Shown in pieces: positions 1 to 64,000 of a DNA stretch of 64,000 nt. The first letter of the stretch is position 1, and every line of letters starts with the position of its first letter. The notes below the pieces were generated by a model, which was given only the letters and a program-made list of their open reading frames with translations, had not been told where the DNA came from and made no database searches. Origin of the DNA: Deltaproteobacteria bacterium (lineage in GTDB: Bacteria > Desulfobacterota > Desulfarculia > Adiutricales > Adiutricaceae); contig JAISCZ010000130.1 of NCBI GenBank assembly GCA_031265205.1, positions 1-64,000 on the forward strand, in the 5' to 3' direction. Both the position numbers and the translations under genes were made by a program.

Positions 1-446
1 TTTAAAGGGATGGCGCGCGGCTTTTTCGCGCTGAGGCTTGGGTCGGAGCGCGAAACGCGCGCGTTGGCGAATGATTTCGCCTCGCGCGTCCGCCTTCCCT
101 CTCCCGCGGCGGTTTTTCCCGCGGCTGGAGAGGGGAAATCTCTTCCCCTCAAGCGAACTCTCGCGCTGTTGGGGGATTATTTTTAGCCCCTTCGCTAATT
201 GGCGAGGGATAAAGAATTTTCCCGCTGGCGAGCGGAAAGCGTCAAGCGACAAGCGCTTTGGCGCGAATAATCCGAAAAGATAATTTTTAAGGCGGATTCG
301 CCACGCCTCGCGATCGCTTTCGCGCGAAGTCTCGCGGCTTATCTTCATTTACGCTGAATCGCGCCCATGTCTTAACTTTTAGCACTTTAAACCTAACGCG
401 CGCGACATGTCAATAATGGCGCGCGAAAGCGGCCCTTTTTCAAGCG
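1..446. repeat. Long direct repeat, copy A (noncoding, runs to the window edge)
   Basis: This block aligns with 4708-5165 over its whole length. Shared anchors include GACAAGCGCTTTGGCGCGAA, TTTTTAAGGCGGATTCGCC, GTCTTAACTTTT and TGTCAAT, in the same order and spacing. The copies differ at perhaps a fifth to a quarter of positions by eye. No convincing gene is visible; open frames here are short and unlike any family I know. Copy A starts at base 1, so it may extend beyond the window. Between this block and the rsmD relic, 447-644 shows no recognisable gene. Confidence 0.8.
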
Positions 447-644
447 CTCTCCACGCCTCCTCCTTTTTGGGAAGAGGTGGCCGCGAAGTTCCGGAAGAGC
501 GACAACCGCCCGATCGCGCGTCGGGGCCCGGCATCACCCTCTGGAACGGCTCAGACCGCGCCCGCGTCACGACGGCCGTGGGTTTGCCCGCCGCGAGCCT
601 CGTCGCCATCGCCGCGAGCCCCGGGCTCAAGGAGACCTCTTAAC

Positions 645-1113
645 GTGACCCTCTCCACCATCGCCCGGCCCACGGCCGCCCTCGCGCGCGAGGCCATTTT
701 CTCCACCCTGGCCGACCGCGTCCCCGGAGCCCGGGCCCTGGACCTCTTCGCGGACTCGGGGGCCTTGGGGCTCGAGGCCTTCAGCCGGGGCGCCGAGCGC
801 GTCGTTTTATGGAACGGCGTATCGCCGCCTTTAAGGCGCTTAAAGCCAACCTTGCCCTCGTCGTCGCCCGCCGTCTCCCGTTTCGGCGCGGTCCCCCGCG
901 CCCTAACGGGCGTCCACGGCCAATTTGACCTCATTTTGATGGACCCCCCAACGGAACCACTCCGTCGCCCGCTTGGCGCCCGGAGGCCCGCTCGTCTGGC
1001 GCCTCGCCCCCAAGACGCTGGATTTTTTCCTCGAACGCGGCTTTCCGCTGGAAGGGACCCTCGTAATAGCTAGCGCTGGGGGAGCGAAGCCCGCGCTTTA
1101 TTTGGGCCCCCGC
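645..1113 (+). pseudogene. rsmD: Decayed rsmD, 16S rRNA (guanine-N2)-methyltransferase
   Basis: Three forward frames together read as RsmD, the enzyme that methylates G966 of 16S rRNA. Frame 3 from about 645 gives RPTAALAREAIFSTL and DLFADSGALGLEAFSRGAE, the SAM-binding region. From about 806 the frame changes to read MERRIAAFKALKANLALV. It returns near 875 and gives FDLILMDPP (catalytic motif). After a run of six C at 943-948 it shifts again to LARLAPGGPLVW. At least three frameshifts are therefore present, and the usual FAGSG glycine is Asp (FADSG). No single frame can make the enzyme. The upstream end is unclear; GTG at 645 is only the first recognisable codon. Another rsmD copy may exist elsewhere. 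Confidence 0.75.
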
Positions 1114-1209
1114 CCCCGGTCGCGCGGCGGCCTCCTTCCAGCGGCTTCCGCCGGCTTCCGCGCGCCCCTGATAAACCCTCGCGCCTCAAAAGCGACGGCG
1201 CTCCCAACG

Positions 1210-1251
1210 AAAAGTCCCCGCCCGCCACTCTCGCGGCGGGCGGGGACTTTT
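1210..1251. terminator. Strong bidirectional terminator
   Basis: A GC-rich inverted repeat (AAAAGTCCCCGCCCGCC, short loop, then its near-perfect complement ending ACTTTT) lies between the converging rsmD relic and the autotransporter gene. A-tract and T-tract flanks allow termination on both strands. Confidence 0.75.
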
Positions 1252-1295
1252 CACGCTTTTCCTGGGGAACTTCCCTTTAAAAGCCCCCCCTTCGC

Positions 1296-4200
1296 TTAAA
1301 ACTCAAAGCCGATTCCCAAGCCGACCTCGTGGTTACGGTAGGAGCCGCCGAATTCCAAGTCGTAGTTGGCGAAAACGTCCCAGTTGGACTCCGTCTTGAC
1401 CTTCAAGCCGGCCCCGGTCAGCGCGGTTCCCCGGCGGGATTTGATACCCCGCAGGCGCGCCATGCGGCTGGAGCCCACGTAGCCGACCTCAAGCTCGCCG
1501 TCCGCCTTCTTAGCGGTGTATTCGTAGCCAAGCCGAATCTCGGGGGTCACCGACCCGAAAGACGTCTCGAAGGTCCGGTTGATCTTCAGGAGGAAAGGAA
1601 TGTCCACCTGATGGTCGCTGACCTTGCCGAAACGGTTGGCGGCCACCGGAACGCCGGCGGAACGCGCCGTTTCCGTCCAGCCGTCCTGACGGATAAGCGT
1701 GTAGCGCGCCCCGATGGACGGAATGATCTGGAATCCCTCGACCACTTTCATGAGCCCGACCCTTAAGCCGTACTGATAGGTCTTGATGTCGAAACTCCCG
1801 CTCTTTTGGCCGCTTCCGTCGGCCAGATTGACCTTATAGTCATTCTTGGAGTTAGCGAAAGCGCCGGAGCCGTCGATAAAGACGCCGTTATCGAAAAGAT
1901 AGCTCGCGTAAATACCGAATCCTAAAGTGTCCACGTCCGTTTTAGTCAGGCCGTCGTTATTCTTGAGTTTTCCAAAAGACGCGGCCAAGGAGGCGCCGAG
2001 GGTGAAACCCGGAGCGCCGGCAAAGGAGCGGTCGTAACCCAAGGCGAAACCACTGGCCTCGTATTTGTAGCCCAAAACGCCGTCGCCGTTCTTCTCCTTG
2101 GCCCAGTTCCCGAAGCCGCCGACCCAGATCCTATTAAGCTCGCTACCGTCGCCGGCCGAAGGGGCCTCGTCGCCCGCCCCCGGCGGGGTCAGGGAATTGT
2201 ATTCGCGGACGCGGTCCAGGCGACCGTAAACCAGTCCCTGAACCTTAATCGCCGTGGAGACGGCGGCCCTTTGGTTATCGATTAAGGCCTCGCCGATATA
2301 CTGCCTTAAGAGAAGCTCCGCCTGCCCCCCGGGAACGTCCAGATAAAGATGGTTGAGCATTTTGGTGAGATCGGCCGCCAAGGCCGCGCTCGCGGGATCC
2401 GAGCGGATCCTCTCGACTAAGGCGAGACCGCTCTCAAAGTTCCAGGTCCGCGCGAAACCCTTGGCCGCGGCTATCGTTCCCAATACGGCCGAGGACGATT
2501 TGGGCGCGACCGCCTGGAGGATTTTGGAGGTCCCGTCCAGGCCCAGCTCGTGAAAGAGGCTGAAATAATTGTTGGCCACCAAAGTCGCCGCGCCCGCGTT
2601 ATTTATCAGATTAATGGGCGCGCCGGCGGAAAAGTCGCCGATTAAGACCACGTTGACCACGTCGCCGACGGCGACTAAATCGGTTCCAAGGTTAACGCTC
2701 AAAGAGCCCCGAACGCCGCTTTTTTCCTCAAAGGTCACGGTCGCCCCGTTCCCGATTGAGGCCGCCGTTCCGGCGAGGGATAAGTTCGTCGCGGCGATAT
2801 TGAGATTAGCGCCGGTCATAAAATCGACGGTTGGGGCGGTAATGGTCAGCGCGGACGCGGATTCCACGCTGAGCGTAGCCCCGCCTTCCACCGTAAAGGA
2901 GGTCCCCGAGCCCGAAAGAGTCACGTTACCGCCGGTAAGGCGCGCCGTGGCCCCGGAACGCGTCAGAAAGCTCCCGGTGGTCGCCGACAAGCCGTCGCCT
3001 AGTTCCGTGACGCCTCCCGCGAATTCGACCGCGTAAAGCTCGGCGCCGGCCGTGGGCTTAACCGCGGTGACGTTCCCGGCGAAATAGTTGTCGCCGCCGA
3101 GGACGGTGAGTTTCCCGCCCACGCGGGTGACGCCCGCGACCTCGTTGCGGCCAGAGCGGAGAATAACCTGGTTATCCGCCGGGGTTCCCAGGTTTAAGCC
3201 GCCGTAGAGGTCGCCGCTAATCCGCGCGCTTTCCAGGTAGACGGTATTGCCCGTGGCGGCGGCGACGGCGCTCGTGGTAAAACCGCCGTAGACGTTGCCC
3301 GTGACGACGGACCGCGTCAGGTTGACTTCGTTGTCCGTGACCGCGGCGGTCCCGGAACGGCCGCCGAAGACGTCACCCGTAATCTGGGAGTCCTCGATAA
3401 TGGCCGTGGCGCCCGCGACCGCTCCGCCTTGGTCGGAAAAGCCGCCGGCCACTCCAAAGGCGGAACTCGTGACGTTTGACCGCGTTATAACGAGCGCGCC
3501 TCCGGTAATGGCTCCCACGGCCGTCCGCGAGGCGGAGACCCCGCCGCTGACGGCGACCGTCACCCCAGTGAGATTCGCGAAATTAGCGTCGGCCGTGGTC
3601 AGATGGCCGATGTCGTAGGGCACGTAAGCCCCGAAAATCCCGTACAGATCGGTAAATTCCCCGCCGTTGACGGAAACGGTGTTGCCCTGGAGGACACCCG
3701 CGTCCCGCCCCAGCGCTCCGGCGATGACGTCGTCGACGCCAGCGCCGTCAAAACGGATATTATTGACCGTGACGTGGCTGTCGCTGATATTGACCGTTCC
3801 ATCCTGCGAATTGGAGCCCACTATGCCGCGCGTCACGGTCGCGTTGGAAACGGTAACGGAGTTCCGCGCCATTGTGGCCCCCGGGTCGCCGTTGTCAATG
3901 ACTCCGCCGTTAATAAAGTTAAAGATTCCCGTCGAGTTGATCGTGACCGCGTTGTCGCTCACCGCGGAGGTTGTCGGCGTATAAGGGCCCGTTCCCGCGC
4001 GCGAGACGCCTCCCTGAACGATGGCCGAATCGGTTCCGTTGGCGACGGAGCCACCGTTTATGGTCACGGTGTTAAAGGTGGACGCGCCTCCGCTCTTCGA
4101 AAAACCGCCGGTGACGATGTAAGTCGACGTCCCGTTAAAAATTACCGCGTTATGGTCGGTAAGGGCAGTGGCGGTGGAAGATGAGTTATTGACGCCTCCG

Positions 4201-4607
4201 ATGATATGCCCGTGGACCGTCGCGCCCGCCGAAACGGTAATGGTGTTTCCCGTGACGTTACCGCCCGCCGCGCCCTCGCTCGCGCCGCCGACGACGCTGT
4301 TCTCGTCAATATTTCCGGTCACGCGCACGTTGTTGTTCGTGTCAACCGGCGCGATAAAGCCACCCCGGACGTACGCGCCGTCCACGGTGGGGAGCCCTAC
4401 GCTATAGGGGTCATCTAGCGCGACCTGAACGCGGTCGCCGGCGACTGGGGCTATCCAGTTACCGCCCGCGTCCTGGTAACGCACGTTATCGGCGTCGGCC
4501 GCCCAAGCCGCGCCGCCAACGCTCAAAGCCAGAACGAAAGACAAAAGCCCCCACAGTGGCCTCGCGCCCATCCGCGGGGGAAATAAACTCCTTGTTTCGT
4601 AAGTCAT
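1296..4607 (-). CDS. Autotransporter (type Va secretion) with large repetitive passenger
   Basis: A protein of about 1,103 residues. ATG at 4607 is chosen because AAGGAG lies 8 bp upstream; an in-frame start at 4634 lacks a site. The N-terminus has a signal peptide (hydrophobic LWGLLSFVLALSV, then AAWAAD). Residues ~60-600 are a passenger of irregular beta-helix-like repeats rich in Gly, Thr, Asn and Val, with recurring N-x-V-x-I/V-x-G-G and VYGG/LYGG turns. Residues ~810-1103 form the outer-membrane beta-barrel: alternating aromatic strands, WVGGFGNW near the start, final residue Phe (GIGFEF). The barrel type is well known; the passenger has no enzymatic motif I recognise, so adhesion or surface display is only a guess. 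The gene stands alone between the two long repeats. Confidence 0.9.
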   Translation of the reverse strand: MTYETRSLFPPRMGARPLWGLLSFVLALSVGGAAWAADADNVRYQDAGGNWIAPVAGDRVQVALDDPYSVGLPTVDGAYVRGGFIAPVDTNNNVRVTGNIDENSVVGGASEGAAGGNVTGNTITVSAGATVHGHIIGGVNNSSSTATALTDHNAVIFNGTSTYIVTGGFSKSGGASTFNTVTINGGSVANGTDSAIVQGGVSRAGTGPYTPTTSAVSDNAVTINSTGIFNFINGGVIDNGDPGATMARNSVTVSNATVTRGIVGSNSQDGTVNISDSHVTVNNIRFDGAGVDDVIAGALGRDAGVLQGNTVSVNGGEFTDLYGIFGAYVPYDIGHLTTADANFANLTGVTVAVSGGVSASRTAVGAITGGALVITRSNVTSSAFGVAGGFSDQGGAVAGATAIIEDSQITGDVFGGRSGTAAVTDNEVNLTRSVVTGNVYGGFTTSAVAAATGNTVYLESARISGDLYGGLNLGTPADNQVILRSGRNEVAGVTRVGGKLTVLGGDNYFAGNVTAVKPTAGAELYAVEFAGGVTELGDGLSATTGSFLTRSGATARLTGGNVTLSGSGTSFTVEGGATLSVESASALTITAPTVDFMTGANLNIAATNLSLAGTAASIGNGATVTFEEKSGVRGSLSVNLGTDLVAVGDVVNVVLIGDFSAGAPINLINNAGAATLVANNYFSLFHELGLDGTSKILQAVAPKSSSAVLGTIAAAKGFARTWNFESGLALVERIRSDPASAALAADLTKMLNHLYLDVPGGQAELLLRQYIGEALIDNQRAAVSTAIKVQGLVYGRLDRVREYNSLTPPGAGDEAPSAGDGSELNRIWVGGFGNWAKEKNGDGVLGYKYEASGFALGYDRSFAGAPGFTLGASLAASFGKLKNNDGLTKTDVDTLGFGIYASYLFDNGVFIDGSGAFANSKNDYKVNLADGSGQKSGSFDIKTYQYGLRVGLMKVVEGFQIIPSIGARYTLIRQDGWTETARSAGVPVAANRFGKVSDHQVDIPFLLKINRTFETSFGSVTPEIRLGYEYTAKKADGELEVGYVGSSRMARLRGIKSRRGTALTGAGLKVKTESNWDVFANYDLEFGGSYRNHEVGLGIGFEF

Positions 4608-4707
4608 CCTGTTTTCTCCTTGAAAAAAGGCCAAAAAGCCTTGGCGCCCACGCGCGAAAAAAATGGCCGCGCTCCCCCTCCTCCGCGACGCTTTGACGCG
4701 AATTTAT

Positions 4708-5165
4708 TTTAAAGGAGTCGCGCTTATCTTTTTCGCGCGGGGGCTCGGTACGGAGCGCGAAACGCGCGTATTGACGAATGGTTTCGCCGCGCGAATTCGC
4801 GCTCCCTCTCCCGCGACGGGTTTTCCCCGTCGCGCGAAACGTCAATTCTCTTCCCCCAAGCGTGTTTTCGCTTTGAGGGGGATTATTTTAGCCCCTTCGT
4901 TAATTGGCAAGGGATAAAAAAACTTTTGCGCGCGCGGGCGAAAACCGCGCGCGACAAGCGCTTTGGCGCGAAAATTCCAAAGTGTAATTTTTAAGGCGGA
5001 TTCGCCTCGGCACGCGCGCGGCGACATCGCTTTCGCGCGTAACGGTTCGCGGGTTATCTTTATTAACGCGTGATCGCGCCTAAGTCTTAACTTTTTTACG
5101 TTAAACTTTCTCGCGAGCGCTGTCAATTAAAAGACGCGAAAGAGTCTCTTTTTTTCGCGCGCGCT
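4708..5165. repeat. Long direct repeat, copy B
   Basis: Second copy of the block at 1-446, in the same orientation, starting with TTTAAAGG and ending in a T-rich stretch after TGTCAAT. It lies upstream of the autotransporter, so the two copies bracket the rsmD relic plus autotransporter. Open frames within it are not protein-like. The flanking 5166-5315 is also without a recognisable gene. Confidence 0.8.
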
Positions 5166-5315
5166 TTTTGACTCGCGTCAAACGCGCGGCGGGATCAGGA
5201 GCGACCGCGGCGCGAAACAAATTTAACCACGAGCGCTTTGCCCAAAAGGCGCGCGCGAGCGCCGCGTTTTCCAGCCTGGCGCGGATCAACTTTCCGCCGT
5301 TTTTAACTTCTTTTT

Positions 5316-5560
5316 TTAACGAGACGGCGAATTACACGAAATCGCCGTTAAACGCGGATTCGCCAAGCGACGCGCGCGCCAGCCGGCGGCGGAGGCTTGA
5401 CTCGTGATTTTCAGAAACGGGGCCGCGCGCCTTCTTTTAAATTCCGCCGCGCTAAAATCGCGCGTTTTCGCTTGTCTTCGCGGGATTAACGCGGAAATCG
5501 CGTGACGCTTCCGAGAGGGCTTTAACGTTTTCCTAAAACCCGCGGCGCGCGGAGCGGTTT
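5316..5560 (-). pseudogene. Decayed duplicate of the 3' end of nadE
   Basis: The minus strand encodes AAEFKRRRAAPFLKITSQAS, nearly the same as AAEFKRRQAAPVLKITSQAF at the C-terminus of the adjacent intact NadE. Upstream, LKPSRKRHAISALIPR matches a degenerated version of the preceding NadE segment. DNA also matches, for example CTCGTGATTTTCA and CTTCTTTTAAATTC shared by 5400-5450 and 5655-5705. The copy holds roughly the last 80-90 codons and starts about 25 bp beyond the nadE stop. It lacks the catalytic domains and is nonfunctional. Confidence 0.7.
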
Positions 5561-5587
5561 TCATCCGGTTTTAACGAGGCGCGCCCT

Positions 5588-7246
5588 TTACGCGAAATCT
5601 CCGTTAAAAACGGATTGACAGGCGATGGGCATGCGCCAGCCGACCCCGAAGGCTTGGCTCGTGATTTTCAAAACCGGGGCCGCCTGCCTTCTTTTAAATT
5701 CAGCCGCGCGCGTGAGCCGCGCGATTTTACGTATCATTTCGGGATCGAAGCGGGGATCGCGGGCCACTTCCGCGGGGCTTAAGCGTTTTTCCAAAAGCTC
5801 GCGGAGCGCGGCGTCCAAAATAGCGTAGGGGGGAAGGCTGTCCTCGTCCTTTTGGTCGGGCCGCAGTTCCGCCGAAGGGGGTTTTTCCAAAGTGCTTTGG
5901 GGAATTATTTCTTCCGCGCGGTTGACCCAGCGCGCGAGATTGAAAACTTCGGTTTTGTAGAGATCGCCGATCACGGCCAAGGCCCCGCACATGTCCCCGT
6001 AAATGGTGCAATAGCCCACGGAAATCTCGCTTTTGTTGCCCGTGGTCAAAAGCGCCCGGCCGAATTTGTTGGCCACGGCCATGAGAAGGATCCCCCGCGC
6101 GCGCGCCTGGACGTTTTCCTCGGCGCTGTCGGGCGCGAGATTCCGGAAAAGGGGCGCCAGGGCGGCGTCAAAGCTCTCCATTATCCCGCCGATGGGGACC
6201 TCGTAAAGGGACCCCAGGCGCAGGCGCTTTCCCAATTCCAGCGCGTCGGCGACGCTGTGGGAACTCGAGTAGGGCGAGGGCATTATCAGGCCGTGGACCT
6301 TTTCCGGGCCCATGGCGCTCGCGGCGATGGCCGCGGTGAGAGCCGAGTCGATTCCCCCGGAAAGGCCGATGGCGACCGAGTCTATCCCGTTTTTGCGGCA
6401 GTAATCCCGCGCCCCCAAGCCCAAGGCCCCCCAGGTCTCCGCCTCGGGGGTAAAATCGTCCTCCGCCACCCTATTCGCGCCGCCCCCCTCCAAGTCCACG
6501 GTCAAAGCGTCCTCCGCGAAGGGCTTGGCGCGGGCCATGAGCTTGCCCCGCGGGTCAAAAAAGGAGCTGCGGCCGTCAAAAATCAGCTCGTCGTTAGCCC
6601 CCACCTGATTCGCGTAGAGGATCCGGGCGCGGTATTTGACGGCCAAAGACGAGAGCATCTCCTCCCGGAGGGCCTCTTTCCCCACGGAAAAAGGGGAGGC
6701 CGAAAGATTGACCAAAACGTCAAAGGGAGGATGCGCGGCCAAGGGGTCCACCCGGTAGAGCGGGCGCGGCCAGAAGGCCTCGTCGTTCCAAATGTCCTCG
6801 CAGACGGTGACGGCGACGCGGACATTGTCTATAGTAAGGACTAAGGGCGCGTCGCCCGCCTCGAAATAGCGCGCCTCGTCAAAAACGTCGTAAGTGGGCA
6901 AAAGGCGCTTGGCGTAGCGCGCGACGATCTCCCCGCCCCTGAGGGCGATGGCCTGGTTGGTTAAGGGCCTTCCCTTGCCGCCGTTGCGCCCGACCGTCCC
7001 CACGATAACGGTGACCCCGGGAAAATTCGCCTCCCGCGCGAGGATTTGCCCGGCCTCCTCGACCCCGTCGACAAAAGAGGGGTAAAGGAGGAGATCCCGG
7101 GGGGGATAGCCCAAAAGGGCCATTTCGGGGAAGACGACGAGGCGCGCCCCCTGGCGCGCGGCCTCGGCCGCGGCCGCGAGGATCTTTTGGCGGTTCGCGT
7201 CGATGTCCCCGACCTTGGGGTTCAGTTGGACGATGGCGGCTAACAT
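5588..7246 (-). CDS. nadE: Glutamine-dependent NAD+ synthetase
   Basis: Final step of NAD synthesis: amidation of deamido-NAD with glutamine as nitrogen donor. The N-terminal ~270 residues are a nitrilase-type glutaminase with Glu in FPEMALLGYPPRDLL, Lys in KRLLPTYDVFDE and the nucleophile Cys in VTVCEDIWND. The C-terminal synthetase has the PP-loop GLSGGIDSALTAAIA and the family tail RRQAAPVLKITSQAF. At 552 residues it is a usual length. ATG at 7246 (MLAAIVQLNPKVGD) is chosen with GGGAG about 11 bp upstream; a TTG at 7264 in frame is less likely. nadA lies at 28.6 kb in this window. Confidence 0.95.
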   Translation of the reverse strand: MLAAIVQLNPKVGDIDANRQKILAAAAEAARQGARLVVFPEMALLGYPPRDLLLYPSFVDGVEEAGQILAREANFPGVTVIVGTVGRNGGKGRPLTNQAIALRGGEIVARYAKRLLPTYDVFDEARYFEAGDAPLVLTIDNVRVAVTVCEDIWNDEAFWPRPLYRVDPLAAHPPFDVLVNLSASPFSVGKEALREEMLSSLAVKYRARILYANQVGANDELIFDGRSSFFDPRGKLMARAKPFAEDALTVDLEGGGANRVAEDDFTPEAETWGALGLGARDYCRKNGIDSVAIGLSGGIDSALTAAIAASAMGPEKVHGLIMPSPYSSSHSVADALELGKRLRLGSLYEVPIGGIMESFDAALAPLFRNLAPDSAEENVQARARGILLMAVANKFGRALLTTGNKSEISVGYCTIYGDMCGALAVIGDLYKTEVFNLARWVNRAEEIIPQSTLEKPPSAELRPDQKDEDSLPPYAILDAALRELLEKRLSPAEVARDPRFDPEMIRKIARLTRAAEFKRRQAAPVLKITSQAFGVGWRMPIACQSVFNGDFA

Positions 7247-7510
7247 GAATCGCGCGTCTCCCAAAAGCGCGGGCCCATCTCTCCGCTCGCGCCTCCGTCA
7301 GGTCTAATTAAGGCCAATTGTCTCTTTTATACTTTCTTTAAGGCCGTTTTTCAATTAACTCGCCCGCGAATTAGCCACAAAAGAGCCCATTCGCGCGCCA
7401 AAGAGAGCTTGAGGGGAGCGCCCCCGCCCGAAGGCCGGGCCAAGAACCTTGCCAAAGGCCCAAGCCAAGGCCGCGCGCCCGCCCGAGGGGCGCCAAAGGG
7501 GCGAAAAAGC

Positions 7511-7538
7511 TTGACTCTTGGCCCCTATCCCCTTATAT
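7511..7538 (+). promoter_or_regulatory. Sigma-70-like promoter for the DUF465 gene
   Basis: TTGACT (7511-7516) and TTATAT (7533-7538) are separated by 16 bp, about 150 bp upstream of the DUF465 start. The surrounding 7267-7691 spacer shows nothing else I recognise. Confidence 0.5.
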
Positions 7539-7691
7539 TGACTTTAATTTAAACAGCGTTTAAGAAGGCTTTAGCGAAACCCGCGCCGTCAGCTTTAAAC
7601 GCTCCCCGCCCCCCTTCGGGAGCGGCCCCGGAGCCTTTAAAGAACCCCTTGGGCGCGCGCCCGGCCTTTACGCCAAGGGAGGCTCACCGCC

Positions 7692-7913
7692 ATGGACCCA
7701 CAGGACGAAAATCTGATCGCGAGGCTCAGCGAGCGGAATCCTGAACTCAAAAAACTGATGGACGATCATCTGGATTTCGAAAGAAGGCTGGACGAATTAA
7801 ATAGCCTTTCCTACCTCACCCCCCTCGAGGACCAGGAACGCAAAAATATCCAAAAAGCCAAATTGGCCGGCAAAGATCTTATTGAGCTTATTATCGCCCC
7901 CCACCGCCAGTAA
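7692..7913 (+). CDS. YdcH/DUF465 family small protein
   Basis: A 73-residue, highly charged, helical protein. It has the family look of DUF465/YdcH (PF04325): a central HLDFERRLDELNSL heptad-like helix followed by TPLEDQERKNIQKAKL, which is predicted to pair as a helical hairpin. The biochemical function of the family is not established. GGGAGG lies about 8 bp before the ATG. A likely promoter precedes it at 7511-7538. It is separated from ilvB by 334 bp, so joint transcription is uncertain. Confidence 0.85.
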   Translation: MDPQDENLIARLSERNPELKKLMDDHLDFERRLDELNSLSYLTPLEDQERKNIQKAKLAGKDLIELIIAPHRQ

Positions 7914-7929
7914 AAATCACCCTCTAACG

Positions 7930-8020
7930 CCGCGCGCGGGCGCCGCGCGCCCCTTTCGCCACGGTTTCGCCCTCCCCCTTAGCGCGGGGGCCGAGCGATA
8001 AGTTCGCGCGCGGGAGCGCG
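7930..8020. other. GC-rich hairpins in the ilvB upstream spacer
   Basis: The 334-bp gap before ilvB (7914-8247) has two GC-rich inverted repeats, near 7933-7951 and 8002-8019 (CGCGCGC-GGGA-GCGCGCG). I saw no leader peptide rich in Ile, Leu or Val codons and no T-box features, so attenuation of ilv is not supported. The hairpins may end the DUF465 transcript. Confidence 0.3.
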
Positions 8021-8247
8021 CGTCCAAGCCTTGGCTTTCCCTCGCCTTTAGGGTAAATTAGAAGGTCGCGCCGAAGAGGCCTCGCGCCCTAAGGCCGCGC
8101 TTTTTTTTTCGCGTTCCCCTAAGAACCCTTTCCGGACGCCGTTTCCGGGCGGGCCCCGGGGGCCGCCTTTTTTCGTCCCGCCGCCCGCGCCCCAGGCGAG
8201 AGGCCCCGCGCGCCTCCCTCGGACGCCAGACAACAAGGAGACTTCCC

Positions 8248-9939
8248 ATGACCATCATGAGCGGCGCCCAGATCCTCATCGAATGCTGGAAACGGGAGGG
8301 GGTCGAGGTTGTTTTCGGCTACCCAGGGGCGGCTACCGTGGAAATCCACCATCATCTGGAGACGAGCGGGATCCGCTTCATCCTGACGCGCCACGAACAG
8401 GCCGCGGTGCACGCCGCCGAGGGCTACGCCCGGGCCACGGGTCGGCCGGGGGTCGTTCTGGTCACCTCGGGGCCAGGGGCCACCAACACCATTACCGGCC
8501 TGGCCGGCGCCAACATGGACTCCGTGCCGGTCTTGGTCTTCTCCGGGCAGGTGGCCCGCATGCTCATCGGCAACGACGCCTTCCAGGAAGTGGACATCGT
8601 GGGAGTCTCGCGCCCGGTCACCAAGCACAATTACCTCGTCATGTCCACGGAGGAGCTCGCCACCACGGTCAAAGAGGCCTTTTACGTGGCCACCTCCGGA
8701 AGGCCCGGGGCGGTCTTGGTGGATCTCCCCAAGGACGTGATCGGCGGGGAAACGGAGTTCAGTTACCCCAAAAAAGTCATTCTGCCCTCCTATCAGCCCC
8801 ATCTCACCCCCCATCCCCGCCAGGTGGCCAAGGCCGTGGCCCTGCTCGGCAAGGCGGAAAGGCCCATTATCTACGCGGGGGGCGGGGTCATCTCTTCCGG
8901 GGCCTCGGAAGAGCTTTTGAAAATCGCCGAGCTTTTGGAAATCCCGGTGACCACCACCCTCATGGGACTGGGGGGCTTTCCCGGGACCCATCCCCTCTTT
9001 TTGGGAATGCTGGGCATGCATGGGCTCTACCGGGCCAATAAGGCCACGCAGAACGCGGACCTCATCCTGGCGGTGGGCGCCCGTTTCGACGACCGGGTCA
9101 CCGGGGCTTTGGGCAAGTTCGCCCAAAAGGCCACCATCGTCCACATCGACGTGGACACGACCTCCATCCATAAGATCCTGGACGTGGACGTGCCCCTGGT
9201 CGCCGACGCGCGCCAGGCCCTGGCGGCCATCGTGAATTTATTGGGGCCCCTCCCCAAGTATCCCCGGGAGACCCGCGCCCGCTGGTTCGCGGAAATAGCG
9301 GCTTGGAACGCGGAGCATCCCCTTTCCTACAATCAGGACCCCGAGGGGCCCATCCTCCCCCAAACGGTGGTCGACGTCCTCTACCGGGAGACCCAGGGCA
9401 AAGCCGTCATCGTCACGGAGGTGGGCCAGCACCAAATGTGGGCGGCCCAGTATTATCTCTGCGATCGGCCCCGGCAGTTTATTTCCTCGGGAGGCCTAGG
9501 AGTCATGGGCTTCGGGCTCCCCGCCGCCCTGGGCGTTTTGGTGGCCCGCCCCGAGATCACGGTCATTGATATCGCGGGGGACGGCTCCATCCTCATGAAC
9601 ATCCAGGAACTCGCGACCGTGGCCCAGGAAAACCTCCCCGTCAAGGTGGCCATTTTAAACAACGGCTGTTTGGGCATGGTGCGGCAGTGGCAGGAGCTTT
9701 TTTACGAAAAAAGGTACGCGGCCACCATGCTGCGGGCGACCCCGGATTTCGTAAAACTGGCCGAGGCCTTTGGGATCAGGGGTTTCGTCGCCACGGAACC
9801 CAGCGAGGTGACGCCCGTTATCCGGGAGGCCCTAAGCCACCCGGGGCCCAGCGTCATGGATTTTCGGACCCGGACCGAAGAACTCGTCTTTCCCATGGTG
9901 CCGGCCGGCAAAGCCATTGACGAGATGCTCCTCCCCTAG
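8248..9939 (+). CDS. ilvB: Acetolactate synthase, large catalytic subunit
   Basis: Thiamine-diphosphate enzyme that condenses two pyruvates, or pyruvate with 2-oxobutyrate, in valine/leucine/isoleucine synthesis. 563 residues, standard length. The N-terminal ThDP domain carries the activating Glu in LTRHEQAAVHAAEGYARATG. The middle FAD-binding domain is intact. The C-terminal domain has the ThDP/Mg motif beginning GDGSILMN and closing with LNN about 25 residues later. AAGGAG lies 8 bp before the ATG. It is first in ilvB-ilvH-ilvC, all on the same strand with gaps of 65 and 115 bp. Confidence 0.97.
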   Translation: MTIMSGAQILIECWKREGVEVVFGYPGAATVEIHHHLETSGIRFILTRHEQAAVHAAEGYARATGRPGVVLVTSGPGATNTITGLAGANMDSVPVLVFSGQVARMLIGNDAFQEVDIVGVSRPVTKHNYLVMSTEELATTVKEAFYVATSGRPGAVLVDLPKDVIGGETEFSYPKKVILPSYQPHLTPHPRQVAKAVALLGKAERPIIYAGGGVISSGASEELLKIAELLEIPVTTTLMGLGGFPGTHPLFLGMLGMHGLYRANKATQNADLILAVGARFDDRVTGALGKFAQKATIVHIDVDTTSIHKILDVDVPLVADARQALAAIVNLLGPLPKYPRETRARWFAEIAAWNAEHPLSYNQDPEGPILPQTVVDVLYRETQGKAVIVTEVGQHQMWAAQYYLCDRPRQFISSGGLGVMGFGLPAALGVLVARPEITVIDIAGDGSILMNIQELATVAQENLPVKVAILNNGCLGMVRQWQELFYEKRYAATMLRATPDFVKLAEAFGIRGFVATEPSEVTPVIREALSHPGPSVMDFRTRTEELVFPMVPAGKAIDEMLLP

Positions 9940-10004
9940 GGCGCCCTTTCTTTTGGCCTTACCCGCGCGCGGGAACTTTCCCCGCGAAGCTACCCTAAAT
10001 TAAT

Positions 10005-10529
10005 ATGGAAAAGAATCCCGATCGCCCCCGCCGCCACACCCTCGCCATCCTGGTGGACAACCGCCCCGGAGTCCTCGCCCGCGTGACCACCCTTATTTCC
10101 GGTCGGGGCTTCAATATCGACTCCCTTTCGGTCGCCGCGACCATGGATCCGCTCGTCTCCCTCATAACCTTAATAATCACCGGCAGCCCCAAAATCATCA
10201 GCCAGATCATCAAGCAGCTCCGGAAGCTCATCAACGTCATTAAGGTCACCGATCTCTCCGAGCTCGATTACGTGGAGCGCCAGCTCATCATGGTCCGGGT
10301 CCGGGCCGAGGACCCGCTCAACCGGGCGGAGATCATGAGGCTGCGCGAGATTTTCCGCGCTAAAATCATCGATGTTTCCCTTAAGAGTTTTACCTTGGAA
10401 ATCACCGGCGGAAGCGATAAAATTTCCGCCGCCTTAGGCCTTCTCGCCGAATTCGGGATTGAGGAACAGGTCTCCACGGGCCTCACCGCCATGACCCGCA
10501 GCTCTCAAAGCCGCTCCGGGGGCAAATAG
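10005..10529 (+). CDS. ilvH: Acetolactate synthase, small regulatory subunit
   Basis: 174 residues. The N-terminal ACT domain (HTLAILVDNRPGVLARVT, then GFNIDSLSVA) is the valine-sensing module of this family. The C-terminal half is the conserved domain that contacts and activates the large subunit. It lies 65 bp downstream of ilvB. No clear Shine-Dalgarno precedes the ATG; the upstream bases are CTACCCTAAATTAAT, so translational coupling or a weak site is likely. Confidence 0.95.
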   Translation: MEKNPDRPRRHTLAILVDNRPGVLARVTTLISGRGFNIDSLSVAATMDPLVSLITLIITGSPKIISQIIKQLRKLINVIKVTDLSELDYVERQLIMVRVRAEDPLNRAEIMRLREIFRAKIIDVSLKSFTLEITGGSDKISAALGLLAEFGIEEQVSTGLTAMTRSSQSRSGGK

Positions 10530-10644
10530 CTCCCGTCTTTTACCTCTTTTAAGTTCCCCCCCCCAGCCGCCCTCCAACCCCCAAGGGGGGGACGGCCTTT
10601 TCCGTCCTTAAAGCAATCTTTCCCTCCAGGAGTTTTTAACCAGC

Positions 10645-11640
10645 ATGCGCATCTATTACGAAAAAGACGCCCCGACCGCTCCCCTCGCCGATAAGACCAT
10701 CGCGGTCCTAGGCTACGGCAGCCAAGGCCACGCCCAGGCCCAGAACCTCCGCGACAGCGGCCTTTCCGTCATCGTCAGCGAAATCCCGGGGACCCCCAAT
10801 TACGACCTGGCCGTGGAGCACGGCTTCAAGCCCGTTTCCGTCGCCGAGGCGGCGCAAAAGGCCGATCTCCTCCAGATCCTCCTCCCGGACCACCTTCAGC
10901 CCATCGTCTACCAAAAGGACATCCTTCCCTATTTAAAACCCGGGCAAACGCTCCTTTTCAGCCACGGCTTTTCCATCCACTTCCGCCAGATCCAACCGCC
11001 CAAGGACGTTTCCGTGGTGATGGTCGCCCCCAAGGGCCCGGGGCACCTGGTTCGGAGCGAATACGTGAAAGGCGCCGGAGTCCCGGCCCTGGTCGCCATT
11101 TTCCAGGACGCGGACGGGAAAGCCCTGGATTTGGCCAAAGCTCACGCCACGGGCATCGGGGCCACCCGGGCCGGTCTCATTGAGACCACCTTCCGGGAAG
11201 AGACCGAGACGGACCTCTTCGGCGAGCAGGTCGTCCTCTGCGGCGGGGTGAGCGAACTCATCAAAGCCGCCTGGGAAACCTTGGTGGACGCCGGCTACCA
11301 ACCGGAAATCGCCTACTTTGAGTGCCTCCACGAGCTCAAGCTCATCGTGGATCTGCTCTACCAGGGCGGCTTGGACATGATGCGCTACTCCGTTTCGGAC
11401 ACCGCCGAGTACGGGGACTACACTAGGGGCCGCCGGATCGTCACCGACGAAACCCGCGTGGAAATGCTCGAAATCCTTAAAGAGATCCAGGAAGGCGACT
11501 TCGCCCGGGAATGGATCCTCGAAAACCAGGCGGGCCGCCCCTCCTTCCTTATCCGCCGCGAGGCCGAGGCCGCCCATCCCATCAACTCCGTGGGACGGGA
11601 ACTTCGCAAAATGATGAAGTGGCTCAATAAGGGCCTCTAA
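10645..11640 (+). CDS. ilvC: Ketol-acid reductoisomerase (class I)
   Basis: Converts acetolactate to dihydroxyisovalerate (or the isoleucine-path equivalent) with NAD(P)H. 331 residues match the short class I form. The Rossmann motif is [19 protein letters not shown]. The C-terminal knotted domain has the metal-binding helices [10 protein letters not shown] and [24 protein letters not shown] lies about 13 bp before the ATG. A perfect 18-bp terminator stem follows the stop, so this ends the ilvBHC unit. Confidence 0.97.
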
Positions 11641-11675
11641 AAAACCCGCCTTTCCCCCTTTTTTCGCCCTTCTTC

Positions 11676-11715
11676 TTTCCCCCGGGCGCCCGCTTTCGCG
11701 GGCGCCCGGGGGAAA
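11676..11715 (+). terminator. Terminator after ilvC
   Basis: A perfect 18-bp stem: TTTCCCCCGGGCGCCCGC at 11676-11693, a TTTC loop, then its exact complement at 11698-11715. It closes the ilvBHC operon and separates it from pyrE. The 3' side has only a short T-tract. Confidence 0.8.
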
Positions 11716-11785
11716 TATTTCCCAGACGCCGAAAAATTTTGCTATACTTCTCTTATACCCCCCTATCAAGAGAATATTGGTTTTT

Positions 11786-12541
11786 ATGAACACTTGCCAA
11801 AAAGAATTAGCGTGTCTCCTGGCCGAGTCCAACGCCCTCTTTTTTGATGAGGGCCTTTCCCTCAAAGACGGAAGGCCTACCCCCTACTTTGTCAACTTCG
11901 GCCTCTTCCGCACGGGAAGGCTCATTTCCCTTTTGGGCAAAATCATGGCGGATTTCTTGGTCAACACCAAGACCGTGGACGATTTTGACGCCCTCGTGGG
12001 ACCCAGCTACAAAGGCAGCGCCCTGGCCGTGGCCACGGCCACCGCCCTGTGGACGGCGCACCAATCGGAAAAAGGCTTCGACTACGACCGCAAGGAGCTC
12101 AAAAGCCACGGGGAGGCCTCGCGGGCCTCCACGAGCTTTGTCACGGGAGCCCTCTACGACGGGGCTCGGGTCCTCATTATCGACGACGTGGCGACCACCA
12201 TGGGGACCAAGTTCGACATCCTCGGCCAGCTCACGGCCGAGGCCATCCACCGTGGCCACAGCTATTTCCCCGCCGGGGTGGCGCTTTTCCTGGACCGTGA
12301 GCAGACCACCGCCGTCTACGACGAAAACGGCCTTTTTATCCCCAACGTCAAGGGGCAAAACACCATCCGCAACTTCAAGGTCAAAACCGGCCTGGAGGTC
12401 CAAACCGTGGTCGGGATCAGGGAAACCGTCGAGTACCTCTACGGGGAAGGAATTCCCGTCCTCCAGCGCGGCGCTAAGGCCCCCCTTTCCAGAGACCGGG
12501 TCGACGAACTCATGGGCTATTTGGATGTCTACGGCCAATAA
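11786..12541 (+). CDS. pyrE: Orotate phosphoribosyltransferase
   Basis: Joins orotate to PRPP to give OMP in pyrimidine synthesis. The protein is 251 residues. It shows the PRTase signature VLIIDDVATTMGTK (PRPP-binding loop) and the family pattern of an N-terminal hood, here SLKDGRPTPYFVNFG, plus GPSYKGSALAVATA. It is somewhat longer than the common ~210-residue form, with a C-terminal helix after VEYLYGEG. ATG at 11786 is chosen; a TTG nine bases upstream is an alternative. No other pyr gene is adjacent. Confidence 0.88.
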   Translation: MNTCQKELACLLAESNALFFDEGLSLKDGRPTPYFVNFGLFRTGRLISLLGKIMADFLVNTKTVDDFDALVGPSYKGSALAVATATALWTAHQSEKGFDYDRKELKSHGEASRASTSFVTGALYDGARVLIIDDVATTMGTKFDILGQLTAEAIHRGHSYFPAGVALFLDREQTTAVYDENGLFIPNVKGQNTIRNFKVKTGLEVQTVVGIRETVEYLYGEGIPVLQRGAKAPLSRDRVDELMGYLDVYGQ

Positions 12542-12588
12542 GAGGCGGTAAGCCGCCCTTCCGCTTGGGGAAGCTTAAGGCGAAAAAT

Positions 12589-12691
12589 AACCCCCATCTG
12601 GGGGATCCGACGCGAGCGAGCGCGGCCTTTTTCCGCTTGAGGATGGCCGCGCTCGCTTTCGTTGGGAGGACGCGCGCGCCGCGCGCCTCCC
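12589..12691. terminator. Cluster of three hairpins downstream of pyrE
   Basis: Three consecutive inverted repeats: CCCCCA/TGGGGG at 12591-12604; a perfect 13-bp repeat AGCGAGCGCGGCC at 12615-12627 with its complement at 12645-12657; and GGGAGG-CGCGCG with its complement at 12664-12691. The second could terminate pyrE. The first is followed by a T-run on the minus strand and could stop read-through from the riboswitch transcript. Confidence 0.55.
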
Positions 12692-12717
12692 AAGCGCCCC
12701 AGCGGGAAAATTTGGGC

Positions 12718-12761
12718 AAAAAAAAGGCCCCCCGCTCACTCCAAAATTCGGGAGGCCTTTT
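12718..12761 (-). terminator. Rho-independent terminator after cobalamin riboswitch 1
   Basis: On the minus strand the stem is GGCCTCCCG (12757-12749) with CGGGGGGCC (12734-12726), with one G-U pair, followed by a run of eight T (12725-12718). The loop is 14 nt. It lies about 335 nt beyond the riboswitch 3' end, with no recognisable gene in between. Confidence 0.75.
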
Positions 12762-13095
12762 CTTACAAGAATAGATATTCTTGAAAACGCGAGAAGAACG
12801 GAGCGGCGTTCCGAAAGGAGAGCCTTCCTTTTTAAGAAAAAAGGAAACGCCAACCCGATCTTCTTTTTTCGTTTCAAGCTCGCCACTAGTTTCCACGAAG
12901 CTCGCGGCTCGACTTTTGACCTTACGAACCAGCGCGGCTGGGGAGGTAGGAGCCAGCCGGAGCCGGATGGCGTCTCGCTCGGGACTTCATGGAATTAGCG
13001 CTTGGCGCGCCTGGGTAAGTTGCCCAAGGGTTACCCTATTACCTGGGCTTTACGATAGCCTTACACCACGAGGCTGAATGCGCAAAGAATAGCTC

Positions 13096-13408
13096 GGCCA
13101 GGTTTTCTGACTCCCGGATCCTTCTACTCACGGAGCCTTCCCGGGGCGGTAACCCCCAGTGACCTCAAATGGAAACTGTCTTACGAATGATAAGCCCGAT
13201 GTTTCGCCAAGGGCTCTGACCTTAAAACTAACGCTTGGCGCGCACAAGGCCTTTTCCATTTGTCCGTTTTCGTCCCCGAACACAGCGGCGGGTCCGCGGT
13301 CGCTTTTACGACTCTTCCCTACTGCCGAACTGCCAATGCCGTTGGTAAGTGTACGATGGGCACCTCCTTAAAGAATTCGTTCAACCTTCCGACGAGATCT
13401 GGCCCTGA
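13096..13408 (-). ncRNA. Cobalamin riboswitch 1 (downstream copy)
   Basis: Read on the minus strand, the conserved cobalamin-aptamer blocks appear in order. GGAGGUGCCC is at about 13368-13359 and AGUAGGGAAG near 13323. The core GCGGACCCGCCGCUGU is at 13297-13282, followed by GGGGACGAA. CCACUGG is followed by GGGAAGGCUC near 13145-13132, then GGAUCCGGGAGUCAG and AAACCUGGCC at the 3' end. GGCCAG near 13406 can pair with CUGGCC near 13096 to close P1. It is longer than usual because of a variable stem (CGCCAAG/CUUGGCG). The next minus-strand signal is a terminator, not a gene. Confidence 0.8.
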
Positions 13409-13465
13409 AGAGAGCTCGCCTACCCTAATGGGCGCTTGTCCGTGGTCTTGTTAAGGTGGGGTCAG

Positions 13466-13506
13466 AAAAAAAAACCCCGAATTCACGAAAAAACGTGGAT
13501 TCGGGA
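13466..13506 (-). terminator. Rho-independent terminator after cobalamin riboswitch 2
   Basis: On the minus strand CCCGAATCCACG (13505-13494) pairs with CGTGAATTCGGGG (13487-13475) across a loop of six T, with one G-U pair, followed by nine T (13474-13466). It lies about 50 nt past the aptamer, the usual place for a terminator-type expression platform. Confidence 0.85.
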
Positions 13507-13554
13507 CGCCCTTTATCCTGAATCACCTTCCCGGACCACGGGGAAGAATGCTGA

Positions 13555-13752
13555 CAATACCATTGGTTTCTGGCTCCCGGATCTTCCTCCGACAAGCGCC
13601 TTCCCAGCCGATAGCGGCCAGTGGCTTAAAGATACCTCACATATCTCTTGTCGGGGTCCCCGGCTACAGAGGCGGGCCCGCTCTCGATTAAAACGAGATT
13701 CCCAAAATGAAAGCCCCAGCTTTTGGAGTGGCTCTTAGGCTTTCCTGGTTGC
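13555..13752 (-). ncRNA. Cobalamin riboswitch 2 (upstream copy)
   Basis: On the minus strand the blocks read UUUUGGGAAUCUCG, then GAGAGCGGGCCCGCCUCUGU (around 13684-13665), GGGGACCCCGACAAG, GCCACUGGCC, CUGGGAAGGCGCUUGUC, and GGAAGAUCCGGGAGCCAG with AAACC at the 3' end. This is the cobalamin-riboswitch order and spacing. The P1 closing helix is less clear than in copy 1. A promoter lies just upstream and a terminator just downstream, so this copy could switch the whole minus-strand transcript. Confidence 0.78.
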
Positions 13753-13762
13753 CATGAAAATC

Positions 13763-13790
13763 ACTATAACCCTTTTGACGAGAAAAACAA
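13763..13790 (-). promoter_or_regulatory. Promoter for the tandem riboswitch transcript
   Basis: On the minus strand TTGTTT (13790-13785) and TATAGT (13768-13763) are 16 bp apart. The implied start, near 13755, coincides with the 5' end of riboswitch 2. I found no similar promoter between the two riboswitches, so one transcript probably carries both. Confidence 0.55.
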
Positions 13791-14099
13791 GTCTTTTTTT
13801 AAGGCCAAGGCCGCGATTTTTTCTTTCGAAGGCCTTGAAGGCGCCTTGGGAGGCTCTAAGATTGTTTATTTATTATAAAAATTTTTTTCGCGCGGCGCGC
13901 TTGAATCTCTCTTTTTGGGCGTCGCTTTCCGACCGCGAAAGGCCGGAATGGCGCGGGTCAGGGCGGCTGCCTCTCCGCCCGCGCGGCGCCGGGAAAGCTT
14001 AAGTTCAGGTTAATCTTGAAAAAAATAATTAAAATTAGTCACGCGCCGAGTCGCGTGGCGAGTCGCGCCGCCTTCCCTCCAAAACGCTCGCGCGCGATC

Positions 14100-14815
14100 C
14101 AGGCCCGCGCGGACAGGCCAGCGGACCTGGGCTCGTCTCAAGATTGAACGCGCTTGGGCGGCGCCACGGTCCCGCGGCGCCGACGCGTGGCCTCGTATCC
14201 GCCCCTGACGATAGATGGAAAAGTTCCAAGGGGCGGCGGGAGCGCGCCCAGGTCCCAACCCCGCGCTTCGGCGGCTCGCGGTCCAAGCGCCCGCGGCCGC
14301 GCCGGCGGTCTGGCCTCGCCTTAACTCGCTTGACCTTAGGTGGCCCCGCGGCGACGCGAGGCCGAGGACCCCGGCCCTGACGGTAAAGGCGAAGCTCCAA
14401 GGAGAGCCAGGAGCGCGGCCAGGTCCCACCCCCGCGCTTCGGCGGCTCGCGGTTCAAGCCTTCCCGGACGCGCCAGCGTCCGGGCCTCGCTCCAAACTCG
14501 CGTGACCTTGACCGCCCCGCGCCAAGGCGAGGCCGCGGAGGCCGCCCCCAACGTCAAGGGGTAACGCCCCAAGGGGAGACGGACTCATGGTTAGCCCCCA
14601 ACCCCGCGCGCCGGCGGCTCGCGCCCCAAGCCCTCCCAGGCGCGCCAGCGGTCTGGCCTCGCCCCAAACTCGCGGGACCTTGGCGCCCAGCGGCGACAGG
14701 CGCCCTCTAGCGAGTCCCGTGACGATAAGTGGCCAAGCTCCAACGGAAGGAGCGGCGCGCTCCGCGCGGCGCCCCACCGCGCCATTGGCCCAATCGCGGG
14801 AGCTTTAACGCGACG
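14100..14815. repeat. Noncoding tandem repeat, period about 172 bp
   Basis: At least three good units and degraded flanking ones. The anchor GGCGGCTCGCG is at 14270, 14441 and 14613 (spacings 171 and 172). A second anchor, CTGACG or GTGACGATAA followed by AAG and CTCCAA, recurs near 14203, 14376 and 14718, with a weaker copy near 14550. Each unit also carries GGTCTGGCCTCGC and TGACCTT. Long open frames cross it on both strands but no family is recognisable, and this composition leaves few stops. It abuts riboswitch DNA on the left and the restriction island on the right. Confidence 0.75.
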
Positions 14816-15500
14816 ATAGTCCTCGCGCGGAGCCCTCCCCCAAGGCGAAAAATCCCTGGAAATCATCGGCCAATCCGAGGCGTTTGGAGGAGGGCGCGCC
14901 GTTCGCGCCCGCCCGACGTAGCTTGTTTCCGCGACTCCCTGACCCATAAGCCCGCGCTAATTCCCTCTCCTAAGCGATCCCGCGCGCCTTTTTCCGAAGG
15001 GTTTAAGAGGCGGCGGCGCGCCCGGCTTGGGTAGATAATAAGAGAAAGGCGAAAGACGCGCTCGCGGTATCCGCGAGCCATTTTTTAAAGGGAAGCGGCG
15101 AAGCCCAGCCCTCCTCCCAGGGCGATATAAATCCGCGCTACCGCGAATTATTCGCGAAAAGAGTCTTTCCCAAGCCCGCCGTTCTTTCCCGCGAGGCCTC
15201 TCTCCGAGCTAGCGCGGAGGCGGACGCGCCTCCTTTGAGAGGAAAAGCCACAAAAATAAAAATTCGCTCAAAAGGCGGTCCGCGCGCGGAAGAGCCGTCA
15301 CTTTTACCACAATTTATTTACAAAGAGGAAAATTTAACGCTCTTTTCCGCCCGCGAGCGAAATTTTAAAATCGCGAAAGCGCCACAAACGCGCGCGTAAG
15401 CGTGACTCCATAAGGCAAATCGAGCCATCTCCAAAAAAATAGAAAATTTATCGGCTAGAGGCGTAAATAGTATTGTTAAATGTTTTCCGAACTGTTAAAA

Positions 15501-15539
15501 GAAAATAATTTTTCCTAAGGGATTATTTTCCAGGAAAAA
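15501..15539. promoter_or_regulatory. Nested inverted repeats upstream of hsdR
   Basis: GAAAATAAT (15501-15509) is complementary to ATTATTTTC (15522-15530), and TTTTTCCT (15509-15516) to AGGAAAAA (15532-15539). The AT-rich element sits about 80 bp before the hsdR start and could be an operator or an early hairpin. The rest of 14816-15617 shows no gene. Confidence 0.35.
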
Positions 15540-15617
15540 GCGCGGCCCTTTTAAGAATCGCGGTATTATTTAGGAAATACCCCTTTTTGAGGATATTCAC
15601 GGCAATGTGGTTTATTT

Positions 15618-18176
15618 ATGCCCGAAAATGAAGCTACGGTTAAAATTAAAATCAACGAAATGCTTAAGAAAAGCGACTGGAGATTTATTCCGGACGAAAA
15701 TGGACCGGCCAACGTTTTCGTGGAAGCGCGAACAAACGTTAAATTCGCGCCTCTTGATAACAATGATTCTAACATTGAAACATTTAGAAAGGGCTTCATT
15801 GATTATTTGCTTACGGATAACAAAAATCGTCCTTTAATGGCGATCGAAGCCAAAGCGGCGGGAGTCGATCCTTTAATTGGCAAAGAACAGGCAAGGCGGT
15901 ACGCGTTAGCTGAAAATTGCCATTTCGTCGCTCTGTCAAACGGGGTTATCCATTATTTATGGGATATCAATGAAGGCAATCCCTATCCAATCTCACAATT
16001 TCCCACCCAAACTTCATTAATGGAGTATAAAAAAAACGTCGACGCTAAAAATGAATTCAACCATCAAAATATTGAAGCGGATTACCTGGCGACAATTATT
16101 AACCCCAATTATCAATTGGATCCGGATTGGATAAATGAGAATAGCCGCGAAACTTTCGTAAAAATGAACAGGCTTCGCTTTCTGCGCCCTTATCAGGTCG
16201 AAGCCATAAATTCTCTTCAGGAAGCCTTCGAAAACGGCAAACGGCGTTTCCTCTTTGAAATGGCCACGGGAACCGGGAAAACGACAGTCGCCGCTGGCGT
16301 TATAAAGTTTTTTCATACATCAGGATTGGTTAACAGAACAATTGTCTTCGTCGACCGCGTGTTGCTGCGCGATCAGTGCTTAAACGCTCTTATTGAGCTT
16401 TTATCCAAAGATTTAATTTGCCTTGACTTTGAGCGACATCATAACGATTGGCGTAAAGCTCATGTCGTGGTCGCCACCATCCAATCCTTGCTACGGCGCG
16501 ATAAATACAAGGACATATTTTCTCCGACGGATTTTAATTTTGTTATTTCCGACGAAGCGCACCGCACTATCTCAGGGTCCGCCAGACCTCTTTTTGAGTA
16601 TTTTGTCGGCTATAAACTTGGTCTTACCGCCACTCCAAAATCATATTTCCGCCAGATTGATAAAATAGAATTCCCCCAAGATAGCCCGATTGATATTGAG
16701 CGAAGGCTTCTCAAAGATACTTACGCGACCTTTGGGTGTGAATATTTAGAGCCTACTTACAGGTATACTCTCCTCGATGGCGTGAAAGACGGAAACCTCG
16801 TAAATCCAACTCGGGTTGACGCCAGAACTGAAATAACTAACGCTCTTCTTTCCGAAAGACGTTATCGCGTTCCGGTATTCAACGATAGCGGCGCAATCGC
16901 CGAGCTTGTTTTCGATCACAAAAAATATGAAAAAGTCTTTTTCTCTGAGCCTACGAATCGCCTTTTTTGTCAAACGTTTATGAAATACGCGTTAAGGGAT
17001 GAAATTACCGGCGAAATCGGTAAAACTATAATTTTTACGATAAATCAGAATCACGCGCGAAAAATTACCAAAATCCTAAATGAATTAGCCGCTCAAGCGT
17101 TTCCGGGAAAATACAGTTCCGATTTCGCTTATCAGATAACGTCGAATATTAAAGACTCGCAAGAATTAAGCATTCTTTTCGCCAATAATAATTTGGGCGG
17201 CTCGGGTAATTTTGATCCTCTTTACAAAACGTCAAAATGCCGCGTTTGCGTAACCGTTAGCATGATGTCAACTGGGTTCGATTGTGTCGACCTCTTAAAC
17301 GTCGTCTTAATGAAACCATTATTCTCGCCTACGGAATTCGTTCAAATTAAGGGGAGGGGAACTCGCGTCCATGATTTTCGGGGATTGGTGATGGACTCTG
17401 ACCTGAAAAAAAACGTTAAAAATCCCCGTAAAACTACTTTCAAGCTTATCGATTTTTTCGCGGTGTGTGAATACTTTGAAAAAGAATACGATTATGATCA
17501 AATTATTCAATTGCCTCCTATCCGCGTGAATAAAGCCGCCGCGACCGGATTATCCCAGGCGAAAAAAATCGTCGAGGGGACTTATGAAAATTTCGATCCC
17601 GATAAATTAACAGATCTTACTGAACTTAAAATTGGTCTTAGCGGGATGAGAATTGACAGGGAATATTTTAACTGTTTTATTAGCGCCGTTAAAAATGATA
17701 AAACAATCGCCGAAATGGTAACCAATGGGCACATTGATTCCGCGTCTGAATATTTATCCGAAAATTATTTGGCTAACGGCGAGACTAAGTTTGACAGGGA
17801 TACATTATCAAGATCTCTCTCCTTAGACCGCAAGGCGACTTTTGGAGAATTCCTACAATTAGCTTTCAATATAATCCCTGACATTAAAAACAAAGATCAA
17901 TTATTGGAGGAATATTTCACGACATTCGCGAATATCTACAATCCGCCTGAAATTGACGATATCCTCCATATCAAAAATTTCTTTAAAATTTATTTAACCA
18001 GCAAAGAATTCCGCGATATCCTCGACAATGAGGATTACTCGTCTCTCTTCGGTTTTCAGGCTTTTTCCACAAAAGACTACGCTAAGGTACCGCTCAAATA
18101 CCGCCAAATGATTCCTGATTTTATCAGATCATTTATTTTTCATGATCCTTTTGAGACATTTAGCTTTGAGGATTAG
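15618..18176 (+). CDS. hsdR: Type I restriction enzyme, HsdR translocase/endonuclease subunit
   Basis: 852 residues. The N-terminal PD-(D/E)xK nuclease has Asp62 in FIDYLL and Glu77/Lys79 in MAIEAKA. The SF2 motor has Walker A ATGTGKT (216-222), DEAH (312-315), TATP (337-340) and later motifs such as MMSTGFD and KGRGTR. A C-terminal helical region follows. In complex with HsdM/HsdS it translocates DNA and cleaves unmethylated foreign DNA. The ATG in use opens MPENEATVKIKINEML. hsdM-hsdS starts 2 bp after the stop. The gene is clearly AT-richer than its core neighbours, consistent with horizontal transfer. Confidence 0.93.
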   Translation: MPENEATVKIKINEMLKKSDWRFIPDENGPANVFVEARTNVKFAPLDNNDSNIETFRKGFIDYLLTDNKNRPLMAIEAKAAGVDPLIGKEQARRYALAENCHFVALSNGVIHYLWDINEGNPYPISQFPTQTSLMEYKKNVDAKNEFNHQNIEADYLATIINPNYQLDPDWINENSRETFVKMNRLRFLRPYQVEAINSLQEAFENGKRRFLFEMATGTGKTTVAAGVIKFFHTSGLVNRTIVFVDRVLLRDQCLNALIELLSKDLICLDFERHHNDWRKAHVVVATIQSLLRRDKYKDIFSPTDFNFVISDEAHRTISGSARPLFEYFVGYKLGLTATPKSYFRQIDKIEFPQDSPIDIERRLLKDTYATFGCEYLEPTYRYTLLDGVKDGNLVNPTRVDARTEITNALLSERRYRVPVFNDSGAIAELVFDHKKYEKVFFSEPTNRLFCQTFMKYALRDEITGEIGKTIIFTINQNHARKITKILNELAAQAFPGKYSSDFAYQITSNIKDSQELSILFANNNLGGSGNFDPLYKTSKCRVCVTVSMMSTGFDCVDLLNVVLMKPLFSPTEFVQIKGRGTRVHDFRGLVMDSDLKKNVKNPRKTTFKLIDFFAVCEYFEKEYDYDQIIQLPPIRVNKAAATGLSQAKKIVEGTYENFDPDKLTDLTELKIGLSGMRIDREYFNCFISAVKNDKTIAEMVTNGHIDSASEYLSENYLANGETKFDRDTLSRSLSLDRKATFGEFLQLAFNIIPDIKNKDQLLEEYFTTFANIYNPPEIDDILHIKNFFKIYLTSKEFRDILDNEDYSSLFGFQAFSTKDYAKVPLKYRQMIPDFIRSFIFHDPFETFSFED

Positions 18177-18178
18177 CC

Positions 18179-20611
18179 GTGATTAATGCCGATACCAAAA
18201 AGCTCCTAGACTTAGCTTTGAAAATTATTGTCAGTAAAATTTACGATCCTAAAACTCAATTGGAACAAATTATCTTGGCGATAATTTATAAAATCATTAA
18301 CGACAACGACGAACGCGATAAATTGCCAAACGGCGAGCGCTTAATTTTTAGCGGCGATTACGCAAAATATTCCTGGGATAAATTACTCAGCTCAACAATT
18401 TCCAGTTATGAAAGGGTCTCTCTTTATTCGGAAGCGCTCTCTAAAATTGGCGAAAACCCAAATATATCTCCTTTACGCAAAGAAATATTCAAAAATGTCA
18501 TTCTTCCATATAATGACCCTGAAATATTGCTTCGTTTCTTAAATATTATCAACGAATTTAAATCTTACGATGTCCGAAATTATAAAGACGTTTACGAATA
18601 TTTACTCTCGACTCTAAGTTCCAAGGGAATTATGGGCCAATTCAGAACTCCAGTCCATATCGCCGATTTTATCGTGGCTATTCTTGAGCCTCAAAAGGAC
18701 GAAATCACGCTTGATCCGGCGTGCGGATCCGGCGGTTTTCTGATTTCGGCGTATAAAAGAGTTTTGACCAATAATACCGACGATAATGGCGAGGTCACTC
18801 TAAATTCCGCGGAAATTTCGAGTTTGACGCGAAATATTATAGGATATGATATCTCGCCAGAAATGACGAGACTTTCGTTAATAAATCTATTTTTCCATGA
18901 TTTTAAAGAAGCCCAAATTTTTGAGTACGACACGCTTAAATCAGAGGCGAGATGGAACGAGCGAGCCGACGTTATTTTAGCCAATCCCCCCTACATAACT
19001 CCAACTGGGGGAATACGCGCGCATAATTTATTTAAAATGAAAGTCAATAAAGCGGAAGTGCTTTTTATTGAATACATTTTAAATCACTTAAACGAGGCGG
19101 GCAGAGCGGGAATTATCGTTCCCGACAGCGTAATTTACGATAGAAACGTGGATTACCTTAACATTAGGAAAGCGCTCGTTGAAGATTGCCTAATCGCGGT
19201 TATATCTTTACCCGCCGGCGCTTTTTTGCCTCATACCCGCGTTAAAACGTCAATTCTTGTTTTAGATAAAAAATTGGCGGAATTAAGCGATTTTGTCGCT
19301 TTTTTTGATATTAAAAATGACGGATTCGCGGTATCCGTCAACAGAACGCCTATTTCCCTCGACGATATTCCCGATACGCTGCGCTATGTCAAAACGTACA
19401 AGGAAAATATACGCGCGTCCGCCGATTTTAGCGATCATAATTCAAACGACTATCAATTAACTCCCAAGTCAGAAATTTTAACTCATCCGAACTACTCATT
19501 ATTCGCTCCCAATTACAAAGATAACGACAATCAAAAATTAAATTATTTAGTTCCATTCGCAAAAGTTTGCTCTCTGGAGCTTGGCGCGAAATTTAGCGTG
19601 AAACATGGCGTTTCTGGACCATATCCGATTATAGGATCCGGCGGCGTCTTAGGGTTCCATAACAATTTTATCGTTAAAGGCCCAGCAATTTTAATCAGTC
19701 GCTTTAGCCAATATTTTATGGTTAAGATTATTACCGAAAATTGCGTTCCGACGCGCGCCTGTTATTACGTAAAAATCAACGACGAGAATCTCACTAATTT
19801 TAAATATTTATTTTACGCGTTAAATAATATTGATTTTAAACCATTCATGGGCGGTACGGTTATACCGGCTTTAAATAAAGAAGAAGTCTACCGCAATATT
19901 CAAATTCCATTGCCACCTATCGCGATTCAAAAACAAATAGCGGCTGAATTGGATTGCTATCGCGACATCATTGACAACGCGCAAAACATTGTCAATAAAT
20001 ATCGTAAAACATTTACCGTTGACCGTAAATGGGAAAAGGTAAAATTGAATGACATTTCCGCTATCAGCTCGGACATAATCAATCCTTCCGTAAAATTCGC
20101 GAATACGTCATTTGGATATATCAATATCGGATCAATTAACAACTTGAATGGCAAAATTGTAAATATTCTTAAAATTATGGGAAATAACGCGTCAAAACTG
20201 ACGGCGTTATCTTTAAAACCGCGCGATATTTTATTTTCCACTATCAATCCGTTACTTAAAACATGCGCCTATCTAGACGATATCGACCAAAACACGGTCG
20301 CTTCTAGAAGACTCGCGGTTGTGAGAACCGTTTCCGATAAAATAATTCCTTATTTTTTGTATTTGTCCCTAATTACCGATTACGTAGCTGAACAATTGGA
20401 CGCGGAAATTATGGGGAGCACTATTAAAAACATAACTTTAAGAATGGTTAAAGCCATTGATATTTATATTCCCCCTCTTCCGATTCAGCGCCAAATAATC
20501 GCGGATATCAAGCGTGAAACAGCCATCGTCGCGCGGCAGGAGGATACTGTAGCGCATTTTGAAGATAAGATTTCGCGTACGCTTGAATTTTATCTTACAA
20601 ATAAATGTTAA
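18179..20611 (+). CDS. Type I HsdM-HsdS fusion, copy 1
   Basis: 810 residues. Residues ~1-420 are the adenine-N6 methyltransferase HsdM: GQFRTP (153-158), SAM motif LDPACGSGGF (178-187), FEYDT and catalytic NPPY (269-272). Residues ~440-600 and ~625-810 are two specificity (Methylase_S) domains, each ending in a PLPPI-type conserved block (IPLPPIAIQKQI and IPPLPIQRQI) and a coiled-coil. The usual separate hsdM and hsdS are thus one protein. GTG start with GAGG 7 bp upstream, 2 bp after hsdR. One chain could form one M-S arm; stoichiometry with HsdR is unknown. Confidence 0.9.
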   Translation: MINADTKKLLDLALKIIVSKIYDPKTQLEQIILAIIYKIINDNDERDKLPNGERLIFSGDYAKYSWDKLLSSTISSYERVSLYSEALSKIGENPNISPLRKEIFKNVILPYNDPEILLRFLNIINEFKSYDVRNYKDVYEYLLSTLSSKGIMGQFRTPVHIADFIVAILEPQKDEITLDPACGSGGFLISAYKRVLTNNTDDNGEVTLNSAEISSLTRNIIGYDISPEMTRLSLINLFFHDFKEAQIFEYDTLKSEARWNERADVILANPPYITPTGGIRAHNLFKMKVNKAEVLFIEYILNHLNEAGRAGIIVPDSVIYDRNVDYLNIRKALVEDCLIAVISLPAGAFLPHTRVKTSILVLDKKLAELSDFVAFFDIKNDGFAVSVNRTPISLDDIPDTLRYVKTYKENIRASADFSDHNSNDYQLTPKSEILTHPNYSLFAPNYKDNDNQKLNYLVPFAKVCSLELGAKFSVKHGVSGPYPIIGSGGVLGFHNNFIVKGPAILISRFSQYFMVKIITENCVPTRACYYVKINDENLTNFKYLFYALNNIDFKPFMGGTVIPALNKEEVYRNIQIPLPPIAIQKQIAAELDCYRDIIDNAQNIVNKYRKTFTVDRKWEKVKLNDISAISSDIINPSVKFANTSFGYINIGSINNLNGKIVNILKIMGNNASKLTALSLKPRDILFSTINPLLKTCAYLDDIDQNTVASRRLAVVRTVSDKIIPYFLYLSLITDYVAEQLDAEIMGSTIKNITLRMVKAIDIYIPPLPIQRQIIADIKRETAIVARQEDTVAHFEDKISRTLEFYLTNKC

Positions 20612-20771
20612 ACAATCCTCTATTTCCGTTTATCGGAAACTCGCGAGTCGCGCCCGCGGCGCGGCTCGCGCGCCGCCAAAACCTATCCCTGGCCGCGTGT
20701 AGCCGCCCTTTTCCCGCTCTCTTTAAAGCTAAAATTGAACCGGCGCCCACTTTACGCGCCCGTCTTTTCCC

Positions 20772-21200
20772 ATGTTTTCCCCTAACCTTTTGTCAAGCGT
20801 TATTCGCGAAGACAGGAGGCTTTTATTTCGCGACATTCGGAAATCGCCATTGTTTGAATTTACTTCGCGCGGGCTTGTTAATTATTTCCTTCCATTTTCC
20901 AACGCGAGCGACGCCGCGGAAAACCCGCAAAATTTCTTTTGCCGCGACACAATTATATCTAATTTTGTCGCCTTTATTCCCAAAATCCTTGGCGCCTCCA
21001 GCCCCAAAGTCGTTAACGCCGCTAAAAATCTCTTGCGCGAACTCCCGAGCCGTGATATAAAGATAAAAGTTTCGGTGGTTCTTAAGGTTCTTTGCCTTTA
21101 CTCCGCGGCCGACTCAAACCGATTTGGGCCGCGGTCATTTTTACCCATTTTTCGCCAAAATTTTCCTTTTTTTGGTTTTTCCTTATTTCACGCCTTTTAA
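20772..21200 (+). pseudogene. Possible fragment of an unrecognised protein
   Basis: A 142-codon frame between the two HsdM-HsdS genes. Its first ~115 residues look protein-like (LLFRDIRKSPLFEF, GLVNYFLPFS, NLLRELPS, KIKVSVVLKVLCLYSAA), whereas the end turns into low-complexity Phe/Pro. There is no Shine-Dalgarno before the ATG and it overlaps the region upstream of the next gene in another frame. It may be an internal piece of a larger defence-island protein. I do not recognise the family. The other 20612-21273 sequence holds nothing clear. Confidence 0.3.
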
Positions 21201-21273
21201 AGCGTTTCCCCCTGTCCTGAGCGACAAAATATTTAAGTTGGCGACGCGGTTAAGACCCGCAATTAAGGATCCA

Positions 21274-23721
21274 GTGTTAGATACCGCCACCAAAAATTTA
21301 ATTGACAGAGCCCGGCGTATACTTGTCGGTAAAATTCCCGATCCTAAATCCCAGGTTGAGCATATCACCTTAGCCCTAATTTATAAATTTATGAGCGATA
21401 TGGACGCTTTTAATTTCCAAATTACCGGCGCGCGCAAATTTTTCGCCGGGGATTTCGCCAAATTTTCCTGGGACAATTTAATCCACAAAGGTCTTTCGGG
21501 CGCGGACACCGTCTCAATTTACTTCGAGGCGCTGTCCAAAATTCCCGTAAACCCGGCCTTGCCGCCTTTTTTCAGGGATATTTTTAAGAACGCGTCCCTT
21601 CCCTTCCGCGATCCGGAAATTTTAATTAATTTTTTAAATACCATCGATCAGTTTAAATACGACGATTCGGAAAATCTCGGAGACGCTTACGAATATCTCC
21701 TTTCGTTACTCTCTTCCCAAGGCCTTATGGGTCAATTTAGAACTCCGAGGCATATTATCGATTTTGTCGTCGCTATCTTGGATCCCCAAAAGAACGAGAC
21801 AATTCTCGACCCGGCCTGCGGCACGGCGGGATTTCTGATTTCAGCCTACAAACATATCTTGAAGGATAATACCCTCGCGGACGGCCAAAGCTCGCTCACT
21901 CCGATCGATAAAGAAAGACTCGCGCGAAATATCTCGGGATACGATATCTCTCCGGATATGGTTATGCTCGCGAAGGTCAATCTGTTCCTCCACGATTTTC
22001 TTCAGCCGCGCGTTTTTGAATACGACACGCTCTCCTCCGACGAGAAATGGGACGAGACGGCTGACATAATTTTAGCCAATCCTCCCGTCGTAACCCCCAA
22101 GGAATCGACAGTTTCCTACAGTCGCTTTTCATTTAACTCCAATAAAAGCGAGCTTCTTTTTCTTGATTATATCGCCCACCATCTAAAACCCACCGGCAGG
22201 GCTGGCGTTCTCGTTCCGGAAAGCGTCATCTACAATAGCAAAGTCGCCTATATAAAAACCCGTCACATTTTACTCAACAACGGGCTTATCGCCATAATTT
22301 CTCTTCCAGCGGGCGTTTTCGCCCCATACTCTCGCGTTAAAAGCTCCATCCTTATTTTAAACAGAACTCTCGCCAAAAATACCGATCATATCGCTTATTT
22401 CGACATCCACAACGACGGCTTCAAGCTTTCCCGCCGCCGGGAGCCAATCGAGCTTAACGATATTCCAAATGTTTTATCCAGCGTCAGGCGGTTTATTTCC
22501 GATTTGAAGTCGGCCAAGGACACGGGCCGTTTTAATCCCGAAGGTTACGTAATTCTTTCCAGATCCGAAATTCAAAACGATAGAACTATTTCCTTTTCGG
22601 TTTCCAATTATTTAACTGACAGCGACGCGGATTATGACCGAGCGCTTCCGTTTGAGGAAGTCCTCGCGCTTACGCGCGGAAGCAAAATTCCCCCCAAAGA
22701 CCGCGTTCCGGGAGAGTACCCCGTCATAGGCTCCAGCGGCGTAATCGGATCGCATAACAAATTTCTTGTCAAAGGACCGACTATTCTCGTATCCGCCGCC
22801 GGCGACACAGGTTCCGTCTCAATTGTCGAAGAAGACTGTTTTCCCACCAATGGCTGTTTCTACGCGACAATCAAGGATCCCGACACTACCGATTTTAAAT
22901 ATCTGTACCATATTTTACAAAAATTGAATCTTAAAGAGTTCACCAACGCCACCAGCGTCAATAACCTTAACCGCGACGAAATTTATAAACACGTTAAAAT
23001 TCCACTTCCGCCCATCAGGGAACAGGTCAAACTCGCGGCTGAACTGGATTCCTATCATAAGATTATAGATTGCGCGAAGAATATTATCGCCGCCTACAAA
23101 CCCATTTTCCCTATTGACGCCGCTTGGGACGCCCAAAAACTTAGAGATATCGCGCTCGTTAATCCAGAATACATAGCGCCCGCTAAAACTTACCGCGACA
23201 GTTACTTTTCGCTTATTAACATCAGTTCCATCGAAAATTACACCGGCAAGCTTTTGACCGCGCCACGTTTTCGCGGAAATTCCTCGCCCACCCCGACGGC
23301 TCTGGTTTTACGCGCGGGCGACATCCTCCTTTCCACGTACAACCCTCAGTTACGCGCCTTCGCCTATCTGGAGGAAATTCCCGACGACGCTTTCGCGTCC
23401 CCCGCGCTCGCCGTTATCCGCGCGAACTCTCCGCTTATTTCGCCGCGCTTTCTTTATTCAATTCTTCAATCCGACTATGTAGTGGATAGATTGGTCTCTA
23501 AAATCGCCAACGAGTCCTTTCATAAAGTTAACCTTAGCGAGATTCGCGACCTTGATATTTATCTTCCCCCAATAGAAGAGCAGGAAAATATCGTAAACGC
23601 CCTCGCGCGCGAAAAATCGCTCATCGCCTCTCTTGAGGAAGTTATCGCCTGTTTCGCGGCTAAAATTGACTCTACCTTGAGCCATTGTCTCCAACGCGGA
23701 AAAAATGACGCTTCTCTTTGA
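21274..23721 (+). CDS. Type I HsdM-HsdS fusion, copy 2 (variant catalytic motif)
   Basis: 815 residues, a diverged paralogue of copy 1 along its full length. GTG at 21274 is chosen because VLDTATKNLIDRA aligns with the start of copy 1 and the later motifs then have identical numbering; an in-frame TTG at 21124 would add an unrelated hydrophobic leader. The SAM motif LDPACGTAGF is present, but catalytic motif IV reads NPPV (269-272) rather than NPPY/F. Two specificity domains follow, ending in IPLPPIREQ and IYLPPIEEQ. No second hsdR accompanies it. It may be an alternative specificity partner for the same HsdR, or methylation-deficient. Confidence 0.85.
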   Translation: MLDTATKNLIDRARRILVGKIPDPKSQVEHITLALIYKFMSDMDAFNFQITGARKFFAGDFAKFSWDNLIHKGLSGADTVSIYFEALSKIPVNPALPPFFRDIFKNASLPFRDPEILINFLNTIDQFKYDDSENLGDAYEYLLSLLSSQGLMGQFRTPRHIIDFVVAILDPQKNETILDPACGTAGFLISAYKHILKDNTLADGQSSLTPIDKERLARNISGYDISPDMVMLAKVNLFLHDFLQPRVFEYDTLSSDEKWDETADIILANPPVVTPKESTVSYSRFSFNSNKSELLFLDYIAHHLKPTGRAGVLVPESVIYNSKVAYIKTRHILLNNGLIAIISLPAGVFAPYSRVKSSILILNRTLAKNTDHIAYFDIHNDGFKLSRRREPIELNDIPNVLSSVRRFISDLKSAKDTGRFNPEGYVILSRSEIQNDRTISFSVSNYLTDSDADYDRALPFEEVLALTRGSKIPPKDRVPGEYPVIGSSGVIGSHNKFLVKGPTILVSAAGDTGSVSIVEEDCFPTNGCFYATIKDPDTTDFKYLYHILQKLNLKEFTNATSVNNLNRDEIYKHVKIPLPPIREQVKLAAELDSYHKIIDCAKNIIAAYKPIFPIDAAWDAQKLRDIALVNPEYIAPAKTYRDSYFSLINISSIENYTGKLLTAPRFRGNSSPTPTALVLRAGDILLSTYNPQLRAFAYLEEIPDDAFASPALAVIRANSPLISPRFLYSILQSDYVVDRLVSKIANESFHKVNLSEIRDLDIYLPPIEEQENIVNALAREKSLIASLEEVIACFAAKIDSTLSHCLQRGKNDASL

Positions 23722-23951
23722 GTCGCGCGGCGACGCGCGAGGAAAGGGCCTTTCTTCCGCTTTGGGCCAAAAATATTTCCCCCGCTCCGCGAAAAAGGCG
23801 GCGCGCGAGGCTCGCGATTTCTTTTTTGGGGATTCGCCTTTCCGGAACCCTTGGCTTCTTGGGAGCCGTTAAGCGAGCGGGGGAAAGGCGCGGGAACCCT
23901 TTGGCGCCGCCCCTCTAGAGGCGGCCCAAGCGCGCTTCCCCTCCCGCGCCC

Positions 23952-25142
23952 TTAGGGCGCGGCCGCGGACAGGTAATCGGCCACGTAGAGGACCGTGTTC
24001 ACGTAGACCCCGCTGTTATTGTAGCGGCGGATCGCCTCGCGCCGGCCAGCTTCCGCGATTCCGGCCCCGGTCCAGCCGTTTTGCCGCAGATAATTGGCGA
24101 TACTGAAGACGGCGTCGCTCTTGTTGAAGAGATCGATGATCTGGTCGCCGTCGCCGTCAGCCGCGTATTTCGCGATGTTGGAGGGCATGAACTGGCCGTA
24201 GCCGATGGCCCCGTAGACGGACCCTGGAAAGGCCAAGGGGTCTAAATTGTTCTCCCAGGCGTATTTGAGGAGGGCGAAGAGTTCGTCGCGGGCCCAAGCG
24301 CCCCTCTTGAGGCTGGTTTCGGCTAAAAAGGCCCTCTCCTCCCGGCCCGCGCTCAGATCGGCGACGTAGGGGGCTATCAGCTCGTAATCGCTGGAGGCGG
24401 CCATGGACGCGAGCTGCTGGGCGGCCTTATTCTTCCCGAAATAGCTCCCGTAGCCGGTCTCAATCCACATAATGGAACAGACGACGGCCCCGGGGACCCC
24501 GTAGGCCCTCCACGCGCGGTCAAAAAGGGCTTTGTCCGCGAGATAATGGGCCTTAATTTTGGCCAGCGCCGAGGCGTTGGTGAATTGGGTATGGGTGGCG
24601 GTCCGGTTGGGAGGCGCGGCCTTGGGCGGGGCGTATTCCGCGAGCGTCCTCGTCCTCCCCGCGCGGAGGGCCTCGTCGAGGCGCGCGTTTAGTTCCGGGC
24701 TGGGATCGGGCTTGAAAGAAAGGGCCCGGTCCCGCGCGAAGGCCGCGATAGCCTTTCTGGTGCCCGGCCCGTTACGCCCGTCGATGGCGACTTCGTAGCC
24801 TAGCTGGAAGAGCTTTTCCTGGACGGCCTTAGTGAGGTCGGAACGGAAAAAGATGGGGAAAAGCTCCCGTAACTTGGTTTCCATGGGGACCGGGGTAAAA
24901 GTTAATTCCCGGCTGCTAAAAAAAGCCCTAAGCTTGCGCGCGTCGAGGCCCGCGCTGGCGAGAGCCCCCGCTAGAGGGGCCCAGGGGGCGGGCGTCCCGC
25001 TTAAGGGAGCGCTGAAAACGGGGCGGGCGATCTGGCGCCCCGCGCCGGGATCCGCTGGGCCAACCGTGGAATGGCTGGGGCAACCCGCTAAAAAAAAACA
25101 GAGGGCGAGGGCGAGAAAAGGACTTGTGGCGCGCCAAATCAT
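23952..25142 (-). CDS. Lytic murein transglycosylase, MltB-like lipoprotein
   Basis: 396 residues. A lipoprotein signal (hydrophobic ALALCFFLAGC with lipobox LAGC) anchors it to a membrane. Residues ~85-160 are a peptidoglycan-binding domain (VQEKLFQLGYEVAIDGRNGP). Residues ~180-395 are the SLT_2/MltB catalytic domain with the catalytic Glu in IMWIETGYG and the conserved YGAIGYGQFMPSN. It cleaves the glycan chain of peptidoglycan to 1,6-anhydro products, in cell-wall turnover. Unusually for MltB, the binding domain precedes the catalytic one. Monocistronic by spacing. Confidence 0.88.
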   Translation of the reverse strand: MIWRATSPFLALALCFFLAGCPSHSTVGPADPGAGRQIARPVFSAPLSGTPAPWAPLAGALASAGLDARKLRAFFSSRELTFTPVPMETKLRELFPIFFRSDLTKAVQEKLFQLGYEVAIDGRNGPGTRKAIAAFARDRALSFKPDPSPELNARLDEALRAGRTRTLAEYAPPKAAPPNRTATHTQFTNASALAKIKAHYLADKALFDRAWRAYGVPGAVVCSIMWIETGYGSYFGKNKAAQQLASMAASSDYELIAPYVADLSAGREERAFLAETSLKRGAWARDELFALLKYAWENNLDPLAFPGSVYGAIGYGQFMPSNIAKYAADGDGDQIIDLFNKSDAVFSIANYLRQNGWTGAGIAEAGRREAIRRYNNSGVYVNTVLYVADYLSAAAP

Positions 25143-25287
25143 GGATGCTCAAGTGGACCGCGGAAGCGGCCGGGAGAGCCCAGGCTCGCGGGCGCGGCTG
25201 GGCTAGGGATAGCTGTCAAACTGGGCGGGGCTACTTTAATTAAATGTCCGCCCCAAGCGTAAGGCGGGCGAGCGGGAAAGATTTTTT

Positions 25288-25971
25288 TTACAGGACCAGG
25301 GTCCGCTTGATGCGCTTGACCGCTTCCTCGGGCTCGTCGACGATCTGAAAGGACTCCAAATCCTCGTCGGAGATATATCCGCTTCCCAGCATGCGCTCTT
25401 TAATCCACTCGATGAGACCGCCCCAGTAGGCCGACCCCATGAGAAAGGCGGGAAAGGATCTGATTCTTTTGGTCTGGATCAGGGTCAGGGCCTCAAAGAG
25501 CTCGTCCATGGTGCCGAACCCCCCGGGGAGAATGACGTAGGCTTGGCTGTATTTGACGAAGACCACCTTGCGGATAAAGAAATAGTGGAAATTCATTTTG
25601 AGGTTGCTGAAGGCGTTTGGCTCCTGCTCGTGGGGCAGCTCAATATTGAGGCCGATGGAAAGGCCCCCCGCTTCCGCCGCGCCGCGGTTGACGGCCTCCA
25701 TGACGCCGCCCCCGCCCCCCGAGACCACCCCGAAGCCGCTTTCCGCCAGAAGCTTGGCGGTCTCCTCGGCCATTTGGTAGTCGGGCGACCCCGGTTTGGC
25801 CCGGGCCGACCCGAAGAGGCTCACGCAGGGGCCCACCTCGCTCATGGCCGTGAAAGCGCGCACGAACTCGCTCATGATGGAAAACATGCGCCAGCTTTCG
25901 CCTGGGCCCAGGGCGTTCACCGGATAAGGATCCCGCAGGGAAAAGGTGTTCTTAATTTGCCGTTTATCCAT
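25288..25971 (-). CDS. LOG family protein (TIGR00730 type)
   Basis: 227 residues with the Rossmann-like LOG fold. Hallmarks are GVVSGGGGGVMEAVNRGA and the PGGxGTxxE motif as PGGFGTMDE. Members of this group act as nucleoside 5'-monophosphate phosphoribohydrolases or are uncharacterised; they were long misannotated as lysine decarboxylases. ATG at 25971 (MDKRQIKNTF) is chosen with GGAAGG 5 bp upstream, rather than an in-frame start at 26016. Substrate cannot be told from the sequence. Confidence 0.88.
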   Translation of the reverse strand: MDKRQIKNTFSLRDPYPVNALGPGESWRMFSIMSEFVRAFTAMSEVGPCVSLFGSARAKPGSPDYQMAEETAKLLAESGFGVVSGGGGGVMEAVNRGAAEAGGLSIGLNIELPHEQEPNAFSNLKMNFHYFFIRKVVFVKYSQAYVILPGGFGTMDELFEALTLIQTKRIRSFPAFLMGSAYWGGLIEWIKERMLGSGYISDEDLESFQIVDEPEEAVKRIKRTLVL

Positions 25972-26214
25972 TTGCCTTCCAAATATCCTTCCCGCGCCAA
26001 TTCTTTCGCGTCCCACGCCGTGGCGGCTCGCGCCGAATGTTCCCGCGGCTTGGGATTTGAAGGGGAAATTATAACATTTTTAGCCTCGCTAAAGGCAATT
26101 AATTTAAAATTTATCCCTTTTAGCTCTTTTTAGCGGCCCCGCCGCCCGGCGCGCGTCTTTTTCGCGCGCCCGCGCGGCGCCTCTTCTTGACGCCGCCCCG
26201 TGGCGGTTTTATGA

Positions 26215-27336
<1,122 letters not shown>

Positions 27337-27355
27337 AAACGAAACTTCAATAACC

Positions 27356-28414
27356 ATGGATCCCGCAGCCACTCTCGCCGAACATCTCAAACAGATCGTC
27401 CCTCCCAATCTGGCCTTGCTTGAGCGAGCCAACGAGAGGGAGTATTGGCTGGCCAAGCCCCGAGGCTCCTTAGGGCGCCTCGAGACCTTGGCCGCGCGGC
27501 TTTCTTCGGTCCAAAACGCCTCGCGCCCCCGCCATGAGAACAAACTCATGGTGGTGTGCGCGGGGGACCACGGAGTCACCGAAGAAGGCGTTTCCCCCTA
27601 CGCCAAGGAGGTCACCTACCAGCAGATCCTCAACTTTGACTACGGCGCCGGGGCCATCGCGGTCCTCAGCAAAAACGTCGGGGCCAAAGTGGTCCTCCTG
27701 GACGTGGGGGTGGATTACGATTTTCCGCCTCTCCCCAGCCTGGTCAGCAAAAAAATCGCCAGGGGCACTAAAAACCTCTCCAAAGGCCCGGCCATGGACC
27801 GCGAAGGGGCCATTCTGTCCATCCTGGCCGGCGTTGACGTGGTTTTGGCCCAGGAACGGGTCGATCTCGTCGCCGCCGGGGAGATGGGCATCGGCAACAC
27901 CACGCCCTCTTCCTGCATAGCCTGCGCTTTCCTGGGCCTTTCCCCGGAAGAGTCCACGGGTCGGGGCTCGGGGCTCAACGACGAGCTCGTCCGCCAAAAG
28001 ACCCGAGTTATCGCCCGGGCCCTGGAAATCAATAAACCCGATCCCCAAGACCCCTTAGACGTTCTCGCCAAGGTGGGGGGCTACGAAATCGGCGCCATGG
28101 CCGGCGTCTACCTGGGAGGCGCCATGCGGCGCGCGGGGGTCATCATTGACGGCTTCATCGGGGCGGCGGCGGCCTTAATCGCGACCAAGCTCTGCCCGAA
28201 CGTCTTAAGCTACCTCATCGCCGGCCACCGCTCCAAGGAAAAGGCCCACTCCGCGGTCTTGGAGCGCTTGGGCCTGGAGCCGCTTTTGGACCTTGGCATG
28301 TGGCTCGGCGAAGGCAGCGGCGCCGCCATCGCCATGTATATCGCGGAATGCGCCTGCGTCCACTTTAACGAGATGCGGACCATGGAAGAGGCCGCCATTA
28401 AGGATATCGTCTAG
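27356..28414 (+). CDS. cobT: Nicotinate-nucleotide:dimethylbenzimidazole phosphoribosyltransferase
   Basis: Makes alpha-ribazole phosphate, the precursor of the lower ligand of cobalamin. 352 residues, typical. Signature segments are KPRGSLGRLE, VCAGDHGVTEEGVS, GEMGIGNTTPSS and the C-terminal LLDLGMWLGEGSGAAIA, which includes the catalytic Glu region. Directly follows gapA (19 bp) and ends at a strong terminator. No riboswitch precedes it here; the two cobalamin riboswitches of the window lie ~14 kb away on the other strand. Confidence 0.93.
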   Translation: MDPAATLAEHLKQIVPPNLALLERANEREYWLAKPRGSLGRLETLAARLSSVQNASRPRHENKLMVVCAGDHGVTEEGVSPYAKEVTYQQILNFDYGAGAIAVLSKNVGAKVVLLDVGVDYDFPPLPSLVSKKIARGTKNLSKGPAMDREGAILSILAGVDVVLAQERVDLVAAGEMGIGNTTPSSCIACAFLGLSPEESTGRGSGLNDELVRQKTRVIARALEINKPDPQDPLDVLAKVGGYEIGAMAGVYLGGAMRRAGVIIDGFIGAAAALIATKLCPNVLSYLIAGHRSKEKAHSAVLERLGLEPLLDLGMWLGEGSGAAIAMYIAECACVHFNEMRTMEEAAIKDIV

Positions 28415-28485
28415 GCGCTCCCTCAAAGCCGCGACTGGGAGGATCGGCCCCCAAGCGACCGCCCGCCCGATCGATTGGCCGACCG

Positions 28486-28524
28486 AAAAGCCCGCCCCCT
28501 TCCTGGGGGGCGGGCTTTTTTTTT
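28486..28524. terminator. Terminator between cobT and nadA (bidirectional)
   Basis: AAAAGCCCGCCCCC (28486-28499), loop TTCCT, then GGGGGGCGGGC followed by nine T. It ends the gapA-cobT unit and, with the A-run on its left, can also stop the converging nadA transcript. Confidence 0.88.
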
Positions 28525-28575
28525 CGCGCCAGGGCGGGCGCGCGGCGAGCCCCCCCACGCCTTTGTCCCGCCCCT

Positions 28576-29496
28576 CTAGCCGTTGTCGCGGGGAACCGCC
28601 ATCATGCGCTCCACGGCGGCCAGCGCGGGAAGGCGGATCTCCTCGGGGACTTTGACGACCGGGGAGAGCGTCTCCAGGGCCCGCGCGACGTCTTCCAAGG
28701 AATTTTTCTTCATGTTGGGACAGATCATGGGCGTCCTTGGGGTCAGAAAAACCTTGCCCGGATTCTTGGCCCGCAAGGGGTACAGGACCCCCTCCTCGGT
28801 GAGGATAATAAATTCCTCGCGCTCGCTCTCCGCGCAGTACTTGATGATCCCCGAGGTGGAGCCGATAAAGTCGGCCACGGCGAGGATCTTGGGCTGACAC
28901 TCGGGGTGGGCCACGGTCACGGCCCGCGGGCGCTCTTTTTGGAGTTCCAAGACTTCCTTAAGGTTGACGCGGTGGTGCGTGGGACAGAATCCCGGCCACA
29001 GCAGCAACTCCTTGTCCGGCGCGAATTTTTGGACGTATTGGGCCAGATTGCGGTCCGGGGTCATTAAAATTTTTTTGCCGGGAAGCGATTTAATTACCGC
29101 CACCGCGTTGGCCGAAGTGCAGCATATGTCGCTTAGGGCTTTCACCGCGGCGGGGGAATTGACGTAGGTCAGAACCGGGACTCCCGGCGTTTCCGCTTTT
29201 CTGGCCGCCAAATCCTTGGCCTCGATCATGTCGGCCATGGGGCAGCCGGCCTCGGGGTTGGCGAGGACCACGGTCTTTTCGGGACAGAGAACGCTGGCGG
29301 TCTCGGCCATAAAATGCACCCCGAGGAAGATAATGGTCTTCTGGGGACTGCGGGCCGCCTCCTGGGAAAGCCCTAAGGAGTCTCCCACGTAATCCGCCAC
29401 GTCGTGCGCGTCCGGGACGCAGTAATAATGGCAAAGGATAACGGCGTCGCGCTCCTTGGCGAGCTTCCGGATATAGTCTTTGCGTTCCTGGCTCAT
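28576..29496 (-). CDS. nadA: Quinolinate synthase A
   Basis: [4Fe-4S] enzyme condensing iminoaspartate with dihydroxyacetone phosphate to quinolinate in de novo NAD synthesis. 306 residues. The three cluster cysteines are visible in EAGCPMADM, WPGFCPTHH and MICPNMKKNS. Also typical are LCHYYCVPDAHDVADYVGDS, AHPECQP and GSTSGIIKYC. No nadB or nadC is adjacent. lolA lies upstream on the same strand, 33 bp before the start. Confidence 0.95.
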   Translation of the reverse strand: MSQERKDYIRKLAKERDAVILCHYYCVPDAHDVADYVGDSLGLSQEAARSPQKTIIFLGVHFMAETASVLCPEKTVVLANPEAGCPMADMIEAKDLAARKAETPGVPVLTYVNSPAAVKALSDICCTSANAVAVIKSLPGKKILMTPDRNLAQYVQKFAPDKELLLWPGFCPTHHRVNLKEVLELQKERPRAVTVAHPECQPKILAVADFIGSTSGIIKYCAESEREEFIILTEEGVLYPLRAKNPGKVFLTPRTPMICPNMKKNSLEDVARALETLSPVVKVPEEIRLPALAAVERMMAVPRDNG

Positions 29497-29529
29497 AAGG
29501 CCTCCTTCTCGCTCGCGGGGGCGCCTTCT

Positions 29530-30270
29530 TTAATCCGTCGCGTAGGCCTCGGTCACCACCTTGGTTCCCTTGGGCGCCCTGAACTTAAAAAAGGAGTCGT
29601 CAAGTCTCAGATTGAGCTCTAAGCCCGCGAGGGCGAAATTCGTCTCCTCCCCCGTGGGGGAGCCAATCTTAAAGCCCGTGATGACGGAATTCTGGTCAAG
29701 GTAGACCGTGACGATCCCCCGGCGGGCTGGTTCCTCCTTGGGGGTCAGGATCAGGCCGTATTCCCCCTCGCGCGCGGGGTCATCCCCCTCCAACGCGATG
29801 GAGAACTTTTGCCTCAGAGAGTCAATCCCGTCAAAAAAGGCGAGCAGGGGCATAAATTCCCCCTCTAAGTCCAGTTCTGGATAGACGTGGACGGTCTTTT
29901 CCCGGGGGATATACCACCAGGCCGCCGAGCCATCGGTGAGCATGGTCTCCGGGTCGGGCTCGTTTTGGTCCAACTTCAGGCGCAAGGGCTTTTGCCAGTA
30001 GAGGGTCCCCGCGGCGACGTGGCTCGCCTTGTTCCGAAAAATGGCGTCCGAAGCCGGCGTCGCCGTCGAGCGGACGTAGGAGGCCTTAAAGTTCGCCAGT
30101 CCCCGGTAGCGGTCGGAAAAGGAGTTGAGCAGATCGTTTAAGGAGAGCTCCCCGTCCGGGGCGGCCCGCGCCGCGCCGGCGAGGACGAGGGCCAAAAGGG
30201 CGAACGCCAGAAGGGCGGAGGCCAAAAGGGCGGGCGGAAGCGCGCGGCTTGTTGGGGATAATGACAGCAT
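29530..30270 (-). CDS. lolA: Outer-membrane lipoprotein carrier LolA
   Basis: Periplasmic chaperone that takes lipoproteins from the LolCDE release complex to the outer membrane. About 246 residues. A signal peptide (ALLASALLAFALLALVLAGAARA) is followed by the LolA beta-barrel fold with typical FKASYVRS, GTLYWQKPLRLKL, WWYIPREKTVHVY and the late VITGFKI strand. ATG at 30270 is chosen with GGAAAAG upstream; a TTG at 30297 in frame is possible. Close to nadA and the GumN gene on the same strand. Confidence 0.88.
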   Translation of the reverse strand: MLSLSPTSRALPPALLASALLAFALLALVLAGAARAAPDGELSLNDLLNSFSDRYRGLANFKASYVRSTATPASDAIFRNKASHVAAGTLYWQKPLRLKLDQNEPDPETMLTDGSAAWWYIPREKTVHVYPELDLEGEFMPLLAFFDGIDSLRQKFSIALEGDDPAREGEYGLILTPKEEPARRGIVTVYLDQNSVITGFKIGSPTGEETNFALAGLELNLRLDDSFFKFRAPKGTKVVTEAYATD

Positions 30271-30333
30271 CTTTCTTTTCCGCGCGGAAGTCGTCAAGGA
30301 TTCGTCAAAAAAACGTCAAATCCTTCGCCCCCG

Positions 30334-31272
30334 TTAGTATTTTTCCACGCTATAGCCCATTTCCCGAAACTTGGCGGGAATTCCCCGGGGGCCCACCGCG
30401 TGGCCGCTCCCCACGATGGCGAAGGTCGCGCCGTCCTCGCGGAAATAGGGTTTCAGGCGCTCCACCATAATATCGTTGCGCCCGTAGAGAACCCTATCCA
30501 GGAGCGGGGCGAATTCGGGCCAATCGTAGTAGGTCTCGAAAAAAATGCGCTCGAAGGCCGCCTCGTCGCCTTGGGTCCAGGCGGAGACCATGGAGACCAT
30601 AAAAGCGTCGATTTTTTCGATCTCCAAAATAGCCACCTTCAGAAAGAGCTGGGACATTTCCTCGTCCATGTCCGCGAAATGGCTCAGTTGCTCCGTGGCG
30701 GTCTCCAGCTCCCCAATCGGGAGAGAGCGCCTTTTGGCCTCGTCCAAGAAATAACGGTCGACCCCAAAACGCGGCAGGTAGCCCTTTTTCTCGAGGGCCA
30801 AGACTTCGATGAGCGTGGCCGCCAGCCAGGGCTTGAGGGAGGTGTGGACCCCGGGGAAGCCCTCGAGGTGGGGAGCGGCCAAATCCCGCGTCTCCGGGTC
30901 CAAATGGGAAAGGAGGGTCTCCCCCAGGGGATAGGAACCCTTCTCGAGGATAAATTTTATAACCTCGGGGCTTCTCGTCTCGGCGTCGTCGTTGACCTCC
31001 ACCACGATTCGCGTGGACCGGTCAAAGGCTTCCAAAATAGCGGGCTTTAAGGGGTAAAGGCTCTCCTTGGCCATATGCAGCGAGCCCAAAAGATAGACGA
31101 CGGCGCCCCGCGCGTCCGCGATCTTCCACAGGAGGGCCTCGTCGGCGCGAGCCTCTCCCGCGCCCCACGCTAAAAGGCAAAAAAGAGCGAGGGCGCGCGC
31201 GAGAATTCGCGACCTTCCGCCCGGATTCCGGCCCGAGTCACCCCACGATCTCCGTCTGACGCGCGCTTCCAA
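30334..31272 (-). CDS. TraB/GumN family periplasmic protein
   Basis: 312 residues. N-terminal signal-like segment (LARALALFCLLAWGAGEARA), then the TraB/GumN domain (PF01963) with both conserved Gly-x-x-His elements: VYLLGSLHMAKESLYPL near the start and FAIVGSGHAVGPRGI near the end. These motifs resemble the Tiki metalloprotease clan, but the activity of bacterial members is not well defined. The start is TTG at 31272; I see no in-frame ATG before the signal peptide. 63 bp upstream of lolA, probably cotranscribed. Confidence 0.82.
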   Translation of the reverse strand: MEARVRRRSWGDSGRNPGGRSRILARALALFCLLAWGAGEARADEALLWKIADARGAVVYLLGSLHMAKESLYPLKPAILEAFDRSTRIVVEVNDDAETRSPEVIKFILEKGSYPLGETLLSHLDPETRDLAAPHLEGFPGVHTSLKPWLAATLIEVLALEKKGYLPRFGVDRYFLDEAKRRSLPIGELETATEQLSHFADMDEEMSQLFLKVAILEIEKIDAFMVSMVSAWTQGDEAAFERIFFETYYDWPEFAPLLDRVLYGRNDIMVERLKPYFREDGATFAIVGSGHAVGPRGIPAKFREMGYSVEKY

Positions 31273-31704
31273 AATTCGCGACCTCCCCCGTCGGCGAGCG
31301 CGCCTTTTTTCGCGGAAAAGGGCGCGCGCCGAGCGCCATTTAAGGTAAATCTTACTTTTAAGGGCGCCGCGCTGTCAACCCATAAACCTCGCGCCAAAGC
31401 CACCACGGCGCGCTTTTCCCGCGCGGCGCGCGCGTCCCTCGCCGTCCCGTCCCACGCGGCCTCCGTTCCACGTTCCGTGTAAGATAAGGCCCCCCAGCCC
31501 CCCGAAGCGTCGGAGGCCATGACGGTTTCGCGCGACTTTTTTCCCGCGCCGCGCGCTCTCCCGCGCCCCTCCGGCGCGCGCGAGCCTTTTTGGCGGAAAT
31601 TCGCTATAATCGCTCTCGCGCCAAAAGCGAAGGCGCGCGGCGCGCCATTCCTTATTAAGCGCCTTTCTTTTCTGGCCCCCGCGCCACGTATACGGATAGA
31701 CACC

Positions 31705-32334
31705 ATGCGCGTCGACGATTATAAAAACGCCATCAAGCTCGCGGCCGCGGAACTCCGCCAACGGGATCCCAGCGACGTGGCCCGGGCCGGAGGCGCCGCC
31801 TTCGCGGACGGCTCCTTGCGTTTTTCCTATATGCTCAGAGAGGCCGCCATCGCCACTCCCGCCTGGACCGTCTCCTGGGCCCCTCCCCGCCAGGACGAGG
31901 AATTTCCCTTAACCGACCAGGTGCTCGCGCTGCACTATTTCCAGGGGGCCACCAACCTCGGGCTCACGGGGGAATTTATAGCCTACCGGGAGTTCCCCGG
32001 GGGCGAATTCTACTTCGACGCCTTCCGCCGCCGGGCCGAGACGCCCCTGGCCCAGGCCTTCGGGCGCGAGCGGGGACTTTTAACCCGCGCCGCCGCGGCC
32101 ATGGGCGGGACGGAGCGCGCGGGCGCGGGCGACGAGGCGCTCCTCTTCCGGGTCCTTCCCCATATCGAAATCCTTCTGACGCTCTACTGGGGCGACGAGG
32201 AATTTGAGCCCGCGGGGGGGGTTCTCTTTGACCGCGTCGCCGGGAGCTACCTCTCCAACGAGGACCTTTCCTGGCTGGGCTCGGCTCTGGTCTACCGCCT
32301 CATGGGCGTCGCCAAGGGCCTTTCCCCCGCCTGA
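31705..32334 (+). CDS. DUF3786 domain protein
   Basis: 209 residues. The full length fits DUF3786: LTDQVLALHYFQGA, TGEFIAYREFPGGEFYFDAF, a central spacer, then ILLTLYWGDEEFEPAGGVLFD and SWLGSALVYRLM. The function of the family is unknown; it is common in strict anaerobes such as acetogens and sulfate reducers. ATG at 31705 is preferred over upstream in-frame starts lacking family similarity. A TATAAT at 31605-31610 could be its -10, though no good -35 is seen. cooC follows after 104 bp. The 432-bp divergent spacer to the GumN gene holds no gene. Confidence 0.85.
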   Translation: MRVDDYKNAIKLAAAELRQRDPSDVARAGGAAFADGSLRFSYMLREAAIATPAWTVSWAPPRQDEEFPLTDQVLALHYFQGATNLGLTGEFIAYREFPGGEFYFDAFRRRAETPLAQAFGRERGLLTRAAAAMGGTERAGAGDEALLFRVLPHIEILLTLYWGDEEFEPAGGVLFDRVAGSYLSNEDLSWLGSALVYRLMGVAKGLSPA

Positions 32335-32438
32335 TTCCCGGCCCTCGCGCTTCGCCTCTTGACCTTAGCGAATTCGTCCTTATCTTTAATAGAGCCGCCG
32401 AGAGATCGCTCCCGCCGGCCCCGAAAGAGAGGCCAAAC

Positions 32439-33203
32439 GTGAAAATCGCCATATCCGGCAAAGGAGGCGTCGGGAAAACCACCCTGGCCGCCACTTTAGC
32501 CTATATCTTCAAGGAAAAGGGCCAGAAAGTCCTGGCCATTGACGCCGACCCCGACGCGAACCTGGCCGGGGCTTTGGGCTTTACGGACCTTAAGGGCCTG
32601 ACGCCCATCTCCGAGATGAAGGAGCTCGTGGCCGAAAGGACCGGCAGCCAGCCCGGCTCCTACGGGACCATGTTCGCCATCAACCCCAAGGTGGACGATC
32701 TCCCCGACACTCTGGCCAAGGAGATTAACGGAGTCCGCTTTATGACCCTCGGCGGGGTCAAAAAAGGCGGAGGCGGCTGCGTCTGCCCCGAGAGCGTGAT
32801 GCTTAAAAGCATCGTCATGAACCTCGTCCTCGCCCGCGACGAGGTCGTCATTATGGACATGGAGGCCGGCCTGGAACACTTGGGCCGGGCCACCTCCACG
32901 GGCGTGGACGCCCTTATCGCCGTCGCCGAGCCGGGCCAAAGGTCTTTGGAGACCTGCCGGACCATCAAAAAACTGGGCGCCGATCTCCGGATGAAGAGGG
33001 TGTGCGTGGTGGGCAACAAGACGCGCGGACCGGCTGACGAGGAGTTCATCGCCTCCAACGTGGACGGCTTGGAAGTCTTGGGATTTATCCCCTACGCCCA
33101 GTCCATCGTGGACGCCGACCGCCTCGGCGTCTCCGTCTACGCCAATTCCCCCGAGGCCGCCGCGGCCGCCCGGGAAATCCACCGCAAACTCGTTCGCGAA
33201 TAG
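32439..33203 (+). CDS. cooC: CooC-type nickel-insertion ATPase
   Basis: SIMIBI-class P-loop ATPase that loads nickel into carbon monoxide dehydrogenase. 254 residues. Deviant Walker A ISGKGGVGKTT, switch AIDADPDANLAGALG, the nickel/zinc-binding CxC in GGGGCVCPES, and VVIMDMEAGLEHLGR are diagnostic. No CODH or acetyl-CoA synthase gene is in this window. CooC-like proteins are often near such clusters in Wood-Ljungdahl organisms. It ends 46 bp before a strong terminator. Confidence 0.92.
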   Translation: MKIAISGKGGVGKTTLAATLAYIFKEKGQKVLAIDADPDANLAGALGFTDLKGLTPISEMKELVAERTGSQPGSYGTMFAINPKVDDLPDTLAKEINGVRFMTLGGVKKGGGGCVCPESVMLKSIVMNLVLARDEVVIMDMEAGLEHLGRATSTGVDALIAVAEPGQRSLETCRTIKKLGADLRMKRVCVVGNKTRGPADEEFIASNVDGLEVLGFIPYAQSIVDADRLGVSVYANSPEAAAAAREIHRKLVRE

Positions 33204-33249
33204 TCTTTTTCCCTTAGAGGGGATCCGACGCGCGGCCCCCTCTTTTCCC

Positions 33250-33282
33250 AAGGCGAGGGGCCTTCCGGCCCCTCGCCTTTTA
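33250..33282 (+). terminator. Terminator between cooC and the dgt-like gene
   Basis: AAGGCGAGGGGCC (33250-33262), loop TTCC, exact complement to 33279, then T-rich TTTTA. It ends only 8 bp before the next gene's ATG, so the hairpin covers that gene's translation initiation region. Confidence 0.8.
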
Positions 33283-33290
33283 TAGCGTTT

Positions 33291-34427
33291 ATGCCCGTTC
33301 CCCCCGGCGCCGCGAGCGCTCCCACGCCCAATCCCTACGCCGCTCGGCGCGCGCCTCTCACGGAACGCGAGCTAAACGACTTTATCCGCTCGCCCTTCGC
33401 CATCGACTGCGACCGGATCCTCTATTCCAAGGCCTATTCCCGGTATATCGACAAGACCCAGGTCTTCTATCTCGTCAAAAACGACCATATCACCCATCGC
33501 GTCCTCCACGTGCAGCTGGTCTCCCGGATCGCCCGAACCATCGGCCAAAAACTGGGCCTGGACTTGGATTTTATCGAGGCCGCGAGCCTCGGGCACGATC
33601 TGGGGCATCCCCCCTTCGGGCACGACGGGGAGCAATTCCTGGGCGAACTCGCGGAAGAGGCGGGAATCGGCCCCTTTCGCCACGCCTCCATGAGCCTGAG
33701 GTTTCTGGAAAAACTCGAGCGCGGCGGCTTGGGGCTCAACCTCACCCTCGGGGTCTTGGACGCCATTTTATGCCACGACGGGGAATCAAGCCTCGTCAGC
33801 CTCTCGCCCTCCGTGGGTCCCGCCACTTTCCGGGAGCTGGACCGCCGGCGCGACGCGCGCCTCGCGCCCACCGAATCCGCGGCGATCCCGATGACCCGGG
33901 AGGGCTGCGTGGTGCGCCTTTCGGACTCCATCAGCTACGTTGGGCGCGACTTGGAAGACGCGATTCTCTTAGGGTTGGTGAAACGGAGCGAAATTCCGCC
34001 CCTTGTCGCCCAAACTCTCGGGTCCACCTGCGGCTCCATCGTCTACCGCCTGGTCGCGGACCTTTTGGAGACCAGCCAAAACGAGGAGTCCCGGGTGGCC
34101 TTTTCCCCTCCGGTCGGGGAGGCCATAAACGTCCTCAAGGACTTCAACCGGGAGCGGGTCTATTTCAATCCCGTCGTCAAAAGGGACCGCGACAAGATTA
34201 AGCGCGCGTACCGGGTCATTTTCGAGACCTTCGCCGCCGATTTCCGCCGCCCCGAGGGACCCGGCGATTCCCGCCTTGGCCATTTCCTCCAAAACATGAG
34301 CGACGCCTACCGCGTGGAAACCACGCCCGAGGAAAAGGCCCGCGATTTTATCGCGGGCATGACGGACGACTATTTCCTCCGCGCGGCCGAGGATATTCTG
34401 ATGCCTTCCTGGAGCGCGGGCTTCTAG
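33291..34427 (+). CDS. dGTPase-like HD-domain phosphohydrolase
   Basis: 378 residues of the dGTP triphosphohydrolase family, which releases triphosphate from dNTPs. The HD metal site is seen in HITHRVLHVQLVSRIAR, GHDLGHPPFGHDGE and CHDGES, with Asp in RLSDSISYVGRDLEDA. The first 20 residues are Pro/Ala-rich and poorly conserved. No alternative start lies soon after. The ATG is 8 bp past a terminator hairpin and has no free Shine-Dalgarno, which is odd. Substrate preference within the family cannot be told. Confidence 0.88.
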   Translation: MPVPPGAASAPTPNPYAARRAPLTERELNDFIRSPFAIDCDRILYSKAYSRYIDKTQVFYLVKNDHITHRVLHVQLVSRIARTIGQKLGLDLDFIEAASLGHDLGHPPFGHDGEQFLGELAEEAGIGPFRHASMSLRFLEKLERGGLGLNLTLGVLDAILCHDGESSLVSLSPSVGPATFRELDRRRDARLAPTESAAIPMTREGCVVRLSDSISYVGRDLEDAILLGLVKRSEIPPLVAQTLGSTCGSIVYRLVADLLETSQNEESRVAFSPPVGEAINVLKDFNRERVYFNPVVKRDRDKIKRAYRVIFETFAADFRRPEGPGDSRLGHFLQNMSDAYRVETTPEEKARDFIAGMTDDYFLRAAEDILMPSWSAGF

Positions 34428-34535
34428 GCGCCCTTAAGGGGGGCGCGCGCGTGGACTTTTGGGCCGCCGCCCCCTAAGATAGGCGTGTGTCGCCTCGCGC
34501 CTTACCCTTTAAGCGCCGTGACAACGGATACCTTT

Positions 34536-35375
34536 ATGAGCCAAAAAATCGCCATCGGCTCCGTCCCCTTGGGGGGCGACGCCCCTTTGCTTTTAGTCGC
34601 GGGCCCCTGCGTCATCGAGAGCCTCTCCCTCTCCTTGGAGACCGCCCGGGCCCTCAAGGCTATCGCCTCCAAGCTCGGGGTGGGCCTAGTCTTCAAGTCC
34701 AGTTTCGACAAGGCCAACCGCTCCAGCCTGGAGAGCTTCCGCGGCCCGGGGCTCGACAAGGGACTCCAAATTCTCGCGGACGTCAAAAGCGCGGTGGGCG
34801 TCCCCGTCGTCTCCGATATCCACGAGGCCTGGCAGGCCCCCGTCGCCGCCCAGGTCCTGGATTTTATCCAGATTCCGGCCTTTTTGGCGCGCCAAACCGA
34901 TCTCCTGGTCGCGGCGAGCGACTCGGGGCGCCCGGTCAACGTCAAAAAAGCCCAGTTCATGGCCCCGGGGGACATGGAACGCGCCGTCCTCAAGATGGCG
35001 AGCAGGCCGAACTTCCGGGGACTTTCCCTCTGCGAGCGGGGAACGACCTTCGGTTACCGCAATCTGGTGGTGGACATGCGCTCGCTCGTGATCATGCGCT
35101 CTTTCGGCTGGCCAGTCATCTTTGACGCCACCCATTCGGTCCAACTACCCGCCGCGGCGGGCGACAAGTCCTCCGGGGAGCGCCAGTTTATTCCGGCCCT
35201 CGCCCGGGCCGCCGTCGCCGTGGGGGTGGACGGGCTCTTCGTGGAGACCCACCCGAGCCCCGAGAACGCCCTCTGCGACAGCGCCAACCAATGGCCCCTC
35301 GACCGCTTGGAATCCCTCTTAACCTCTTTAATCGCCATTCGCGCCTCCCTCGGAGCGGAAGCTTATGCCCCCTAA
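34536..35375 (+). CDS. kdsA: KDO 8-phosphate synthase
   Basis: Condenses phosphoenolpyruvate with arabinose 5-phosphate to KDO-8-P for LPS inner core. 279 residues. Motifs: LLVAGPCVIESLSL, FKSSFDKANRSS, FRGPGLDKGL, IQIPAFLARQTDL, NVKKAQFMAPGDM, FDATHSVQLPAA and LFVETHPSPENALCD. The residue after VKK is Ala rather than Gly or Asn. ATG at 34536 is preferred; GTG at 34518 in frame is possible. Overlaps kdsC by 11 bp. Confidence 0.95.
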   Translation: MSQKIAIGSVPLGGDAPLLLVAGPCVIESLSLSLETARALKAIASKLGVGLVFKSSFDKANRSSLESFRGPGLDKGLQILADVKSAVGVPVVSDIHEAWQAPVAAQVLDFIQIPAFLARQTDLLVAASDSGRPVNVKKAQFMAPGDMERAVLKMASRPNFRGLSLCERGTTFGYRNLVVDMRSLVIMRSFGWPVIFDATHSVQLPAAAGDKSSGERQFIPALARAAVAVGVDGLFVETHPSPENALCDSANQWPLDRLESLLTSLIAIRASLGAEAYAP

Positions 35376-35919
35376 CCTTCACCCCACCGTCCCTTCCCCC
35401 GCCGACAAAGGCCCCCTTTCCCATATCCGCTGGGTGGGCTTTGACGTGGACGGGGTCTTAACCGACGGCGGCGTCGTCCTCTCCTCCGACGGGGTCGAGA
35501 GCAAACGCTTCCACAGCCGCGACGGGCACGCCATGAAGCTCCTCGTCCGCGCGGGGCTCAAGGTTTCCATCATCACCGGCCGCCGGAGCGAAATCGTCGT
35601 CAACCGGGCCGCCGAGCTGGGCGTCGTCTCCCTCTACCAGGGAGTTCTCGATAAACTCGCGGCCTTCCGGGAGATCTTAAAGGAGTGGTCCCTTGACCCC
35701 AGCGAGTGCGCCTTCGCGGGCGACGACATGGTGGACTTGCCCATTTTAACCAGGGTGGGCCTCCCCATGGCCCCCGCCGACGCCGCCTCCGAGGTCCTGC
35801 GGGTCGCCCAGTTCGTGAGCCCCTCCCGGGGCGGCCACGGGGCCGCCCGGGACATGGTGGAATTTATCCTCAAAGGCCAAGGGCGCTGGGACGCTATCCT
35901 CGGCCCTTACCTCGCTTAA
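35365..35919 (+). CDS. kdsC: KDO 8-phosphate phosphatase (HAD family)
   Basis: Removes phosphate from KDO-8-P, the step after KdsA. 184 residues. HAD motifs: nucleophile DVDGVLTDGG, Thr/Ser motif ITGRRSE, Lys in DKLAAFREIL, and acidic motif FAGDDMVDLPIL. Starts inside the 3' end of kdsA, so translation is coupled. uvrC begins 19 bp downstream. Confidence 0.95.
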   Translation: MPPNLHPTVPSPADKGPLSHIRWVGFDVDGVLTDGGVVLSSDGVESKRFHSRDGHAMKLLVRAGLKVSIITGRRSEIVVNRAAELGVVSLYQGVLDKLAAFREILKEWSLDPSECAFAGDDMVDLPILTRVGLPMAPADAASEVLRVAQFVSPSRGGHGAARDMVEFILKGQGRWDAILGPYLA

Positions 35920-35938
35920 GGGAGGCGAGGGAAAACCC

Positions 35939-38005
35939 ATGGACCCGAGAGCCGCCCCCCCGCCCGCCGCGCCCGCGGAAGAGCCAGGGCCGAGCCTTGG
36001 GCCGAGCCTCGCGCCGGATCTTGGCTCGGACTTTAGCCCGGGCCTCGCGCCGGATCTTGGCTCGCCCCCCCGCGAGGGGGAACCCGCTCTCCCCGACGGG
36101 GAGCGCCTCTCGCTTTTGCGGGAAAAAGCCCGCGCTCTCCCGCTCTCCCCCGGGGTCTACCTGATGCGGGATCGGGCCGGCGCCATTATCTACGTGGGCA
36201 AAGCCAAGCTCCTGCCGCGTCGGGTCTCCTCCTATTTTCGGGAAAGCCCCGCCACTCCCCGCGTGGGCCTGATGGTTTCCCTGATCCGGGATTTTGAGTG
36301 TCTCCTCACCGCGACCGAAAAAGAGGCCCTGATCCTGGAAAGCGGCCTCATCAAAAAACACCGGCCCCGCTTTAACGTAATCCTCCGCGACGACAAGAGT
36401 TACCCTAGCCTGCGCCTCTCGCTCTCCGAGGAGTATCCCCGCCTGGAGGTGGTCCGAAGGCCCGTCAAAGAGGACGGCTCCCTGATTTACGGACCCTTTC
36501 CCTCGGCCACGGCCCTCAGGGAAACCTTAAAAACGGTCAATCGGCTCTTTCCCCTGCGCCGCTGTCCCCGGCCCGACGTCAAAAAAACCGTCCGCCCTTG
36601 CCTCAACTACCAGCTGGGCCTGTGCCTCGGGCCCTGCCGCCCGGAAGTCACGCCCCAGGATTACCGCCAGATTACCGACGGGGTCCGGCTCTTTTTCCGG
36701 GGCCAGACGGCCGAGCTCGTCCGCTCCTTGAACCAGGAGATGAAAGAGCGCGCGGACCGCTACGAATTCGAGGCGGCGGCCCTTTTAAGGGACCGTCTCC
36801 ACGATTTGGAAAAGACCCTGGAGCGCCAGGTTGTGCAAAATTTCGGCGACGAGGACCTCGACGCCTGGGCCCTCTGCCAAAACGGGGGCTTTACCGGCGG
36901 GGCCGTTCTCCTGATCCGCGGCGGCGCGGTCACGGGTTGCCGCCCCCTTTTTATGGACGGCTCCAACCTCTCCGAGGGACAAGAGTCGCCCCTCGCCTCC
37001 CAGCTTCTTTTAAGCCTGCTCCACCAATATTACGGCGGCGGCGGCGTAAGCCCCCACGAAATCATCCTCCCCGCCCTGCCCCCGCCCGAGGATCTCTGTC
37101 TTTTGCGGGAAATCCTTCCCCCAAGGGACGGGAAAGCGGTTAAAATTCTCTCCCCCAAGCGCGGCGACAAGCAAAAGCTCCTCGTTATGGCCCGCGAGAA
37201 CGCCGAGGCCATTTTAACCGAGCGTTTGGAGCGCCTCGCCCAGACCCAGGGAGTCATGGCGGAAATCAAAAACCGTCTGCGCCTCCCGACCTTGCCCCGC
37301 CGCGTCGAGTGCCTCGATCTGGCCCATCTGCGGGGAGAGGCGGCCGTGGGCGGCATAGTGGTTATGGTGGAGGGCGATTTCCAAAAAGGCCAGTTCCGAC
37401 GCTTCAAGATTAAAGAAGCCGCGGGCGGGGACGATTACGAGGGGACCCGCGAGGTCATCCGCCGGCGCTTTTCGCCCGACAAAGATCCGGCGAAATGGCC
37501 GCGCCCCGACTTATTGCTTTTAGACGGAGGCCGGGGGCAAATCGCCTCGGCCCTCAAAGCCTTTAAGGATTTGGGCCTGGAGCCACCGCCCATCGCGGGA
37601 ATCGCCAAGGACCGGGCCAACCGCGGCCCAGACCGGATCTTTTTGCCGGGCCGCGCCAATCCCGCCGACCTCAAGCCCGGCTCCGCTGGGCTCTTCTTTC
37701 TCGCCAAAATCCGCGACGAGGCCCACCGCTACTGCCGCTCCTACCACCATCAGCTGCGCTCGAAGGACATGCTCCTCAGCGTCCTTTCGGGAGTCAAGGG
37801 TTTAGGTCCGCAAAGGCTCAAAGCCCTCTCCTTGGCCTTTCCCACGCTGGAGGACCTGAGCCGCGCCGGGGACGAGGCTATCTTAAAGATAGCTCCCCTC
37901 TCCCCGGAAAGCCTCGCGGAGGCGCGCGCCAAGCTCCAAGCCCACCTCAGCGATCCCGGGCCCCAGGCCGAGGGCGCGGGCCGCGCCGACTTGAAGAGCC
38001 CCTAA
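35939..38005 (+). CDS. uvrC: UvrABC excinuclease subunit C
   Basis: 688 residues. Makes the dual incisions around bulky DNA lesions bound by UvrB. After a Pro/Ala-rich N-terminal extension of ~60 residues with a duplicated LAPDLGS segment, it has the GIY-YIG nuclease (SPGVYLMRDRAGAIIYVGKA), the conserved CLNYQLGLCLGPC, the UvrB-contact UVR helix near EFEAAALLRDRLHDLEKT, the RNase H-like nuclease (ECLDLAHLRGEA, FRRFKI, LLLDGGRGQIASAL) and C-terminal helix-hairpin-helix (LSGVKGLGPQRLKAL). GGGAGG precedes the ATG. Cotranscribed with kdsA-kdsC by spacing. Confidence 0.96.
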   Translation: MDPRAAPPPAAPAEEPGPSLGPSLAPDLGSDFSPGLAPDLGSPPREGEPALPDGERLSLLREKARALPLSPGVYLMRDRAGAIIYVGKAKLLPRRVSSYFRESPATPRVGLMVSLIRDFECLLTATEKEALILESGLIKKHRPRFNVILRDDKSYPSLRLSLSEEYPRLEVVRRPVKEDGSLIYGPFPSATALRETLKTVNRLFPLRRCPRPDVKKTVRPCLNYQLGLCLGPCRPEVTPQDYRQITDGVRLFFRGQTAELVRSLNQEMKERADRYEFEAAALLRDRLHDLEKTLERQVVQNFGDEDLDAWALCQNGGFTGGAVLLIRGGAVTGCRPLFMDGSNLSEGQESPLASQLLLSLLHQYYGGGGVSPHEIILPALPPPEDLCLLREILPPRDGKAVKILSPKRGDKQKLLVMARENAEAILTERLERLAQTQGVMAEIKNRLRLPTLPRRVECLDLAHLRGEAAVGGIVVMVEGDFQKGQFRRFKIKEAAGGDDYEGTREVIRRRFSPDKDPAKWPRPDLLLLDGGRGQIASALKAFKDLGLEPPPIAGIAKDRANRGPDRIFLPGRANPADLKPGSAGLFFLAKIRDEAHRYCRSYHHQLRSKDMLLSVLSGVKGLGPQRLKALSLAFPTLEDLSRAGDEAILKIAPLSPESLAEARAKLQAHLSDPGPQAEGAGRADLKSP

Positions 38006-38044
38006 AAAGCGCCTTGAGCGCGCCGCGCCTCAAATATTTATTTT

Positions 38045-38395
38045 TTAGGCGTACGTCGGATAGAGGAGACCGTAGCCCCAGGCTTTATGGTGGGGGCAGC
38101 CGCCCGTCGCGCCCGGCGAGAGGGCGGAAATGAGGCCCGCGGTTTCCCGCGCGAGGCTTTTCGCGCTCTCGGCGCTCAGTTTGGGAAGGGACTCGGGATT
38201 TTCTTGAGTCTTTTTCCGCGCCGCCCCCGGGGACAGGGTCACGCTGTCCTTGGGCCGCGCGCCGCTCTCCCCTTGTGGGGAACCGCGCGCGGCGCCCTCC
38301 GTCTCGCTTTTGACCGGCGGACGGTATTCCGTCTGAGGATAGAAGGGCCCAGTCTTCCCCAAAACGTTATAATTGTCGCGGTTCGTTACTCGCAC
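38045..38395 (-). CDS. Hypothetical protein, 116 residues
   Basis: No family recognised. GTG start; opens MRVTNRDNYNVLGKTGPFYP and contains KDSVTLSPGA, a phrase common in small flagellar or secretion-associated proteins, but this alone does not assign it. The end is Gly/His/Cys-containing (GGCPHHKAWGYG). It lies just downstream of another hypothetical gene on the same strand, 46 bp apart, and converges on uvrC. Confidence 0.45.
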   Translation of the reverse strand: MRVTNRDNYNVLGKTGPFYPQTEYRPPVKSETEGAARGSPQGESGARPKDSVTLSPGAARKKTQENPESLPKLSAESAKSLARETAGLISALSPGATGGCPHHKAWGYGLLYPTYA

Positions 38396-38441
38396 GCGCG
38401 CCGCCCTTTTCCCCGCGCGTTACCCCCGCGGGACTCCGAAT

Positions 38442-38966
38442 TTAGATAAAGTCGCCCCGTTTGAATTTTAAGGCCTCCACCGCGGCCAGGGTGGAAGTCT
38501 CGTCGCTTAAGCCTTTCAGGGGGCTCTCCGCGCCGATCCCCAAACTCATGGCGCTTAAGACATCGGAACTTAAAGACAGCTCTTCGGCCATTGGGGCGAT
38601 ATCCTTAAGGGTCATGGACGGATCCCCCAAAGCGATGGCGTAATCTTCCAAAAGCTTTAGGGTTTCGTCGATCTTTTGGGAGGCCTCCGCGGAACTGGTC
38701 CGTTCCGCCGCGCCTTGAGTCCGTAGCTGGCTTAAGCGCAGCTGGGCCAGGCTGTCCTGGGCCAGAAAAGCGGAGGCCGAGCCTTTCTCCGCGCCCGCCG
38801 TGGAATAAAGATCCGCGCCGGGAACGCTCAAGGGAGCGGAACCCTTGGCCTTTTCCACCAGGGCGGCAAAATCTTCCGCGGAGCCCGTCTTCAGGGGCGC
38901 GTGGGTCACGGAATTTTCTTGGGGCCTTAAAAAGACGTTAATGGCGGGGTTATTGTCGATTTTCAT
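38442..38966 (-). CDS. Hypothetical protein, 174 residues
   Basis: Soluble, helix-rich and acidic, no signal peptide or membrane segment. ATG at 38966 (MKIDNNPAINVFLRPQE) has GAAGGATT upstream, a good site. A Ser/Ala/Gln-rich middle (SLAQLRLSQLRTQGAAERT) is followed by IDETLKLLEDYAIALGDPSM, suggesting a coiled-coil. No family recognised. Probably cotranscribed with the 116-residue hypothetical downstream. Confidence 0.6.
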   Translation of the reverse strand: MKIDNNPAINVFLRPQENSVTHAPLKTGSAEDFAALVEKAKGSAPLSVPGADLYSTAGAEKGSASAFLAQDSLAQLRLSQLRTQGAAERTSSAEASQKIDETLKLLEDYAIALGDPSMTLKDIAPMAEELSLSSDVLSAMSLGIGAESPLKGLSDETSTLAAVEALKFKRGDFI

Positions 38967-39195
38967 GGGCAATCCTTCAAAATTTGGCGCTGGGGGCCGC
39001 TGGGCCCGGTTTGTCGCGTCTTAGGTCAAGCAAAGACGGGGCCAAAAATCTCAAAGGAAAGAAACGCCGCCCCGGCGAGAGCTGGCGGCAAAGGGGAAAG
39101 CGCCCAAAAATCATTTGCGGAGGCGCGCTTAAAGAAGCGCGTCCGCGAGGTGGAGAGGCGGGAGTCAAAGAGGCGTCGCGTCAAAAGAAGACGGG

Positions 39196-39235
39196 CGGGA
39201 CAGCTGGATTTGAGCCAGGGGCCTCTCTTGTCCCG
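39196..39235 (-). other. tRNA-Pro 3'-end-like fragment (possible att remnant)
   Basis: GGGACAGCTGGATTTGAGCC matches the T-arm and acceptor 3' side of the intact tRNA-Pro at 42055-42131 with two differences (G for A twice), and TCCCG of the anticodon loop recurs at the expected distance. The 5' half has decayed. Such displaced tRNA 3' ends mark the far end of elements integrated in tRNA genes. The 39236-39659 spacer shows no gene. Confidence 0.5.
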
Positions 39236-39659
39236 CGCGCGGCGCTCCCGCGGGCGCTCTACGCTCGCGTTTGACGATCCCCACCCGCGAGATTCGCGAA
39301 AATCTCGCCTAACCCCCAGTAACCTCTCGGGCCCCTCCCCTATCTACCGGCTCCTCGGCTATCCGGAAAATTTCAGGCTCTAACTTCGCGCCGATAACCT
39401 GACGACTGGAAAAGGAGCGAGCCCGCGAAATTGTCGATCCCCGGATCGCGCTCTTTTGTCCAAGGCTCCCGCTTTTAAGGCCAAGCTCAAGCCATTTGGA
39501 CAAGCTTCCGCTCCGTTTCATGGCTTCGCCCAACAGGCGACCCGCCGCAATCTTGACCGAGCTTCAGGCCTTTGACCAATCTTTCTTCGCGGTCGGCCCC
39601 GCGCGCGCCCCAGGGCTTCCCCCCTTAAGGGATCGCGTTTGGGCGAAGAGCCATAAGTA

Positions 39660-40574
39660 TTACGTTAATTTAGGACCAGAGCCTAACTGGTGGCCGCGAC
39701 GATCCGAATCGTCATCCGTTGACAATCGCGACGCGTTAATCATTTTTAGGACCGTTTCGATCTCGTCTTCGGGCGCTTTCCTATTCTTCTTCTTGAGCGA
39801 AAGAGCGTTCCAAGACTCCAAAAGCGCGCTTTTTTGCTCTTTCGATAACGGAGTATCTCTAAACTTTATAATAACTTCAGACGCGCTGGCGTTTGGATAC
39901 GTCCATTTACCGTTTTGTTCGCGACTGTTTACGAATAACGCTAAATTATCCCTGTCACATATCGAAATTGAAGATAAAAAAGGGACGCTCTCAAGAAAGG
40001 CGATTGTTTGAGGCATATTATCATATGAGGCGTCATGGGCTTCTCGCGTAGTCCACCTCCCAAATCCTCGATTTTCTCTTTGAGTTTCGTACCTCTGATG
40101 AACGCCAAGGACGCTGAACTCCTTTTTTACGGCCAGAACTTTTAAATGGACTTTATAATTTAGGTTACGCAATCTTTCTATCGTGGCCGCTATGGGTCCG
40201 TGTTGACGCAAGGTGATTTCCAGAATGACGTTATAAGAATTTTCTATCGCGTGGCTTAAAAGCCGGCTTGTCCAATCCCTGACGTTCGGCTCCGTATATT
40301 CCGCGATATTCTTATCGTTCTGACAAACTATTTGGCTAAACCAAGGATGCCATTCCCGTTAATCGTCGCCGTTAATCACGATACAGTTATCATTTAGCGA
40401 TCCCTTTTGAGCGAGGATCACATTTGACTTGCCCGCTCCAGGTTGACCTCCAACTATAATCGCTAAAGGCGCGTCTACCGGTACCGGTTTCCCAGTGGCG
40501 AAAACATATTCCATGAGGCTGTTAAAAACATCCTCATGCTGAGACGGAGTCAGCTTGAAGCAATCGGGTATCAT
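39660..40574 (-). pseudogene. Zeta-type toxin kinase interrupted by a nonsense codon
   Basis: Full frame is 304 codons; a TAA at 40361-40359 (codon 72) interrupts it. Before it: AIIVGGQPGAGKS Walker A (42-50) and CIVINGDD with the catalytic-region Asp. After it, in the same frame and without shift: REWHPWF, EYTEPNVRDWTSRLLSHAIE, VILEITLRQHGPI and later FLSSISICDRD. Zeta toxins phosphorylate UDP-N-acetylglucosamine or similar targets. The family often has GDE/DYR followed by HP here, so a Tyr codon (TAT/TAC) to TAA change would explain it. The first ATG overlaps the antitoxin stop by 4 bp. Confidence 0.8.
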
Positions 40575-40870
40575 TCGCTTAAAGACTCCCCGGCTTTAGC
40601 GGCCAGGAAAAGAGCCTTGAGGCGCGGGCAGTACTCGTCCAAAGCCTTTTTCATGATCGCCTTGTCGCCGGAATAAAATAAGTGGTACTCGCGAGCGAGC
40701 AAGCTCAACTGGTCTTTCAGCTCGCGCTTCCGCTCTGGAGTCAAATCAGGCTGGAAAAGCAACTGGTTGGCGACATGGCCACTCATCCCATTTATAGCCG
40801 ACAAAGCCAGTTCGGTGGCGAGAAACTCCTCTTGCTGCCGAATCAAATTATCATAAACCTGTTGATCCAT
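40571..40870 (-). CDS. Epsilon-like antitoxin of the zeta module
   Basis: 99 residues, all-helical (VYDNLIRQQEEFLATELALS, LKDQLSLLAREYHLFYSGD). The assignment rests on size, helical character and its position directly before the zeta toxin with an ATGA overlap; sequence alone is not diagnostic. GAGG lies 6 bp before the ATG. In intact modules it would bind the toxin and block its nucleotide site. It remains open although the toxin is broken. AT-richer than core genes. Confidence 0.65.
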   Translation of the reverse strand: MDQQVYDNLIRQQEEFLATELALSAINGMSGHVANQLLFQPDLTPERKRELKDQLSLLAREYHLFYSGDKAIMKKALDEYCPRLKALFLAAKAGESLSE

Positions 40871-41070
40871 CTGGAAACCTCTTGAAGTCAGGCTTCAATC
40901 CCAGGGGGACGCTGACGCGCCTTGAAGAAAATTCGAGGACAGCGAAGGAGACGCGCGCTTAAAAACGCGGGCGAGCGATCGATACTCAATCGTCCTCCGA
41001 GCTGGCCCCAGGGCTTCTCGCCCCCCCGACGGACTATCCCATACGGAGTCGCTTCACCCAAATCAAAATA

Positions 41071-41210
41071 TGATGAAAGTGCAAAAACCCTTCACCGAAG
41101 AAGCCAGACGGACAACGATGCCTTATATGGTATATTTACCTTATTAATAGCCTTTATTTGGCATTAAAAATGAGCGATAGTCAGTTCCAGGACTTTTTGC
41201 ACTCTCATCA
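41071..41210. repeat. Inverted repeat pair upstream of the toxin-antitoxin module
   Basis: TGATGAAAGTGCAAAAA (41071-41087) and TTTTTGCACTCTCATCA (41194-41210) are complementary at 16 of 17 positions, 106 bp apart. They may be recombinase or regulator sites of the former element. From 41211 to 41874 I see no supportable gene on either strand. Confidence 0.5.
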
Positions 41211-41874
41211 AAATATAGCGGTTTCCGTTTCCCGCGTCAATGCGATACGTCGTTACGCCACCCCGGCCCAATACGATTGGCGCCTCATCTCCCGCAAGCG
41301 CCTGGCGGCCCTTTTCTCGCTCGCGCCGGGGCGTCCGCCCCGGCCCCGCCCGCCTAGCGCCGCCCCCAGTCCCTGGAGGCGATCGCGGTATCATAGCGCG
41401 CGAGGGAGAGCGCCATGGCGAATCGTCCCGGCGCGGGCCCCATCCACGCGCGGCGCGCGGGCTTCCCTTGGAGGCGGCCTCTATCTCGCCGCGCTCGGCG
41501 GCGGCGGGCTCGGGCCAGGGAATAGTCGCGGAGGCGTTTATGACGCGGCTCCCCAGGGCCTTCGCGATGGCGAGCGAAATGTTGTCGCCGGGCGCGCGCG
41601 CCGCGCTCCTTATATCAGGGGAGAGCGCGATCTGGGGGACGAGCCGCGCGCTGGGGCGGAGCGGGGCGAAGGGCAAGGGGGAGGACGCGGCGCGCGGTTG
41701 GCGACGAGAGCGCGCTTGGAGACTCGGGCAAGGTCGGCGCGGATGGAGGCTAAAGGGACGCTTCGCGCTCCTCCAGCTTCAGCGCGACCGGAAAACGCCC
41801 CTCCCCCCCAAAAAAGCTAAGGGCGATTGAGCCACAAGTCCAAGCTTCCAGAGGGGGGAGTAATAAAAAGGCGG

Positions 41875-41889
41875 ATGGTCGGGACAACT
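41875..41889. repeat. 15-bp direct repeat of the tRNA-Pro 3' terminus
   Basis: ATGGTCGGGACAACT here is identical to 42054-42068, which spans the encoded CCA end and acceptor stem of tRNA-Pro. It could be a second att-like core. Confidence 0.5.
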
Positions 41890-41921
41890 AAACCTTTAAT
41901 TAATTATTCCGCTAAACTCAT

Positions 41922-42057
41922 TTTTGGTAGTCTCCTTTAAAGACTACCATCTAGACTACCAAAACAAAAAAAATACCCACGCGAGGGCTTGGTTCCCCGC
42001 TAAATAGTGATATTTTTTCGTACTAACCTCTATATATGGGATAACCTCTATATATGG
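41922..42057. repeat. Alternative hairpins and 16-bp direct repeat next to tRNA-Pro
   Basis: TTTTGGTAGTCT (41922-41933) can pair with AGACTACCA at 41941-41949 or, over 12 bp, with AGACTACCAAAA at 41953-41964. Further on, TAACCTCTATATATGG occurs at 42024-42039 and 42042-42057, the second copy overlapping the tRNA 3' end. The layout resembles binding sites beside an attachment site. Confidence 0.55.
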
Positions 42058-42131
42058 TCGGGACAACTGGATTTGAACCAGCGGCCCCTGCGTCCCGAAC
42101 GCAGTGCTCTACCAGGCTGAGCTATGTCCCG
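42055..42131 (-). tRNA. tRNA-Pro (anticodon CGG)
   Basis: The minus strand folds as a cloverleaf. The acceptor is CGGGACA with TGTCCCG, the D-arm AGCTCAGCCTGGTAGAGC, the anticodon arm CTGCG-TTCGGGA-CGCAG giving anticodon CGG, and the T-arm CTGGTTCAAATCCAG. The discriminator A is followed by an encoded CCA (42057-42055). It reads CCG proline codons. Confidence 0.95.
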
Positions 42132-42267
42132 AAAAAATCCCGAAATGGTCCCGCGATGACTCTCGGAGCCGCTTAGAGGCGAGCCCCAAAGCTTTTGCAA
42201 TATACTTTCCGGGGCCCTCCATTGTCAAGCTATAAGGGCGCTGGCGCGGCGGGGCGCGCCGGTGGCC

Positions 42268-43623
42268 TTAAGGCTCAGGGGGGCTTATTTCGGGCTTGCC
42301 GCGGCCCATGAACTTCAGCCAGGGTTTGGTGTGCGGGAGGCGGTAGTCGGGGAAAACGTCGGGTTCTTGGGGATTGGGCGGCTTGAGGCGGCGGACCAGG
42401 GGCGCCTTTTCCTGGACGCGCAGGGTCGGTTGGCCTTCCCGCCACGCCTGGGAATTTTCCAGAAGGGGCCGCTCCTGGAAGAGGTAGCGGCGCATGCCCA
42501 CGTTATTGATGGTGGCCACCGCGAGCGTGGTGACCAAAAGCGAGGTCCCCCCGTAGCTCACGAAGGGCAAAGGTATGCCCACCACGGGAAAGAGGCCCGT
42601 CACCATCAAAACGTTGATGAGCATCTGCCAGAATATGAGGGAAGTGAGCCCCAAGGCTAAATAGCGCCCGAAACGGTCCTTGCTGCGGCGCGCCACTCCG
42701 ATGGCCGACCGCAGAAGAATATAAAAGAGGCTCAGAACCACCAGCGCGCCCACGAAACCCCATTCCTCGGCCAGGGCCGCGAAGGCGAAATCCGTTTTCG
42801 GGGCCGGCAGGAAGCCGTATTTCTGCTGGGTCCCGTCGTGGAAACCGCGCCCCAGAACCTGGCCGCTCCCGATGGCGCTCTTGGACTGGAGGATCTGCCA
42901 GCCTTTGCCGTTGGAATCCTCCTCGGGTTTCTGGTGGGTGAGGATCCGGTCTATCTGGTAGCCGTGGATGATCCCCTTCTTCTGCAGAAAATCCAGCCCC
43001 CCCAAGAGAAAGACCCAGATCAGCGCCCCCGCCGTCACGGAGACAATGGTTATGAGGAGGGCCCGAGAAAAACGCAGGAAGAGAAACATGGGAAGGACGG
43101 TGAGGCACAGGAGGCCCGCGGTCCCTAAATCAGGCTCACGCAGAATGAGAGCGAAGGGCAGCAAGGTGACGAGCGTGGGGGCGATAATCGTCGTAAGGGT
43201 CAGGCCCTTCTTCTGATAGTCGTCGCGCGCGAAAAAGGAGGCGACGAGAATCGCCAGTACGGGCTTGACAAATTCGGAGGGCTGAAAGCGCACCCCGAAA
43301 AGGGGCAGCCAGCGGGTGGCGCCCCCGGCCGTGATTCCCATGAATTCCACGAGGACGAGGAGGGCTATCCCAAAGCCGTAGAGTAGCGGGGCGGGTTTCC
43401 GCAGGAGCCGGTAGTCGAAGAACATGGCGAGAAAGGCGAGCGCGAGGCCAGCCCCGCAGAAAATGGCCTGCTTGCCGAATTCCGACACGGACCCCGTCGA
43501 TGGGGCGTTGAGGGTCACGCTGTACAGATTGACGAGCCCGCAGACGATGAGACCCAGCATGGAAAGGACTAAGGGCCAGCTGAAGTTTTCCAAAAGCCTT
43601 CGGTCGAGGGTGATTTTTTTCAC
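42268..43623 (-). CDS. rodA: RodA, SEDS peptidoglycan glycosyltransferase
   Basis: 451 residues with about ten membrane segments. Polymerises glycan strands from lipid II in the elongation complex with PBP2. SEDS landmarks: GGATRWLPLFGVRFQPSEFVK, REPDLGTA and the late FPVVGIPLPFVSYGGTSL. GTG at 43623 is chosen because GGGGGAG lies just before it; its GTGA overlaps the mrdA stop. The C-terminal ~70 residues after RRYLFQERP are a Pro-rich cytoplasmic tail longer than usual. Confidence 0.94.
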   Translation of the reverse strand: MKKITLDRRLLENFSWPLVLSMLGLIVCGLVNLYSVTLNAPSTGSVSEFGKQAIFCGAGLALAFLAMFFDYRLLRKPAPLLYGFGIALLVLVEFMGITAGGATRWLPLFGVRFQPSEFVKPVLAILVASFFARDDYQKKGLTLTTIIAPTLVTLLPFALILREPDLGTAGLLCLTVLPMFLFLRFSRALLITIVSVTAGALIWVFLLGGLDFLQKKGIIHGYQIDRILTHQKPEEDSNGKGWQILQSKSAIGSGQVLGRGFHDGTQQKYGFLPAPKTDFAFAALAEEWGFVGALVVLSLFYILLRSAIGVARRSKDRFGRYLALGLTSLIFWQMLINVLMVTGLFPVVGIPLPFVSYGGTSLLVTTLAVATINNVGMRRYLFQERPLLENSQAWREGQPTLRVQEKAPLVRRLKPPNPQEPDVFPDYRLPHTKPWLKFMGRGKPEISPPEP

Positions 43624-45524
43624 AACTCCCCCTTCCAACCCGAAGGTTTATCCGGCTGCGCCTGATAGGGAGGCATCAGGGTCGTGTCGATGGACTGGTC
43701 AAAATACGCGGCCAAGACTTTGCCCGCCACGGGTCCCGCGACGGCCCCGCCGCCGCCCGAGTGCTCCAAAAGCACGGTGACCACGACTTCGGGGTCATCG
43801 GCGGGGGCGTAGGAAGTGTACCAGGCGTGATCTTGGTATTTATAGGGCCGTCCGCCCCGCGCGTAGCCTTGGTATCTTTTGAGGCTTACGACCTGCGCCG
43901 TCCCGGTTTTCCCGGCGATACGGATCCCTGGCACCTGGGCCCGGCGGCCCGTGCCGCCCGGCTCCATGGCCACCGCCTCAAGCCCGCCGCGCACTTTTCG
44001 CATAAAATCCGGATTGATGTCCACCTGACTGATAATTTCCGGTTCCACGCGGCGGATAAGCTGTCCCTCAAAATCCGTGATCTCCCGCACGAGATGCGGA
44101 CGCATGAGGGTCCCGCCGTTGGCCGCCACGGCCGTGTACTGGGCCACCTGCAAGGGCGTCGCCAGGAGATAGCCTTGGCCGATGGAGACGGGGAGGGTTT
44201 CCCCCGCGTTCCACGGGGCCTTGAAGCGCCGCGTCTTCCAATCCTGATCGGGAACCAGCCCAGGCTGTTCCGTGGTCAGATCCACTCCCAGGGCCCTTCC
44301 CAGGCCGAAAAAGGCGCGCGCTTTTTTCGCCAGGCGGTCGACTCCCAGGCGCCGGCCCACCTCGTAGTAATAGACGTCGCAGGACTCTTTGAGGGAACGG
44401 TGGAGATTGACCGAGCCGTGGCCCCTTTTGTTCCAGCAGCCGAAGAGGTGGTTGCCGAGCCTTAAGGCGCCCGCGCAGTGGAAGACCGTGTCCGGGGTAA
44501 TGACCCCTTCGGAGAGCGCCGAGATGGACATGACGATTTTAAAGGTCGAGCCCGGGGGATACTGGCCGCTCACCGCCCTGTTTTCCATGGGATGGTTGGG
44601 ATCGTCCACCAAAGATTTCCATCTTTCCGTGGAGATTCCCCCCATAAAATCGTCGAGGTTAAAGTAGGGGCTGGAGGCCAGCGCCAAAATTTCGAAATTG
44701 CGGGGATCCATCACCACGATGGCCCCGGCCCTTTCGCCCAAGAGGGCCTGGCTCACCCGCTGCATGCGGCTGTCGATGGTCAGGTGGAGGCTTAAGCCCG
44801 GGTCGGGGTATTTGCTTTCCAGTTCCTCCAAGAGGCGTCCCCGGGAGTCCACGGTCATGAGCCTTTGGCCCTTCTGGCCCTGGAGATAAGGCTCCATGCT
44901 CTGCTCCACCCCGCTCTGGCCGATCAGATCGCCCTGGGAGAGCCCGGGATACTTCTCGGACTGGAGTTGGGCCTGGTTAATCTCCCCCAGGTAGCCGATG
45001 ACGTGGGGCGCGAAGTTGCCGTTCACGGGCCGCCGCATGCCGTTGACCCGCACGGAAAGTCCGCGGGTCTGGTAGCGGCGGGTCTCGAGGAGGGCAATGT
45101 CCGCCCGGGAAAGGCCCGTAATCCAAACGTTGGGCTCAAAAGCGCGCGCGTTCTGGAAGCCTTTGAACTTTTGGTAGAGCTCTTGGGGATCGCGGCCGGT
45201 CACGCGCCCCACTTCCGCGGAAAGGGCTTTGACCTCAAAGTCTTCCCCCGCTTCCTTGGGGGTCAGGAGAAGCTCGAAGCTGACGGAATTTTCCACCAAA
45301 ACCCGTCCGTCCCGGTCCATAATAAGGCCCCGGGTGGTGGGGATCTGGGTGAAGCGGGTGTGGTTGGTGTCGCTTTTTTCGCGGTACTCTTCCCCCATGG
45401 CGATCTGGAGTACCCAGAGGCGGGACACGATAAGCCCGAAAGCTAAAATCAGCGCCCAATGGATCCAGAAAAAGCGCCCGCTTTCCCCGGCGTTGTCCGC
45501 TGGCGTCTCGCTCTTCCAAGGCAT
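43620..45524 (-). CDS. mrdA: Penicillin-binding protein 2 (elongasome transpeptidase)
   Basis: 634 residues. One N-terminal membrane segment (HWALILAFGLIVSRLWVLQI, ~22-41), a dimerisation/pedestal domain, then a transpeptidase with STFK (326-329), the SCD triad element in LKESCDVYYYEVG and KTGTAQV. Cross-links new peptidoglycan with RodA. ATG at 45524 has GGGAGACGGA upstream. Starts 2 bp after the mreD stop and overlaps rodA by 4 bp. Confidence 0.95.
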   Translation of the reverse strand: MPWKSETPADNAGESGRFFWIHWALILAFGLIVSRLWVLQIAMGEEYREKSDTNHTRFTQIPTTRGLIMDRDGRVLVENSVSFELLLTPKEAGEDFEVKALSAEVGRVTGRDPQELYQKFKGFQNARAFEPNVWITGLSRADIALLETRRYQTRGLSVRVNGMRRPVNGNFAPHVIGYLGEINQAQLQSEKYPGLSQGDLIGQSGVEQSMEPYLQGQKGQRLMTVDSRGRLLEELESKYPDPGLSLHLTIDSRMQRVSQALLGERAGAIVVMDPRNFEILALASSPYFNLDDFMGGISTERWKSLVDDPNHPMENRAVSGQYPPGSTFKIVMSISALSEGVITPDTVFHCAGALRLGNHLFGCWNKRGHGSVNLHRSLKESCDVYYYEVGRRLGVDRLAKKARAFFGLGRALGVDLTTEQPGLVPDQDWKTRRFKAPWNAGETLPVSIGQGYLLATPLQVAQYTAVAANGGTLMRPHLVREITDFEGQLIRRVEPEIISQVDINPDFMRKVRGGLEAVAMEPGGTGRRAQVPGIRIAGKTGTAQVVSLKRYQGYARGGRPYKYQDHAWYTSYAPADDPEVVVTVLLEHSGGGGAVAGPVAGKVLAAYFDQSIDTTLMPPYQAQPDKPSGWKGEL

Positions 45525-45526
45525 TG

Positions 45527-46072
45527 TTATTCCGTCTCCCTTATAAGGCAGGCGCGATCCAAAAAGGCGAAGGCCAGGGGCGCGACGAGGAGCGTTAAGA
45601 GCCCTTGCGCGCCATATCCGGAGATAGAGCGCCAAAGAAGCGAAAATGATCCCGTTCCCAAAAAGATATACATGAGTATTGGGTAAATAACAACGTTTAT
45701 TATGAAGAATACGGCTAAAACAAGTAACATTAAAGATATCTCGCGACTCAATTCCATAAATTTATAAAGGCTTTTGAGCAAAAGAACCGTCAAAACGAGA
45801 GTCAGCGAAAAAATTCCCAAAGGATCCAAAGACGCCGCGTCGCGGGCGACTCCCAAGATAAAAACCGCCGCCGCGGCGAGCCAGGTCTCGCTCCTGAGGG
45901 CGAAATACACCGTCAGAAGAGCGAGCGCGTCGGGGGCCGAGCCGAAAAAAAGATGCTTGACCCGCGGGGCCGCTTGGAGGGAACAAACGGCGATCCCCAA
46001 TAGGAGCGCCAAAATGAGCCGTCCTTGGCTCGCGGCCGGCGCGCCTCGCGCCGATTGTCCGATGGCCTTCAC
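45527..46072 (-). CDS. mreD: Rod shape-determining protein MreD
   Basis: 181 residues, five to six membrane helices (LILALLLGIAVCSLQ, ALALLTVYFAL, AAAVFILGVARD, ILTVLLLKSL-like, MLLVLAVFFIINVVIYPIL). Sequence conservation in MreD is low; size, topology and position between mreC and mrdA support the call. Integral member of the elongation complex. Its 3' end abuts mrdA, but a terminator and 332 bp separate it from mreC. Confidence 0.9.
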   Translation of the reverse strand: MKAIGQSARGAPAASQGRLILALLLGIAVCSLQAAPRVKHLFFGSAPDALALLTVYFALRSETWLAAAAVFILGVARDAASLDPLGIFSLTLVLTVLLLKSLYKFMELSREISLMLLVLAVFFIINVVIYPILMYIFLGTGSFSLLWRSISGYGAQGLLTLLVAPLAFAFLDRACLIRETE

Positions 46073-46145
46073 GGGGCGATGACCCCTCGCGCGCGCGCTA
46101 GTTTCAGTAAAACACGGATCACGGGAAAATTCCTTGGACGCGGAA

Positions 46146-46172
46146 CAAAAAGAGCCTTGGGGAATGGCTCTT
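46146..46172 (-). terminator. Intrinsic terminator between mreC and mreD
   Basis: On the minus strand AAGAGCC (46172-46166), loop ATTCCCCAA, GGCTCTT (46156-46150), then TTT. It lies in the 332-bp mreC-mreD gap, about 75 bp before the mreD start. The rest of that gap is G-rich and shows no gene. Confidence 0.6.
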
Positions 46173-46404
46173 CGCCTATCTTGGGACGCTAAGGGGAAGG
46201 GGGAGGGGCGCCGCGAAGGGGCGGGAAAGGCGTTAGAAAGGCCACAAAGGCCTTTTCATAGAGCCCGGTGGCGGGTTTGGGGCGGGGCGCTTGGCGGTTC
46301 GCGCCGCGCGCCTTAGGGGGAGCTTATAATTTTAACGCTTTAGGAGCTTGGAAGCGAATAATTTTTTTAAAGGCTTAGAGGCGGAAAGTTTCCCTTTGGG
46401 CGCT

Positions 46405-47286
46405 CTAGCGCCTATTTCCTTTCTTTTCGTAGATCCCTTTGACGTTGGGGGCGAACGCGGTCCAATCCACGGGCGAGGGGGGATTGAGAATCACGGAGAC
46501 TTCCTCCAAAACGGCGATGTCGACGCTGGGGCTCACCTCGGCCCGCATAAAAAAGCCCATGCTCATTTTGTCCACGAAGGTCACGGTCCCCAGGGAAAGC
46601 CCGCCGGGAAAAATCCCGTCCAACCCGGAACTCACGAGCAGATCCCCCACCCGCACGTCTTCGGCCTTGCGCGCGTAATCAAGGGAAAGCTTGCCGGGTC
46701 CCGCCCCCACGATCAGGGCGTTCACGCGATTGCGCTCCACGAAGGCGTCCACTCCCGAAGAAAGATCGGTAACCAACAGGACCTTGGCGTAGTTGGGGGA
46801 GAGCTCGGCGACCCGTCCCACGATCCCCTGATCCGTGACCACCGGGGCCTCCAGGGGAACTCCGTCCGAGGAGCCCGCCCCGATAATGAAAGACTGGAAA
46901 AAGGGCCCGGGATCCCAGGCCAAGACCTTGGCCGTCAGAAACTGGAAAGGACTTTGATTCTGAAAGGCCAAAAGCGTTTTGAGCCTTTGGTTTTCGAGCC
47001 GATCCTCGCGGTAGTCGTTGATGAGCTTGGACTGGCGGTTGACGATGGCCCGGAGCCTTTCGTTTTCCACCCGGGCGCCCACCAGGTTAAAATAGCGCCG
47101 CCAAAAAGTTTCCACGGCCCGCGCGAAGCCCGCGGTCGCCGCGGCCAGGGGGCCCTTAGCCTCCAGGGCGAGGGCGGACGGCGCCGTCTCGCGGCGGCCC
47201 GAATTCCAAACCCCTAAGGATATGACAGCTAAGCAGCCTAGCAAGAGGATGGCGGGGAGCGTGGTTTTCCAGCGTCTTTGACCCAT
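46405..47286 (-). CDS. mreC: Rod shape-determining protein MreC
   Basis: 293 residues. One N-terminal membrane helix (AILLLGCLAVISLGVW), a coiled-coil around residues 65-105 (VENERLRAIVNRQSKLINDY), then two beta-rich MreC domains (GAGSSDGVPLEAPVVTDQGIVGRV; DLLVSSGLDGIFPGGLSLG). The periplasmic part activates PBP2/RodA. 296 bp separate it from mreB; that gap contains no gene I can support. Confidence 0.95.
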   Translation of the reverse strand: MGQRRWKTTLPAILLLGCLAVISLGVWNSGRRETAPSALALEAKGPLAAATAGFARAVETFWRRYFNLVGARVENERLRAIVNRQSKLINDYREDRLENQRLKTLLAFQNQSPFQFLTAKVLAWDPGPFFQSFIIGAGSSDGVPLEAPVVTDQGIVGRVAELSPNYAKVLLVTDLSSGVDAFVERNRVNALIVGAGPGKLSLDYARKAEDVRVGDLLVSSGLDGIFPGGLSLGTVTFVDKMSMGFFMRAEVSPSVDIAVLEEVSVILNPPSPVDWTAFAPNVKGIYEKKGNRR

Positions 47287-47582
47287 ATGGCGTGAGTTTG
47301 CGGAAACTGTCCGGAAAGGGGACGCCCAGCCGCGGGGCGCGAAGGGGGAACGCGCGGAGCGCTTTAAGGAAAGCCCAAGGACGCGTGGCGGCGCGCGCGC
47401 TAGAATGATTATTAAAGCCGCTCCGCGCGCGCCTTCCCCAAACGGCGCGCCGCCCTTGGGCCGTTAGGCCTCCGGGCGGACAATTGTCGCGCGGGCTTTG
47501 GGGAGGAACCCAAGGAAAACAGCGCGAAAGTCACGCGCGCCCCTTTAATGGAGAGCGCGGCTCGCGCGGCGGGGGAACTCCC

Positions 47583-48614
47583 TTAAGGAATAGTGATTTC
47601 CTTGAGGATATCCAGGCTCTCGAGGGCCCGACCGCTCCCGATGGCCACGGTCTTTAAGGGGTCGTCGGCGATGCAGATCGGCAGGTGGGTCTCCTCGGAA
47701 ATGAGCTTGTCCAGCCTCTTCAGTAGGGCGCCGCCGCCGGTCAGGACGATGCCTTTGGTAACGATATCCGCGGCGAGTTCGGGCGGAATCTGCTCCAAGG
47801 CGCTCCGCACCGTGGTCAGGATAGCGTCCACCTGCTCGGTGATGGCCTTGCGGATCTCCTCGCTGTCAATGGCCACGGCCTTGGGGAGCCCGGTGACCGT
47901 GTCGCGGCCTTTGACTTCCAGGGTGTCCACCTGATCCGAAGGGTAGGCCGTGCCGATCTCGTGTTTGATAAGCTCGGCCGTGGGCTCCCCGATCAGGAGA
48001 TTGTATTTTTTGCGGATGTACTGGGTAATGGCCTCGTCCATTTTGTCGCCGCCCATGCGCACGGACTTGGAGTAGACGATGCCCGCCAGGGAGATGATCG
48101 CCACTTCCGTGGTTCCGCCCCCGATATCCACGATCATGTTGGCCGTGGGCTCGGTCACCGGAAGGCCCGCCCCGATGGCGGCGGCCATGGGCTCCTCGAT
48201 GAGGTAAACCTCGGAGGCGCCGGCCTGTTCCGCGGCCTCTCGGACGGCCTTCTTTTCCACCTGGGTAATGCCCGAAGGCACGGCCACGATGATGCGGGGC
48301 TTTAAGAGCCTCCGGAAGTGAGCCAGGCGGATAAAATGCCGGAGCATGGCCTGGGTTATCTCAAAATCGGCGATAACCCCGTCCTTCATGGGGCGTATGG
48401 CCTTGACCCCCTCCGGGCATTTGCCAATCATATCCTTGGCCTTTTCCCCCACCGCGAGAACCTTGCCGTTTTTGCCGTTTTTCTTCACGGCCACCACGGA
48501 AGGCTCCGATAAAACAACTCCGCGTCCCCGCAGATAAACCAAGGTGTTGGCGGTGCCTAAATCAATGGCGAGGTCGCTGGAAAAAAAGCCTAAAAGAGAG
48601 CGTAAAAACTTCAT
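47583..48614 (-). CDS. mreB: Actin-like cell-shape protein MreB
   Basis: 343 residues. Polymerises on the inner membrane and orients wall synthesis. Actin-fold ATP-binding motifs: AIDLGTANTLVYLRG (phosphate 1), VDIGGGTTEVAIIS (phosphate 2) and GIVLTGGGALLKRLDKLI (adenosine). First gene of the cell-shape operon, with a promoter ~220 bp upstream at 48835-48864. Confidence 0.97.
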   Translation of the reverse strand: MKFLRSLLGFFSSDLAIDLGTANTLVYLRGRGVVLSEPSVVAVKKNGKNGKVLAVGEKAKDMIGKCPEGVKAIRPMKDGVIADFEITQAMLRHFIRLAHFRRLLKPRIIVAVPSGITQVEKKAVREAAEQAGASEVYLIEEPMAAAIGAGLPVTEPTANMIVDIGGGTTEVAIISLAGIVYSKSVRMGGDKMDEAITQYIRKKYNLLIGEPTAELIKHEIGTAYPSDQVDTLEVKGRDTVTGLPKAVAIDSEEIRKAITEQVDAILTTVRSALEQIPPELAADIVTKGIVLTGGGALLKRLDKLISEETHLPICIADDPLKTVAIGSGRALESLDILKEITIP

Positions 48615-48834
48615 GAATTGGCTCCGAAAGAGGAAAAGCCAGATAAATTAAGGGATTGGAACGCGCTTGTCGCCCTAGCCCACGCCTTGGGCCTTCCTTT
48701 TTCCCCGGCGCGAAAGTCGGAAAAAAAAGGGCCCGTCCCCCGCGAACAAGGAAGATAGAGGGGAAAAAGCGCGCGAAACCTCAAAAACGGAACTCCCTTA
48801 ATTATAGCCAAAGTGATGACTATATATTTAATTT

Positions 48835-48864
48835 ATTATAGCCTAATCCCTCGCCTTCTTTCAA
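48835..48864 (-). promoter_or_regulatory. Promoter upstream of mreB
   Basis: On the minus strand TTGAAA (48864-48859), 18 bp, TATAAT (48840-48835). A second TATAAT lies further downstream but without a matching -35. Implied 5' leader is ~210 nt. Confidence 0.6.
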
Positions 48865-48968
48865 GAAATATTCGCCCCCGAGCGGCGCGCGAGCCATGGG
48901 CGCGCCCCTCGCGCGCGCGAAAAGCCGCTAGGAGCGCCCCTTCCGACCGTTCCGCGCCCGCCGCGCGC

Positions 48969-49015
48969 AAAAAAGAGCCCCGCGAGGAAAATCGCGTCTG
49001 GTTTCCTCGCGGGGC
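48969..49015 (-). terminator. Terminator of the ribosomal/rpoA operon
   Basis: GCCCCGCGAGGAAA (48977-48990) and its exact complement at 49002-49015 form a 14-bp stem; on the minus strand it is followed by TCTTTTTTG. It lies 80 bp after rplQ, the last gene of the cluster. Confidence 0.85.
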
Positions 49016-49095
49016 GGTTTGTGGGCTATTTGGGGCGCGCGCGGCCTTGGGCGCCGCGCGGAAGGATTAAAAAAAGACAAAGCGCGGAAGGACGA

Positions 49096-49812
49096 TTATT
49101 CGCCCTTGGGCTCCTCGCCGCTCTCCGGGGTGACGGGAGCGTCCGGGTCTTCCGCGTCGGGCGCCGCGGCGCTCTCCGGGGGCTCCGCGGACGACTCCGT
49201 CGGCTCCGCCGAGGGCTCCAGGGGCTCCGCGGACGACTCCGTCGGCGCGGCCGAGGACTCCAAGGGCTCCGCGGACGACTCCGTCGGCGCGGCGGGGGGC
49301 TCCTGGGCCGGCTGAGGCTCGGTCCGGAAATCCCGGGGCGCGGCCACGGGGCTTTCTTCTTTAAGCTTGGCCTGGGAAGCGGCCACGCGAGCCGCGCGGT
49401 CCCGCTCCTTGGGAGCGTCCTTGCGTTTCTTGGCGGCCTTGTCTTCCGGGGGCGCCATGGCTAAGGACAGCTTGACCATGGTGGCCGCGTCCCCGGCCCG
49501 GGGGCCCAGGGGAGTCATGAAGACGCAGCCGCTGGTCCGACCGGGGAACCAATTCTCCGTCAAGACGTTTTTAAAGAAGGCCATCGCGGCCTTGTGGGAG
49601 GCGAAGAGCTTGCGGGCCCGGACAAAAGACGAGGGGGTATTCTTCCGGGCGAGCGTCACCAGGCGATCGACCAAGCCCTTTAAAACTTTGCCCTTGTGGA
49701 TGGTGGTGGTGATGGATCCCGCCGCCAAAAGGCTGGTCGTCATGTTGCGGAACATGGCCTTCCGGTGACTGGCCTTGCGGCCGAGCTTGATATTGGCTTT
49801 CCGGTGCCTCAT
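49096..49812 (-). CDS. rplQ: 50S ribosomal protein L17 with long acidic C-terminal tail
   Basis: Residues 1-~118 are ordinary L17 (MRHRKANIKLGRKASHRKAM, then GSITTTIHKGKVLKGLVDRL). Residues ~119-238 are an extra tail: first Lys/Arg-rich, then Pro/Glu/Ser/Ala-rich with three 14-residue repeats beginning PTESSAEP. The family is normally about 120 residues, so the protein is doubled in length. The tail is in frame and ends at a normal stop before the operon terminator. Last gene of the alpha operon. Confidence 0.93.
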   Translation of the reverse strand: MRHRKANIKLGRKASHRKAMFRNMTTSLLAAGSITTTIHKGKVLKGLVDRLVTLARKNTPSSFVRARKLFASHKAAMAFFKNVLTENWFPGRTSGCVFMTPLGPRAGDAATMVKLSLAMAPPEDKAAKKRKDAPKERDRAARVAASQAKLKEESPVAAPRDFRTEPQPAQEPPAAPTESSAEPLESSAAPTESSAEPLEPSAEPTESSAEPPESAAAPDAEDPDAPVTPESGEEPKGE

Positions 49813-49869
49813 TTTAAAATCTCTCCTTCTCCCGAGGGGGCCCTCCGGCCCCGTCGGAAAAACGCCCGT

Positions 49870-50865
49870 CTAGTCTTCGGAGCCAGCCCCGGGACGCTTA
49901 AATTCTCCCACGTTCATGCCGAGGGACAGATTTATATTGCGCAGAACGTCCTTGATTTCATTGAGGGACTTCCGGCCGAAATTTTTGGTTTTGAGCATTT
50001 CGCTCTCGCTTTTTTGCACCAGCTCGCCAATGTAGTAGATGTCGGCGTTCTTGAGGCAGTTGGCCGCCCTAACCGAAAGCTCCAACTCGTCCACGGTTCG
50101 ATAGAAGTTCTCGTTGAAGACCATGGCCGAAGGCTCTGGGGAGGGCCCCAAAAGGGAGTGGGTCGTAAAATTGGTGAAGATAAAGAGCTGATCCATGAGG
50201 ATCTTGGAAGACTTGGTCACGGCCTCCTGGGGGCTCAGGCTCCCGTCGGTCCAAACCTCGATGGTCAGCTTGTCGTAGTCGGAGCGCTCGCCGTGGGTGG
50301 TCTCGATGACGCTGAAATTGACCTTGTGGATGGGCGAAAACATCGCGTCCACGGGAATGGGAACCGCGCTCTGGCCCTCCTCGGTCTCGCTTTTGCCAGC
50401 GGGCACGTAACCCCGGCCGTTTTGGACCCGCATGGTCATCACCAGACGACCGCCCGCGGCCACCGAGGCGATGTGCGCTTTCTTGTTCAGGACGTCCACG
50501 CGGTGGTCGGTGATAATTTCCGCCGCGGTCACGTCTTTGGGGCCCAGACAATCCAGGCGGACCTCCGCGGATTCCGCGCCATTAAGCTTTAAGCGGACCT
50601 CCTTGAGGTTTAAGATTATGTCCGGAACGTCCTCCTTAACCTTGTCGATGGTCGCGAGCTCGTGGAGCACCCCGTCAATGCGCACGGAGACGATGGCCGC
50701 GCCCTGCATGGAGGAAAGGATGACTCTTCTGAGGGCGTTGCCCAAAGTGAGCCCGAAACCGCGCTCCAAGGGGCCACAGACAAATTTGCCGTAGTTTAGG
50801 TTCGGCTTGTATTCGTCGACTTCAACTTTGGAAGGAATCTTCAGTTCAGGGAAATATTTATCCAT
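49870..50865 (-). CDS. rpoA: RNA polymerase alpha subunit
   Basis: 331 residues. The N-terminal domain ([25 protein letters not shown]) nucleates polymerase assembly; the C-terminal domain ([33 protein letters not shown]) binds UP elements and activators. ATG at 50865 with GGGAGAGG upstream is chosen; an in-frame start 93 bp earlier would add a non-family segment. Confidence 0.97.
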
Positions 50866-51198
50866 GCCCTCTCCCGTTAACCACATGAATGGGGTTCGGC
50901 TAAAAAAATCATCGGGAAAGCAACCGACCCTTAAAAAACCCAAATATCCGCGCGCCATTCCGCGCTATTTCAGGAGGATCCCGCGGCCTTTCGCGCGCGC
51001 GGCGGAAGCGGCCCGGCGGAAAATGGGGGAGCGGGTGGCGGGTTGATTCCTTTTCGCGGGAAATCCCCTTGGCGGCCCCAGGGGCCCCCAAAGGGGCGGA
51101 GAGGGGCGGCGCGCGGGGGGCGCTTGGGGTTTTGGCGAAACAAAGAGGCCTCGCGCGAGGCGCTTCTTTTTAACAAATGGGGGGGTGAAAAAAAACGG
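50866..51198 (-). other. Long rpsD-rpoA spacer with a palindromic hairpin
   Basis: 333 bp without a gene between rpsD and rpoA, unusually long inside this operon. A perfect palindrome GCCTCGCGCGAGGC (51148-51161) lies ~40 bp after rpsD and is followed on the minus strand by CTCTTTGTTT, so it could be a partial terminator or processing site. I saw no clear promoter for rpoA. Confidence 0.4.
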
Positions 51199-51828
51199 CT
51201 ATTTGCTGTAGAGCTCGACGATGAGCTGCTCGTTGATGGTGGGGGGGAGCTCCTCGCGGGTGGGGAGTTCCTTGACGCGCCCGCTGAAGGAGTCGCGGTC
51301 CAGGTCCATCCAGCTGGGGACGCCCCGGCGGCCCACCGTGTCCAGGGAGTCTTTGACGAAGGCGAAGTTTTGGCTTTTGGCCCGGAGCTTCACGACGTCG
51401 CCCGGCTTAATGAGGTAGGAGGGGATGTTCACCTTGCGGTCGTTGACGAGGAAGTGGCCGTGGGTGACCATCTGCCGGGCCTGGGCCCGGCTCTGGGCGA
51501 AACCCAGCCGGTAGACGGCGTTATCGAGCCGGCGCTCCAAAAGGATGAGGAGGTTTCCGCCCGTGACGCCCTTCATGCGCTCGGCTTTCTCGAAGAGGGC
51601 CCGGAACTGCTTTTCCAGGAGGCCGTAGGAGCGTTTCACCTTTTGCTTTTCGCGCAGCTGCGCGCCGTAATCCGTGGCCTTCCCGGGACGGCGGTTGCCG
51701 TGCTGGCCCGGGGCGGTTTGCCGCCGGTCAAAGGCGCACTTGCCCACGAAGCAGCGGGTGCCCTTTAAAAAAAGTTTGCTGTTTTCCCGTCGGCAAATGC
51801 GACAGCTCGCGTCGGTATATCTGGCCAC
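51199..51828 (-). CDS. rpsD: 30S ribosomal protein S4
   Basis: 209 residues, full length. Primary 16S rRNA binder that helps start small-subunit assembly. The N-terminus keeps the zinc-type cysteines (CRICRRE and CFVGKC), and the S4 RNA-binding domain [20 protein letters not shown] is intact. Confidence 0.97.
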
Positions 51829-51886
51829 AAAAATCCTCCCAAAAAATAAACCCGAAAAAAAAAGCCGAAAACGCCCCTCGCCCGCC

Positions 51887-52282
51887 TTAGACCCTCCGCC
51901 TCTTGGGGGGGCGGCAGCCGTTGTGGGGGATAGGGGTGACGTCGCGGATAGCGGTCACGTTCAGCCCCGAGGCCTGGAAGGCGCGCAGGGCCGACTCGCG
52001 GCTGTTGCCGGGGCCTTTGACGAAGACCTGGACCGTATGCATGCCGTATTCCTTCACCTTTTTGGTGGCGTCCTCCACCGCCGTCTGGGCGGCGTAGGGG
52101 GTGCTCTTGCGAGAACCCTTAAAGCCCATGACCCCGGCGCTGGACCAGGCCAGGGCGTTGCCCGCGGTGTCGGTGATGGTGACGATGGTGTTGGAAAAAG
52201 TCGCGTGGATATGGGCGACACCCACGGGTATATTCTTTTTATCCTTTTTTTTGCGCGTCTTGCGAACTGCCTTGGCGGACAT
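51887..52282 (-). CDS. rpsK: 30S ribosomal protein S11
   Basis: 131 residues. Lysine-rich start ([19 protein letters not shown]), then [14 protein letters not shown] and the C-terminal [18 protein letters not shown] typical of S11, which lines the mRNA exit path on the platform. Between rpsM and rpsD in the usual alpha-operon order. Confidence 0.97.
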
Positions 52283-52384
52283 ATTCTTCCTTGTGCCGGG
52301 GCGCCGCGGCCGCGCCGCGCTCCCCCAAAAAACAAAACAATCGGAGGCCCCCCGAAGCGGGACGGGGGGCCCCTGGGAAAAGGC

Positions 52385-52765
52385 CTACTTGGACGGGGCT
52401 TTTTTCTTCCCCACCACGGAGCGGCGCGGCCCCTTGCGGGTGCGGGCGTTGGTGTGGGTGCGCTGTCCGTTGACCGGGAGGTTGCGGCGGTGCCTGAGGC
52501 CCCGGTAGCAGCCGAGATCCATGAGCCTTTTGATGTTCATGGTGATCTCGCGGCGCAGGTCTCCCTCGACCTTGTATTCCGCGTCGATGACCCGGCGGAT
52601 GCGGGCGAGTTCGTCATCGGTCAAGGAATCGCTTTTAACGGCGAAATCAACTTCGGCCTTGGTTAAAATAGCCTTGGCGCTGGGCCGTCCCAGGCCGAAG
52701 ATATAGGTTAAGGCGATATCGATCCGTTTCTGGCGGGGCAGATCAATTCCGGAAATTCTGGGCAC
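52385..52765 (-). CDS. rpsM: 30S ribosomal protein S13
   Basis: 126 residues. [21 protein letters not shown]-like start (here [20 protein letters not shown]), the helix-two-turn-helix region, and the basic C-terminal tail [20 protein letters not shown] that contacts tRNA and bridges to the large subunit. Follows rpmJ by 23 bp. Confidence 0.97.
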
Positions 52766-52788
52766 GGTGGCGCTCCTCTAGAAGGCGG

Positions 52789-52902
52789 TTAGCCCTGCCT
52801 CTGTTTGTGTTTGGGATTCTGGCAGATGATGCGCACCTGGCCGAAACGCCGGATAACTTTGCATTTCATGCACATTTTTTTGACTGACGAGCGAACTTTC
52901 AT
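52789..52902 (-). CDS. rpmJ: 50S ribosomal protein L36
   Basis: 37 residues. Opens [19 protein letters not shown]; zinc-ribbon ligands Cys11, Cys14, Cys27 and His32 are all present (CMKC, CQNPKH). ATG at 52902, TAA at 52789. Lies between adk and rpsM; infA and map, often found near here, are absent. Confidence 0.95.
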
Positions 52903-52978
52903 GGCGAACACCTTATCTAAAAAGGGGAAAAAAGGGTCAAGTGAAAAGCGAAAAAGGCCGACGGCCGGTGACGGGGCT

Positions 52979-53620
52979 TTAGGACAGGGAGCGCGCGATA
53001 GCCTCCGCGACCCGCGCGGGGCTCTCGGAGCCGTCGACCTCGCGCAGATAGGCCTTTTCCCGGTAATAGCCGATGAGAGGATCCGTGAGGTCGTTGTAAA
53101 CCTTCAGGCGGTTGCGGATGGCCTCCTGGGAGTCGTCCGCCCGCTGGTAGATCTCCCCCTGGCAACCGGGGCAGACGAGGGAGGCGGGGGGCGGGTTAAA
53201 GTCCACGTGGTAGGTGGCCGCGCAGCCGCGGCAGACCCTGCGGCCCGCTAACCGCCGGGTCAAAGCGTCCTCTGGAACGCTCAAAAAGAGAACGTGGTCA
53301 ATGGCCTTCTTCTGGGCGACGAGGGCCCGGTCAAAGGCCTCGGCCTGCGCCAGGGTGCGGGGAAAGCCGTCTAAGAGAACCCCCTTTTGGCAGTCGGGAA
53401 GCGTCAGCCTGTCCGCCACTAAATCCAAGATGAGGGCGTCGGGGACCAGTTCCCCCTTCTCCATATAGGCTTTGGCCTCCAATCCCAAGGGAGTCCCTTG
53501 GGCGAGGTTGGCGCGCAGGATGTCCCCCGTCGAGACGTGGGGGATCCCGTAGCGCTCTTTGATGGCCGTCGCCTGGGTGCCCTTTCCCGTTCCCGGAGGG
53601 CCTAAAAGAACGATTATCAT
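52979..53620 (-). CDS. adk: Adenylate kinase with zinc-binding lid
   Basis: 213 residues. Interconverts ATP + AMP and two ADP. P-loop [16 protein letters not shown]-binding [10 protein letters not shown] and [10 protein letters not shown], and a long lid with four cysteines (CRGC and CPGC) for structural zinc. ATG at 53620 with GGGGGGAGG upstream; the in-frame start 78 bp earlier is not conserved. Between secY and rpmJ. Confidence 0.96.
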
Positions 53621-53786
53621 TTTTTCCTCCCCCCCTGAAGCGCCCCCGCCCCTTTGGGGGGGAGCGCCAGCCCCCCAAAGGGCGGGGCCGGTCGACAAAA
53701 GGCCAATGGATCCCTAATTCCCCGAAAAGAGAAGCAACTTAGTATTATGGTCCCTCTTTTCGCGATTGTCAAGTTACGCCGGATCG

Positions 53787-55112
53787 CTAGAGCCTCCGGC
53801 GGGGCTGGATCTTCCCCACGCCGCTGAGGCCTTTTTTGAGGAGGCCCGCGTACTGCTGATTCACGACCAGGGTATAAATCTGGCTGATGGTGTCCAACGC
53901 CACGCCCACGACGATTAAAAGGGCCGTGCCCCCAAAATAGAAGCTCACGTTGAAATAGCGGCTCACTAAGCTGGGCAGCAAGCAGATGACGGAGACGTAG
54001 AGGGCGCCCCAGAGGGTGACCCGGGTGAGGACCCGGTCGATAAACTCCGCCGTTTTGGCCCCGGGGAGGATCCCGGGGATAAAGCCACCGTTTTTCTGCA
54101 TGTTTTCCGCGACATCGGTCGGGTTGAACTGGACCCCGGTGTAGAAGTAGCAGAAAAAGACGATTAAGGCCACGTAGATGACGTTGTAGAGCCAGTTCCC
54201 GCGGTTGAGCCACTCGGTCATGCCCTGAATGGTCTGGTTGTCCACGAATTGCCCGATGGTGGCGGGAAACATGATAAGGGAGCTGGCGAAAATGGGGGGA
54301 ATGACCCCGGCGGGATTGAGCTTTAAAGGGAGGTGGGTGGAGCGGCCGCCCATCACGTTGCGGCCCACCACCCTTTGGGCGTACTGAATGGGTATGCGCC
54401 TTTGGGCCCTTTCGCAGAAGACCACCCCGCAGACGATGGCCACCATGCCCGCGACCAGAAAGGCCATCCGCAAAACGGACTGGTCCCCGGCCTGAACGTC
54501 GGAGAAAACGTCCCCGATGGCCGAGGGTAGGCCCTCCACGATGCCCGCGAAGATGATGAGGGAGATCCCGTTGCCGATGCCGCGCTCGGTGATCTGCTCG
54601 CCGAGCCACATGATAAAGCAGGTGCCCGCGGCCAAGGTGAGCATGGTCATCAGCCGGAAATAGAGTCCCGGCTCAATAACCACCGAGGCGGTCTCGCTCA
54701 TCTGCATGCGCTCCAGGCCCACGGCCAGCATGAAGCCCTGGAAGAGGCTGAGGCCCACCGTGAGGTAGCGGCTGTATTGGTTGAGTTTGCGGCGCCCCTG
54801 CTGTCCGCCTTCTTTTTTGAGGCGGTGGAGGTGCGGCCAGACCACGGTCAGAAGCTCAATAATAATGGAGGCCGAGATATAGGGCATGATCCCCATCGCG
54901 AAGATGGAGAACTGCGACAGGGCCCGGCCCGAAAACATGTCGAAGAGCCCGAGAAGGGTGTTTTCGTAGCGGGTGAAAAACTCGGCGAGCACCCCCGTGT
55001 CCACCCCGGGCGTGGGGATATGCACCCCCACCCGGTACACGGCCAGGATGAGGAGCACGTAGAGGATACGGTTACGGAGTTCCTTGGATTGGCCTGTCCT
55101 GGAGCCTGACAA
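53787..55112 (-). CDS. secY: Preprotein translocase channel SecY
   Basis: 441 residues, ten membrane segments. Core of the SecYEG channel. Recognisable: ELRNRILYVLLILAVYRVG, the plug/TM2 region GIMPYISASIIIELL, GNGISLIIFAGIVEGLP, and the TM10 end near LLIVVGVALDTISQI. The best start is TTG at 55112 (AAAGGA 8 bp upstream); no ATG precedes the first conserved residues. Follows rplO as usual. Confidence 0.96.
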   Translation of the reverse strand: MSGSRTGQSKELRNRILYVLLILAVYRVGVHIPTPGVDTGVLAEFFTRYENTLLGLFDMFSGRALSQFSIFAMGIMPYISASIIIELLTVVWPHLHRLKKEGGQQGRRKLNQYSRYLTVGLSLFQGFMLAVGLERMQMSETASVVIEPGLYFRLMTMLTLAAGTCFIMWLGEQITERGIGNGISLIIFAGIVEGLPSAIGDVFSDVQAGDQSVLRMAFLVAGMVAIVCGVVFCERAQRRIPIQYAQRVVGRNVMGGRSTHLPLKLNPAGVIPPIFASSLIMFPATIGQFVDNQTIQGMTEWLNRGNWLYNVIYVALIVFFCYFYTGVQFNPTDVAENMQKNGGFIPGILPGAKTAEFIDRVLTRVTLWGALYVSVICLLPSLVSRYFNVSFYFGGTALLIVVGVALDTISQIYTLVVNQQYAGLLKKGLSGVGKIQPRRRL

Positions 55113-55290
55113 CGCTCGTTCCTTTGCCCAAAAGGGCTATTGTTACGCGGCCCGTGAAAGCCCCAAGCGCTAAACGCCCGCGGCCCGTCGCCTAAATCGG
55201 GGAGCGCGAGGGGCCGCGGCGGTTGGCCCCAGGGCCTAAGCCGCGCCCTTCGCTTGGAAAGAGAAGAGAAGAAAGGGGAAAGCCCTTGGG

Positions 55291-55989
55291 TTAGCTGTCC
55301 TCGGGGGGCTTTTCCGCGTCGGCCTCTCCGGGCTCTTCCGGGGCGCCGTCCTCCGCGGGGGGCGGGCCTCCGTCGCTGGCGGCGGAGGCCCCCGTCACTT
55401 CCAGCGCCGACTTTAAGACCTCCAGCGCTTCCTCGGGCTTCTCCTCCCGGAGGGCGACCACGGCCGTCTCCAGGGCGCCCTCGAGGCGCAGCGCGTAGCT
55501 ATCGACGAGCTTCCAAACCTCCTGGAGAGGCGAGAGGATTACCTTGCCCCCGACGCTCTCGATCTTGGCGATGGCGCTCTTGGACGCGGCCTGGACGGTC
55601 ACCGCGACGGGGTAGTCAATTTCCCCGACGGCCAGGAGCTTGATGGGGTTATTGAGGTCGTGGACGATTTTAAGGGTCAGAAGGTCGAAAGGCGAGAACT
55701 CCGCGCGCCGCTCGCGCGTCGCGGGATCCTCGTGGCCCACGAGCTGGGAGATATTGACGAGGGTCCATTTCTTCTTGAAGATATTGGTGAAACCGCGCTT
55801 GGGCAGCCGCCTCTGGAGAGGCATCTGGCCTCCCTCGAAGCCGGGGGAAACGCCGCCGCCCGAGCGGGCCTTCTGGCCTTTGTGGCCCCGGCCCGAGGTT
55901 TTGCCGACCCCCGAGGCCTCGCCCCGGCCCAGCCTCTTGCGCGCTTTGCGGGAGCCTTTGGGGATGGATAAATTACTGAGGGTCAGCAT
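55291..55989 (-). CDS. rplO: 50S ribosomal protein L15 with acidic C-terminal tail
   Basis: Residues 1-~150 are normal L15 (KARKRLGRGEASGVGKTSGR, GGQMPLQRRLPKRGF). Residues ~150-232 are extra: a helical part (VWKLVDSYALRLEGALETAV), then a disordered Glu/Pro/Ala tail (EDGAPEEPGEADAEKPPE). The family is usually 145-150 residues. Shares TAATG with rpmD: its start codon overlaps the rpmD stop by one base. Confidence 0.94.
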   Translation of the reverse strand: MLTLSNLSIPKGSRKARKRLGRGEASGVGKTSGRGHKGQKARSGGGVSPGFEGGQMPLQRRLPKRGFTNIFKKKWTLVNISQLVGHEDPATRERRAEFSPFDLLTLKIVHDLNNPIKLLAVGEIDYPVAVTVQAASKSAIAKIESVGGKVILSPLQEVWKLVDSYALRLEGALETAVVALREEKPEEALEVLKSALEVTGASAASDGGPPPAEDGAPEEPGEADAEKPPEDS

Positions 55990-56177
55990 TAGACTTCCTC
56001 CACCTTCAGAAGGTAAGAGACCTTATTAATCATGCCCCGGATCGCGGGGGTGGCGTCGTGCGCCTTGCTTTGGCCGATTTTTTTGAGGCCCAGGGCCCTC
56101 ACCGTGGCGCGGTGGGAGGGAAGGCGCCCGATGACGCTTTTGACCTGAGTGACTATTATTTTGCGTTCGCTTGCCAT
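55989..56177 (-). CDS. rpmD: 50S ribosomal protein L30
   Basis: 62 residues: [20 protein letters not shown], then [20 protein letters not shown], a complete bacterial L30. Between rpsE and rplO in spc order. Confidence 0.96.
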
Positions 56178-56195
56178 GATGCCATTCCTCTTGGG

Positions 56196-56699
56196 TTACA
56201 CCCGCAGGCGCTCGGGCGGCACGCCGCGCTCTTTGGCGACCGTCCGGGCCAGTTTCATCCCCGCGAGGGCGTTAATCGTCGCGCGGACCACGTTGTGGGG
56301 GTTATTGGACCCCAAAACCTTGGTGAGCAAATCCTTGACCCCCGCCGCTTCCACCACGGCCCGGACCGATCCCCCGGCGATGACCCCCGTGCCTTTGGCG
56401 GCCGGCTTTAAGAGCACCTGGCCGCTGCCGGCGTTGCCGATGGCCCGGTGGGGAACCGTGGTCCCCGCGAGGTCCACGGAGATCATGTTCTTCTTGGCCT
56501 TTTCGGCGCCCTTGCGGATGGCCTCGGGCACCTCCAGGGCTTTGCCCAAGCCGTAGCCCACCTTGCCCTGGCCGTCGCCCACCACCACGATGGCGCTGAA
56601 GGAAAAGCGGCGCCCGCCCTTCACCACCTTAGCCACGCGGTTGACGTGCACTACTTTGTCGATTAAAGCCGATTCTTCCGGTTCTGGTCTAAACGCCAT
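56196..56699 (-). CDS. rpsE: 30S ribosomal protein S5
   Basis: 167 residues. The N-terminal double-stranded RNA-binding fold ([38 protein letters not shown]) and the C-terminal [18 protein letters not shown] are complete. S5 helps set decoding accuracy. Follows rplR by 27 bp. Confidence 0.97.
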
Positions 56700-56726
56700 A
56701 ACAAGTTATCCCTTAAGGTAAAACCT

Positions 56727-57089
56727 TTAAAACTCCAAGCCCGCTTCCCGGGCGCCCTCGGACAGGGCTTTCACCCGACCGTGGTACAAAAAGCCGTTGC
56801 GGTCAAAGACGACTTGGGTCACGCCCTTGTCCTTGGCGATGGCGCCGATGGCCAGCCCGACAATCTTGGCCTTCGCGATCTTCTTCTGGCCCGCGAGCTG
56901 CGTCTGGATGGCTTCGGAGAGGGTCGAGGCCGCCGCCAGGGTGATCCCCTTCTGGTCGTCGATGAGCTGGGCGTAGATATGGTTGGCCGAGCGGAAAACG
57001 GAAAGGCGCGGCCGCTGGCTTACGCCCCTGACCTTCTTGCGCACCCGGGCTTGCCGAATCCGGCGCGATTTCTGACGTTGGTTGGTCAC
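56727..57089 (-). CDS. rplR: 50S ribosomal protein L18
   Basis: 120 residues. Basic N-terminus, then [18 protein letters not shown], ending [21 protein letters not shown]18 carries 5S rRNA to the large subunit. Normal length and order between rplF and rpsE. Confidence 0.97.
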
Positions 57090-57198
57090 TTTATCACCAA
57101 AAGAGCCCTAGGGGGCCCTCTCCTCAAGTCCCGCGCGCGGCCGCGGGCCCAAAAAAAACCGAGGCCGCCGTAAGGGGCCCGGAGCGGGCGCGCGGGGC

Positions 57199-57741
57199 TT
57201 ACTTCGCCCCGGCCTTGCCGACCTTCTTCTGGATGACTTCCCCGGCGTAGCGGATGCCCTTGCCCTTGTAGGGCTCCGGGGGCCTAAAGGCGCGGATGGT
57301 GGCCGCGGTCTGGCCCAAAAGCTCGTTGTCGATGGAAACGAGGGTCACCCGCCCGGCCTTGGCCTCCACGGTGGCCGCGACCCCCTGAGGGACCTTAAAG
57401 ATCACCGGGTGGCTGTAGCCCAGGGCCATCTTCAGGACCCCAGGGCTTTCCTCGTCCACCCTCCAGCCCACGCCCGTAACCTCGAGGATCTTCGTAAAAC
57501 CGACGGAAACGCCGGTCACCATGTTCTGGACCAGGCTCCGGAAGAGCCCCCAGAGGGCGCCCGACTGACCTTCGCGGCGGGGAAGGACCCGCAACTCGGT
57601 CCCTTCGGCGACCACGTCGATGGCCGGATGGATCTGGCGCTTAAGGGTCCCCTTGGGGCCTTTGACCTCCAGGAGGCCTTCCCTGAAACTGAAGCTGACG
57701 CCCTGGGGAAGGCTAATGGGTAATTTCCCGACGCGGGACAT
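57199..57741 (-). CDS. rplF: 50S ribosomal protein L6
   Basis: 180 residues: MSRVGKLPISLPQGVSFSF, LVQNMVTGVSVGFTKILEVT, and C-terminal RPPEPYKGKGIRYAGEVIQK. Two L6 domains complete; sits near the factor-binding site. Confidence 0.97.
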   Translation of the reverse strand: MSRVGKLPISLPQGVSFSFREGLLEVKGPKGTLKRQIHPAIDVVAEGTELRVLPRREGQSGALWGLFRSLVQNMVTGVSVGFTKILEVTGVGWRVDEESPGVLKMALGYSHPVIFKVPQGVAATVEAKAGRVTLVSIDNELLGQTAATIRAFRPPEPYKGKGIRYAGEVIQKKVGKAGAK

Positions 57742-57795
57742 ATCTCACCTTTACTTGAAACCGCGGCCTGGGCTATTGGCCCCGGCGCGCGAGCG

Positions 57796-58194
57796 CTACC
57801 AAATTTCGCAGATGGACTCGCCGCCCAGGTTGTGGCGGCGGGCTTCCTTATCGGTCATGACCCCGTGGGAGGTGGAGACGATTAAGATCCCCAGGCCCGA
57901 GAGAACCGGCTCGATGTCGTCGGCCTTCTGGTAGACCCGGCGGCCGGGCTTGGAGACCCGGGTCAGGCCCTGGATCACCGGGTTGTTGGCTTCCGTGTAC
58001 TTGAGAAAGACGCGGATCACGCCCTGGCGGGTGTCCCGGGAGACCTTGTAATTCTTGATAAAGCCCTCGTCCTTGAGGATGCGGACGATGGCCACCTTCA
58101 GGCGGGAGGCCGGAACGTCCACGCGGTCGTGCTTGGCGACGAGAGCGTTGCGGATGCGCGTTAAGAGATCGGCGACGGGATCGGTCATAGTCAT
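57796..58194 (-). CDS. rpsH: 30S ribosomal protein S8
   Basis: 132 residues: [32 protein letters not shown]-like segment (here [11 protein letters not shown]), and C-terminal [20 protein letters not shown]. In E. coli S8 also represses the spc operon; that control is not tested here. Start could be the second ATG at 58188. Confidence 0.96.
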
Positions 58195-58210
58195 AATTTG
58201 GATTCCTAAG

Positions 58211-58396
58211 CTACCAGCTGGCCTTAATGACCCCGGGAATCTCGCCCGCGAGAGCCATCTTCCGAAAGCAGATGCGGCAGAGGTTGAAGCGCCGGAGGTA
58301 CGCGCGCGGCCTACCGCACACGGGGCAGCGGTGGTAAGCCCTGGTTTTGAATTTCGCGGGCCTTTCGGCTTTGACGATCATGGACGTTTTGGCCAT
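58211..58396 (-). CDS. rpsN: 30S ribosomal protein S14, zinc type
   Basis: 61 residues, the short zinc-binding form: [20 protein letters not shown] with CxxC-x12-CxxC, ending [11 protein letters not shown]. The longer zinc-free form is absent here. Confidence 0.97.
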
Positions 58397-58429
58397 CGGA
58401 AAAATACTCCTTGTGGGGTCGGCTCTTCC

Positions 58430-58984
58430 CTAGTGGGCGGCGCTTTTCTTGAAGGGCATGCCCAGCTGGGCCAAAAGGAAGCGGGCCTCCTCGTCCGTCT
58501 TGGCCGTGGTGACGATGGTGACGTTAAGGCCCTTAATCTTGTCGATCTTGTCGTAGTCGACTTCCGGAAAGATGATGTGCTCGCGGATGCCCAGGGTGTA
58601 GTTGCCCCGGCCGTCGAAGGCCTTGGGGCTCACCCCGCGAAAGTCGCGAACTCGGGGGAGGACGATATTGATGAGCTTGTCGAGGAAGTACTCCATTTTC
58701 TTCCGGCGCAGCGTCACCGTGGCCCCGATGGAGTTGCCCTCGCGCAGCTTGAAGGCGGCGATGGAGCGGCGGGCCTTGGTGATCACGGCCTTCTGGCCGG
58801 TAATGGCCGAAAGCTCGCCCACGGCCGCGTCCAAAACCTTCGGCTCGGACTTGCCTTCGCCCAGGCCCATGTTCAAAGTGACCTTCGTCACTTTGGGAAC
58901 CTGGTTGACGTTTTGGTAATTAAACTCTTTCTGGAGCTTGGGAACCACGGTCTTGGCGTAAAATTCGCTGAATCTGGTCGTCAT
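58430..58984 (-). CDS. rplE: 50S ribosomal protein L5
   Basis: 184 residues: [60 protein letters not shown]. Binds 5S rRNA and P-site tRNA. ATG at 58984 has AGAGGAAG upstream; the in-frame extension to 59044 is unlike the family. Confidence 0.97.
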
Positions 58985-59093
58985 CGTTGTCTTCCTCTGG
59001 AACGCCCAGCCTCCTCCGGGCGGGGGAGGCCTCCCTTCGGCCAAAAGGGGCGCCGATGGATTTAAGGGCGGGGTCTGGGGCCCGGAATCGCTC

Positions 59094-59501
59094 CTAGGGC
59101 CTTAAGTGCTTGTGGCAGTGGCTGCAGATCCGGACGTATTTAGTCTTGACCCGACCGTTGGGGAGCTCCACGGTGACGGGGCCGCGTTTGACCCGGGACG
59201 GGAGGCCGCAGTGGGGGCAGACGATGGCCACGTTGGAGACGTGCGCCGGACGCTCCATTTCGCGGATCTCGCGCGTCTCGCCCTCGGTCTTGGGCCGATA
59301 GCAGGTCCGGCCCATTTTGAGGCCCGCGACCGAGACCCTTTGGGACTTGGAGAAGTATTCCAGAAATTTTCCCGTCTTGGTCTTGACGGCGACCCCGGAG
59401 CGAATCATCAGGACATCGTCCTTGCGGAAGCCCGAGGGCTTATACTTGGTCTGGAGCCTCAGCTTGTTCTGGTGATGGAGTTTGTTCTTGCGGGGCTTCA
59501 T
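59094..59501 (-). CDS. rplX: 50S ribosomal protein L24, long zinc-ribbon form
   Basis: 135 residues. The KOW core ([20 protein letters not shown]) and [20 protein letters not shown] identify L24. It has an extra basic N-terminus ([19 protein letters not shown]) and two Cys pairs (CPHC, CSHC) forming a zinc ribbon. Common bacterial L24 is ~100-110 residues. Initiates large-subunit folding. Confidence 0.93.
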
Positions 59502-59502
59502 T

Positions 59503-59871
59503 CTAGAGGACCTCCGGGGCCAGGGAAACGATCTTGGCGAAGCGCCGGGCCCTCAACTCGCGGGCCACGGGCCCGAAGATGCGGGTGCCGATGGGCTCGC
59601 GGTCCTTGTTGATGAGCACGGCCGAGTTGTCGTCGAATTTGATATAGGAGCCGTCAACCCGGCCCACTTCCTTGGCCACGCGCACGATAACGGCCTTGGC
59701 CGTGTCGCCCTTCTTGACCTTGGAACCCGGGATAGCCTCTTTGATCGACACCACGATGACGTCGCCCAAGGAGGCGTAGCGCCTCTTGCTGCCGCCCAGG
59801 ACTTTGATGCAGGCGACCTCCTTGGCCCCGGAGTTATCGGCGACCGTTAGTCTGGTTTCCGGCTGAATCAT
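59503..59871 (-). CDS. rplN: 50S ribosomal protein L14
   Basis: 122 residues, exactly the usual length from ATG at 59871: [20 protein letters not shown], then [17 protein letters not shown] and the C-terminal [20 protein letters not shown]. One base separates its stop from rplX. Confidence 0.97.
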
Positions 59872-59931
59872 TTTTAATAGTCTCCCCCCTCTTGGGAAAG
59901 CCAAGGGCGCGCGGCGCGCCCGGCGCTGAAG

Positions 59932-60189
59932 CTAGGCCTGGCTCGCCAGAACCTTGGTCAGCCGCCAGCGTTTGAGCCTGGACAGGGGCCGGGACTGGAT
60001 GATTTCCACGGTGTCCCCCATGTGGGCGATGTTCTTTTCGTCGTGGGCCATAAATTTGGCGCGGCGACGGATATATTTTTTGTAAACGGGATGTTTGACC
60101 AAGCGGTTCACCAAAACCACGCAGGTTTTGTCCATCTTGTCGGAGACCACCACCCCGGTGAGGGTTAAATTAGGGCGCCTATCTTCCAC
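59932..60189 (-). CDS. rpsQ: 30S ribosomal protein S17
   Basis: 85 residues: [39 protein letters not shown], and [22 protein letters not shown]-fold 16S rRNA binder. 3 bp after rpmC. Confidence 0.97.
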
Positions 60190-60192
60190 GGT

Positions 60193-60435
60193 TTACCCTT
60201 CCCTTCCGGCCATCTGATCCGGGTTTTTGAGTTTTTCGTTGATAATGGTCAGCGCGCGGGCGATCCGCCTGCGGGTCTTGCGGATGGCGCGAACGTCCTT
60301 GACCGCCGCGCCGCCAGCGAGGAGGCGTTCCCTGACGAGGTCCAGCTCTAAATCGTTCCGCAGCGTCCGCAGTTCCGGCACGGTCATGAGCCGCAATTCA
60401 CGGAGCGCGTCTTGGCGCGTCGTTTTAGGCTTCAT
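60193..60435 (-). CDS. rpmC: 50S ribosomal protein L29
   Basis: 80 residues: two helices with [20 protein letters not shown] and [20 protein letters not shown]. Slightly longer than the usual ~65 residues, with an N-terminal KPKTTRQDA extension. Its ATG overlaps the rplP stop by 4 bp. Confidence 0.95.
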
Positions 60436-60848
60436 TGAATCTCCCCCCTCGCCACGAAGCGGCAGTCAAACGGGAGTTTGTTGGCGCACAGGCGCATGGC
60501 CTCGCGGGCCACTTCCTCGGAGACCCCGTCCATCTCGAAGATAAGCCTGCCGGGCTTAATCACGCAGACCCAACCCTCGGGGGCGCCTTTGCCCTTGCCC
60601 ATGCGGGTTTCCGCCGGCTTTTTGCAGACGGGCTTGTCGGGGAAGACGCGGACCCAGAGCTGGCCGCCCCTTTTCACGTGGCGGTTGATGGCCACGCGCC
60701 CCGCCTCGATCTGTTGGGCGGTCATGTACCCGCGGGAAAGGGACATGAGGGCGAAGCGGCCGAAATCGAGGGAGAAGCCCCCCTTGGCCTGTCCGCCGCG
60801 ACGGCCCTTCTGCCGTTTGCGGTATTTGGTTCGTTTGGGAGAAAGCAT
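60432..60848 (-). CDS. rplP: 50S ribosomal protein L16
   Basis: 138 residues: [60 protein letters not shown]. Sits near the A-site tRNA elbow. Translationally coupled to rpmC. Confidence 0.97.
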
Positions 60849-60933
60849 AAGGAAAAAAACTCCTTTGGCTGGAGCTTTGGGCTCGGCTCCCCTCGCGGGG
60901 GCCTCCGGGCCGGACGCGTAAAACGAATGGGGA

Positions 60934-61641
60934 CTATTCCGCCGGGGCGGGATCGGTCATGATCTCGCCCTTGAAAATATGGACCTTGACCCCGATGATG
61001 CCGTAGGTCGTCTTGGCCTCGGCGAAGCCGTAATCGACGTCGGCGCGCAGGGTGTGCAGGGGCACCCGGCCCTCCCGGTACCACTCCCGGCGGGCGATTT
61101 CCGCGCCCCCCAGGCGGCCCGAGCAGTGGATTTTAATCCCCAGGGCCCCGAATTTGAAGGCCAGGGACATGCACTTTTTCATGGCCCGGCGGAAGGCGAC
61201 CCGGCGCTGGAGCTGCTGGGCCACGTTCTCGGCCACGAGCTGGGCGGAGACCTCCGGCTTGCGGACCTCTTTGATGTCGATGAGGATCTCGCGCTTGGGG
61301 GCCTCGGCGGCCGCGGAGTCTTCCGGAAAGCCGCCGCGGCGACGTTTGTGGATCTTCTCGATGAGTTTTTCGAGGTCGTGCCGCAGGTTCTCGATCTCGG
61401 CGCCCTTCTTGCCGATGACGATGCCAGGGCGGGCGGTGTAGATGGAGAGCTTCACTTTGGAGGCGAAGCGCTCAATCTCCACGGCGGAGACGCTGGCCGC
61501 CTCCAGCTTCTTCTTGACGTAATCCCGGATTTTACGGTCCTCGACGACGAAAAGGCCGTAGTCTTTGCCGCCGAACCAACGGGATCCCCAAGTTTTGATA
61601 ACGCCGAGGCGAAATCCGACGGGGTGTGTTTTCTGACCCAA
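60934..61641 (-). CDS. rpsC: 30S ribosomal protein S3
   Basis: 235 residues: [20 protein letters not shown], the KH domain with [20 protein letters not shown], and the C-terminal [20 protein letters not shown]. Part of the mRNA-entry helicase site. A 13-residue insert ([13 protein letters not shown]) follows the KH region. Confidence 0.97.
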
Positions 61642-61705
61642 AATAACTCTCCTTGCGGCCCGGGCGCGCGCGGCCCCCCGGCCCTAATGGGGTCCCCTCG
61701 CGGGA

Positions 61706-62110
61706 CTACTTTCTTTTGACCCAGACCTCAACGCGGCACATTCTCTTGAGAATGGGCTTGGCCGTGCCGTGGGAAACGGGGTGGAACCTCTTGAGGCGCG
61801 GGCCGTCCCCGACGAGAATTTTGTCGATCACGAAGTCGTCAAGCTCTTCCACTTTCCGTTCCAAGACGCGGGCGGCGTTGGAAATGGCCGAAAAGATAAC
61901 GGTCCGCAACAGGCGCGCGCTGGAGCCCGGGGCGCATTTGAGGGCCTCGACGGTCGCGAGGACGGGCGCCCCGACGAGCCCCTTGGCCCGCATCTGGGCC
62001 TTGCGGGGAGGACAGCGCAGGAATTTGCCGACGGCCGAGAGGCCGCGCCGCTCCTTGCGCAGGGCTTCGCGCGCGTCTCGCTTGAGTTGTTTATTATTGA
62101 TTTCGCTCAT
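61706..62110 (-). CDS. rplV: 50S ribosomal protein L22
   Basis: 134 residues: AVGKFLRCPPRKAQMRAKGL, SAISNAARVLERKVEELDDF, and the beta-hairpin GDGPRLKRFHPVSHGTAKPI. It has an N-terminal charged extension of ~20 residues (LKRDAREALRKERRG). Lines the exit tunnel. Confidence 0.96.
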   Translation of the reverse strand: MSEINNKQLKRDAREALRKERRGLSAVGKFLRCPPRKAQMRAKGLVGAPVLATVEALKCAPGSSARLLRTVIFSAISNAARVLERKVEELDDFVIDKILVGDGPRLKRFHPVSHGTAKPILKRMCRVEVWVKRK

Positions 62111-62149
62111 GGAATGGGCCTCATGCTCCCGCCAAAAAACGCGCGGGCG

Positions 62150-62437
62150 TTATTTGCGGGCCTGCTTTTTCAGCTTTTTATCCGCCGAGTGGCCGTAGAA
62201 AATCCGGGTCGGGGAAAATTCCCCGAGCTTGTGGCCAACCATGTTCTCCGTCACGAAGACCGGCAGGAATTTTTTGCCGTTGTGCACCGCGAAGGTGAGG
62301 CCGACCATTTCCGGAAGGATTGTCGAGCGCCGGGACCAAGTCTTGATGACTCTGCGGTCGTTGGCCACCCCGGCGGCTTCCGTCTTGGCCAGAAGGCATT
62401 CGTCCACGAAGGGCCCTTTTTTAACGCTGCGGGGCAT
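62150..62437 (-). CDS. rpsS: 30S ribosomal protein S19
   Basis: 95 residues: [60 protein letters not shown]. Complete; forms the head with S13. Confidence 0.97.
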
Positions 62438-62452
62438 AGATCTCCTCCAATC

Positions 62453-63283
62453 CTATTTTTTGTCGCGCCGCTTCACGATAAAACGGTTCGAGGGTTTGTT
62501 CTTCTTGCGGGTCTTGTAGCCCTTGGTGGGTTTCCCCCAGGGGGTCACGGGATGCCGGCCGCCCGAGCTTTTGCCCTCGCCGCCGCCCAAGGGGTGGTCC
62601 ACGGGGTTCATGGCCACGCCACGGACGTGGGGCCGGCGGCCCAGGTAGCGCTTGCGCCCGGCCTTGCCGAGGGAAACGCCGCTGCGCTCGCTGTTGCCCA
62701 CCTGGCCGATGGTGGCCTTGCAGACCGCGAGGATGAGGCGCGTCTCCCCCGAGGGGAGCTTCACGAGAACGTAGGCCCCTTCCTTGGCCATGAGCTGAGC
62801 CCCGACGCCCGCGCCCCGAGCCAGCTGGGCGCCCTTTTCGGGCTTCATCTCCACGTTGTGGATCTGGGTGCCCAGGGGGATGTTTTTGAGGGGCATGCAG
62901 TTGCCCGGCTTGATGTCCACCTTTTCGCCGGAAATCACGCTGTCGCCGGCCTTGAGGCCCTGGGGCGCCACGATGTAGCTCTTGTGGCCGTCGGCGTAGA
63001 AGAGGAGAGCGATGCGGGCCCCGCGGTTGGGATCGTACTCGATGGAACGCACCTTCGCGGGAATGTTGTCTTTCTTGCGCAGAAAATCAATAAGCCGATA
63101 CCGCCGCTTATGGCCGCCACCCCGAAAGCGAGTCGTGATCCGGCCCAAATTGTTGCGGCCCCCGGTGGAAGGCTTAGGCCGGAGGAGGCTTTTTTCCGGC
63201 TTTTTCTTGTCGAGCTCCGCGAAAGAGGGGTAGGTTTGAGCCCTCCGGCCGGGGGAGGTGGGCTTAACTTCCTTGATAGTCAT
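62453..63283 (-). CDS. rplB: 50S ribosomal protein L2
   Basis: 276 residues: [20 protein letters not shown], the central OB/SH3 domains, and C-terminal [20 protein letters not shown] containing the His needed near the peptidyl-transferase centre. 15 bp before rpsS. Confidence 0.98.
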
Positions 63284-63340
63284 CGTCTGTCCTTGGCCAA
63301 CGGCGAAAGTGGGGCGAGTGGGGAAAGAGGGAGGCGCGGC

Positions 63341-63673
63341 CTACTCGACCGTCATCTTGGCTTCCTCGTGGGAGAGCTTGAAGCCAGCTCGGAGCGTTAA
63401 GACGCACTTCTTGCGCTCCGGGGTGTAGCCGCCCAGCTTGCGTCCCCTGCGGCGGTATTTCCCGGGCTTGATGAGAGTGCGGAGAGAATGGATATTCTCT
63501 GGCTTCAGGTCCGCGTAGGCTTGCGTGAGGGCGGCGCGAATCATGGGTTTGGTGGCCTTGACGCTGACCTCGAATAAGTAGGCGTTGCGGCCCGTCGCGG
63601 CGACGTCCTTATCGCTGGCCCGCTCCGAGACGAAAACTTTCTTAATGATCCGCAGTTTAGACGTGGGTTCCAT
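63341..63673 (-). CDS. rplW: 50S ribosomal protein L23
   Basis: 110 residues: RIIKKVFVSERASDKDVAAT, YLFEVSVKATKPMIRAALTQ, KYRRRGRKLGGYTPERKKCV. At the tunnel exit, where trigger factor and SRP dock. Start overlaps the rplD stop by one base (TAATG). Confidence 0.96.
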   Translation of the reverse strand: MEPTSKLRIIKKVFVSERASDKDVAATGRNAYLFEVSVKATKPMIRAALTQAYADLKPENIHSLRTLIKPGKYRRRGRKLGGYTPERKKCVLTLRAGFKLSHEEAKMTVE

Positions 63674-64000
63674 TATTTCCTCATGAGCCTCTCGTGAATC
63701 TTAGGCAGGCTGTCCTTGAGGACCACCACGAAGTAGTGATCTAAGAGGTCGAAGCAGTTGAGGCCGTCGACCCGCAAAACGTCCAGGAAAGGGTTGTTGC
63801 GGGCGCTCTTCTCGAGGTTCCCGTCGGCTTCGGGGGTTAAGATAAGCGTTTTAGGCCGGAGGCGGCGCAACGCCGAGCGGCTCTTCTCTTTGCCCGTCCG
63901 GCGGGCCGCGAGGGCCGGGGGAGTCTCCTGGAGGCCCAAGGGGGCGAGGGTGGACTCCAGAAGCTTCGTCTTAATCTCGGCCAGGGCGAGCTCGTCCAGA
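63673..64000 (-). CDS. rplD: 50S ribosomal protein L4, C-terminal part (cut by window edge)
   Basis: The frame continues to base 64000 without a start, so about 108 C-terminal residues are present. LDELALAEIKTKLLESTL, then KTLILTPEADGNLEKSARNN and NCFDLLDHYFVVVLKDSLPK match L4. Order L4-L23-L2 is that of the S10 operon. Confidence 0.93.
   Translation of the reverse strand, partial: LDELALAEIKTKLLESTLAPLGLQETPPALAARRTGKEKSRSALRRLRPKTLILTPEADGNLEKSARNNPFLDVLRVDGLNCFDLLDHYFVVVLKDSLPKIHERLMRK

Follow-up and report, generated by a model that had tools for sequence, protein, structure and literature searches.

The stretch of DNA analysed here (64 kb, hereafter the window) carries on its minus strand a locus that is very probably a conserved noncoding RNA under vitamin B12 control; it is probably a regulatory RNA responding to the vitamin, not what is left of a lost gene. 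Our best reading, to which we give a probability of about 0.6, is that of a structured, family-specific noncoding RNA of ~ 1.03 kb whose ACCUCC loop would be the main effector; indeed, this invariant loop looks able to block ribosome-binding sites. Comparison among relatives shows an element that has its own promoter and a first aptamer followed by a terminator. Its long transcript contains a second aptamer, a complementary GGAGGU(G) motif lying 5' of aptamer 2, a covarying hairpin with an invariant ACCUCC loop and a final terminator, and by the same comparison it is noncoding. An earlier note on this DNA had described a promoter, tandem aptamers and two terminators with no reading frame and with pyrE on the opposite strand. 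This description is confirmed by the covariance-model matches and by reading of the sequence, with coordinates right to within a few tens of bases, while the interpretation that went with it is partly supported.

Anatomy of the locus

Both cobalamin aptamers are recovered above the curated cut-off of the Rfam family RF00174 (31.5 bits) on the minus strand, aptamer 1 at 13544-13727 (62.5 bits, E 4e-13) and aptamer 2 at 13079-13344 (35.2 bits, E 3e-5), the latter barely exceeding this threshold. The low score of aptamer 2 is due to its peripheral arm, which is enlarged by an insert of ~ 100 nt; its homologues in relatives reach 65 bits, and aptamer 2 itself scores 146.7 bits against a covariance model, R1, that was built on 16 copies of the element and whose E-values are rough. 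By the covariance-model measure both aptamers are classed as cobalamin riboswitches, and binding of cobalamin is predicted for them. Reading of the sequence agrees with an L5-L13 kissing loop, as P13 loops with CGUGG follow both aptamers and CCCGCC stands in L5, and a CGNGG loop is present in 16 of the 16 copies of alignment A3. No Rfam riboswitch other than these two was matched across the 64-kb window. Furthermore, a scan at permissive thresholds gave, besides Cobalamin, chance-level matches only, and Rfam release 15 holds no family for the element apart from its two aptamers.

The transcript would start from a promoter read from the sequence at 13763-13790 (minus strand, as all features of the element), with a -35 box TTGTTT at 13790-13785, a -10 box TATAGT at 13768-13763 and a spacer of 16, and TTGA.../TATAAT-like boxes occupy the equivalent position in the relatives that were read. 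Aptamer 1 is followed by its P13/L13 hairpin CUUCCC-CGUGGUCC-GGGAAG (~ 13527-13546) and by a hairpin GAUUCAGGAU/GUCCCGAAUC at 13498-13524, predicted from sequence and fold (-7.7 kcal/mol) to be an antiterminator, which overlaps the 5' arm of terminator 1 and has equivalent UUCAGGAU..AUCCCGAA segments in many relatives. Terminator 1 itself, CCCGAAUCCACGUUUUUUCGUGAAUUCGGGG with a U run, lies at 13466-13506 (-16.6 kcal/mol) and is found at an equivalent position in relatives. It is followed at 13361-13367 by the GGAGGUG motif, which is Shine-Dalgarno-like, has no conserved ORF after it and is complementary to the loop at 12942-12948. The extended peripheral arm of aptamer 2 carries GGUCAGAGC at 13213-13221, and behind this aptamer come a P13/L13 hairpin (13057-13075), whose loop CGUGG is the L5 kissing-loop partner, and a hairpin GCCCAGGUAAUAGGGUAACCCUUGGGC (13022-13048) that is kept in the nearest relatives with some compensatory changes. 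The anti-Shine-Dalgarno hairpin, our proposed effector, is located at 12935-12959 with the stem CGGCUGG/CCAGCCG and the loop CUCCU-ACCUCC, the loop being invariant and the stem covarying. Further downstream, a pyrimidine-rich conserved motif AAGGAAGGCUCUCCUUUCGG (12811-12830), of the GGCUCUC type in most genera, could be an alternative partner of GGAGGUG, and the RNA would end at terminator 2 (12718-12761, read from the sequence and from relatives), whose loop UUUUGGAGUGAGC is kept in several genera. Both the GGCUCUC-type motif and the terminator-2 loop are absent from the copies of genus g6.

A generic promoter and terminator scanner returned neither the promoter of the locus nor terminators 1 and 2; these are credited because equivalents recur at matching positions in relatives. 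In the window the interval from aptamer 1 to terminator 2 contains no credible ORF, and pyrE (11777-12541, plus strand) is convergent with the B12 RNA.

Two sets of repeats were also observed. An 18-nt direct repeat (89%) has one unit behind the tail hairpin (12993-13010) and the other within the insert of aptamer 2 (13226-13243), and was not observed in the equivalent arms of the relatives in alignment A1. Upstream of the promoter, at 14223-14682, three tandem units of ~ 117 nt with a spacing of ~ 171 nt and 73-77% identity sit in GC-rich DNA without an evident gene.

Distribution and conservation of the ACCUCC-loop hairpin

The element is present in 27 of the 37 genomes, and in nine of the 11 genera, of the GTDB family of the window, the Adiutricaceae. 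This family is described as termite-associated and its members as putative acetogens (PMC9137090); it includes Candidatus Adiutrix, from termite guts, and the pyrE relatives that bear names comprise one Candidatus Adiutrix MAG and, for the rest, MAGs of Deltaproteobacteria from termite guts. Copies were found by a survey of pyrE neighbourhoods together with a pattern search and model R1, the latter being used in place of the exact pattern GGGGACGA..GGTCAGAG, which missed the window's own copy and divergent ones. The 27 genomes comprise 26 fuller copies in 25 genomes, one copy truncated at a contig end beside pyrE (G045) and one single-aptamer copy (G012), the usual number being one per genome; all sequences are MAGs, and absence from the ten other genomes may partly reflect assembly gaps. 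The shared order is promoter, aptamer 1 with its P13, antiterminator-like hairpin UUCAGGAU..AUCCCGAA, terminator 1, GGAGGUG and aptamer 2, then P13, a hairpin, the ACCUCC-loop hairpin, the GGCUCUC motif (in most genera) and terminator 2, and GGUCAGAGC is found in the extended arm of aptamer 2 in most genera. The reduced copy G012 (L159) consists of a promoter, an aptamer-2-like domain and the ACCUCC loop on a stem of ~ 15 bp, and is the sole copy with a same-strand ORF close behind, for which a HicB-like reading is putative.

In other families of the class all R1 matches remain below 46 bits. Phylum-wide matches reach 48-57 bits, and the six of these that were inspected were rejected as ordinary cobalamin riboswitches, lacking GGAGG and ACCTCC at the expected places; several of them visibly precede receptor-like genes. 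Within the family, genus g7 has a second, short terminator-like hairpin with the loop UUGGAGUG(U/A) past terminator 2; in genus g2 it follows an additional or degenerate aptamer unit (loci L112, L113, L114, L115, L116, L157; L073, L068). This hairpin is possibly a related small RNA.

ACCUCC corresponds to the core of the anti-Shine-Dalgarno sequence of 16S rRNA. In the element it is found 129-243 nt after the B12 box in all 26 fuller copies, where it forms a hairpin loop, usually with 4-5 nt preceding it in the loop, on a stem whose sequence varies among genera (GGCUGG/CCAGCC in the window, GCGU/ACGC in G016, GCGGCCGGG/CCCGGCCGC in G041 and GCCAG/CUGGC in G049). This hairpin is the most conserved feature of the tail. 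In the 26-row alignment 80.8% of the cells are paired against 63.7% in shuffles, and 25 cells are compensatory against 8.4, with none of 500 shuffles as high as observed on either measure; relatedness of the sequences inflates such covariation counts, which are not independent events, but that the stem changes around a constant loop is evident on simple inspection. Moreover, pairing falls to 21-56% when the register is slid, and pairing with the own partner exceeds that in all 20,000 between-genome permutations of the 3' arms. As read from these alignments, an invariant loop on a stem of variable sequence corresponds to the design of the anti-Shine-Dalgarno-loop sRNAs, a likeness in design and not in homology. 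The earlier note had taken the segment 12762-13095 as the effector part; this segment does hold the ACCUCC-loop hairpin, the most conserved feature outside the aptamers, but conservation extends to the whole transcript, including the GGAGGUG 5' of aptamer 2.

Indeed, 25 of the 26 copies carry GGAGG, at a distance of 195-258 nt ahead of the B12 box. The six pairs that GGAGGU could form with ACCUCC are nearly invariant, and a seventh pair (G-U, G-C or A-U) is available in 23 of 25. Given that invariance cannot show pairing, we can only infer that GGAGGUG pairs with the loop, and such pairing could wholly explain the conservation of the loop. The noncoding RNA would then be real while its loop would pair with the internal GGAGGUG only, the two forming a long-range pseudoknot by which a large aptamer-2 domain is closed. 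The output of the RNA would lie elsewhere: it might bind a protein or act as a B12 sponge, or the effector might be located in the terminator-2 loop UUGGAGUGAGC or in the GGCUCUC motif. We see an appreciable, though minor, chance of this. It agrees with the complementarity of GGAGGUG and UACCUCC over up to 7 nt, with their co-conservation in 25 of 26 copies and with the retention of the terminator-2 loop and the GGCUCUC motif in several genera. However, G010 and G012, two cases only, keep the ACCUCC loop on a paired stem without an upstream GGAGG, which speaks for the loop doing more than pairing internally, and genus g6 has the ACCUCC hairpin in every copy yet neither the terminator-2 loop nor GGCUCUC. 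In a global RNAalifold fold of the nearest relatives GGAGGUG is paired with the GGCUCUC motif. This is kept as a mere alternative pairing because the motif is not family-wide; two mutually exclusive partners of GGAGGUG would suit a switch.

Genomic neighbourhood and coding potential

In the window and six relatives (G000, G001, G011, G016, G021, G044, G045) the gene convergent with the RNA is pyrE. In G008 its place is taken by an MFS gene, and in genus g6 (L066, L111, L154, L155, L156) by FecCD/ATPase/Peripla_BP_2 (btu-like) genes, which in G005 separate the RNA from pyrE. On its other side, LOG-family and lytic-transglycosylase genes are often found upstream of it in g2, g7, g8, g10 and g11. 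In the window the place of these genes is taken at 15618-20611 (plus strand) by type I restriction-modification genes, namely a ResIII/HSDR_N-like gene of 852 aa and a methylase fused to specificity domains of 810 aa.

As the neighbours vary while the RNA persists, both antisense to pyrE as a general function and gene loss are excluded. A B12-regulated cis-antisense RNA against pyrE would fit the convergent arrangement in the window and its six relatives, but it is highly improbable, since other genera have a different convergent gene, or pyrE elsewhere, with the RNA unchanged, and in the window terminator 2 (12718) stops short of pyrE (12541). The analogy with the pocR antisense RNA drawn in the earlier note fails likewise, the convergent gene being pyrE, an MFS gene or btuCDF-like genes according to the species.

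The earlier note had also considered that the regulated gene was deleted, in which case the locus would be the remnant of the leader of a B12 gene. Tandem cobalamin riboswitches do normally precede B12 genes, and the six further RF00174 loci of the window's own genome (4.57 Mb in 187 contigs, at 85% completeness) by eye precede cbiK-like, two TonB-receptor-like, exbB/exbD-like, permease and cytochrome-biogenesis-like genes; against these, the geneless pair is exceptional for its genome. Nevertheless, a remnant has very little probability. Among the 26 fuller loci none has a B12 gene, or any gene under control of the element, behind the aptamers, and these copies persist together with the truncated and the reduced one. 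Furthermore, a remnant would decay, whereas the tail has been kept from genus to genus, with covariation and with a loop that is invariant throughout the family. At L006, one of the six other loci, the gene behind the riboswitch can be read as an NCS2-type purine/uracil permease, which would be uncommon in such a regulon.

Coding potential was assessed in the tail, taken from the B12 box to ~ 215 nt past ACCUCC, in eleven within-genus comparisons. Tail identity is 76-87% in aligned positions, values that are generous given the gap-tolerant aligner; substitutions fall evenly on all three codon positions, and the length of most gaps is not divisible by three. In pyrE from such pairs, which is 81-84% identical, changes are concentrated at third positions. 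No consistent start codon or frame is found behind GGAGG across copies, chance frames differing between species. On this pattern of substitution the element is without coding function. An unrecognised small protein under riboswitch control, either a leader peptide behind GGAGGUG or another small ORF, could draw on the likeness of GGAGGUG to a ribosome-binding site and on chance open frames in GC-rich DNA, but was rejected as scarcely probable given the missing codon periodicity, the many frame-breaking gaps, the inconsistent starts and the species-specific frames. A cobalamin-controlled RNA, the other suggestion of the earlier note, is strongly supported by conservation, covariation and the missing codon periodicity.

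Proposed mechanism and relation to known RNAs

Based on the anatomy of the locus and the usual behaviour of this riboswitch class, aptamer 1 would most likely be an OFF switch. Bound B12 would favour terminator 1 and leave a stub of ~ 300 nt; when B12 is scarce the antiterminator UUCAGGAU hairpin would form, polymerase would pass terminator 1 and the ~ 1.03-kb RNA would be made. The full RNA would then pair its UACCUCC loop with the Shine-Dalgarno regions of target mRNAs, silencing them in trans, and we put even odds on the loop being such a trans effector. The Wood-Ljungdahl pathway of acetogens requires corrinoid proteins. The targets might, as a speculation, be mRNAs of corrinoid-using enzymes in a B12-sparing response; no clear extended complementarity was found at the starts of three PF02310 (B12-binding-domain) genes of the own genome. 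Because terminator 2 ends the transcript and no gene lies in cis, aptamer 2 would affect only the RNA itself, and because it is placed between the loop and its internal complement it may shift the loop between a masked and an exposed state. That aptamer 2 gates the ACCUCC loop is a tentative proposal. More doubtful still is the complete allosteric RNA, in which aptamer 1 would set synthesis and cobalamin on aptamer 2 would set activity, with the loop either masked by GGAGGUG or free to silence corrinoid-dependent mRNAs.

Riboswitches are commonly viewed as gene front ends. The noncoding RNAs Rli55 of Listeria and EutX of Enterococcus have their length set by a B12 riboswitch, as proposed here, but they sequester an ANTAR protein through ANTAR hairpins; a search of the own genome with PF03861 (ANTAR) gave no match, but control genomes were equally silent. 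Rli55 is named in PMC8079631, which also presents AspocR of Listeria monocytogenes, where a B12 riboswitch and terminator control a long noncoding RNA that ends as a stub with B12 and reaches 1,400 nt without it. As in AspocR, a riboswitch terminator is followed by a noncoding transcript that ends in a terminator of its own. However, AspocR has one aptamer and is antisense to the neighbouring pocR, whereas the present element has two aptamers and the ACCUCC-loop hairpin, its convergent gene is not constant and, in the window, terminator 2 precedes that gene.

The loop has its closest counterpart in the alpha-r14 or 'cuckoo' sRNAs (NfeR1) of Alphaproteobacteria, in which an invariant anti-Shine-Dalgarno sequence is unpaired in hairpins on divergent stems and for which trans-silencing by these loops is established (PMC10746234). 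Both share an invariant loop on stems of differing sequence, but the RNAs are unrelated: alpha-r14 sRNAs have three CCUCCUCCC motifs and no aptamer, whereas here a single ACCUCC loop is carried by a ~ 1-kb RNA with two cobalamin aptamers and its trans action is putative. Tandem riboswitches with two expression platforms have been reviewed, and those arrangements act in cis on a gene (PMC9481103). They share with the element two same-ligand aptamers in series, but here the second aptamer is inside the RNA itself and no gene follows. This geneless second aptamer suggests direct ligand control of the activity of a regulatory RNA.

In the open papers searched, no description of the B12 RNA of the Adiutricaceae was found, and the riboswitch-controlled noncoding RNAs found described are from Listeria and Enterococcus only. 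If our reading is true, the Adiutricaceae would provide a conserved case of a riboswitch-controlled noncoding RNA from the Desulfobacterota. Control of its activity by the ligand would be testable in vitro on a single transcript, and the allosteric reading, if true, would make it a vitamin-sparing small RNA that reads its ligand twice.
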